A stretch of DNA of 34,114 bases from Deltaproteobacteria bacterium (GCA_029262515.1 JAJCZH010000034.1:1-34114); one strand, 5' to 3'. Positions 1 through 34,114 are shown, counted from the first letter of the stretch. The notes: generated by a model from the sequence alone, not told the origin. A program made the numbers and translations.

Positions 1-86
1 TAAAAAGGCATGGTTACAGACAAGGCTGCTACCGCTAAAACACCACATTTGTCAGATTTTTTGCGTACATAAAGTGTATGCGGGTT

Positions 87-129
87 TTAAAAAGACAAGG
101 CGTATTCTGTAAATAACACACGCCGCCTT
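87..129 (-). terminator. possible terminator of the triheme cytochrome operon
   Basis: Read on the minus strand, 6-bp arms AAGGCG and CGCCTT (plus-strand 97-102 and 124-129) are followed by a T-rich tract (plus-strand A-rich 88-96). It lies about 40 bases past the stop of the last cytochrome gene. The stem is short and the loop long (21 nt), so this is a weak call. I see nothing else in positions 1-167. Confidence 0.33.
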
Positions 130-167
130 CTCTTTTATGAATAATTAAAGACCTAATGTACCGAAAG

Positions 168-500
168 TTACTTTTTCCCTTTTGAATGGCATTTGTTGCA
201 ATGAAAAAGGGGAAAAGCCTTGGGGCTGTTATGGCATCCCGGTGAACCGCAGAACATTTTGTTCATATTCTGCTTCATCGTTATGTTGTTTGCCCCGAGT
301 TCTGCCTTGAATATTTTCGGGTGGCACGCCGCACACTTGTAGGCTTTTTTGTGAATGTTGTGCGGAAAGACTACAGGGCTGACCCCGGCCTTTTCCCGGC
401 TACCGCCTTTAGAGTCGATCGTAATAAGATCTACGTCACTCAGTGCCATGGTTGGTACTGTAAGCAGTATAAATAACCCGGTAAGTAAGTATCTAACCAT
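168..500 (-). CDS. triheme c7-type cytochrome with one CX4CH heme site
   Basis: An exported electron-transfer protein of 110 residues, last of three tandem paralogues. Residues 1-21 form a signal peptide (ending about MALS). The mature part carries three heme-attachment motifs: CAACH, then CGSPGCH, then CNKCH near the C-terminus. The middle motif is CX4CH instead of the CXXCH seen at the same place in both neighbours; CX4CH sites are known from tetraheme cytochromes c3. Histidines before the first motif (PHNIHKK) are probable axial ligands. The spacing and the VVFPH...H...KC..CH pattern fit the triheme c7-type domain found singly or in arrays in metal-reducing and other anaerobic bacteria. 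It starts 15 bases after the preceding gene, so it is probably co-transcribed. The redox partner cannot be read from the sequence; periplasmic location is inferred from the signal peptide. Confidence 0.85.
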   Translation of the reverse strand: MVRYLLTGLFILLTVPTMALSDVDLITIDSKGGSREKAGVSPVVFPHNIHKKAYKCAACHPKIFKAELGANNITMKQNMNKMFCGSPGCHNSPKAFPLFHCNKCHSKGKK

Positions 501-515
501 GCGAGTATTGTTCCC

Positions 516-1145
516 TTATTTCTTGACTGACTTTTTAGGTGAAACGTGACACCTGGTACAGTCGGTAAGCGGGAAGGCTACTTTACCGTGACACCGTCCA
601 CACCACTGTCCCTCGGCTATGCCGATCATCGTCATGTTATTCTGTCCGGCCGCCGGAATGAAGATACTCGGGTGGCAGACTTCGCATTTGAGCCAGTATG
701 TATGCATCTCATGCGGGTAGATAACATCATCGACAAAGTCGCCCTTGGCATGAATAAGTACGTCCATGGCAAGGGGCGGCATCTCATCTTCATCTGCTTT
801 GAGCGAGTGCCTCGGTTTTATCAGGTTCTCTCTGACGAGCCGTGCCCAGTCGATAAGGCCGTAACGGTCTTTGGCGAGCCCGGAAGCCGAAAGCGCCTGC
901 GGGTGCCAGCCACGACCCTGCTTGTAAGAGAGGCTTGCAGGTTTGTTCGGGTCACCAACGCCTGCGGGTTGACCTGCCGTATCGAGATAGATGACACTCG
1001 TTGGGTCGGTCGGGTCGATCGTAGAACTTTTCTTCCTCTTCTGTGCAGACTCTACATCGCTGAATGCGCCGGTAACGGCAATGCCAACAGTGAGAACGAG
1101 CATGAAGAGGAGAGTGTATTTAGCATATCTAACGAATGACTTCAT
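516..1145 (-). CDS. triheme c7-type cytochrome with long N-terminal extension
   Basis: A 209-residue exported multiheme cytochrome. I start it at the ATG at 1145 because AGGAGG (plus-strand 1153-1158) lies seven bases upstream; an in-frame start at 1187 would overlap the preceding gene and lacks such a site. After a hydrophobic signal segment (about residues 9-28) comes an extension of about 100 residues without Cys, rich in Pro, Asp and Lys. The triheme domain at about 140-205 has motifs CEVCH, CGRCH and CTRCH, with upstream histidines in YPHEMH as likely ligands. The domain matches its two neighbours, which lack the extension. The extension could be a partner-binding or surface-anchoring region, but I recognise no known fold in it. 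Third-position and motif conservation between the paralogues supports this strand over the long opposite-strand frame. Confidence 0.88.
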   Translation of the reverse strand: MKSFVRYAKYTLLFMLVLTVGIAVTGAFSDVESAQKRKKSSTIDPTDPTSVIYLDTAGQPAGVGDPNKPASLSYKQGRGWHPQALSASGLAKDRYGLIDWARLVRENLIKPRHSLKADEDEMPPLAMDVLIHAKGDFVDDVIYPHEMHTYWLKCEVCHPSIFIPAAGQNNMTMIGIAEGQWCGRCHGKVAFPLTDCTRCHVSPKKSVKK

Positions 1146-1164
1146 TCTAAATCCTCCTTTTCCC

Positions 1165-1539
1165 TCAGTTCTGGTTTGTAGGCGCATTAGGCTTGCTGCC
1201 GTCGTAAGAGTGGCACCTGTCGCAATAGAGAGGTTCCCATGCGGTCATACCGTTGTGGCACTTACCACAGAAATTACCTCTCATGATCTCCGACATGTTA
1301 ATGTCGTTGGCACCTTTCTTAAGAATAAAGATGTCTTCGTGGCAAACTTTACATTTGAACCTGATTCTATGAAACCAGTGCGGGAATACCACAGGTTTCA
1401 CGTTGGCCTTCTTCATACTCTCTGACTTGCTGTTGAGCACGATATCTCCGTACTCGGCATTGGCTGTGGGTCCGAATATTAGTCCCGCAGACGTGGCTAC
1501 GCAAGTCAGGAGGAGAATCCAGAAGCCTATTCTCTTCAT
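1165..1539 (-). CDS. triheme c7-type cytochrome, first gene of the operon
   Basis: A 124-residue exported cytochrome: signal peptide at about residues 1-28 (ending TANA), then three CXXCH motifs (CKVCH, CGKCH, CDRCH) with the VVFPHWFH histidine pair before the first. It is the minimal form of the domain repeated in the next two genes. The ATG at 1539 has a good AGGAGG about nine bases upstream. A strong sigma70-like promoter lies at 1600-1627, leaving a leader of roughly 50 bases. Family knowledge says such small cytochromes shuttle electrons across the periplasm between inner-membrane quinol oxidases and terminal reductases; which reductase is served here is not shown. It runs divergently from aspS. 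Confidence 0.88.
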   Translation of the reverse strand: MKRIGFWILLLTCVATSAGLIFGPTANAEYGDIVLNSKSESMKKANVKPVVFPHWFHRIRFKCKVCHEDIFILKKGANDINMSEIMRGNFCGKCHNGMTAWEPLYCDRCHSYDGSKPNAPTNQN

Positions 1540-1599
1540 CGATTTGCCTCCTTGCAGTGTGTGATACTAAACTATTATAATGTGGTTATAGTAGTTGCA

Positions 1600-1627
1600 A
1601 TTATAGCGATCCGGCTAGAAGAGTCAA
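1600..1627 (-). promoter_or_regulatory. sigma70-like promoter for the cytochrome operon
   Basis: On the minus strand a TTGACT -35 (plus-strand 1622-1627) is separated by 16 bases from a perfect TATAAT -10 (plus-strand 1600-1605). It points into the three cytochrome genes and places the start of transcription near 1593. No palindromic operator is obvious beside it. Confidence 0.65.
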
Positions 1628-1760
1628 GTAAAAACTGAGTCGTACGTTATTTAATCCGCTTCTATCACCGTAGGCTGCTAATCGTTTGATAATGGGTACC
1701 TGTTATGATAAAGTCCTGCATTAATACTTTTATATATTACTGTTTATGGAGGAGAACGTT

Positions 1761-3575
1761 TTGGAGACGCTTGGCGACTGGAAAAGAAGCTGTTACTGCG
1801 GCGAGGTATCGTCGAGCCATATAGGTAATGAACTTACTCTCATGGGGTGGGTTCAGAGAAGGCGAGACCACGGCGGTGTTGTCTTTATCGACCTGCGAGA
1901 CCGCGAGGGTTTAGTGCAGTTGGTCTTTAACCCGGAAGACAACCCGGACCTGCATGCCAGGGCCCATGACCTCAGGAGCGAGTTCGTGCTTGCCGTTAAG
2001 GGTAGTGTGCGTACGAGGCCCGAAGGCACCATTAACACAGATCTCAAAACAGGCGAGGTGGAGGTGGTCGTTAGCGAACTTCGGCTGCTGAACGACTCGG
2101 CACCTATTCCCTTTATGATAGAGGACTCTGCCGAGATAACCGAAAATACGCGCCTCAAGTACAGGTACCTCGATCTTCGCCGTCCGGGCTTGCAGTCCAA
2201 GCTGATACTTCGTCACAAGGTTGCAATGGCCACACGGAACTTTTTATCGGAGAACGGTTTTTTAGAGATAGAGACTCCGGTACTGACAAAGTCCACGCCA
2301 GAGGGCGCGCGCGACTTTTTGGTGCCGTCGAGGCTGAGCGCTGGCCACTTCTTCGCTCTTCCGCAGTCGCCTCAGATATTCAAGCAGCTCTTGATGGTCT
2401 CCGGTTTCGACCGCTACTTTCAGGTCGTCAAATGTTTTCGCGACGAGGACCTGAGGGCCGACCGTCAGCCCGAGTTTACGCAGATAGATGCCGAGATGAG
2501 TTTTGTCGAGGCGGATGACGTTATTGCTATTATGGAGGGTCTCGTCGCCTCTATCTTCAAAGAGGTCGGCGCCGAGTTAAATACTCCATTCGCCCGCCTT
2601 ACTTATGCCGACGCTATTGCGCGTTATGGATTGGACGCGCCTGATACGAGGTTCGGGCTCGAACTCGTTGATGTGACCGGAATCGTCGAGGGCTCCGGTT
2701 TTAAGGTTTTTAAAGACGCCGCAACTTCCGGCGGTCTGGTAAAGGTTATTTCGGTTCCGGGCGGCGCGGCATTCTCGCGAAAAGATCTCGACGTCCTTAC
2801 AGAGCTTGCCACCACTTATGGCGCAAAGGGGCTTGCGTGGGTAAAGATCACGCAAGATGGCTGGCAGTCGCCGATTGCCAAGTTTATGAGTGACGAAGAG
2901 AAGGCCGCTATTGCCGAGGCCGCTGGAGCTGCGGTAGGCGACCTGCTTCTCTTTGGTGCCGATAAACCGTTTGTCGCAAACACGGTTCTCGGACGCGTAC
3001 GGCTAAACGTCGGCGAGCGGCTCGGTCTTATCCCGAAGGACGGTTTTAACTTTGTCTGGGTGACCGACTTTCCGATGTTCGAGTACGACGAAGGCGAGCG
3101 CCGCCATGTCGCCGTCCACCACCCCTTTACCGCGCCTAATGACGAAGATGTAGAGAAGCTGACTACCGACCCCGGCAACGTAAACGCCAAGGCGTATGAC
3201 CTTGTTTTGAACGGTGTCGAGATCGGCGGCGGAAGCATACGTATCCACCGTTCGGAAGTACAGTCAACGGTCTTCGACCTTTTAGGAATTGAAAAGCAAG
3301 AGGCTGACGAGCGTTTCGGTTTTCTGCTTGAGGCCCTTAAATTCGGCACGCCTCCGCACGGCGGCATAGCGTTCGGGCTCGACCGCATAATAACCATCAT
3401 GACCGGATCCGAATCTATTCGAGACGTGATAGCCTTTCCGAAGACGCAGAAAGCGACCTGCATGATGAGCGAGGCGCCGAGCACGGTAGACAAAAAACAG
3501 CTCGACGAACTCTTTATACGGGTCGCAAAAAAGGGGGTCGAGAAGAGCCCTGACAAGACGGATAAGAAGAGTTAA
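1761..3575 (+). CDS. aspS: aspartyl-tRNA synthetase (probably non-discriminating)
   Basis: Charges tRNA-Asp with aspartate in the cytoplasm. It is about 604 residues, normal for the bacterial type with the inserted GAD domain. The N-terminal OB-fold anticodon domain has [11 protein letters not shown]. Class II motif 2 is visible in the [17 protein letters not shown] stretch and motif 3 in [12 protein letters not shown] prefer the TTG at 1761 as start: GGAGGAG at 1748-1754 sits at correct spacing in front of it, whereas the in-frame ATG at 1746 has no ribosome binding site and would contain that site itself. The residue after RRRD is His, as in the Pseudomonas aeruginosa enzyme that also aspartylates tRNA-Asn, and not Leu as in the discriminating E. 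coli enzyme. That suggests the GatCAB route to Asn-tRNA, to be confirmed by finding gatCAB and no asnS in the genome. A strong terminator follows. Confidence 0.97.
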
Positions 3576-3585
3576 GATTGTTACG

Positions 3586-3615
3586 AAACCCCGCTCCTTT
3601 CGAGCGGGGTTTTTA
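3586..3615 (+). terminator. rho-independent terminator after aspS
   Basis: Perfect 11-bp stem, arms AAACCCCGCTC (3586-3596) and GAGCGGGGTTT (3602-3612), five-base loop, ending in a T-run. Confidence 0.93.
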
Positions 3616-3677
3616 TATTTCGGGCACTATTCCTTTGTACGGGGATATAGGCAGGCGTAAAAAAAATGGAGGGTAAG

Positions 3678-4526
3678 ATGGCAGACCATACCGTTTTTAT
3701 AGCTGGTCAGAAAGAGCAATGGAGCGATGTTGCCCCGGCGTGGGAGAAGTGGGACGAGCTGCTTGATGCAAGTTTCGCTTTTATAAACTACCGACTCGTA
3801 GGCGACGCGCGTCTGAGGCGCGGCCAGAAGGTTCTCGACCTCGGCTCCGGCACCGGTTACCCGGCCCTTCTTGCGGCCTCTGCCGTTAGCCCCGGCGGCT
3901 CAGTGGTCGGCGTCGATCTCTCGGAGAAGATGCTCGATGTTGCGCGGCGCAAGGCCGGCAACCTCGGCCTCGTTAACATCGAATTCATGGCAGCAGACGT
4001 CTCGAAGCTCGACTTCGAAGATGATACCTTCAATGCCGTCCTGAGCCGTTTCTGCCTGATGTTTCTGCCCGACGTTCCTGCCGCTTTAAAGGAGATAGCG
4101 CGCGTACTGAAACCGGGCGGCTACCTCTCTGCAGCGGTCTGGTCGAGTGTCGAGAAGAACCCGTTTATTACATTACCTATAAAGGTTTTGAACGAGTATG
4201 TAGACGTGCCAAAGCCAGACCCCGAGGCCCCGGGAATCTTCCGCCTTGCGCGCGAAGGCGACCTTGTTGCCATGGCAGACGGCACGGGCCTTGAACTTGT
4301 CTCGGAGGAGGAGATGGGCGCGACTTCGTACTTCGAGTCCGAGCAGCAGTACTTCGACAACCTGCACGACCTTGCCGCGCCCCTGAGGCCGCTCTTCGAC
4401 AAGCTGACACCGGACGTTAGAGACGAGGCCGTGGCGAGCATTAAAGAGGAGGCCGGACGCTACCGCGTCGGTGACAGAATAGAGCTGCCGATTACCTTCA
4501 GGGTGGTTACGCTCAAGAAGGGGTGA
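3678..4526 (+). CDS. class I SAM-dependent methyltransferase, UbiE/type-11 like
   Basis: A soluble methyltransferase of 282 residues; substrate unknown. The SAM-binding motif I is VLDLGSGTGY at about residue 50, followed by the acidic VGVDLSEKML that binds the SAM ribose, then motif II-like AADVSKLDFEDDTFNAVLSRF and the motif III region RVLKPGGYLS. The C-terminal third is predicted as substrate-binding helices. The start is the ATG at 3678, preceded by GGAGGG at 3668-3673; the in-frame ATG at 3666 overlaps that site and is unlikely. The gene stands alone between the aspS terminator and a repeat-rich intergenic stretch, so context gives no substrate. The family covers quinone, sterol-like and small-molecule methyl acceptors; assigning ubiE or menG would be unsafe without a search. 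The stop codon is embedded in a run of G-tracts. Confidence 0.85.
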   Translation: MADHTVFIAGQKEQWSDVAPAWEKWDELLDASFAFINYRLVGDARLRRGQKVLDLGSGTGYPALLAASAVSPGGSVVGVDLSEKMLDVARRKAGNLGLVNIEFMAADVSKLDFEDDTFNAVLSRFCLMFLPDVPAALKEIARVLKPGGYLSAAVWSSVEKNPFITLPIKVLNEYVDVPKPDPEAPGIFRLAREGDLVAMADGTGLELVSEEEMGATSYFESEQQYFDNLHDLAAPLRPLFDKLTPDVRDEAVASIKEEAGRYRVGDRIELPITFRVVTLKKG

Positions 4527-4543
4527 GGGTGAGGGGGGAGGGG
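4520..4543 (+). other. G-quadruplex-type motif across a stop codon
   Basis: Four G-tracts (4520-4523, 4527-4529, 4533-4538, 4540-4543) separated by TGA, TGA and A satisfy the canonical G3+N1-7 pattern on the coding strand. The first TGA loop is the methyltransferase stop codon (4524-4526). Confidence 0.55.
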
Positions 4544-4584
4544 TTCGCTACGCTCTACCTGACCGACGGGATGTTCTGTTGCTC

Positions 4585-4682
4585 TTCTCCTGCGGAGGGC
4601 TTTTAGATTTGTAGTAAGAGTCATTGCGAGCGAATAGCGAAGCAATCTACTTTCTGTCATGCTGAACTCGATTCAGCATCTC
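4585..4682. repeat. dispersed intergenic repeat, left copy
   Basis: Non-coding stretch with pieces recurring, mostly inverted, at 5756-5890: TCCTGCGGAGGGC near 4588, a CATTGCGAG...GAAGCAATCT block (4622-4648), and a perfect 8-bp hairpin with arms ATGCTGAA and TTCAGCAT (4659-4666 and 4672-4679). The style (attgcttcg / ctcgcaa, gagttcag) is that of high-copy intergenic repeats. The gap 4527-4868 holds only this, the G-tract and the MITE-like element. Confidence 0.55.
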
Positions 4683-4721
4683 AAATAGGTACAGATAGTA
4701 TTGTGCCTCAAAGCCAGATTT

Positions 4722-4862
4722 TGTAGGGTGGGCATTGCCCACCAGTAAAAGCCAATCGCACCATGTGATTCTACTTGGAGGTGGCGAACCTACAACCTCT
4801 GTGTTTTAATTCTTATATGGTTTGTTCTGTCTTTTCTTGAGGTGGGCAGTGCCCACCCTACA
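4722..4862. mobile_element. MITE-like element with 22-bp terminal inverted repeats
   Basis: The termini 4722-4743 and 4841-4862 are inverted copies of each other with one mismatch; each begins TGTAGGGTGGGCA at its outer edge. Each terminus is itself palindromic (GTGGGCA..TGCCCAC). The 97-bp interior has no ORF. This is the architecture of a miniature inverted-repeat element. I see no convincing target-site duplication, and a partner transposase cannot be named. Confidence 0.6.
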
Positions 4863-4868
4863 GGATTG

Positions 4869-5240
4869 TTATCTGGTTCGGAACTCATAACTTTTATCTG
4901 GCGCATCTTCCCAATTAACAGTTCTGTAACTAGTACACGAATCTCCATATCCATGTTTGTCGTGTTTCTTATTTTCGTTGTATGTTTGAATACCTGTTAC
5001 ACGGCTATCGTAAAACCACACAATAACATAAGCATCTGTTGTCCCGTACCCATAATCACAATATTGCCATGCTTCATCTTTAGCCTGAAATTGACGGTTT
5101 CTTGGAGGGCCAAGTTTTGAAGTCACATCTGTTTTTGTGGCTCCAGCATCTATTTGTGTTGATCTTGTAATGAAGCTGGGTGACATGCAACCTGTAAGTG
5201 CAAAAAGACATATTGAAGTTACTATTAATTTTGTTCTCAT
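4869..5240 (-). CDS. outer-membrane-type lipoprotein, SmpA/OmlA (BamE)-like
   Basis: A 123-residue putative lipoprotein. The N-terminus is a type II signal peptide with lipobox LTGC, Cys18 being the acylated residue. The following segment (about residues 28-70: TQIDAGATKTDVTSKLGPPRN and a Trp-Gln-Tyr strand) resembles the SmpA/OmlA domain of BamE, where 'G-x-T...D-V...LG-x-P' marks the first helices. Canonical BamE assists outer-membrane protein assembly, but many stand-alone relatives have unknown roles, and the C-terminal half here is unlike BamE. It overlaps the stop of the upstream gene by four bases (ATGA), so the two are translationally coupled. Base composition is more AT-rich than flanking genes, and the pair lies between dispersed repeats, suggesting acquisition. 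Function is inferred from the domain only. Confidence 0.72.
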   Translation of the reverse strand: MRTKLIVTSICLFALTGCMSPSFITRSTQIDAGATKTDVTSKLGPPRNRQFQAKDEAWQYCDYGYGTTDAYVIVWFYDSRVTGIQTYNENKKHDKHGYGDSCTSYRTVNWEDAPDKSYEFRTR

Positions 5241-5629
5241 ACATTCTCCAAATGAGTTGAGTGTAATTGTATGGAAGCTAATTGTATCTGTAGTAGGTTG
5301 CGCAGTTTAACTTGGCGGCTACGACCAAGTGAGTCGTAGTAATCGAGGTGTTTCTTAAGAGCTGACAGAGCATTACGTAGAGCAACCTCGCCAAAATCAG
5401 AGCGAATATTTTCAAGAAAGTAGTTCGTAGCATAGAAGTTTAAAGTACGGTGGTAAACCTCTCCAGCAAGCATCTTCCGTAGGTTGTGTATATAGTCGGC
5501 AGCCGACATAGCATTCATGCCTGTGTCGGTGTGAAGTTCTTTAATAGCGGAGGTTCTATCTGCACTGCCTTGGTAGACCGCTTTTGCTAATTCATATGCT
5601 CTACGCGACATATCTTTAGTAATTATCAT
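5237..5629 (-). CDS. unrecognised helical protein, first gene of a two-gene cassette
   Basis: A 130-residue soluble, mostly helical protein that I do not recognise. I start it at the ATG at 5629, nine bases after GAGGA; a TTG two codons earlier is too close to that site. Visible features: no signal peptide or membrane segment, a central GMNAMSAADYIHNLRKMLAGEVYHRT stretch, and a C-terminal amphipathic helix rich in Leu and Gln. The pattern faintly recalls a helical domain next to HNH nucleases in some restriction-type proteins, but no HNH motif is present, so I make no functional call. It overlaps the lipoprotein gene by four bases. Codons are AT-richer than in neighbours (many aat, tat, tta), a sign of transfer. 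Confidence 0.6.
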   Translation of the reverse strand: MIITKDMSRRAYELAKAVYQGSADRTSAIKELHTDTGMNAMSAADYIHNLRKMLAGEVYHRTLNFYATNYFLENIRSDFGEVALRNALSALKKHLDYYDSLGRSRQVKLRNLLQIQLASIQLHSTHLENV

Positions 5630-5755
5630 AAACAATTTTCCTCACTTACAATTGTTAGCGATTATTGTTTCCAATAGCGTACGTTGGTTTTCTCTCTATT
5701 CTACCCAACCTACGAAGACCAAAAACCTACTAAACACAAAGACCAGACCCTTAAC

Positions 5756-5890
5756 CGAGTTCAGGGTGACACTCCTGCGGAGGGCAGCTTCTTAACTGTG
5801 TAGGAAGCGGTTTTTCTCTAAGCGAAGAGAGATTGCTTCGTCGCCGACACTCCTCGCAACGACGGTACGTTATACGAGTTCAGGGTGACA
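5756..5890. repeat. dispersed intergenic repeat, right copy
   Basis: Contains two identical 16-bp copies of CGAGTTCAGGGTGACA (5756-5771 and 5875-5890), CTCCTGCGGAGGGC, and an AGATTGCTTCG...CTCGCAA block at about 5830-5860 that is the inverted counterpart of 4622-4648. It fills most of the gap between the island gene (5629) and pabC. Confidence 0.6.
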
Positions 5891-5913
5891 AATAATCCCC
5901 GTGCGGGCAGCAC

Positions 5914-6792
5914 CTACTCCACCACGCCTCTGTACGCCTCTTGAAGCCTCTCCGTAACAGGGCCAGGCACGCTCTTGCCGATTTTTTTATTCTCTATCTT
6001 TTTTATCGGCGCTATCTCCCAGAGCGTGTTCGTCAAAAAAATCTCATCGGCGCGCATTAACTCGGCCTCTGTTATTCGCGCTTCGGTTATCGGTATCTTT
6101 TTTCTCTTTGCGATCTTTATCACAACGCCGCGCGTTACTCCGGGCAGCACGCCGCCAGCGGCCCTTCCGCTTCCTGCGACTGGCGTTTTTATCTTACCGT
6201 TCTTGACGATAAAAATATTCGACGCCGTGCCCTCTAGCACGCCTTCGTTACTATCTACAAAAATACCTTCGAAGAGGCCCTTGCTGTTCGCTTCTCCGCG
6301 CCCCAAAACATTGGGCAGAAAGTTTAGCGATTTTATCCCGGGCAGGGCAGGTCCGTAACCCTTGATGAGCGCACCTGTCAGGCCGCTGGTCTGCGCGCGT
6401 TTTACCTCTTCGGTGTTGACAGAGCGCGTATAGATTATTACTGTCGGTCTGGTCGGCCTTCTCGGCGCAAAACCTTTTTTTTCAACTCCGCGCGTAATGG
6501 TAATTCGTATCGACGCCGCGTTGTTCATGAGGCCGTTTTTTCTTAAGAGCTTGAAGAGCAGACCCTCTTTTATGTCGTCGACCAGTTTATCTATTGCGCT
6601 CTTCTCTATGCCGATAGCGCGCAGCCCCCTGTGTAACCTTTTGAAGTGTTGAGGCACGAAGAGCGGCACGCCGGACTCGGCCTTGAGGGTCTCGAAGATG
6701 CCGTCGCCGAAGACGAGCCCGCGGTCGAAGACCGGGATCAGGGCCTTGGCTTCCGGCACTATTCTGCCGTTCAGGTAAACGAATTCCGCCAT
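5914..6792 (-). CDS. pabC: 4-amino-4-deoxychorismate lyase (class IV aminotransferase fold)
   Basis: Cytoplasmic PLP enzyme that releases pyruvate from aminodeoxychorismate to give p-aminobenzoate for folate. It has 292 residues, close to class IV family size. Typical landmarks: FVYLNGRIVPE start, the VFDRGLVFGDGIFETLK block, the PLP lysine in GIKSLNFLPNVL (about residue 154), and LEGTASNIFIVKNG with the phosphate-binding region GVLPGVTRG. Branched-chain aminotransferases and D-amino acid aminotransferases share this fold. I choose PabC because pabB lies directly upstream on the same strand, 116 bases away. The start ATG at 6792 follows a GAGGGTG site. Residual uncertainty is substrate choice within class IV. 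Confidence 0.87.
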   Translation of the reverse strand: MAEFVYLNGRIVPEAKALIPVFDRGLVFGDGIFETLKAESGVPLFVPQHFKRLHRGLRAIGIEKSAIDKLVDDIKEGLLFKLLRKNGLMNNAASIRITITRGVEKKGFAPRRPTRPTVIIYTRSVNTEEVKRAQTSGLTGALIKGYGPALPGIKSLNFLPNVLGRGEANSKGLFEGIFVDSNEGVLEGTASNIFIVKNGKIKTPVAGSGRAAGGVLPGVTRGVVIKIAKRKKIPITEARITEAELMRADEIFLTNTLWEIAPIKKIENKKIGKSVPGPVTERLQEAYRGVVE

Positions 6793-6908
6793 AGGTCTTT
6801 CACCCTCACTGTCAAATAAAAGTCAAATAAAAATGCGTGATAAAATCCTTAAGTCCAGGTCTGCTTTGCACCCTGATTATACTACAACTTTATCCGGTCG
6901 GTTATATT

Positions 6909-8369
6909 TTATATGCCGCTTTTTATCCTCTGCCCGAGTGTAAGATCGATAAAGTCTTTTGCTTTGAGTATAGTCTCTTCGTACTCGGCCCCGGGGTCCG
7001 AGTCGGCGACTATGCCGCCGCCGACGCTCAGGTGAAGTTTTCCGTTTTGGCTCACTGCCGTTCTTATCGCCATAGCGATGTCGAGGTCGCCGGAGAAGTC
7101 GATCCAGCCGATGCCGCCCGTATAGATCGAGCGCGGTCCGTTTTCGAGTTCGTCGATTATCTCCATTGCGCGCACCTTCGGCGCACCTGTGATAGAGCCT
7201 CCGGGAAAGGTCGCCCTCAGTACGCCCAACGAGTCGATGCCGTTGCGGAGTTCAGCCTCTACTGTTGAGACCATATGATGAAGCCCCGGAAGCGTTACCA
7301 CCCGCTCGAATTCGGTAACAGTAACCCCGCCCGGAATTGAGACGCGGCCGAGGTCGTTTCTTTCAAGATCTACTATCATAACGTGCTCGGCCTTCTCTTT
7401 CGTACTCTCTCTGAGTTCCTCTATGAGGCGCCTGTCTTCTTCGGCACTCTTGCCGCGCGGGCGCGTGCCTTTTATCGGTTCGACCTTGGCTCTGTTTCCT
7501 GTGACCGAGAGGAGCCGTTCCGGCGAGTTCGATAGTATCTGAAACCCGCCTGCGTCGAAGTACGAGGCAAAGGGCGCGGGACTTCTGTCAGTCAGTTTTT
7601 TAAATAGCGCGAAGGGCTCTTCGGTTAACGGCAGCGTAAGCCTGTGCGAAAGGTTTATCTGATAGATATCTCCTGCACCTATGTACCCGAGCGCTCTCTC
7701 TATTGCGGTTATATGCTCTGTACGGGTAGTGTTCGATTCCAACCTGTCCGTGGCTCTTTCGGTTCTGTTATCTGACTCACCTGTAGGCGTACTGTCGCTA
7801 ACCGGGCCTTTGTTTTTCTGCACTGTTTCGAGTCTAACCGCTTTGAGTGCTGAAAAAACTTTCGATTTTTTTGAGCCGGGCCTGTTGCTCTCTTTTCGGC
7901 TGATTGACCACGCCTCTTTTTTGTTGTGATCGTAGACATAGATAGTGTCGTAGACCCCGACCAGACAGAGAGGAAGCTTGAGGCCGGTGTCGCGGCGCTT
8001 TGCGGGTTCAATACCTCTGTTGGGACCGTCGAGAATGTTTTTGAGGTCATAGGCGAAGTACCCGGCAGCGCCTCCGGAGAAGGGGAAGGGCCCGCGACTG
8101 GTGCTTCCTCTCTCTTTTATGATTTCACTTAAAGCGTAGAACGGATCGCGCGCCGTACGCTCTTTTTCATTGTCGGTTATTGTCGTAGAGCCGTGGAGGT
8201 CGGTTGTTACCGTTACCGAGGGCGCGGCTCCGGCATAGGTATAGAGCCCGCCTGACTCTTCTCTGGACCGAAAGAGAAAGGGCAGGGCCAGGGCCGAGAG
8301 CGCGTTGAAGGCTGGTTCCGGAGGTAGGGCGCCAAGAGGCTCTAGTATGTAGTCGGTACTCTCTTTCAT
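6909..8369 (-). CDS. pabB: aminodeoxychorismate synthase component I
   Basis: Converts chorismate, with ammonia supplied by a PabA glutaminase, to 4-amino-4-deoxychorismate. It is 486 residues. The C-terminal chorismate-binding domain is well preserved: the YQINLSHR stretch, then PIKGTRPRG, whose Lys is the nucleophile marking PabB (TrpE has Ala there), then ERNDLGRVS, LPGLHHMVS, TFPGGSITGAPK and GGGIVADSDP. Residues about 165-230 form a polar low-complexity stretch of Ser, Thr, Lys and Glu that looks like an expanded linker between the N-terminal domain and the catalytic core. No pabA glutaminase gene lies in this window; it may be elsewhere or shared with anthranilate synthase. It is followed by pabC and divergent from ispG. 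Confidence 0.93.
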   Translation of the reverse strand: MKESTDYILEPLGALPPEPAFNALSALALPFLFRSREESGGLYTYAGAAPSVTVTTDLHGSTTITDNEKERTARDPFYALSEIIKERGSTSRGPFPFSGGAAGYFAYDLKNILDGPNRGIEPAKRRDTGLKLPLCLVGVYDTIYVYDHNKKEAWSISRKESNRPGSKKSKVFSALKAVRLETVQKNKGPVSDSTPTGESDNRTERATDRLESNTTRTEHITAIERALGYIGAGDIYQINLSHRLTLPLTEEPFALFKKLTDRSPAPFASYFDAGGFQILSNSPERLLSVTGNRAKVEPIKGTRPRGKSAEEDRRLIEELRESTKEKAEHVMIVDLERNDLGRVSIPGGVTVTEFERVVTLPGLHHMVSTVEAELRNGIDSLGVLRATFPGGSITGAPKVRAMEIIDELENGPRSIYTGGIGWIDFSGDLDIAMAIRTAVSQNGKLHLSVGGGIVADSDPGAEYEETILKAKDFIDLTLGQRIKSGI

Positions 8370-8400
8370 AGTCTCTTTGTTAGAGTAACTTGTCCCTGTT

Positions 8401-8431
8401 TTACCTGTCCAGCAGAGCAGATAACAGGTAA
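8401..8431. promoter_or_regulatory. inverted repeat in the pabB/ispG divergent region
   Basis: Perfect 8-bp arms TTACCTGT (8401-8408) and ACAGGTAA (8424-8431), 15-base spacer, about 30 bases upstream of the pabB start. It could be an operator or a leader hairpin for pabB; nothing in the sequence decides. Confidence 0.35.
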
Positions 8432-8435
8432 GATG

Positions 8436-8465
8436 TTACTGTCTGATTTTTTTTCTGATTATAGT
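8436..8465 (+). promoter_or_regulatory. candidate sigma70 promoter for ispG
   Basis: TTACTG (8436-8441), 18-base spacer rich in T, TATAGT (8460-8465), leaving a leader of about 95 bases to ispG. Other TATA-like hexamers lie just downstream, so the exact choice is uncertain. Confidence 0.35.
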
Positions 8466-8567
8466 ATAAAGTTTGATTATGGTATAAGAGAAGTATAACA
8501 GTAAAAGCTCTAAGGTAGTATTAAATACGTCTACTTATTTGGCGGTTGATAAATAGAGGAGTTTTAG

Positions 8568-9671
8568 TTGTCGCATACGGTTCAAGTAAAGAGCAGCGTG
8601 CTGGACAAGAGGGTGAAGACACGCCAGATAGATGTCGGCGGCGTTAAAGTGGGCGGCGGGGCGCCGGTCACGATTCAGTCGATGACCAATACCCATACTG
8701 CCGACGTTGATGCGACGGTACGGCAGATAGAGTCTCTCGAAGAGCTCGGTTGCGAGATAGTGAGGGTGGCGGTGCCAGACATGGAGTCTGCCGAAGCTGT
8801 TGCGCAGATAAAGTCGAGAATAAATATACCGTTGATTACAGATATTCATTTCGACTGGCGTCTGGCGCTCGTTTCACTCGAAAAGGGTGCGGACTGTCTG
8901 CGCCTCAACCCCGGCAACATAGGCTCCAAAGAGCGTATAGCTGAGGTTGTGAACGCTGCAAAGGAGTGCGGGGTGCCGATTCGTATAGGCGTAAACGCCG
9001 GCTCTTTAGAAAAGGACATCTTGAAGCAGTACGGCCACCCTACGGCCGAGGCGCTGGTAGAGAGCGCGATGCGCCACGTGCGGATTCTCGAAGAGCTCGA
9101 CTTTGACAGTATCAAGGTATCGCTAAAGGCGTCGAGCGTTCCGCTTACGATAGACGCATACAGGATGTTATCATCAAAGATCGACTATCCGCTCCATGTA
9201 GGCGTTACAGAGGCCGGTACGCCCTTTGGCGGCACGGTTAAGAGCGCGGTCGGAATCGGTACGCTTCTTGCCGGCGGTATAGGCGATACTATCCGGGTCT
9301 CTTTGACTGCCGACCCGACTGAAGAGGTTAAGGTTGGCTGGGAGATATTGAAGAGCCTCGGATTGAGAACCAGAGGACTCAACCTGATCTCGTGCCCGAC
9401 CTGCGGCAGAACCCGTTTCGACTCCACGGTAATAGCCTCGGAGATTGAGAGTAGACTGGCGCACATAACCGAACCGGTGAATGTGGCAGTCATGGGTTGT
9501 GTTGTGAATGGTCCGGGCGAGGCTGTAGAGTCGGACGTCGGTATAGCCGGGGGAGACGGTGTTGGGCTTATATACGTCAAGGGTAAGGTGGTGCGTAAGG
9601 TCAAAGAGGCCGAGGCGGTCGGTGCGGTAGTCGCCGAGGTGGAGCGAATAGTAGCTGAGCGGACAAAGTAG
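8568..9671 (+). CDS. ispG: 4-hydroxy-3-methylbut-2-en-1-yl diphosphate synthase
   Basis: Iron-sulfur enzyme of the MEP isoprenoid pathway; it reduces methylerythritol cyclodiphosphate to HMBPP. It is 367 residues, the usual size of the short bacterial form. N-terminal TIM barrel: GGAPVTIQSMTNT, then VRVAVPDMESAEA, ITDIHFDWRLAL and RLNPGNIG. The C-terminal cluster domain has ISCPTCGRT (two Cys) and VMGCVVNGPGEA (one Cys) plus the conserved Glu. The start is TTG at 8568 with AGAGGAG at 8555-8561, six bases upstream. It is a single-gene unit: divergent from pabB and followed by a terminator at 9763. Flavodoxin or ferredoxin normally supplies its electrons; neither is encoded here. Confidence 0.97.
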   Translation: MSHTVQVKSSVLDKRVKTRQIDVGGVKVGGGAPVTIQSMTNTHTADVDATVRQIESLEELGCEIVRVAVPDMESAEAVAQIKSRINIPLITDIHFDWRLALVSLEKGADCLRLNPGNIGSKERIAEVVNAAKECGVPIRIGVNAGSLEKDILKQYGHPTAEALVESAMRHVRILEELDFDSIKVSLKASSVPLTIDAYRMLSSKIDYPLHVGVTEAGTPFGGTVKSAVGIGTLLAGGIGDTIRVSLTADPTEEVKVGWEILKSLGLRTRGLNLISCPTCGRTRFDSTVIASEIESRLAHITEPVNVAVMGCVVNGPGEAVESDVGIAGGDGVGLIYVKGKVVRKVKEAEAVGAVVAEVERIVAERTK

Positions 9672-9762
9672 GGCCCGGCTAGCCGAAGTTCTTTCCATAC
9701 CATGCTCTCCGTATTGTTCGATTACGGGTATTGAGTTTGTCAGAAGAGTAGTACTAACAGGC

Positions 9763-9799
9763 AGGTGAGGGTGTACTTAGCGTATCCTCACCTTTTTTG
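9763..9799 (+). terminator. rho-independent terminator after ispG
   Basis: Arms AGGTGAGG (9763-9770) and CCTCACCT (9786-9793) with a 15-base loop, followed by TTTTTT. Confidence 0.75.
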
Positions 9800-9858
9800 T
9801 TTCAGTAGAGAATGAAGAGACAGCAGAGCGAGTATCAAGAGGCTTTTGCAACGGAAGC

Positions 9859-9964
9859 GTAACAGTAAGGTGTGTTACGGTGTTACCCTTTAGTAACACC
9901 GTAAAGGGCTTGTTTTTTATAATGAAAATTTACCACGCCCCATATGTGTTACGAAGTGGTAACA
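9859..9964. promoter_or_regulatory. operator-like array of TGTTAC/GTAACA half-sites
   Basis: Six exact half-sites in 106 bp: GTAACA at 9859 and 9893 and 9959, TGTTAC at 9873, 9881 and 9947. Two pairs form the same palindrome, TGTTAC-N6-GTAACA, at 9881-9898 (extended to 10-bp arms, 9877-9902) and 9947-9964. Repetition with equal spacing suggests a dimeric regulator. The layout is one base per half-site away from the Rex consensus (TTGTTAA-N6-TTAACAA), an idea only. The first palindrome could also be a leftover terminator. The regulated gene is probably the nitrate locus downstream. The whole stretch 9672-10446 is without a convincing gene. Confidence 0.5.
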
Positions 9965-10063
9965 ACCGGGCCTGTTTTGCTTTTGAAGTTAATTTTTTAT
10001 ATTAACATTTTTTATCAATAGATACAGTACGTTAAGGCTTGTTTTTTTATGTAGTGCACAAAT

Positions 10064-10079
10064 TGGTATGTTTGTTGCT
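10064..10079 (+). promoter_or_regulatory. candidate sigma54 (-24/-12) promoter
   Basis: TGG at 10064-10066 and TTGC at 10075-10078 give the invariant GG-N10-GC spacing and match most of the TGGCACG-N4-TTGCW consensus (the two C positions of GCAC are T). It lies 100-200 bp downstream of the half-site array, the normal distance for enhancer-binding activators, and points at the usp-narK genes through a leader of about 350 bases. Confidence 0.42.
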
Positions 10080-10339
10080 TTATATACTTGGAGCAGTCAA
10101 ATTTATTTTGTTTTTTCTGTTAAGCCCGGCCTACTTAAGTATGTTATGGGGGGTATATTTAAGGGGGGACGGACCGCCTGGGTTGATAACAGTCAGGTTC
10201 GCAGGCCGGGCACCTTTTACTGGATGCGTTTGATGTGGGGGGACGCGTCATAAGTACAGAGAGGCTTACGCCGCAGTTTCAAGACCGGTTCTTTAATACC
10301 GGCCTTGGAACTGTTGTTAGACGTATGTGCTAAATGGGC

Positions 10340-10358
10340 GAACAACAGTTGGTTGTTC
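10340..10358 (+). other. 7-bp perfect hairpin in the usp leader
   Basis: Arms GAACAAC (10340-10346) and GTTGTTC (10352-10358), five-base loop, about 90 bases before the usp start. No T-run, so not a terminator; a small operator or mRNA hairpin. Confidence 0.35.
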
Positions 10359-10446
10359 ATCTGTGCAAACCGGGTTAGACAGAGAAGCGTTTAGTAAGGG
10401 CAGTATCGTTGTCTGAATGTTGTCTGAACTTAAGGAGGTGAGCTGG

Positions 10447-10851
10447 TTGAAGGTAATGGTATGTCATGACGGTTCGCAGAGGGCAAAGGTAGCCCTGGAG
10501 CGAACTGTTGAGTTGCTCAAGGCCAACCAGCCTGAGATCATACTGTTGACTGTGGTGGAAGAACCGCTTGATGCCACCAGCGTTGAAGAGGACAGCTTCG
10601 ACAAGTGGAGGAGCAAGAGGGATGAGGACTTAAAGGATGCCGCTCAGTGGGTGGCAGGCAGTGGTCTCAATGTGGATGCGCTTTTAGCGGTCGGGGATCC
10701 GCGCAAGATGATAATTGAGGCGGTCGGCATGAAGAACCCGGATCTGCTCGTAATAGCCCGGCGCGGTAGCGGTGGCACGGAGAAGATGGTTCTTGGAAGC
10801 GTGGCTTCATATATAGTAAAGCACGCGCAGTGCCCGGTGATGGTTCTGTAG
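10447..10851 (+). CDS. universal stress protein (UspA family)
   Basis: Small cytoplasmic Usp-fold protein, 134 residues, the usual single-domain size. It opens with a beta strand (KVMVCHDGS) and ends with the nucleotide-binding loop and last strand: ARRGSGGTEKMVLGSVA followed by HAQCPVMVL. The G-2X-G-9X-G(S) ATP loop is nearly complete; its first Gly is Ala here. I start at the TTG at 10447 because AAGGAGGTGA (10432-10441) is ideally placed; the in-frame ATG at 10417 lies upstream of that site and has none of its own. It sits 73 bases before the first transporter gene and shares its control region, so it probably belongs to the nitrate or anoxia regulon. Usp genes next to narK are known in other nitrate reducers. 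Confidence 0.88.
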   Translation: MKVMVCHDGSQRAKVALERTVELLKANQPEIILLTVVEEPLDATSVEEDSFDKWRSKRDEDLKDAAQWVAGSGLNVDALLAVGDPRKMIIEAVGMKNPDLLVIARRGSGGTEKMVLGSVASYIVKHAQCPVMVL

Positions 10852-10924
10852 GCCGGCTAACCGGTTCGGCCAGACTTTAAGAGATTATGGTATCAGACTT
10901 TATTAATTTATTGGAGGGTAGGAT

Positions 10925-12415
10925 ATGTCATCAACAGAAAAACAGATGGGCCCCGGAGATCTATTTAGGCTGCACCGGATAGATATACGGTCCCTGCACA
11001 AGACATGGTTCGCATTCTTTCTGACGTTCTACGTCTGGTTCAATATGGCTCCGCTCGCTACGACTATTATAGCGGATATGGGCCTTACCGTGCAGCAGAT
11101 GAAGCTGCTCTTTATCTGCAACGTTGCCCTTACGGCTCCGGGGCGTGTTATAGTAGGTATGCTTACCGACCGGTTCGGGCCTCGAAAGACGTTTACGGTT
11201 ATCATGGTAGTAATGTCGATACCCTGTTTCTTCTTTGCTTTCGCAGACAGCTACACTCAGATGCTGGTTGCAAGGCTGGTTCTTTCGCTTGTCGGTACAG
11301 GATTTGTCGTCGGTATCCACATGACCTCACTCTGGTTCAAGCCGCGTGACATCGGTTTTGCACAGGGTGTTGAGGCGGGACTCGGTAACTGGGGCTCCTC
11401 TATTGCCGCTATGACGATTCCGATCATAGCGCTTAACGTATACGGCGGCGCGTACGGCTGGAGATACGCCATAGCAACCAGTGGTGTGGTAATGATGGCT
11501 TACGGTATCTACTTCTTCTTCGGTATCACCGACGGACCGACCAACGTCTACCACAAGTCGGACAGGGGTGCTGCTATCGAGGTCAGTACGTATGGCGATC
11601 TCATCAACGCCATCTGCTGGACGATACCGACCATCGGTGTTATCAGTATACTCGTCTGGAAGATATCTAAGCTCGGTTTCCTTTCCGCAACAGGCGCCGG
11701 CATCTGTTATCTTATTATCGCTCTCGTCGTGCTCTATCAGGTTATACAGCTGCTAAGGGTCAATATGCCTATACTCAAACGTGGCGTTCCTGAGGACGAT
11801 AAGTACCGATTTACCGACGTAGCGTGCCTCTGCACCTGTTACGTCTCCTGTTTCGGAGTCGAACTCGGAATCGTCTCGATGCTTCCTATGTTCTATCAGA
11901 AGACCTTTGCCCTCACCCCGCAGTTAGCGGGAATCGTCGGCTCGTTCTTCGCATTCACAAACTTCTTTGCCCGCCCTCTCGGCGGGTTTGTCTCGGATAG
12001 AAGTCCGTCTCGCAGGGCCTCCATGCTGGTAACGCTTGCGTTCATTACTGTCGGCATGATTCTTCTTGGGCTCTTCGGCGCCACGAACCTCTACCTGACT
12101 ATCTTCCTGACGATCGTAACCGCTCTTGGAGTTATGGCTGCCGAGGGAACAACCTTTGCTCTCGTGCCTCTGGTCAAGAGGCGCCTCACGGGGCAGATAT
12201 CCGGTTATGTCGGTGCTTACGGAAACGTCGGGGCTATCGTCTTCCTGACAGCCTATACGTTCCTGGCTGACACGCAGTTTTTCCTATTTATCGGAGCAGT
12301 AGTCTGTGCCACCTTCTTATTTAACCTGTTCTTCCTGAAAGAGCCTGCTGGTGCATTCGCTGGAGAGTACCAACTCTCCAGTGTGGACAGAGCTATGATG
12401 GAAGGTGACCAGTAG
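10925..12415 (+). CDS. narK: nitrate/nitrite transporter, NarK1/NasA-like MFS porter
   Basis: Inner-membrane major-facilitator transporter, 496 residues, about 12 predicted helices. Family marks: an Arg in helix 2 (LTAPGRVIVG), the loop motif GMLTDRFGPRK, and two Gly-rich nitrate signatures, GVEAGLGNWGSS in helix 5 and GYVGAYGNVGAIVF in helix 11. The second signature with GNVG is the form seen in NasA/NarK1-type porters, which work as nitrate/proton symporters in characterised cases; the porter at 21014 has the other form. The ATG follows a GGAGGG site at 10914-10919. A strong terminator closes this unit, so it is separate from narGHJI. The exact transport mode is inferred from the motif class. 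Confidence 0.92.
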   Translation: MSSTEKQMGPGDLFRLHRIDIRSLHKTWFAFFLTFYVWFNMAPLATTIIADMGLTVQQMKLLFICNVALTAPGRVIVGMLTDRFGPRKTFTVIMVVMSIPCFFFAFADSYTQMLVARLVLSLVGTGFVVGIHMTSLWFKPRDIGFAQGVEAGLGNWGSSIAAMTIPIIALNVYGGAYGWRYAIATSGVVMMAYGIYFFFGITDGPTNVYHKSDRGAAIEVSTYGDLINAICWTIPTIGVISILVWKISKLGFLSATGAGICYLIIALVVLYQVIQLLRVNMPILKRGVPEDDKYRFTDVACLCTCYVSCFGVELGIVSMLPMFYQKTFALTPQLAGIVGSFFAFTNFFARPLGGFVSDRSPSRRASMLVTLAFITVGMILLGLFGATNLYLTIFLTIVTALGVMAAEGTTFALVPLVKRRLTGQISGYVGAYGNVGAIVFLTAYTFLADTQFFLFIGAVVCATFLFNLFFLKEPAGAFAGEYQLSSVDRAMMEGDQ

Positions 12416-12422
12416 CTGACGG

Positions 12423-12467
12423 CATCTGCACCGTACGCCACGGCGTGCGGTGCAGATGTATTTTTTT
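12423..12467 (+). terminator. rho-independent terminator after the first narK
   Basis: Long stem: CATCTGCACCG (12423-12433) pairs with CGGTGCAGATG (12448-12458), extended by ACGC/GCGT inside one T-G bulge pair, then a run of seven T. Confidence 0.93.
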
Positions 12468-12751
12468 CCAGACAGACAGAGTCTGTAGTATTGCAAAAAC
12501 GTGTAGTAGTGCCTGTTCACGCATCAATATTAAGAGGCGTATAGGGCGGGCGGATAAGTTTACCGGTCTTGCTGTAAGGGCTTCAATCCTGTAAAATCGG
12601 ACACTTTCCTCAACGTAGATATTTTATTTTAAAAAAGCGAAAATAATGCTGGACAGCACCGTACGAATCTGATAATTTACGGCCTATCTGATAAAACAAA
12701 TCGGCGTGTGTAAACGATTCCAGCTCTTTGGCTCAAGGTCTCTCTTTTCTC

Positions 12752-12780
12752 TTGACGCGACCTTGATAAAGGAATTTATA
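12752..12780 (+). promoter_or_regulatory. candidate sigma70 promoter in the 12.4-13.6 kb gap
   Basis: TTGACG (12752-12757), 17-base spacer, TTTATA (12775-12780); a TATACT two bases later is an alternative -10. It would transcribe the orphan reading frame at 12828 and possibly continue into the cytochrome-narGHJI operon. Confidence 0.4.
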
Positions 12781-12827
12781 CTGTCTGAACCGGCTCAAGC
12801 AGCCGGGCAATAGAGGACTGTACACTT

Positions 12828-13403
12828 TTGAACCGACGGATTAAAAAAAGATTCAGAAGCATCTGCAAGGCGCTGCTAACCGTACCGGTAAGCTATGCGC
12901 GTTGCGGTATGATACGCTCAGGTCGGTCTGTTGGCGCTCTTATGCCCTCAGGCAGGTTGGTGTCAGCCAGGTTTATACCGGCAACGATCGTTGGAGGCTC
13001 TCTAAGGTCTACAGCGAAGCTTACTCTTAAGAGGTCCTTGCTTAAGAGAAGCGGCACTGAAAGTATCAACCGTATGCAGGTACTGACACTGTGCAGTATA
13101 AAAGAGAAGGCAGCGCAGGGCCATAGAGCCAGCGTAAAAGCAGCAACGGTAGTATTAAAAGTTTTAGGCACGTTTCCATGTGCAACGAAACCGGTACAAC
13201 CCGCCATCACAGAATTACTCTCCTACAGCAATAATCTCACACATGAGTCAGTGTCGAATCAGGTATCGACTGCCGCTTCTTCAGGCATCGGCACCATACG
13301 TCCCGAGCGCAGGGTAGTAAGGTTTGCGCGTCCGAGCAAGGTCGGTCACGGCCTCAGCGTTCAACTTGCACGGGATGATCTCGACTCTATTCTCACCGCA
13401 TAA
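12828..13403 (+). CDS. orphan reading frame of unknown status before the nar operon
   Basis: A 191-codon open frame from TTG (weak GAGGA ten bases upstream) to TAA. I recognise no family. The product would be strongly basic, rich in Arg, Lys, Ser and Ala, with no signal peptide or clear membrane segment. The codons (gta, ctc, ggc, agg) resemble neighbouring genes and such a long frame is unlikely by chance at 50% GC, yet the opposite strand of the same stretch also reads openly: a 106-codon frame starting GTG at 13213 after AGGAGA with one hydrophobic segment, and another of 62 codons at 13281-13469. So this may be a gene, a decayed gene on the minus strand, or a long structured leader. The rest of the 12416-13605 gap has only the terminator and candidate promoter. 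Confidence 0.25.
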   Translation: MNRRIKKRFRSICKALLTVPVSYARCGMIRSGRSVGALMPSGRLVSARFIPATIVGGSLRSTAKLTLKRSLLKRSGTESINRMQVLTLCSIKEKAAQGHRASVKAATVVLKVLGTFPCATKPVQPAITELLSYSNNLTHESVSNQVSTAASSGIGTIRPERRVVRFARPSKVGHGLSVQLARDDLDSILTA

Positions 13404-13605
13404 GGTACCTGTCAAAGCGTTTTCGGCGCTACGAGCCAGAAAGTTTTTAGTAACCGTCAGGGGCCACATTCAAAACGGCCTTTGATAAGCAGCATGCGTA
13501 CATCGGTCAGCCGGAGCATCGGATGGCAATTATTTATAGGTAGTTTAGAAGTTAACAAAGGGCAAACATAGTAACCAGCAGCAGGCAAAGAAGGAGGTGT
13601 AGGAT

Positions 13606-14169
13606 ATGGTATTAGAAAGTTGTAAAAGGATGTTTGGAAAGGGCGTTCTGTTCGCATTGGCGCTCTTGCTTATTGCAGGAACGTTACCGCTGGCAGCAGA
13701 TGCGGCCATCGAACCTGGTAGCGCAGACACCGGTGAGAAGCTCTTTACCGGTCAGAAGCGTTTCACCAACGGTGGGCCACCATGTATATCTTGCCACAAC
13801 GCGGGCGTAGGTGCTCTCGGCGGCGGTGCTCTTGGTCCCGACCTGACAAAGGTATGGGCCGATCCGTCAAAGAACCCGTTGCTCAATGTGGCATGGGTAA
13901 ATAACGAGGGTATACCTGTAATGGGTCCCGTATTCTCCAAGAAGAACATCACAGAAGACGAGATGACGAATCTCAGGGCGTTCTTCGAGCAACAGTCGAA
14001 GGGCAAGGTGACCAACAAAGCCGGTATGTTTACGATTATAGGTCTCGGTGGTTTCATCGGCATACTTATCGTATTCAACATTATCTGGGCCGGTAGGTAT
14101 AGAAGCAGAAACAAGGGCACAGCCCATGATGCGCTTTGGAGAAACTACGGCGGAAAGGGAGGACGTTAA
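13606..14169 (+). CDS. membrane-anchored monoheme cytochrome c, first gene of the nar operon
   Basis: A 187-residue cytochrome probably facing the periplasm. Signal sequence to about residue 34 (ADA-A), then a single heme motif CISCH at 60-64, a Gly-rich loop, and VMGPVF with Met106 as likely sixth ligand. A C-terminal membrane helix (about 141-162) is followed by a 25-residue basic tail that would be cytoplasmic. The start ATG has AGGAGGTG upstream. The TAA is directly followed by the narG ATG, so it is translated with narG. Canonical narGHJI lacks such a gene, but cytochromes c are found with Nar in some lineages (for example NarC in Thermus). A plausible role is feeding or draining electrons at the periplasmic face of NarI, or linking to a cytochrome pool; this is inference. 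Confidence 0.88.
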   Translation: MVLESCKRMFGKGVLFALALLLIAGTLPLAADAAIEPGSADTGEKLFTGQKRFTNGGPPCISCHNAGVGALGGGALGPDLTKVWADPSKNPLLNVAWVNNEGIPVMGPVFSKKNITEDEMTNLRAFFEQQSKGKVTNKAGMFTIIGLGGFIGILIVFNIIWAGRYRSRNKGTAHDALWRNYGGKGGR

Positions 14170-17100
14170 ATGGCGACTAGTTGGATACAGGACGAAGTAA
14201 ACCCGACTAAAAGAGGTTGGGAAGAGTTTTATCGGAATCGCTGGCAGTACGATAAAACCGTGAGAAGTACGCACGGCAACAACTGTACAGGCGGTTGTAG
14301 TTGGATGGTATATGTAAAAGACGGTATCATTACCTGGGAGCTTCAGGCAGTTGACTATCCGAAACTGGAGCAGTCGCTTCCGCCGTACGAGCCCCGTGGT
14401 TGCCAGAGAGGTATCTCTGCATCCTGGTATGTATACAGCCCAGTAAGAATCAAGTACCCGTATGGCCGCGGCGTTCTTCTCGACGCGTGGAAAGAGGCCA
14501 AGAGCAGGCACTCCGATTCTGTTGATGCATGGACTTCCATCGTAGACAACCCTGAACTCATGAAGAAGATCAAGTGGAGCAGGGGTAAAGGTGGATTCCG
14601 CAGGTCGGATTGGGATACTACGACCGAAATCATCGCAGCGGCTCACGTACATACCATCAAAAGGTACGGTTCTGACAGGATTATCTGTTTCAGCCCGATA
14701 CCTGCGATGAGCCAGATCAGCTACGCATCAGGTGCTCGTTACAACCAGCTCGTTGGTGGTGTGCACTTGAGCTTCTACGATTACTACACGGACCTTCCGC
14801 CTGCAGAGCCTGAAGTATGGGGCGAGCAGACTGACTCCTGCGAGAGTGCGGACTGGTTCAATGCAGGTTACGTGGTAATGAGTGGTGCGAACCCGAACAT
14901 GACCAGAACCGCAGACTGTCACTTCGTATCCGAGCTTAGAATGGGTGGAGCAAAGCTTGTTGTCTGCTCTCCTGACTTTGCGCAGGTTACCAAGTACGCA
15001 GACCACTGGGTTCCGATCAGGACCGGTTCAGATGCTGCTTTCTGGATGTCAATCAAGCACGTTATACTCAAAGAGTTCTTCATCGACAGAACTGTTCCGT
15101 ATTTCGATGCTTACTGTAAGAACTACACCGATCTCCCGCATCTGGTCAAGCTGACCAAGGGTAAGAACGGTTATGAAATGGGCCGCTACCTCAGGGCATC
15201 CGATCTGGCTGAAGTTGCAGACACCGATAACGCAGAGTGGAAGTTCGCAATGTGGGATCTCAAGAGCAACAAGGCGCGTGTAACCAACGGTGGTATGGGT
15301 TACAGGTATCCGGGTCAGGACGCTTCCAAGGGTAAGTGGAACACTCTTCTTAAAGATGGTGAGAACGGCGAGAACCTCGACGTAGCTCTCAGCGTTCACG
15401 ATATCAAAGATGACGCCCTTGAAGTAAACATCTACGAGCTTGACAAGCCTGAAGTCTACAAAAGACAGGTTGGCGTTAAGTACGTAGAGTGCAAAGAAGG
15501 TCGCGTAGCGGTAGCCACGGTCTTTGATCTCAAGGTAGTTCAGTGTGGTGTCCAGCGTGACGGACTTACCGGCGACTATCCTGCCAACTATGATGATGAC
15601 AGGGGTTTTTCTCCTGCATGGCAGGAGAAGTACACCGGAATCGGCCGTGACGCGGTTACCAAGATAGCAAGGGAGTTCGCTTCCAACGCTGAAGTGACCA
15701 AGGGTCGTACCATGTGCATAGTCGGAGCCAGTTACAACCACTGGTACCACTCTGATCTCATGTACAGGACCATGATGGATGCCCTTATGCTCTGCGGTAC
15801 CGTTGGAAGAAACGGCGGTGGTCTGCAGCATTACGTTGGCCAGGAGAAGCTCGCACCGTTCGATTCATGGGGCCAGGTTGCCCATGCGCTCGACTGGTAC
15901 AGGCCTCCGAGACTTATGAACAACCCGAGTAACTGGTACATCCACACCCAGATGTTCAAGTACGATGGCGCGATCACCGATTACGTCGTGGTACCTGACA
16001 AGGATGCTCTCGAGTACGAGCACACCGCGGACTACAACGTTCGTGCCGTGAAGCTGGGTTGGCTGCCGTGTTACCCGCAGTTCAACAAGAGCAACAACGC
16101 GATCTGTGATGAGGCCATCAAGGGCGGAGCCAAGACCGACGCTGAGATAGTTGACTACACCGTCAACCAGCTCAAGTCCGGTGGTCTCCAGTTCACGATG
16201 GAAGATCCAGACGCTCCGGAGAACTGGCCGAGAGTCTGGTTCATCTGGCGTGCAAACGCTCTTGGATCGAGTGCGAGAGGAAACGAGTTCTTCCTCAAGT
16301 ACGTACTCGGTACTCACCACAACACCATCGCAGAAGAGGTCGCGAAGCCGTACCTTAAGGAGCTCAAGTACAGAGAGTCTCCTCTCGGTAAGCTCGATCT
16401 TCTTATCGACCTCAACATGCGTATGAATACGACACCGACGTACTGTGACATCGTTCTTCCGACGGCGCACTGGTATGAGAAGGAGGACATCAACACCACA
16501 GAGCTTCACTCCTTCCTCCATCCGATGGGCGCTGCCGTTCCGCCGAACTGGGAATCGAAGAGCGACTGGGATGCGTTCAAGTACATGTCGGTTCAGTTCT
16601 CGAAGCTCGCAAGAAAGCACCTCCCGACACCGATGAAAGAGGTCATTACTGCGGCTCTCGCCCATGATTCGCCTGGTGAGATCGCACAGCCTGCCCTCGA
16701 CGGTATCAAGCACTGGTACAAGGGAGAGTGTGAAGCGATACCTGGTAAAACCATGCCTGAGATCAGCGTTATCGAGCGTGACTACGCTAATGTTGACAAG
16801 CAGTATTCGGCACTTGGCCCGCTAATGAAGGGCAAGTACGGTTTCCACGGCATCATGATCAGTGGTAAAGAGCTCTATGAGGATTACATGGCACAGCCGC
16901 ACATCGACGTTAAAGATGTTAACGGTACGCCGATGATCTCCCTAGAGACGGCGAAAGAGGCTGCCAACGTTGTTATGGCATTCTCCGGAGCTACCAACGG
17001 TGAAGTCTCCTACAGGCAGTGGGTAGAAGAGGAGCACCATACCGGACTCCACGATGAGACCTATCAGGATGCTAAGAAAGCGGCCAGAAGTGTTCTTGGC

Positions 17101-17898
17101 GACGACATCAGGTACCTCTTCCCCAACGCCCACGGTGTTGCAGAAGAGATGGCCAGTGGCGACAGGAACTTTACCGTAACCTACGACGATATTGCCGCAC
17201 AGCCGAGACGCTGGCTCTCCAGCGCACTCTGGACCGGTGATAACAGAAGAGGCCGGGCTTATGGCACATGGACCATCCAGACTGAGCAGAGGGTTCCTTT
17301 CAGGACGCTCACAGGTAGGCAGCACTTCTACCTCGATCACCCTGTGTTCCTCGACTTCGGTGAAGGTCTGAGTACGAGTAAGTATAAGCTCAACCCTGCG
17401 AAGATGAATGAGCTCGTTAAGTCTGACAAGACTGATGCTCTTGAGCTCAACTACATCACCCCGCACGGTAAGTGGGCTATACACTCAACCCATTACGATA
17501 ACCTCAGGATGCTCACACTCTCTCGCGGAGGTAACTCCATCTGGGTCAACGACGCAGAGGCCGAGAGCGTAGGTATCAAGGATAACGACTGGGTAGAGGC
17601 GTACAATGACAACGGTATATTCGTATGTCGTGCGGTTGTTAGTGCCAGAATCCCTGCGGGCACCGCTTTCGCTTACCATTCTCAGGAGAGAACGGTAAAC
17701 ATACCGAAAGCAGAGCAGCGTAACAAGATACGCGGCGGGTTCCATAACAGCCTCACAAGGCAGCGTCTAAAACCGACCCTCATGACTGGTGGTTACGGAC
17801 AGTTCTCCTACGGCTTTAACGCCTGGGGTCCGATCCCGATCATTAGGGATACAACCGTGTTGGTTAGAAAAATGAGAAACCAGGAGGTGAAGTGGTAA
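14170..17898 (+). CDS. narG: respiratory nitrate reductase, alpha subunit (Mo-bisMGD)
   Basis: Catalytic subunit reducing nitrate to nitrite; 1242 residues, family length. The N-terminal [4Fe-4S] cluster FS0 ligands are His35, Cys39, Cys43 and Cys78 (THGNNCTGGCSW and PRGCQRG). The molybdenum ligand is Asp222 in GEQTD, the same residue and number as in E. coli NarG. The DLPPAEPEVWGEQTD, MNTTPTYCDIVLPTAHWYEKEDINTTELH and C-terminal HSQERTVN blocks are also typical. There is no twin-arginine signal at the N-terminus, so it should face the cytoplasm like classical NarG, unlike periplasmic nitrite oxidoreductases of Nitrospira type. GGAGG at 14158-14162 precedes the ATG. It overlaps narH by one base (TAATG). 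Long opposite-strand frames inside it are shadows. Confidence 0.98.
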   Translation: MATSWIQDEVNPTKRGWEEFYRNRWQYDKTVRSTHGNNCTGGCSWMVYVKDGIITWELQAVDYPKLEQSLPPYEPRGCQRGISASWYVYSPVRIKYPYGRGVLLDAWKEAKSRHSDSVDAWTSIVDNPELMKKIKWSRGKGGFRRSDWDTTTEIIAAAHVHTIKRYGSDRIICFSPIPAMSQISYASGARYNQLVGGVHLSFYDYYTDLPPAEPEVWGEQTDSCESADWFNAGYVVMSGANPNMTRTADCHFVSELRMGGAKLVVCSPDFAQVTKYADHWVPIRTGSDAAFWMSIKHVILKEFFIDRTVPYFDAYCKNYTDLPHLVKLTKGKNGYEMGRYLRASDLAEVADTDNAEWKFAMWDLKSNKARVTNGGMGYRYPGQDASKGKWNTLLKDGENGENLDVALSVHDIKDDALEVNIYELDKPEVYKRQVGVKYVECKEGRVAVATVFDLKVVQCGVQRDGLTGDYPANYDDDRGFSPAWQEKYTGIGRDAVTKIAREFASNAEVTKGRTMCIVGASYNHWYHSDLMYRTMMDALMLCGTVGRNGGGLQHYVGQEKLAPFDSWGQVAHALDWYRPPRLMNNPSNWYIHTQMFKYDGAITDYVVVPDKDALEYEHTADYNVRAVKLGWLPCYPQFNKSNNAICDEAIKGGAKTDAEIVDYTVNQLKSGGLQFTMEDPDAPENWPRVWFIWRANALGSSARGNEFFLKYVLGTHHNTIAEEVAKPYLKELKYRESPLGKLDLLIDLNMRMNTTPTYCDIVLPTAHWYEKEDINTTELHSFLHPMGAAVPPNWESKSDWDAFKYMSVQFSKLARKHLPTPMKEVITAALAHDSPGEIAQPALDGIKHWYKGECEAIPGKTMPEISVIERDYANVDKQYSALGPLMKGKYGFHGIMISGKELYEDYMAQPHIDVKDVNGTPMISLETAKEAANVVMAFSGATNGEVSYRQWVEEEHHTGLHDETYQDAKKAARSVLGDDIRYLFPNAHGVAEEMASGDRNFTVTYDDIAAQPRRWLSSALWTGDNRRGRAYGTWTIQTEQRVPFRTLTGRQHFYLDHPVFLDFGEGLSTSKYKLNPAKMNELVKSDKTDALELNYITPHGKWAIHSTHYDNLRMLTLSRGGNSIWVNDAEAESVGIKDNDWVEAYNDNGIFVCRAVVSARIPAGTAFAYHSQERTVNIPKAEQRNKIRGGFHNSLTRQRLKPTLMTGGYGQFSYGFNAWGPIPIIRDTTVLVRKMRNQEVKW

Positions 17899-19418
17899 TG
17901 GATATTCGTGCACAGCTTTCAATGAGTTTTCATATGGACAAGTGCATCGGTTGCCACACCTGTAGTGTGTCCTGTAAGAACGTATGGACCACACGCAGAG
18001 GCGCCGAGTACATGTGGTGGAACAACGTCGAGACCAAGCCCGGAGCCGGGTACCCTGTAACCTGGGAAGACCAGGACAGGTACCGTGGCGGTTGGGAAGT
18101 CTCCGGCGGAAGTCTCAGGCTAAAGCTCCTCAAGGGGCCCGGTAAGATCCGTTCGCTTGCGAACATCTTCTTCCAGCCGAACCTTCCGACGATCGACGAT
18201 TACTATGAACCGTTTACGTTCGATTATCAGCACCTGTTCAACGCCCCGGCCGGAGACGATCAGCCGACGGCTAGAGCAAGGTCACTGATAACCGGTGACT
18301 TCATGGAGAAGATCGTTCTTGGCCCGAACTGGGATGATGACATGGGTGGTTCGCCGCTCTACGCATCGAACGATCCGAACCTCAAGGGTCTCTCGGATTC
18401 GCAGAAAGAGATGCTTACCAAGTTCCATAAGCTCTTTTTCTTCTACCTTCCGAGGATATGCAATCACTGTCTCAACCCTGCATGCGTAGCTTCGTGTCCT
18501 TCGGGCGCAATCTACAAGAGGGGTGAGGACGGCATTGTTCTGATAGATCAGGACACCTGTCGTGCATGGAGATTCTGCGTAAGCGCATGCCCGTTCAAAA
18601 AGCCGTACTACAACTGGGCAAACGGTAAGAGTGAGAAGTGTATCTTCTGCTACCCGAGGACAGAGACCGGCCAGGCCAACGCCTGCGCCCACGCCTGTAC
18701 CGGTAGGATCCGTTTTGTCGGCGTTCTTCTTTACGACGCTGACAAGATTGAGGATGTCGCAAAGAGCTCCGACGAAAGACTCGTCGAGGCTATGAGGGAT
18801 ATCTGTCTCGATCCTAACGACCCGAAGGTAATAGAAGGCGCAATCAAAGCCGGAATAACACAGGACTGGATTACGGCCGCACAGAATTCCCCGGCCTACA
18901 ATCTGTTCGTCAAGTGGCGCATAGCCACTCCGAACCATCCTGAGTTCAGAACGGTGCCGATGAACTTCTATATTCCGCCGTTATCACCAATCCTCCACGA
19001 CTCCAAGGCTGGAAGTGGCGGTGTCTTTGATCCGATATCGGATGAGTTCTTCAACGATGTCGATAAGATGAGAGTCCCGCTTCGCTACCTCGCCAATATG
19101 CTGTCTGCCGGAAACGAGCAGGTCATAGCGGAGTCGCTTAAGAAGCAGATGGCTGTCAGGATGTATGTTCGCCAGCAGCGTGTCGGTGACGTAGGTGAGA
19201 GCAAGGTTAAATCCGTTCTCAGCGATGTCGGACTTACGGCACAGGATTGCGAAGATATATACAGGCTCACGGCCCTCGGTACGTTCCAGGAAAGGTTTGT
19301 AATTCCTGAGACGCATCGTGAGACCATGACCACTGTTGAGCCAAGGACGATGTACGAGAAGAGAGGAACCATCGGGTTCGGAACAAAGAAGCAGCATCTC
19401 GTAAGTAGGACCTGGTAA
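17898..19418 (+). CDS. narH: respiratory nitrate reductase, beta (iron-sulfur) subunit
   Basis: Electron-transfer subunit relaying electrons from NarI heme to NarG; 506 residues. I start at ATG 17898 because MDIRAQLSM aligns with the known MKIRSQVGM start of E. coli; a GTG two codons upstream is possible. Four Cys groups are present: CIGCHTCSVSC, CNHCLNPACVASC, CRAWRFCVSAC, and CIFC followed by CAHAC. In the third group Trp replaces one Cys (C-x2-W-x2-C), exactly as in NarH, indicating three [4Fe-4S] and one [3Fe-4S] cluster. The SEKCIFCYPR and LLYDADKIE blocks are family signatures. AGGAGG lies within the narG end (17882-17887). Confidence 0.98.
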   Translation: MDIRAQLSMSFHMDKCIGCHTCSVSCKNVWTTRRGAEYMWWNNVETKPGAGYPVTWEDQDRYRGGWEVSGGSLRLKLLKGPGKIRSLANIFFQPNLPTIDDYYEPFTFDYQHLFNAPAGDDQPTARARSLITGDFMEKIVLGPNWDDDMGGSPLYASNDPNLKGLSDSQKEMLTKFHKLFFFYLPRICNHCLNPACVASCPSGAIYKRGEDGIVLIDQDTCRAWRFCVSACPFKKPYYNWANGKSEKCIFCYPRTETGQANACAHACTGRIRFVGVLLYDADKIEDVAKSSDERLVEAMRDICLDPNDPKVIEGAIKAGITQDWITAAQNSPAYNLFVKWRIATPNHPEFRTVPMNFYIPPLSPILHDSKAGSGGVFDPISDEFFNDVDKMRVPLRYLANMLSAGNEQVIAESLKKQMAVRMYVRQQRVGDVGESKVKSVLSDVGLTAQDCEDIYRLTALGTFQERFVIPETHRETMTTVEPRTMYEKRGTIGFGTKKQHLVSRTW

Positions 19419-19423
19419 ATATA

Positions 19424-19975
19424 ATGATGGTAACCAAGGAAAAGAGTATATACGACAGCCTTGCGGGATTACTGCAGCACCCGCGGGAGGATATCAAGCT
19501 CAGGGTCGATGAGTGCATCAAGATGCTCAACGATTCGGGCGCCTATCCTGATGCAGTCGACGACCTGAAGCATTTTCTTAAGGATCTGGAGAATATGCCC
19601 CTGGACGATTTGCAGGGGTACTACTCTTATACATTCGAGCTGACGGCCGAACATACTCTTGACCTTGGGCACCATCTTTATGATGGTTTCAAACGCTCGA
19701 ATACACTTGCTTCGCTAAAGGCAATGTATAGAGAGCATAATTTTCCCGTTGACGAAGTGGCCAAGGGGGAGCTTGCCGATCACCTTCCGGTAGTGTTGAG
19801 GTTCTTAGCTGTATGCAAGGACGAGGACCTGAAGATGGATCTGCTAGCAACGTTGGTGAATATGGCTGTAGAAAAGCTCATGAAGAGCTTTGAAAGAAAC
19901 CCTAATAACGTTTACGGTCACTTGGTAAACGCCACATACAGAGTCTTAGACAAAGACGTTAAGGAGGTCCAGTAA
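19424..19975 (+). CDS. narJ: nitrate reductase assembly chaperone (TorD/NarJ family)
   Basis: Cytoplasmic chaperone that binds the NarG N-terminus and permits molybdenum cofactor insertion; not part of the final enzyme. At 183 residues it is shorter than E. coli NarJ (236), as is common outside Gammaproteobacteria. The helical fold shows the conserved central stretch YYSYTFELTAEHTLDLGHHLY, the equivalent of the 'YV..FD' block, then HLPVVLRFLA. It follows narH by five bases and narI begins two bases after its stop. No strong ribosome binding site precedes it, so translation is probably coupled to narH; either of two adjacent ATG codons (19424, 19427) could start it. Confidence 0.92.
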   Translation: MMVTKEKSIYDSLAGLLQHPREDIKLRVDECIKMLNDSGAYPDAVDDLKHFLKDLENMPLDDLQGYYSYTFELTAEHTLDLGHHLYDGFKRSNTLASLKAMYREHNFPVDEVAKGELADHLPVVLRFLAVCKDEDLKMDLLATLVNMAVEKLMKSFERNPNNVYGHLVNATYRVLDKDVKEVQ

Positions 19976-19977
19976 AC

Positions 19978-20679
19978 ATGGTTGACACTTTTCTATTCGG
20001 CGGCATGCCGTATATACTGATCATGATTGCGATAGTTGGATCGATCTGGAGGTTTACTTCCAATAAGTATACCTGGTCGTCCCAGTCGTCGCAGTTTGTC
20101 GAGAACAAGACATTGTTCTTCGGCTCATTCCCGTGGCACTACGGTATCATTACGATCATCGTGGGTCACATTGTAGGTCTCATAATACCGCAGTCTTTCC
20201 TGTGGTGGAACAGCGTACCGGTAAGGCTCTACATTCTTGAGCTTTCCGGTCTGGCGCTCGCTTTCCTCGCGCTCTTCGGTCTTCTTGCTCTTATCTACAG
20301 AAGGCTGACCAACACGAGGGTAAAGGCCCTAACCTCCTCCTGGGACGTTCTTCTTCTTATCGTCCTTCTCATTCAGGTGGTAACCGGCATAGGCAACGCC
20401 ATTATGTACAGGTGGGGCTCAAACTGGTTCGCAGCAGAGGCATCCCCGTGGTTCTATTCCATAATCACTCTGAACCCGGATGTTTCATACATAGCGAACC
20501 TTCCGTTAATAACCAAGGTGCATATTTTCAACGCGATGATCTTCATAGGTCTCATCCCGTTCACGCGTCTCGTGCACTTCGTAGTAATCAATCCGTACAA
20601 GTACCTCTTCAGACCTTACCAGGTCGTAAGGTGGTACTCGAGGTCCGAAAAGACCCCGAACATAGTACAGTACAAGTAG
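19978..20679 (+). CDS. narI: respiratory nitrate reductase, gamma (cytochrome b) subunit
   Basis: Membrane diheme cytochrome b that oxidises quinol at the periplasmic side and anchors NarGH; 233 residues with five predicted helices. The four heme-ligand histidines are present: His54 (PWHYG), His64 (VGHIVG), His182 (KVHIF) and His200 (RLVHF), matching His56, 66, 187 and 205 of E. coli. The FFGSFPWHYGI and FTRLVHF blocks are diagnostic. The ATG lies just after AAGGAGG at the end of narJ. It ends the packed operon cytochrome-narG-narH-narJ-narI. With all hemes kept, it can accept quinol electrons independently of the operon's cytochrome c. Confidence 0.97.
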   Translation: MVDTFLFGGMPYILIMIAIVGSIWRFTSNKYTWSSQSSQFVENKTLFFGSFPWHYGIITIIVGHIVGLIIPQSFLWWNSVPVRLYILELSGLALAFLALFGLLALIYRRLTNTRVKALTSSWDVLLLIVLLIQVVTGIGNAIMYRWGSNWFAAEASPWFYSIITLNPDVSYIANLPLITKVHIFNAMIFIGLIPFTRLVHFVVINPYKYLFRPYQVVRWYSRSEKTPNIVQYK

Positions 20680-20694
20680 TTTACGGTTATGTAA

Positions 20695-20720
20695 CCGGGG
20701 CGGGCAGTTTGCCGCCCCGG
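20695..20720 (+). terminator. GC-rich hairpin after narI
   Basis: Perfect 9-bp arms CCGGGGCGG (20695-20703) and CCGCCCCGG (20712-20720), eight-base loop. There is no T-run, so it may stabilise the mRNA 3' end or terminate only partly. Confidence 0.5.
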
Positions 20721-20921
20721 CCTGCATGACTTAAGTAAACGGTTTGGCAGGACCGTGCAGCACAAATTAGTAAGGCAGTAACTTTATTCTTTCAGGAAAA
20801 TTATGTATATGCACCAGGGTTGACTGGCTTAGAGCTTTATGCCCGGACGAGGGGGGATGCAGTAATAAACTTGTCCTTAAGGCAATATAAAATTACAAAC
20901 AGGCTGGGCGCTTTTTAGGAT

Positions 20922-20949
20922 GGCGTAATGAAAAATCGTTACGCCTTTT
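20922..20949 (+). promoter_or_regulatory. inverted repeat upstream of the second narK
   Basis: Arms GGCGTAA (20922-20928) and TTACGCC (20939-20945), followed by TTTT, 65 bases before the ATG. It could be a weak terminator or attenuator or an operator. The 20680-21013 gap otherwise holds the narI hairpin and two GGGGGG tracts (20851, 20951). Confidence 0.4.
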
Positions 20950-21013
20950 CGGGGGGAAAGTACGGCCTAAAAGGTACCCGAAGAGATAAAACTAGGGAAA
21001 AAAGGAGAAAAAT

Positions 21014-22624
21014 ATGGCGAACATTCATGAATGGAATGTAGAGGATGATGGTTTTTGGAACTCTACAGGAAAAAAGATAGCAACGAGGAACCTCTGGATC
21101 TCGATCCCGAGTCTGCTTGTTGGATTCGCAACGTGGTTGATGTGGGGTATCATCGCTGTGCAGATGATGAACCTCGGTTTCGACTTCACCAAACCGCAGC
21201 TATTTACCCTCGCGGCTATAGCCGGACTGACAGGGGCGACACTCAGAATACCGAGTTCATTTATGATCCGTATCGCGGGTGGTCGTAATACCATCTTCTT
21301 TACGACGGCGCTTATGATGATACCGTCCGTATTGGCCGGTATACTCCTTCAGAGTAAAGATACTCCGCTCGTAGCCTTCCAGATCTGTGCGTTCCTCTCA
21401 GGTTTCGGTGGCGGTAACTTTGCGTCTTCAATGAGTAACATAAGCTTCTTCTACCCGAAGAAGGTACAGGGTACCTCACTCGGCCTCAACGCCGGACTCG
21501 GTAACTTCGGTGTTACTACGATGCAGGTTCTTATTCCTCTTGTCATGACCTTTGCTCTTCTCGGTCCGATAAGCGGTGAGTCTATGATCCTTGTCAACAC
21601 GAGTGGTACTCTTATCGGTAAGATTCCCGCAGGTTCTGAGACATGGATTGCAAACGCAGGTTGGGTCTGGATGTTCTGGCTCATTCCGCTCGCTTTTGCC
21701 GGCTGGTTTGGCATGAACAACCTGGTTGTTCCGCACGTATCACCGGATATCTCTAGCCCGATAGCATCGTTCGGTAAGATCCTTTACCTGCTCTGCTGTG
21801 CATTCATCACTGCCGGCATAGGACTCTACTGTGTGCTTCCGGCACCGATCGGTCTCGGACTCAACAAGTGGATTGTACTGCTCTGTGTCTTGATAGCAAC
21901 GCTTGCACTGATGCGCTATGCTACTCCTAAGGTTATTAGAGATAACCTTGCGAGGCAGTTTAAGATATTCGGCAACTCGCATACCTGGATCATGACGGTT
22001 ATCTATACGATGACTTTTGGATCTTTTATCGGTTTTGCTGCTTCATTTCCGCTTTCAATCAAGGTTATCTTCGGCTTTCAGCATATACAGGATGCCGCAG
22101 GCAACTGGACACATAACCTGCCTAACGCAAATGGACCGAGTGCGCTAACTTACGCCTGGATCGGTCCCTTCATTGGTGCGCTTATCCGCCCTGTTGGTGG
22201 TTTTATCTCTGATAAACTTGGCGGTGCACTTGTTACACAGATCTGCGCTATAGGTATGGTTGTCTGTGCTGTCGCAGTCTCTTTTGTCATGAAGGCGGCG
22301 TACGTTTCTGCTACACCTGAAACAGTTTTCGTTCCGTTCTTCCTGCTCTTCCTCGGACTCTTCTTCTTCTCGGGGATAGGAAACGGTTCGACCTTTAGAA
22401 CAATCTCAATGGTCTTTAACGAAGAGCAGGCTGGACCTGTTCTCGGCTTTACCTCTGCTGTTGCAGCCTACGGCGCATTCATCATGCCTAAGGTTATCGG
22501 TGAGCAGATTAAGGCGACCACACCGCAGTACGCATTATGGGGCTTTGCGGCTTTCTATGCGGTCTGCGTTGTGCTCAACTTCCTCGCGTACCTGAGACCG
22601 GGTTGCAAGTATAGAAACCCGTAA
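21014..22624 (+). CDS. narK: nitrate/nitrite transporter, E. coli NarK-type MFS porter
   Basis: Second inner-membrane nitrate/nitrite porter, 536 residues, 12 predicted helices with a longer central loop than the porter at 10925. The SGATLRIPSSF-like element (here TGATLRIPSSFMIRIAGGRNT) in helix 2 carries the substrate-binding Arg of NarK. Signature 1 is GLNAGLGNFGVTTMQ; signature 2 is GFTSAVAAYGAFIMPK, the NarK/NarU form rather than the GNVG form of the other porter. NarK-type proteins exchange nitrate for nitrite, which would remove toxic nitrite produced by NarG. The start ATG follows AAAGGAG. It lies 334 bases after narI, has its own leader and a very strong terminator, and so may be separately controlled. 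Confidence 0.94.
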   Translation: MANIHEWNVEDDGFWNSTGKKIATRNLWISIPSLLVGFATWLMWGIIAVQMMNLGFDFTKPQLFTLAAIAGLTGATLRIPSSFMIRIAGGRNTIFFTTALMMIPSVLAGILLQSKDTPLVAFQICAFLSGFGGGNFASSMSNISFFYPKKVQGTSLGLNAGLGNFGVTTMQVLIPLVMTFALLGPISGESMILVNTSGTLIGKIPAGSETWIANAGWVWMFWLIPLAFAGWFGMNNLVVPHVSPDISSPIASFGKILYLLCCAFITAGIGLYCVLPAPIGLGLNKWIVLLCVLIATLALMRYATPKVIRDNLARQFKIFGNSHTWIMTVIYTMTFGSFIGFAASFPLSIKVIFGFQHIQDAAGNWTHNLPNANGPSALTYAWIGPFIGALIRPVGGFISDKLGGALVTQICAIGMVVCAVAVSFVMKAAYVSATPETVFVPFFLLFLGLFFFSGIGNGSTFRTISMVFNEEQAGPVLGFTSAVAAYGAFIMPKVIGEQIKATTPQYALWGFAAFYAVCVVLNFLAYLRPGCKYRNP

Positions 22625-22657
22625 TCTCTGTTTAAGAGGTAGTTGTACAGTTGTTCA

Positions 22658-22700
22658 GGAAGAGGCCGACCCTATTATTAGGGTCGGCCTCTTCCTTTTC
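22658..22700 (+). terminator. strong rho-independent terminator after the second narK
   Basis: Perfect 17-bp stem (22658-22674 with 22679-22695), loop TTAT, followed by TTTTC. It closes the nitrate locus. Confidence 0.93.
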
Positions 22701-22725
22701 TGCAAATACCGTTATTCAGTTACCC

Positions 22726-22753
22726 TTGACAACTTCTATTCCTCTGCTATTCT
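22726..22753 (+). promoter_or_regulatory. sigma70-like promoter for the DUF2769-like gene
   Basis: Consensus TTGACA (22726-22731), 16-base spacer, TATTCT (22748-22753); leader of about 100 bases to the ATG at 22860. Confidence 0.5.
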
Positions 22754-22859
22754 TTTAGTACATCATAAAATATTAACATGAAAATATACTTCAGGCATTC
22801 CGTTGTGGGTTTCTTCTGTCTTTTTTCTGGTAAGATAACAATAACCTAGGAGGTGTAAT

Positions 22860-23180
22860 ATGGGCAAGCTTGATAGTTATGATAACTTTGGCGTAGAAAA
22901 AATGACAAAGGCAGAGCATGCCGAAAAGCAGGAGAAAGTACTTGCAGTCTGTAAATGCAAGGGTTGTCCCAGTTATGTAGAGGGTGACAATCCGAGTGGC
23001 GCTTACTGTTTTCCTCTTATAGGTACCAGTAAAGCGATTCAGTGGGAGAAGGATTGTATCTGCGGCACGTGTCCTGTTTATAAAGAGTATGAACTCGATC
23101 ATAACCACTACTGTACGAGGTGCTCTCAGTTCTGCCAGTCATTACAGACTTTAAGCGCCGATTCGGGTGCGGGAAATTAA
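22860..23180 (+). CDS. Cys-rich DUF2769-like protein
   Basis: A 106-residue soluble protein of unknown function with ten cysteines: Cys31, 33, 36, 50, 66, 68, 71, 85, 88 and 92, plus His81 and His83. The arrangement C-x-C-x2-C-P-S-Y, then AYCFPLIG, then C-I-C-G-T-C-P-V-Y-K-E-Y and HYCTRC matches what I recall of DUF2769, a family seen in methanogens and other anaerobes. The two near-repeats (CKCKGCPSY and CICGTCPVY) suggest two metal sites, zinc or iron-sulfur; this is inferred from spacing only. There is no signal peptide. AGGAGG precedes the ATG, and it has its own promoter and terminator, so it is a single-gene unit just beyond the nitrate locus. Confidence 0.78.
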   Translation: MGKLDSYDNFGVEKMTKAEHAEKQEKVLAVCKCKGCPSYVEGDNPSGAYCFPLIGTSKAIQWEKDCICGTCPVYKEYELDHNHYCTRCSQFCQSLQTLSADSGAGN

Positions 23181-23187
23181 ATAGTAT

Positions 23188-23221
23188 GCGGTTCTGCCTG
23201 CAAGGGGAGCCGCTTTTTTTT
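23188..23221 (+). terminator. rho-independent terminator after the DUF2769-like gene
   Basis: Arms GCGGTTC (23188-23194) and GAGCCGC (23207-23213) with one G-T pair, then eight T. Confidence 0.8.
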
Positions 23222-23233
23222 ACCTTTCACTGC

Positions 23234-23297
23234 CTGTATGACAGATACAGCTGTGGCAAAACCGAACAATAGCCCTTTACTGTTCGGTCTGGCACAG
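23234..23297 (+). other. tandem hairpins in intergenic DNA
   Basis: First hairpin: arms CTGTAT and ATACAG (23234-23250). Second, directly adjoining: CTGTG (23251-23255) with CACAG (23293-23297) enclosing perfect 8-bp arms ACCGAACA (23261-23268) and TGTTCGGT (23281-23288). They lie past a terminator and 150 bases before the next gene. Possible small RNA or leader structure of the next gene; no known RNA family recognised. Confidence 0.4.
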
Positions 23298-23443
23298 GTA
23301 CGCCTAACCGCCTGTCAGGCTTATATAATTCATCCTGTTACAGTTATAAATTGCTGGACATGAGACCACGGATGTTGTAATATTATAGGTCTAGAGTACA
23401 TATATATATTTAAATACAAATCGTAATGAAGGAGATGTAATCA

Positions 23444-23965
23444 ATGCAGATTAAGACGGCCGAAGAGGCGAAGACGTCTGTCAAGCAGTGGCTTGAAGAG
23501 AATCATCACAAACTTAACGAAATGACCGATGATAAGGTCTCTTTTCATTTTGAGGTAGACTACCCGGTTGGTTCACTCAAGAGGCAGAGAGTACTTCAGC
23601 CCAAGGATTTTCCGGGCCTTATAGTGCTTCTTAACGGCGTATCCGTTGCCAAGGAGCATGTGGAAATGCTCAAGGAGATCAGCCAGGAAGAGAGAGAGGC
23701 CTTCTACGCCGAGATCAGGAACGATCTTATCTTCAACCGCAACAGTTACGACATCAATATCGATGAAGAGGGTATTGCGCAGCAGATCCAGTTCTCGTTT
23801 GAGTTCTATCTCGATAGCCTGACAAAGACCAAGCTCTTTGAGGGACTTCTGCTCAACCACAGAACCCTTATCTATATCGTTTCCAAGTTTAATGACAAGT
23901 TCGGCCTGCCGGTAATGCCGGATACTACACCTACTGTTGGTGGAGAGACTGTAGGCACTGCCTGA
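23444..23965 (+). CDS. DUF2299-like protein of unknown function
   Basis: A 173-residue soluble alpha/beta protein without signal peptide, membrane segment or cysteine. It opens with an amphipathic helix ending VKQWLEENHHKLNE, continues as beta strands (VSFHFEVDYP, FPGLIVLLNGV), a charged helix (EEREAFYAEIRNDLIF) and ends with a Pro/Thr/Gly-rich tail. The order and the 'WLEE...F.F...P.....I.I' pattern resemble DUF2299, known mostly from archaea and some anaerobic bacteria; I hold this at moderate confidence. GGAGATG lies seven bases before the ATG. It lies between the DUF2769-like and hemerythrin genes, same strand, with 62 bases before the latter, so those two may be co-transcribed. Confidence 0.65.
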   Translation: MQIKTAEEAKTSVKQWLEENHHKLNEMTDDKVSFHFEVDYPVGSLKRQRVLQPKDFPGLIVLLNGVSVAKEHVEMLKEISQEEREAFYAEIRNDLIFNRNSYDINIDEEGIAQQIQFSFEFYLDSLTKTKLFEGLLLNHRTLIYIVSKFNDKFGLPVMPDTTPTVGGETVGTA

Positions 23966-24027
23966 GTTTAGTCAGTGCTTAGCCCCGGTTTAGGTCGCAG
24001 CTTTATTTCATATAGGAGGTAGATACT

Positions 24028-24897
24028 ATGTCTGACGAGTCGGTTTTATATGTGAAGTATGAGTGCATGCACCCATCCTGCGTTGTCCATTGCAGACGTG
24101 GCGAATTCGACATAGTTGAGGGCCTGTTCAACGAGCTCTCCGATTTCTATAAGGACAAGGAAGGCTCTTTCAAGAGTCCGAAAGAGATCTGTCGCCTGGG
24201 GTTTCCGCAGGAGTTCAGAGCGTTGAAGGTCAGGGCGGTTAACGACGGAGAGGTGATAAGCGATGTTGCTCCCGAGTGCACCACCGAGATCTATAGCGAT
24301 ACCGGCGACGACCCTGGTGTGATAAAGCTGCTTAAGAAAGAGCATCAGCATATAATGGATATCCTCGACCGGATCGAGATCGAGATACAGAGCAGGGATG
24401 TTCAAGCTCTGTGGATCTCGTCAGCCGATCTGGTAAACGATATACTGCTTCACTCCAATAAGAAAGAGGAACTCGCTTTCTTTCCTCACTTGAAGGGGCT
24501 TCTTCCTATGGCTGAAGGCGTTGTATCGATTATCAAGGAGGATCATGCCGAGTTCTTTACGGTTCTTGAATCCTTCCGCGATTCTCTGGAAGAGGGCTAC
24601 CTTATGGACGGTTTGGCACGCTCTGTTGTAACCAACCTCAGGAACCATATACGTAAAGAGAACAATGAGTTCTTTCAGCTCATAATACCGTATATTGATG
24701 ATGAGCTGGATGCCAAGGTGCTTGCGGATATGCAGAAGGCAGAGGATGAGTACGTACCGTATGTCGCTCCTCCGCTCGATGTGGAGAAGGCGCGTCAGAC
24801 AGAAAAGGCTAAGCAACGCCGTATCTACGATGCTGAGAAGGATAACCTGAGAGCAGCCGTTGCGGCCAGTGCCGACGGTAGCTGTTGCGGAGTTTAG
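24028..24897 (+). CDS. hemerythrin-domain (HHE) protein with Cys-rich ends
   Basis: A 289-residue cytoplasmic protein. Residues about 97-222 form a hemerythrin-like four-helix bundle with the di-iron ligand pattern His106, His142, Glu147/148, His173, His207 and Glu211. The N-terminal 90 residues are not hemerythrin and hold CMHPSC at 13-18, then His21, Cys22, Cys55 and Cys84; the C-terminus ends CCGV. HHE proteins bind O2 or NO or repair iron-sulfur clusters (YtfE/ScdA type). Nitrate respiration makes nitrite and NO nearby, so an NO-protection role is reasonable but inferred. AGGAGG precedes the ATG. A bidirectional terminator follows. Confidence 0.85.
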   Translation: MSDESVLYVKYECMHPSCVVHCRRGEFDIVEGLFNELSDFYKDKEGSFKSPKEICRLGFPQEFRALKVRAVNDGEVISDVAPECTTEIYSDTGDDPGVIKLLKKEHQHIMDILDRIEIEIQSRDVQALWISSADLVNDILLHSNKKEELAFFPHLKGLLPMAEGVVSIIKEDHAEFFTVLESFRDSLEEGYLMDGLARSVVTNLRNHIRKENNEFFQLIIPYIDDELDAKVLADMQKAEDEYVPYVAPPLDVEKARQTEKAKQRRIYDAEKDNLRAAVAASADGSCCGV

Positions 24898-25023
24898 CCC
24901 TGTCTATTCTTTTCGGGCTTAGTTTTACCGAGGTTGATAGGAACGGGCTTCAGTCTGCAAGATATAAAGAACTCTTTGCAAACCGAGAGGTTCTTACGAG
25001 TTGAGAAGTTATAGTATGGCATT

Positions 25024-25058
25024 AAAAAGGGCTGCGGAATTTTTCCGCGGCCCTTTTT
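25024..25058. terminator. bidirectional terminator between convergent genes
   Basis: A-run, stem GGGCTGCGGAA paired with TTCCGCGGCCC (one G-T pair), T-run. It serves the hemerythrin gene on plus and the membrane-protein gene on minus, whose stop codon abuts it. Confidence 0.88.
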
Positions 25059-25421
25059 TTATAGCGGTATATTTGTGATAAGGACATAGAGCCAGATAAG
25101 TATCATCGAGGCGCCTATCCAGCTTACGTACTTGAAAGCCCGCCTGCTCCGCCGCCGGACTATCGATATCTTTAAAGAGATAAGACCCAGTGCGCTTACC
25201 CAGCCCAGAAACGCCCACAGGTGGATGCCGTTAATTATGAAGCTTGATATTGCTACGGATGAGAGCAAAACTACCGAGCAGTAGCCGTTTATGCGGTGGA
25301 TTATACCATCCACTGAAGACCGCTTAACCTTAATAAGCTGTAGTCCGCTTATAAAGCTCGATGTGGCAAGCACCAGGCCTATGCTTGCGAGTATCATCGG
25401 AATTTTTATCAGTATGTCCAC
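25059..25421 (-). CDS. small four-helix membrane protein, unknown function
   Basis: A 120-residue integral membrane protein with four predicted helices (about 5-30, 45-65, 67-88, 97-117). Two histidines near helix ends (His42 in HRINGY, His67 in HLWAFLGW) and the basic loop IVRRRSRRAFK recall small bacterial cytochrome-b-like or DUF420/DUF6529-type proteins, in which such histidines could bind heme; this is not proven. It starts with GTG, sharing its first G with the stop TAG of the upstream gene (TAGTG), so translation is coupled and the two products probably work together in the membrane. Confidence 0.7.
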   Translation of the reverse strand: MDILIKIPMILASIGLVLATSSFISGLQLIKVKRSSVDGIIHRINGYCSVVLLSSVAISSFIINGIHLWAFLGWVSALGLISLKISIVRRRSRRAFKYVSWIGASMILIWLYVLITNIPL

Positions 25422-26260
25422 TACTTTTCCTTACCCAACAATATCAGGGCCCTGCGTACGATCAGTCTCTGCAGCAGGTAGAATATTACGCCGGTATAGA
25501 TCATGATTATCGGCAGTATTATATAGAGGTTAGGCAGCGTGCTGTTATCCTCGTAGATATTACCGCTGCTCTCGCTCTCGATAAGCCCGTACATATTTCT
25601 GTAGGCTTCATTGTCCGTTATGTTGTTGTCGTTTGAGTCCCATAGCAGTATACCGTTCCAGGTATTATGGTTTGTGCTGTTCTCCCTTATGTCATTATTG
25701 TCAGCGTAGGAGAGGAAGATACCCTTGTCCGAGTTCTGTCCGGCGATATTACCGACAACGGTATTGCCGGATGAGCGCTCCAGATATATCCCATAAGTCT
25801 CGTTAAACTCTGTACGGTTCTCACTGATGGTATTGGACTCCGAATCGACCACCGCAATGCCTATCCTGTTCTTGCTTGCGCTGGAGCGCGATACGGTTAT
25901 CTTTGAAGAGTGGAGCAAGAGTATGCCGGCCTCTTCAGTAGAGCCTTCCGTATTTATTCCGTCTATAGATGCACCTATCGTTCCCTCCACTTTGATAACA
26001 GGTAGAGTCGTATCTTTTGCCGCTACTACCACTTTTGCGTCATAAGATGCGGCGCGCAGGTGTATCGCTTTATCTATTGCAATGTTTTCAACGTAGCGGC
26101 CTTTATTAATTAGTATAAGATCACCGGGCAGCGACCTGTCTACTGCGGTCTGTATGTTACCATTGCCCTCAGTAACACGTATGGTTGCAGCCACGCAGAT
26201 GTCGGCGGCTGCGATGATAAATGATAACAGTATAAGTAGAATTACATGTTTTTTACCCAT
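25421..26260 (-). CDS. NosD-like right-handed beta-helix protein with C-terminal membrane anchor
   Basis: A 279-residue exported protein: signal peptide at about 1-25 (ending VAA), then a parallel beta-helix of about 110-220 made of repeated 22-residue coils such as NTVVGNIAGQNSDKGIFLSY and NDNNITDNEAYRNMYGLIES, and a membrane helix at about 242-262 followed by a short basic tail. The N-terminal part (IQTAVDRSLPGDLILINKGRYVENI) is typical of NosD/periplasmic copper-binding repeats. In nos clusters NosD helps copper maturation of nitrous oxide reductase, but no nosZ, nosF or nosY is visible here. The role may be another metal-protein maturation or polysaccharide binding. It overlaps the small membrane-protein gene downstream. 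Confidence 0.78.
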   Translation of the reverse strand: MGKKHVILLILLSFIIAAADICVAATIRVTEGNGNIQTAVDRSLPGDLILINKGRYVENIAIDKAIHLRAASYDAKVVVAAKDTTLPVIKVEGTIGASIDGINTEGSTEEAGILLLHSSKITVSRSSASKNRIGIAVVDSESNTISENRTEFNETYGIYLERSSGNTVVGNIAGQNSDKGIFLSYADNNDIRENSTNHNTWNGILLWDSNDNNITDNEAYRNMYGLIESESSGNIYEDNSTLPNLYIILPIIMIYTGVIFYLLQRLIVRRALILLGKEK

Positions 26261-26490
26261 ACGAATTAGAACCTTGAGAGTATTGAGTAAGTTTATAACT
26301 GTCTGTTTCGCCGCAACATATCCGAGTAACGGTTAAATCCATACCACTCGGTATAAGTATAGCCTGTAAAGAGGGATTCGGGAAAAAAGTCTATTGTAAA
26401 AAAGAGAATCGTAACAGATGAGTGGGGAAAAGTCCAAACGATTCAGGCTCCTTCATAACTTTATGTAACAATTTTGAGGTTTGAACAGAC

Positions 26491-26530
26491 AAAAAAAGAG
26501 GCCGGACCGTATTGGTCAGACCTCTTTTAA
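26491..26530 (-). terminator. terminator for tRNA-Ala
   Basis: On the minus strand, AAAAGAGGTCTGACC pairs with GGTCCGGCCTCTTTT (one mismatch, one G-T pair) followed by a run of T, immediately after the tRNA 3' end. Confidence 0.8.
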
Positions 26531-26533
26531 AAC

Positions 26534-26609
26534 TGGTGGAGCTGAGGGGGGTCGAACCCCTGACCTCGTGACTGCCAGTCACGCGCTCTCCCAACTGAGC
26601 TACAGCCCC
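26534..26609 (-). tRNA. tRNA-Ala (anticodon GGC)
   Basis: 76 nt including an encoded CCA end. Cloverleaf: acceptor GGGGCTG with CAGCTCC containing the G3-U70 alanine identity pair, D-arm GCTCAGTTGGGAGAGC, anticodon loop centred on GGC in a CGTGA stem, T-arm AGGGGTTCGACCCCCCT. It has its own terminator. Confidence 0.97.
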
Positions 26610-26777
26610 AAATCTATTTTGTGATGTATTGTTCTGAAGGATACTGATATTTTTTGGTTATTTGCCTTCAGCTGCTGCAAGCAGACCGTCAGTATCAACA
26701 TTCATTTCTAACACTTACGGTCGCCACTGTCAATGGGTATTTTTTTATTCTTTTTTTATTTATTAAGCCTATGTGAG

Positions 26778-26806
26778 TTGACAAAAAAAAAATTAAGTGT
26801 TAGAGT
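26778..26806 (+). promoter_or_regulatory. sigma70-like promoter for the HU gene
   Basis: Consensus TTGACA (26778-26783), 17-base A-rich spacer, TAGAGT (26801-26806), leaving about 145 bases of AT-rich leader. The 26610-26957 gap holds only this and T-rich, possibly bent DNA. Confidence 0.55.
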
Positions 26807-26957
26807 TGCTCATATTTTTAAATCAGCAAATACTGTAATACTCGCTTAATTGATAATACTTTTAACAGTAGCTATTGCGGTGATTAAACAGTCGTGCTCT
26901 TCTTTTAATTATGTAATTCATATCAACATTACTAATAAAAAATACAGGAGGATTGCA

Positions 26958-27251
26958 ATGGCAGCAAAGCCGTTAACCAAGTCTCAGATAGCAGAACAGG
27001 TTGCAAAAAGAGCAGAGATAACCAAGAAAGCCGCAACAGATATATTGAACCATATTGCAGAGCTCTCTTATAAGCAAGCTAAGAACACTTTTACTATTCC
27101 CGGTATTGGTAAGCTTGTACTCGTAAAGCGTAAAGCCAGGATGGGTAGAAATCCTCAGACTGGTGAAGCGATTAAGATTCCAGCTAAGAAGGTTGTCAAG
27201 TTCAGAGTTGCCAAGGCATGTAAAGATGCTGTGCTCGGAGTTAAGAAGTAG
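26958..27251 (+). CDS. HU/IHF-family nucleoid DNA-binding protein
   Basis: A 97-residue DNABII protein that bends and compacts DNA as a dimer. I start at 26958 because AGGAGG (26946-26951) lies six bases upstream; longer in-frame starts have no such site. Features: helical dimerisation part to about residue 45 (LTKSQIAEQVAKRAEITKKAA), FTIPGIGKLVLVKRKARMGRNPQTGEAI spanning the beta-arm with the minor-groove proline (RNPQTG), and the C-terminal helix. The HU versus IHF subtype cannot be settled by eye. The arm is followed by KIPAKKVVKFRVAK, normal for the family. It is a single gene with strong promoter and terminator. Confidence 0.95.
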   Translation: MAAKPLTKSQIAEQVAKRAEITKKAATDILNHIAELSYKQAKNTFTIPGIGKLVLVKRKARMGRNPQTGEAIKIPAKKVVKFRVAKACKDAVLGVKK

Positions 27252-27370
27252 ACTAGGTGCAAGAGTTGATGAGCAGTTGAGCGGTACTTGGTTGGCGCTT
27301 AGCCGGTAGGGTGGTAACAAACTGCTTGCATGTCGGGCTTTCTTCTCTAAAAAATAGATTTACTCTCTTG

Positions 27371-27407
27371 ATGGTCCCCTGTTTAGACGGGGGACCATTT
27401 TTTTTTA
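27371..27407 (+). terminator. rho-independent terminator after the HU gene
   Basis: Arms TGGTCCCC (27372-27379) and GGGGACCA (27390-27397), loop with an inner GT/AC pair, then nine T. Confidence 0.93.
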
Positions 27408-27446
27408 GACTCTGTCTGTTCAAGGCTTGAGATGTCCGAAAAACTC

Positions 27447-27475
27447 TTGAGTTTTCAATAGTTATACAGTATAGT
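27447..27475 (+). promoter_or_regulatory. sigma70-like promoter of nrdR, implying a leaderless mRNA
   Basis: TTGAGT (27447-27452), 17-base spacer, TATAGT (27470-27475). The nrdR ATG begins only six bases past the -10, where transcription should start. Confidence 0.55.
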
Positions 27476-27481
27476 TTCAGT

Positions 27482-27949
27482 ATGAAATGTCCATTTTGCG
27501 CCTATATTGAAGATAAGGTTATAGATTCGCGTCTATCACAGGAAGGTTCTGCCACGCGCAGGCGCCGTGAGTGCCTTAAATGCTCAAAGCGCTTTACAAC
27601 ATATGAGCGTATCGAAGAGACTTTGCCGATGGTTGTTAAGAAGGATGGAAGTCGGGCAAAGTATGACAGGGGCAGAATCCTCTCCGGTGTGATGAAGGCG
27701 TGTGAGAAGCGGCCTGTAAGCATGGAAGAGATAGAGAATACGGTCGATGAGCTTGAGATGAAGTTGCTCGATGCCGGGGAGAAGGAGATCTCAAGCGCTG
27801 TAATCGGTGAGTCCGTTATGGATAGCCTTAGAGGGCTGGATGAGGTTGCCTATGTCCGATTTGCTTCTGTCTACCGCGAATTCAGGGATATAAACGAATT
27901 CATGGTAGAGCTGAATGATATGCTTACGCTCAGGAAGCGGGAAAAGTAA
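27482..27949 (+). CDS. nrdR: transcriptional repressor NrdR
   Basis: ATP/dATP-sensing repressor of ribonucleotide reductase genes; 155 residues, typical length. The N-terminal zinc ribbon has CPFC at 3-6 and CLKC at about 31-34, with the DNA-contacting [20 protein letters not shown] stretch. The ATP-cone domain begins at about residue 49 ([30 protein letters not shown]) and ends [14 protein letters not shown]. No ribosome binding site precedes the ATG, and a promoter ends six bases before it, so translation may begin on a leaderless message. It heads the riboflavin cluster, two bases before ribD, an arrangement seen in many bacteria. Confidence 0.97.
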
Positions 27950-27951
27950 CC

Positions 27952-29061
27952 ATGTCACCCTTACTCGATGAGCGTTTTATGCGCGAGGCCCTGAAATTAG
28001 CTTCCCGCGCACGCGGTAACCGTACGAGCCCCAACCCCGCAGTGGGCGCTGTTATCGTCTTAAATAATAGAGTGGTCGCCTCCGGCTGGCACAGGCGGGC
28101 CGGAGAGGCGCATGCCGAAGTGCTCGCTTTTGCGGATGCCGAATCGAAAGGAATTGACCTACGAAAAGCATCGCTCTACGTAACGCTTGAGCCGTGCGCT
28201 CATGCCGGAAGAACGCCGCCGTGTACGGCTGCGGTAATCGCAACAGGTATAAAGAGGGTCGTGGTTGGCTCCAAAGACCCGAACCCGAAGGTGTCGGGGA
28301 GAGGAGTAAGGGCGCTAAGAAGGGCCGGCATAGAGGTGCTCTTCGATGTTCTAGACAGAGAGTGTCTTGCGTTAAACGCCTGGTACGTTAAGTATATTAC
28401 CACCGGGCTGCCGTACGTAACCCTTAAGCTTGCTACAACTCTTGATGGAAAGATCGCTACCTCCACGGGAGAGGCGCGGTGGATTACCGGCAAGGAGGCG
28501 CGCAGGCATGCACACTCCATGAGAGCCGCTTCAGACGCCGTGCTGGTTGGATCCGGCACGGCGGTTGCCGATGACCCGTCTCTGACCGTCAGGCATGTCT
28601 CAGGGCTTAATCCTATGCGTGTCTTGCTCGACTCCACGCTCAAAACGCCAACTGACAGCAGGCTCTATAACGCGGCTGGCGAGGGCGGAGGGCTTGTTAT
28701 CTTTACTACAAGAAAAGCGCCAAAAAAGAGAGTTGTCCTTGCGCGCGCCGCAGGGGCGAGAGTTGAGGTCTTTGCGCCCACTAAAGACGGGCTTTCATTA
28801 CCGCGGGTACTTCGTTCTCTCGGTGCAATGGGCGTTGCAAACCTCTTAATAGAGGGGGGAGCGCAGGTGGCGGCCTCTGCTCTAAAGTCTGGACTTGTGG
28901 ACAGGGCGGCTTTTTTCATCGCTCCCACGATCCTTGGCGGTGACGCTTTTCCGGGGATCGCCTCACTCGGCATTAGAGGTCTCAAAGATGCACCGAAGCT
29001 CAAGGGAACAAAACTAAAGCGTCTCGGCAGCGATATTTTGATTGAAGGGTCACTCTCTTAG
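27952..29061 (+). CDS. ribD: bifunctional riboflavin deaminase/reductase
   Basis: Performs steps two and three of riboflavin synthesis (deamination of the pyrimidine, then reduction of the ribosyl side chain); 369 residues. The N-terminal cytidine-deaminase-type domain has zinc ligands His54, Cys82 and Cys91 and catalytic Glu56 (HAEVLAF; PCAHAGRTPPC). The C-terminal reductase domain (from about 150) begins PYVTLKLATTLDGKIAT with NADPH-binding VLVGSGTAVADDPSLTVR and NLLIEGGAQVAAS. It starts two bases after nrdR, so the two are co-transcribed. Next is ribE. Confidence 0.97.
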   Translation: MSPLLDERFMREALKLASRARGNRTSPNPAVGAVIVLNNRVVASGWHRRAGEAHAEVLAFADAESKGIDLRKASLYVTLEPCAHAGRTPPCTAAVIATGIKRVVVGSKDPNPKVSGRGVRALRRAGIEVLFDVLDRECLALNAWYVKYITTGLPYVTLKLATTLDGKIATSTGEARWITGKEARRHAHSMRAASDAVLVGSGTAVADDPSLTVRHVSGLNPMRVLLDSTLKTPTDSRLYNAAGEGGGLVIFTTRKAPKKRVVLARAAGARVEVFAPTKDGLSLPRVLRSLGAMGVANLLIEGGAQVAASALKSGLVDRAAFFIAPTILGGDAFPGIASLGIRGLKDAPKLKGTKLKRLGSDILIEGSLS

Positions 29062-29098
29062 TTTTATAACTGCGTAAACGACAGAGGAGCTTATCAGT

Positions 29099-29746
29099 AT
29101 GTTTACCGGGATCGTAGAGGTTGTAGGTACCCTGAAATCTATTGAAATAAGAGGCTCATCTGCTAAAATGAGTGTAGAAACCACACTTGATCTCTCCACT
29201 TTGAGCCTAGGGGACTCTATTGCGGTAAACGGTGCGTGCGTTACGGTTACCGAGTTTACTACCAATACATTTGTGGCTGACCTCTCCGGTGAGACTCTCG
29301 GTGTAACAACGCTCGGTTCTCTTGTTTCGGGTGACTCTGTGAATGTCGAGAGTGCATTGACACTGAGTAAACCGCTCGGCGGGCACCTTGTTACAGGCCA
29401 TGTTGACTGCGTAGGTACTATTGCTTCAAAGGCGGAGCGCGGGGAATTCATAGAGATAGAGTTCACTCTTCCGGGCGAGTTTATGGGGCAGATAGTAAAG
29501 AAGGGTTCTGTAGCCGTAGATGGTATCAGTCTTACGGTAGCGTCGATAACGTCTAGCGGTTTTGCTATCTCTGTCATACCGTTTACCCTTAACAGGACTA
29601 CGCTCGGCACTAGAAGCGCAGGGTCGAAGGTTAATATAGAGACGGACATAATAGCAAAGTATGTTGAGAAGCAGCTCGAGAAAGGCAAGGCAAGTAGAGT
29701 GAACGAGAGTTTTCTCGCCGAACACGGTTTTTTGGATAATGGCTGA
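29099..29746 (+). CDS. ribE: riboflavin synthase, alpha chain
   Basis: Dismutates two 6,7-dimethyl-8-ribityllumazine molecules to riboflavin and the pyrimidine. It has 215 residues in two similar lumazine-binding barrels: MFTGIVEVVGTLKSIE at the N-terminus and GHLVTGHVDCVGTIASK at about 96-115. The conserved NGACVTV and DGISLTVA occur once per barrel. The C-terminal helix (KYVEKQLEK) mediates trimerisation. ATG with GAGGAG nine bases upstream. A gap of 183 bases separates it from ribBA. Confidence 0.97.
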   Translation: MFTGIVEVVGTLKSIEIRGSSAKMSVETTLDLSTLSLGDSIAVNGACVTVTEFTTNTFVADLSGETLGVTTLGSLVSGDSVNVESALTLSKPLGGHLVTGHVDCVGTIASKAERGEFIEIEFTLPGEFMGQIVKKGSVAVDGISLTVASITSSGFAISVIPFTLNRTTLGTRSAGSKVNIETDIIAKYVEKQLEKGKASRVNESFLAEHGFLDNG

Positions 29747-29847
29747 TTAGCCGACTATTAAGTCTTGTTTGGTAGTAGCAAGAGCGGGTAGAATACCGGG
29801 TAAGAATACTATGTTGCTACCCTTTAAGTGTTATCGTATAAGATGAG

Positions 29848-29898
29848 ATGGCGATTGAAACTTTAATAGAGACCTGTTGCCGGGCTGTTTTAAATTGA
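29848..29898 (+). CDS. possible 16-codon upstream ORF before ribBA
   Basis: A short frame MAIETLIETCCRAVLN ending TGA. Its first 11 bases, ATGGCGATTGA, are identical to the start of ribBA at 29930. Either a leader peptide or a remnant of a duplicated start. The preceding bases lack a strong ribosome site. The same gap contains an imperfect hairpin near 29772-29822 and no recognisable FMN riboswitch. Confidence 0.25.
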   Translation: MAIETLIETCCRAVLN

Positions 29899-29929
29899 GA
29901 GCAACGGGTAAGAGCATAGAGGTATCAGA

Positions 29930-31153
29930 ATGGCGATTGAGAGAATAGAGAAGGCGCTTAAAGAGATACGGGCCGGTCGTATGGTAGTGCTTGTAGATGA
30001 TGAAGATAGAGAGAACGAGGGAGACCTGTGCATGGCTGCCGAGTTTGCGACGCCTGAGGCGGTAAACTTTATGGCCAAGTATGGCCGCGGCCTTATCTGC
30101 CTGACGCTGACCGAAGAGGATGCCGACGCCCTCGAACTTCCGCCTATGGTGGACGAGAATACGGCGCCGCTCCGTACCGCTTTTACCGTCTCTATCGATT
30201 CGCGTGACGGTATAACTACCGGAATCTCTGCAGCCGACAGGGCCAAGACCATTCTCGACTCTGTTGCCGACGGGGCCAAAGCCGAAGACCTTGTTCGTCC
30301 GGGTCATATCTTTCCGCTTCGCGCGCGCTCAGGCGGAGTACTGGTAAGAACAGGCCAGACAGAGGGTTCCGTGGATCTTTCCCGCCTTGCGGGGCTCAAG
30401 TCCGCAGGGGTAATCTGTGAGATAATGAGCGACGACGGCTCCATGGCCCGCATGGCAGACCTTGAGACATTTGCCCAAGAGCACGGCCTGATGATTGTCA
30501 CTATAGCCGATATAATCGAGTACCGGTTAAAGAGAGACCGCCTGGTTCATAGAGCGGCTGAGGCCTCCATGCCGACCAAATACGGCGGAGAGTTTCGTGC
30601 CATCGCATATATTAACGATGTCGATTCTCATGAACACCTTGCGCTTGTTAAAGGTGAGATCGATTCCGATTCCGATGTGCTCGTTCGCGTTCATTCGGAG
30701 TGCCTTACGGGCGACGTGCTCGGCTCCAACAGGTGCGACTGCGGAGACCAGCTCAAAGGCGCCATGAAGATGATAGAGGCAGAAGGGGCCGGGGTAATAG
30801 TCTATATGCATCAGGAGGGGCGAGGAATAGGCCTTGTGAACAAGATGAAGGCGTATGAGCTTCAGGACAGCGGTCTCGATACCGTGGAGGCGAACGAGAA
30901 ACTCGGGTTCAAGGCAGATTTGAGAGAGTACGGTATAGGAGCGCAGATACTGCTCGATCTCGGAGTGAAGAAGATGCGTATCATGACCAACAACCCGAAG
31001 AAGATTGTGGGGCTTGAAGGTTACGGCCTTAATGTCACCTCCAGAGTTCCTATAGAACCTATTCCGCATGCAAGGAATGTTGAGTATCTGAGAGTTAAGA
31101 AAGAGAAGATGGGTCACATGCTTGAAAATCTCGATGGAGTGGATGAGGTTTGA
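29930..31153 (+). CDS. ribBA: bifunctional DHBP synthase / GTP cyclohydrolase II
   Basis: Makes both riboflavin precursors: 3,4-dihydroxybutanone 4-phosphate from ribulose 5-phosphate (N-terminal half) and the pyrimidine from GTP (C-terminal half). It is 407 residues, normal for the fusion. RibB half: acidic metal site DDEDRENEGD at about 23-32 and GHIFPLRARSGGVL. RibA half: zinc site HSECLTGDVLGSNRCDCGDQL (three Cys), YMHQEGRGIGL, and YGIGAQILLDLG with Tyr and the catalytic Arg in LREYGIG. Both active sites look complete. Downstream a hairpin (31191-31220) precedes ribH. Confidence 0.97.
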   Translation: MAIERIEKALKEIRAGRMVVLVDDEDRENEGDLCMAAEFATPEAVNFMAKYGRGLICLTLTEEDADALELPPMVDENTAPLRTAFTVSIDSRDGITTGISAADRAKTILDSVADGAKAEDLVRPGHIFPLRARSGGVLVRTGQTEGSVDLSRLAGLKSAGVICEIMSDDGSMARMADLETFAQEHGLMIVTIADIIEYRLKRDRLVHRAAEASMPTKYGGEFRAIAYINDVDSHEHLALVKGEIDSDSDVLVRVHSECLTGDVLGSNRCDCGDQLKGAMKMIEAEGAGVIVYMHQEGRGIGLVNKMKAYELQDSGLDTVEANEKLGFKADLREYGIGAQILLDLGVKKMRIMTNNPKKIVGLEGYGLNVTSRVPIEPIPHARNVEYLRVKKEKMGHMLENLDGVDEV

Positions 31154-31190
31154 CCCGTTCACTGTAGTGAGTAGCATGTGCGAGTATTAT

Positions 31191-31220
31191 AACCCCTGTA
31201 ACCTGAATGCTGCAGGGGTT
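31191..31220 (+). other. hairpin between ribBA and ribH
   Basis: Arms AACCCCTGTA and TGCAGGGGTT, one G-T pair, ten-base loop, no T-run. Probably an mRNA processing or stability element rather than a terminator. Confidence 0.45.
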
Positions 31221-31275
31221 GGTAAATAGCGGGTAGAGTTTGAACTCTGTTCGGAATATGAAAAAAGGAGGCTTA

Positions 31276-31743
31276 ATGCCTAAGACGATTGAGGGAAATC
31301 TTTCAGCCAAGGGGCTCAGGTTCGCAGTAGTGGTCTCCCGTTTTAATGATTTTATCTCCGAACGTCTGCTCGGAGGGGCTGTAGATACGTTACTAAGAAG
31401 CGGCGCAGCCGATAGCGATATTAATGTGTATAAGGTGCCCGGCGCGTTTGAGATGCCGACAATAACGAAAGTGCTGGCCGATAAGGGCGGAGTGGATGCC
31501 ATAATCTGTCTCGGTTGCGTTATACGCGGCAGTACTCCGCACTTCGATTACGTCGCTGCCGAGGTCTCCAAGGGCATTGCGAAGGTCTCTATAGAGAGTG
31601 GCCTACCGGTAAGCTTTGGTGTGATAACCACGGATAACATTGAGCAGGCGATTGAGCGGGCCGGAACCAAGAGCGGTAACAAGGGGCGCGATGCCGCTCT
31701 GTCCGCAATAGAGATGGCCAACCTTATAAGCTCGCTGAAATAG
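31276..31743 (+). CDS. ribH: 6,7-dimethyl-8-ribityllumazine synthase
   Basis: Condenses the pyrimidine and DHBP to lumazine; 155 residues, forming the usual icosahedral or pentameric cage. I start at ATG 31276, with AGGAGG four bases upstream (31266-31271); an ATG at 31240 would add 12 unconserved residues. Signatures: [10 protein letters not shown] near the start, [27 protein letters not shown] with catalytic His, and [19 protein letters not shown]. The stop is 24 bases before nusB. Confidence 0.97.
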
Positions 31744-31767
31744 AGTGTGGGAAGAGGAACCTGTACT

Positions 31768-32202
31768 ATGAGTTCAAGACGTAAGTCAAGGGAAGTTGCG
31801 CTCCAGATGCTCTATGGTGCAGATGTTGCCGATCACGGTTCTGACGGTGACCTACTGGACGATGATGACCTTCTGATAGAAAATGAAGAGGGTGTTTCGG
31901 AAAGCGTGCGGAAATACGCAGAAGTGATAACACGCGGTGCCATAGAGAAGGCTGCCGAGATAGACGCTATGGTTGAGTCCTATTCCGAGCATTGGAAGGT
32001 TGGCAGAATGCCGCTAGTAGACAGGAATATCCTGAGGCTTGCCGCCTATGAACTCCTCTACTGCCCGGAGACTCCATACAAGGTAGTTATAGATGAAGCG
32101 ATAGAACTGGCAAAACGGTTCGGTTCCGATAAGTCGGCCTCTTTTATAAACGGGGTGCTCGACCGGGTACACAAAGAGGCAGTTAGAGAGAGTTCCGCCT
32201 GA
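31768..32202 (+). CDS. nusB: transcription antitermination factor NusB
   Basis: RNA-binding factor that with NusE (S10) binds boxA in rRNA leaders. It has 144 residues from the ATG at 31768, which follows GAGGA; a GTG at 31747 is less likely. The N-terminus SSRRKSREVALQMLYGAD is the conserved arginine-rich motif. Later come MPLVDRNILRLAAYELLY and YKVVIDEAIELAKRFG with FINGVLD. A strongly acidic loop (DGDLLDDDDLLIENEEG) around residues 29-45 is longer than in E. coli. It ends the riboflavin cluster, as ribH-nusB pairs often do. Confidence 0.95.
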   Translation: MSSRRKSREVALQMLYGADVADHGSDGDLLDDDDLLIENEEGVSESVRKYAEVITRGAIEKAAEIDAMVESYSEHWKVGRMPLVDRNILRLAAYELLYCPETPYKVVIDEAIELAKRFGSDKSASFINGVLDRVHKEAVRESSA

Positions 32203-32297
32203 TTTTTTTATTCTATTCTAATTTGCTGTTCCCGGATCGTTGAGGGATAATAGCAGGCAGAAATAATAATACACATTTTACAAGAAGGAGTAGTTGC

Positions 32298-33422
32298 TTG
32301 AACGTAAAGCTCTTGGATCTGGAACGGCAGTACCGCAAGATTAAGAATGAAGTGATGTCTGAAATAAAGTCGGTATGCGACTCTCAGCATTACGTGCTCG
32401 GCTCGAACGTCAAGGCACTTGAGGAGGAGATTGCAGCATATTGCGGCGCAAAGTATGCCGTAGGTGTGGCTTCCGGAACGGACGCTATACTGCTTGCGCT
32501 CATGGCCGCAGGGGTTGGTCCAGGGGATAAGGTCGTAACAACGCCGTATACTTTCTTCTCTACAGCCGGCTCCATTGCTCTGCTCGGTGCCAAACCCGTC
32601 TTTGTTGATATCGAACCCGATACATTCAATATAGACCCTGATGAGCTTGGGCGGCTCCTGAAGAGGAGTTCAAAAGGCGTCAAGGCCGTCATCCCGGTGC
32701 ACCTTTACGGTCAGTGTGCGGAGATGGATACGATTCGCTCCCTTGCTCACAACCATTCACTCTCTGTTATAGAAGACGCCGCACAGTCGATAGGGGCTCG
32801 GTATAAGAAGAGGGGCGCAGGGGCCCTTGGGGACTTCGGTTGCTTCTCCTTCTATCCGACAAAGAACCTCGGTTGCTTCGGCGACGGCGGCATGGTTACG
32901 ACCAATAACAGGCAGAGGGCTGAGAAGTTGAGAATGCTCAGGGGGCACGGTAGCCGCCGCAGGTATTATTATGATATAGTCGGCACCAATTCGCGCCTCG
33001 ATGAAGTCCAGGCCGCTGTGCTGCGCGTCAAGCTCAAGTATCTTGACGAGTGGGCAGAGGGCAGAAGGCGCAATGCCGGAAAGTATACCGAGCTCTTCTC
33101 CAAGTCAGGTCTCGGTGACGCGGTAACCGTTCCGGAGATTCGCAAAGAGAACCTCTCGGTCTATAACCAGTATGTAGTGCTTGTGAAGAAGAGGGACAGA
33201 CTCCGTAAGTACCTTGCAGAGAAAGGGGTCGGCAGCGAGATATATTACCCCATGTCGCTGCACCAGCAGAAGTGCTTTAAAGAGCTCGGTTACAAGACCG
33301 GAGATTTTCCTGTCTCCGAGTCTGTTGCCAAAAAAACACTTGCGCTTCCGATCTACCCGGAGCTTAAAGCCGGGGAGTTGCGTTACGTGGTCTCTACGAT
33401 AGCCGATTTCTACTCGAAATAG
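32298..33422 (+). CDS. DegT/DnrJ/EryC1/StrS-family PLP aminotransferase
   Basis: Sugar aminotransferase transferring an amino group to a nucleotide-linked keto sugar; 374 residues. It starts with TTG at 32298, with AAGGAG at 32285-32290. Family marks: GVASGTDAILLALMAAGVGPGDKVVTT, VIEDAAQSIGARYKKRGAGALGDFGCFSFYPTKNLGCFGDGGMV with the PLP lysine Lys189, and the NYRLDE-equivalent (here TNSRLDEVQAAVLRVKL). The next gene is a nucleotide-sugar SDR, so the pair probably begins a surface polysaccharide or nucleotide-sugar cluster. The specific sugar (for example a 4-amino or 3-amino derivative) cannot be read from motifs alone. Confidence 0.9.
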   Translation: MNVKLLDLERQYRKIKNEVMSEIKSVCDSQHYVLGSNVKALEEEIAAYCGAKYAVGVASGTDAILLALMAAGVGPGDKVVTTPYTFFSTAGSIALLGAKPVFVDIEPDTFNIDPDELGRLLKRSSKGVKAVIPVHLYGQCAEMDTIRSLAHNHSLSVIEDAAQSIGARYKKRGAGALGDFGCFSFYPTKNLGCFGDGGMVTTNNRQRAEKLRMLRGHGSRRRYYYDIVGTNSRLDEVQAAVLRVKLKYLDEWAEGRRRNAGKYTELFSKSGLGDAVTVPEIRKENLSVYNQYVVLVKKRDRLRKYLAEKGVGSEIYYPMSLHQQKCFKELGYKTGDFPVSESVAKKTLALPIYPELKAGELRYVVSTIADFYSK

Positions 33423-33538
33423 GTGCGTCTGAGAAAGCGATTTTGGATATGTCAATAACGAGCAGAGTCTTTTGCCCTTCATCCTGTTACCGAGGCCTGT
33501 TAACTGGTGGATAAGCGTATTGAAGTGAGGTTCAGCGA

Positions 33539-34114
33539 ATGAGAGTACTTGTTACAGGGGGTGCAGGTTTTATAGGATCGCATCTGTCGGAAAGGCTGCT
33601 GAATGACGGCCACGAGGTGATCTGTCTCGATAACTTCTTTACGGGACGTAAAGAGAACATAACCCACCTGCTATCCAATCCGATGTTTGAGCTTCTACGC
33701 CACGACGTTATAGAGCCGGTTCTGGTAGAGGTGGACCTGATCTACAATCTTGCCTGTCCTGCCTCTCCTGTTCATTATCAGCATAACCCGGTCAAGACGA
33801 TCAAAACCAGTGTCTCCGGCGCGCTCAACATGCTTGGGTTAGCCAAGAGAGTCGGAGCTCGTATACTCCAGGCTTCAACATCCGAGGTTTACGGCAACCC
33901 GTTAGTCCATCCGCAGACAGAAGCGTACTGGGGCAATGCCAACCCCATAGGCCCGCGCTCATGTTACGATGAAGGCAAGATGTGTGCAGAGTCGCTGATG
34001 TTCGCCTACCACAACCAGAACGATGTTGATATCAAGGTCGTCAGGATATTTAATACCTACGGTCCCCGCATGCTGGAGCAAGACGGGCGAGTCGTCTCCA
34101 ACTTTATAGTGCAG
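33539..34114 (+). CDS. UDP-glucuronate decarboxylase-like SDR (partial, cut by window end)
   Basis: Extended short-chain dehydrogenase; the first 192 residues are present and no stop is reached. It begins [15 protein letters not shown] with the NAD-binding GxxGxxG at 7-13, then [13 protein letters not shown]. Central landmarks are [31 protein letters not shown] and the catalytic SCYDEGK (Tyr-x3-Lys), then [11 protein letters not shown]. The ACPASP and [18 protein letters not shown] blocks are those of UDP-xylose synthase, which oxidises and decarboxylates UDP-glucuronate. The ATG follows GAGG eight bases upstream and is 116 bases after the aminotransferase gene, same strand. The missing C-terminus prevents a check of substrate residues. 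Confidence 0.92.

Follow-up and report, generated by a model that had tools for sequence, protein, structure and literature searches.

Five genes downstream of narGHJI-narK in a 34,114-nucleotide stretch of DNA from a Deltaproteobacteria bacterium (hereafter the window) appear to make up one accessory module for a single clade of the nitrate reductase NarGHI, most likely serving its maturation and quality control, a reading that we prefer at slightly below even confidence. They encode a DUF2769 protein, a DUF2299 protein, a hemerythrin-domain (HHE) protein, a four-transmembrane (4-TM) protein, and a NosD-like parallel beta-helix protein (Table 1). Dozens of uncultivated bacteria have the five beside nar, and elsewhere in the phylum they are nearly absent, which argues for joint work on the enzyme; very probably, they together build, load, or guard nitrate reductase.

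Table 1. Features of the window discussed in the text, with the basis of their assignment.
Feature	Position	Strand	Basis or remark
Mono-heme (CxxCH) cytochrome c, narC-like position	13606..14169	+	translation, hydropathy
narGHJI, partner operon	14170..20679	+	NCBIfam narG and narI over cut-off
NarG	14170-17898		within narGHJI
NarJ	19424-19975		within narGHJI
NarK-type nitrate/nitrite MFS transporter, between narI and cassette	21014..22624	+	NarK family score
DUF2769 protein	22860..23180	+	106 aa, no TM segment; PF10967
DUF2299 protein	23444..23965	+	PF10061
Hemerythrin-domain (HHE) protein	24028..24897	+	289 aa; PF01814
4-TM membrane protein	25059..25421	-	120 aa; hydropathy and alignment
NosD-like parallel beta-helix protein	25421..26260	-	PF05048

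With 1376 bits, NarG of the window exceeds the cut-off of the NCBIfam narG equivalog (1084 bits), and its best PDB match is E. coli NarG; on these two grounds, a nitrite oxidoreductase was rejected. NarK scores 287.5 bits against the NCBIfam NarK family, slightly below the cut-off of 311.7. The cytochrome c has hydrophobic segments at both the N- and C-terminus, and the gene maps place such a gene before narG in most loci. All five ORFs that a preliminary description of this DNA had located at 22860-26260 are present there, and what it said of the single proteins also holds, namely a ten-Cys DUF2769 protein with two C-x-C-x2-C sites (exact, with PF10967 above cut-off), a DUF2299-like protein (PF10061 over cut-off), an HHE protein with extra Cys at both ends, and a convergent coupled pair of a membrane-anchored beta-helix and a His-bearing membrane protein. 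Elsewhere in the window, two minus-strand ORFs lie at 168-1187, the first of which carries a CxxCH motif (CAACH) and resembles a c-type cytochrome. A short ORF at 12828-13403, upstream of the cytochrome c/narG start, resembles by eye the ORFs of the L073/L074 type; counterparts were seen in 14 loci, e.g., L073:2826-3512 and L074:3290-3751, with the conserved stretch RIRKELKRLCQCLFYAAAVR. It has no Pfam match and is possibly a small gene or a leader.

The linkage of the genes was counted in 59 relatives. A scan of the genome contigs with the single hemerythrin protein gave no match, and the DUF2299 alignment used as query recovered 49 loci. DUF2299 and the hemerythrin gene occur in the same genome in 41 cases and are adjacent in 41/41, with a gap of at most 305 bp; DUF2769 was detected in 37 of these 41 genomes and is never more than 7 kb from NarG in the 27 genomes that have both on one contig. 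The NosD>4-TM order is found in 35 loci (median gap 2 bp). Three main layouts are seen. Layout A, that of the window, reads narGHJI-narK-DUF2769-DUF2299-HHE followed by the convergent 4TM-NosD; layout B reads narGHJI-narK-DUF2769-NosD-4TM-HHE followed by the convergent DUF2299; in layout C (eight loci), the genes are co-directional after narK and HHE and NosD overlap nearly always. Layout C comprises all five genes in L136, a genome labelled Desulfuromonadales, and four of the five in the Nitrospirota-labelled contigs L148, L123, and L139, in which DUF2769 is not recognisable. Another Nitrospirota contig, L128, has four genes, and nar is absent from its upstream 7 kb. HHE without a detected NarG was met in eight relatives, for the most part where the contig is short or ends nearby, and in one of them (G025), narHJI is on the same contig. 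Re-ordering with retention is better evidence of joint function than conservation at a single locus; since the genes have been re-ordered yet kept together, they are best taken as one system. The grouping of the five genes proposed in the preliminary description is thus borne out, and the neighbourhood analysis that it called for shows DUF2769-DUF2299-HHE to be strongly and recurrently associated with nar. Conservation places the set far beyond chance: the ten Cys of DUF2769 vary little or not at all, and C13, C18, C22, and C55 of the hemerythrin and His42 of the 4-TM protein do not vary in the alignments described below. A plasmid collection searched with the DUF2299, DUF2769, and hemerythrin proteins gave no match. 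In three loci (L064:7926-10725, L126:349-8010, and L127:235-7718), a respiratory block is inserted in the nar locus after narI and before the cassette; it comprises two genes each of the COX1-like and COX2-like types, SCO1, and a cytochrome b/Fer4/FlpD fusion, and perhaps encodes an O2 or NO reductase.

The set is specific for one narG clade. Among 247 evenly sampled genomes of the phylum, the hemerythrin profile matches 10 and the 4-TM profile the identical 10 and none else (Fisher 5e-18); NarG is present in nine of them. NarG itself is found in 18 of the 247 genomes. Where it is at least 69% identical to that of the window, the set is present (9/9); where it is 45-55% identical, the set is missing (0/9; Fisher 4e-5), and none of the cassette genes was found beside the nine divergent narG loci of the phylum. 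DUF2769 occurs in the same nine NarG genomes, with four weaker matches elsewhere. In the NarH tree, the cassette-associated sequences, Nitrospirota included, fall on one side of a branch with 100/99 support, and NarH of the Nitrospirota contig L148 lies among the Deltaproteobacteria rows, its exact place being modestly supported; the L148 locus suggests that nar and the cassette were transferred together between phyla. Furthermore, the pairwise distances of DUF2299 track those of NarI (r=0.88). NarG of the cassette clade carries five clade-specific His and an insertion of ~26 residues near 964-992, within the stretch 956-992 and adjoining an invariant His-His, that is missing in the cassette-free NarG of the same phylum. 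This insertion is a possible docking site.

The DUF2769 protein scores 50.3 bits against PF10967 (Pfam gathering cut-off 22.8). It has ten Cys (31, 33, 36, 50, 66, 68, 71, 85, 88, and 92) in the pattern CxCxxC..C..CxCxxC..CxxCxxxC, all invariant or nearly so in an alignment of 23 sequences, and is probably an Fe-S or Zn protein. Compared as profiles, the hemerythrin and DUF2769 alignments proved unrelated, and a PDB sequence search with both profiles gave no meaningful match.

The DUF2299 protein (PF10061, 80.4 bits vs. a gathering cut-off of 22.8) has about 46 invariant columns in an alignment of 25 sequences. Its AF2 model (pLDDT 85) has as top Foldseek match 3cxj, the DUF2299 protein of Methanothermobacter (TMt 0.89), which is archaeal and 23% identical, although the sequence similarity is detectable (E 5e-17). 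YbjN and type III secretion (T3SS) chaperones come next (6vu7, E 9e-5; AmyR, TMt 0.60; T3SS chaperones, TMt about 0.5-0.67), so that the protein, as modelled, has the YbjN/type III-chaperone fold. Not every YbjN-fold protein is a chaperone. The likeness of YbjN to type III secretion chaperones has been described (PMC5398634, PMC3575483). A solitary DUF2299 gene was seen in G010 (L153:132-707), at a contig start by sugar-nucleotide genes, in a genome without the hemerythrin or a close NarG.

The HHE domain of the hemerythrin protein spans residues 99-218 (PF01814, 49.2 bits vs. a cut-off of 25.3), and among 26 aligned sequences, its residues H106, H142, E147, E148, H173, H207, and E211 are invariant, as are C13, C18, C22, and C55 of the N-terminal domain; the C-terminal tail is Cys-rich. 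The AF2 model (pLDDT 89) shows a small beta domain followed by a helical bundle. Foldseek gave no match to this model at E<=0.001 (best 3cax, 1.8e-3), and the N-terminal domain is therefore left without an assigned fold. A Pfam scan at E<=0.1 detected PF01814 alone and not ScdA_N (PF04405). Binding of O2 or NO is common among hemerythrins. Hemerythrin domains are encoded at four further loci in the genome of the window, one of them with DUF2249, so that it is the N-terminal domain and the linkage that make the cassette protein special. The DUF2249-hemerythrin protein lies on contig 38 (L165:1255-1932), and DUF2249 is a domain of Thermus DrpA/DrpB.

The NosD-like protein scores 91.5 bits against PF05048 (gathering cut-off 23.6) and has two hydrophobic segments by hydropathy, one N-terminal (signal-like) and one C-terminal (TM). 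On the minus strand, the end of its gene shares one base with the start of the 4-TM gene, and the pair is convergent with the hemerythrin gene. With NosD of nitrous oxide reductase maturation (TIGR04247), it shares the parallel beta-helix, probable export, and a metal-enzyme neighbourhood; unlike that NosD, it has a C-terminal TM anchor and a 4-TM partner, it reaches 78.5 bits where the TIGR04247 cut-off is 300, and no nos gene was recognised in the neighbourhoods examined. The 4-TM protein has no family in Pfam, NCBIfam, or PHROGs, and its invariant residues are His42 (in 20 aligned sequences), Asn45, Gly46, Trp74, and Trp110.

Molybdenum-cofactor (Moco) genes are the other recurrent neighbours of the set. 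A moa/mob/moe/mog run whose mogA is followed by a co-directional DUF2299 gene is present in several family-f4 genomes (G011, G013, G021, and G025). On a 71-kb contig of G006, the molybdate-uptake/Moco operon moaA-modABC-moaC-moaE-mobB-mobA-moeA-mogA has the hemerythrin gene as its final member (modABC being read from the solute-binding, permease, and ATPase families and context), and narGHJI-DUF2769-NosD-4TM is on a separate contig; G015, of the same genus g5, has the same arrangement as far as its contig extends. Because the hemerythrin gene closes a Moco operon in genus g5, with narGHJI on another contig in G006, the set may consist of two parts, a cytosolic pair (HHE and DUF2299) and a nar-bound remainder (DUF2769, NosD, and 4TM). 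Moco and nar genes cluster generally, and a MobA-like ORF (judged by eye) also lies beside the cassette-free nar of L157; the Moco link, therefore, counts mainly in genus g5, the one genus with a clean separation of Moco and nar. Nitrite reduction shows no such association: the hemerythrin gene does not follow NirS (p=0.27), nirS is absent in 18 and present in 15 of the carriers of set and NarG, and it occurs in six genomes without NarG and without the set. That the set follows nirS or nrfA was rejected, nirS being scattered and NrfA absent or weak. Upstream of the genes, FNR, HcpR, NsrR, NorR, and NarL-type sites showed no excess over shuffled sequence, a weak negative because the regulators of these bacteria may differ from the known ones.

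In the maturation reading, DUF2299 would bind, in the manner of a chaperone, either a Nar subunit or a protein that delivers the cofactor, and the Cys4-hemerythrin, its constant partner, and the ten-Cys DUF2769 would handle iron or Fe-S, possibly permitting loading only when O2 or NO is absent. A matching job in the membrane and periplasm, the site of NarI and the adjacent cytochrome c, would fall to the NosD-like/4-TM pair. The linkage, the three layouts, the clade specificity, the tracking of NarH and NarI and not of NirS, the g5 Moco operon, the DUF2299 fold, and the Thermus precedent all point this way. Against these stand the many nar operons that work without the cassette, the presence in the window of NarJ, the known Nar chaperone, and the Nitrospirota loci without recognisable DUF2769.

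The main rival to maturation, still a serious one though rather unlikely, is protection or repair: the hemerythrin would scavenge NO or O2 or repair Fe-S clusters that NO derived from nitrite has damaged, DUF2769 would supply iron or clusters, and the envelope pair would guard periplasmic and membrane metal sites. The preliminary description had proposed such a joint system protecting metal clusters against nitrite and NO; the joint system stands, whereas the protective role finds no direct support. The invariant His/Glu and Cys of the hemerythrin protein would suit it, and since the genome of the window reduces nitrate and neither NrfA (weak matches at most in relatives) nor NirS was found in it, nitrite could accumulate there and give NO. 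The set, however, follows one narG clade and not nirS, is absent beside all nine divergent narG loci, and shows no FNR, HcpR, or NsrR-type sites upstream; its hemerythrin/DUF2299 pair has Moco neighbours in several genomes, and its hemerythrin lacks ScdA_N and is one among several in the genome, the DUF2249-hemerythrin included.

Regulation and electron transfer are less likely. A Drp-like sensory role, with the envelope pair sensing nitrate, the hemerythrin sensing O2 or NO, and DUF2299 relaying to nar expression, would fit the post-nar position shared with drpAB, the nitrate-independent nar expression that follows loss of DrpA and DrpB (PMC6282519), and the description of the YbjN structure 6vu7 as a putative transcription regulator. 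It is nevertheless improbable, as the cassette has neither DUF2249 nor DUF1858, no DNA-binding domain was found in it, and two-component genes lie near nar in some genomes only. Very improbable is an electron-transfer role, in which the cytochrome c, the 4-TM protein with its His, and the Cys-rich proteins would give this Nar clade another path for electrons. The invariant His and the membrane-anchored mono-heme cytochrome c directly before narG in most loci would suit such a role, but a cytochrome c gene of this type also occurs in several nar operons of the phylum that have no cassette, the single invariant His of the 4-TM protein gives no bis-His heme site, and neither DUF2299 nor the beta-helix shows a recognised redox site.

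Returning to maturation, a bolder form of it, possible though doubtful, is a previously undescribed five-component system on which the entire NarG clade depends, across two or more phyla, and which couples Moco supply to Nar assembly through the Cys4-hemerythrin. This would give DUF2769, DUF2299, and the new 4-TM family their first function. No description of the five-gene module was found in the literature searched, and the papers searched make no mention of DUF2769 or DUF2299. The component domains are known and nar accessory modules are a known kind; there is a fair chance that the set is a distinct maturation system. That five conserved proteins form a second, clade-specific set suggests that uncultivated bacteria of groundwater and sediment depend for nitrate respiration on unstudied partners, and owing to the tight linkage, few deletions or co-expressions could assign functions to several families.

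Among known systems, RIC/YtfE di-iron repair proteins share with the cassette hemerythrin a hemerythrin domain and a Cys-bearing N-terminal part. The cassette protein differs in lacking ScdA_N, in a Cys4 domain of other spacing, in its nar linkage, and in H142-x4-E147 in helix 2, where YtfE has H-x3-E. NarJ is the textbook assembly factor of nitrate reductase, itself among the best-studied respiratory enzymes. It shares with the cassette the role of a Nar-dedicated accessory encoded beside the structural genes and differs in being a separate protein already present in the window, DUF2299 having the YbjN/T3SS-chaperone fold. In Thermus, drpAB lies downstream of the nar operon; DrpA and DrpB are needed for full nitrate reductase activity, and in the double mutant, NarG is made and activity is about one-tenth (PMC6282519). 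DrpA/DrpB and the cassette have in common conserved small genes just after narGHJI-narK, a tie to nitrate respiration, and products in different cell compartments, as predicted for the cassette; the Thermus proteins have DUF2249 and DUF1858 domains, both absent from all five cassette proteins in the Pfam scan, and are encoded by two genes, not five. By analogy, DrpA/DrpB is the closest precedent for the cassette, with unrelated domains in the same position.
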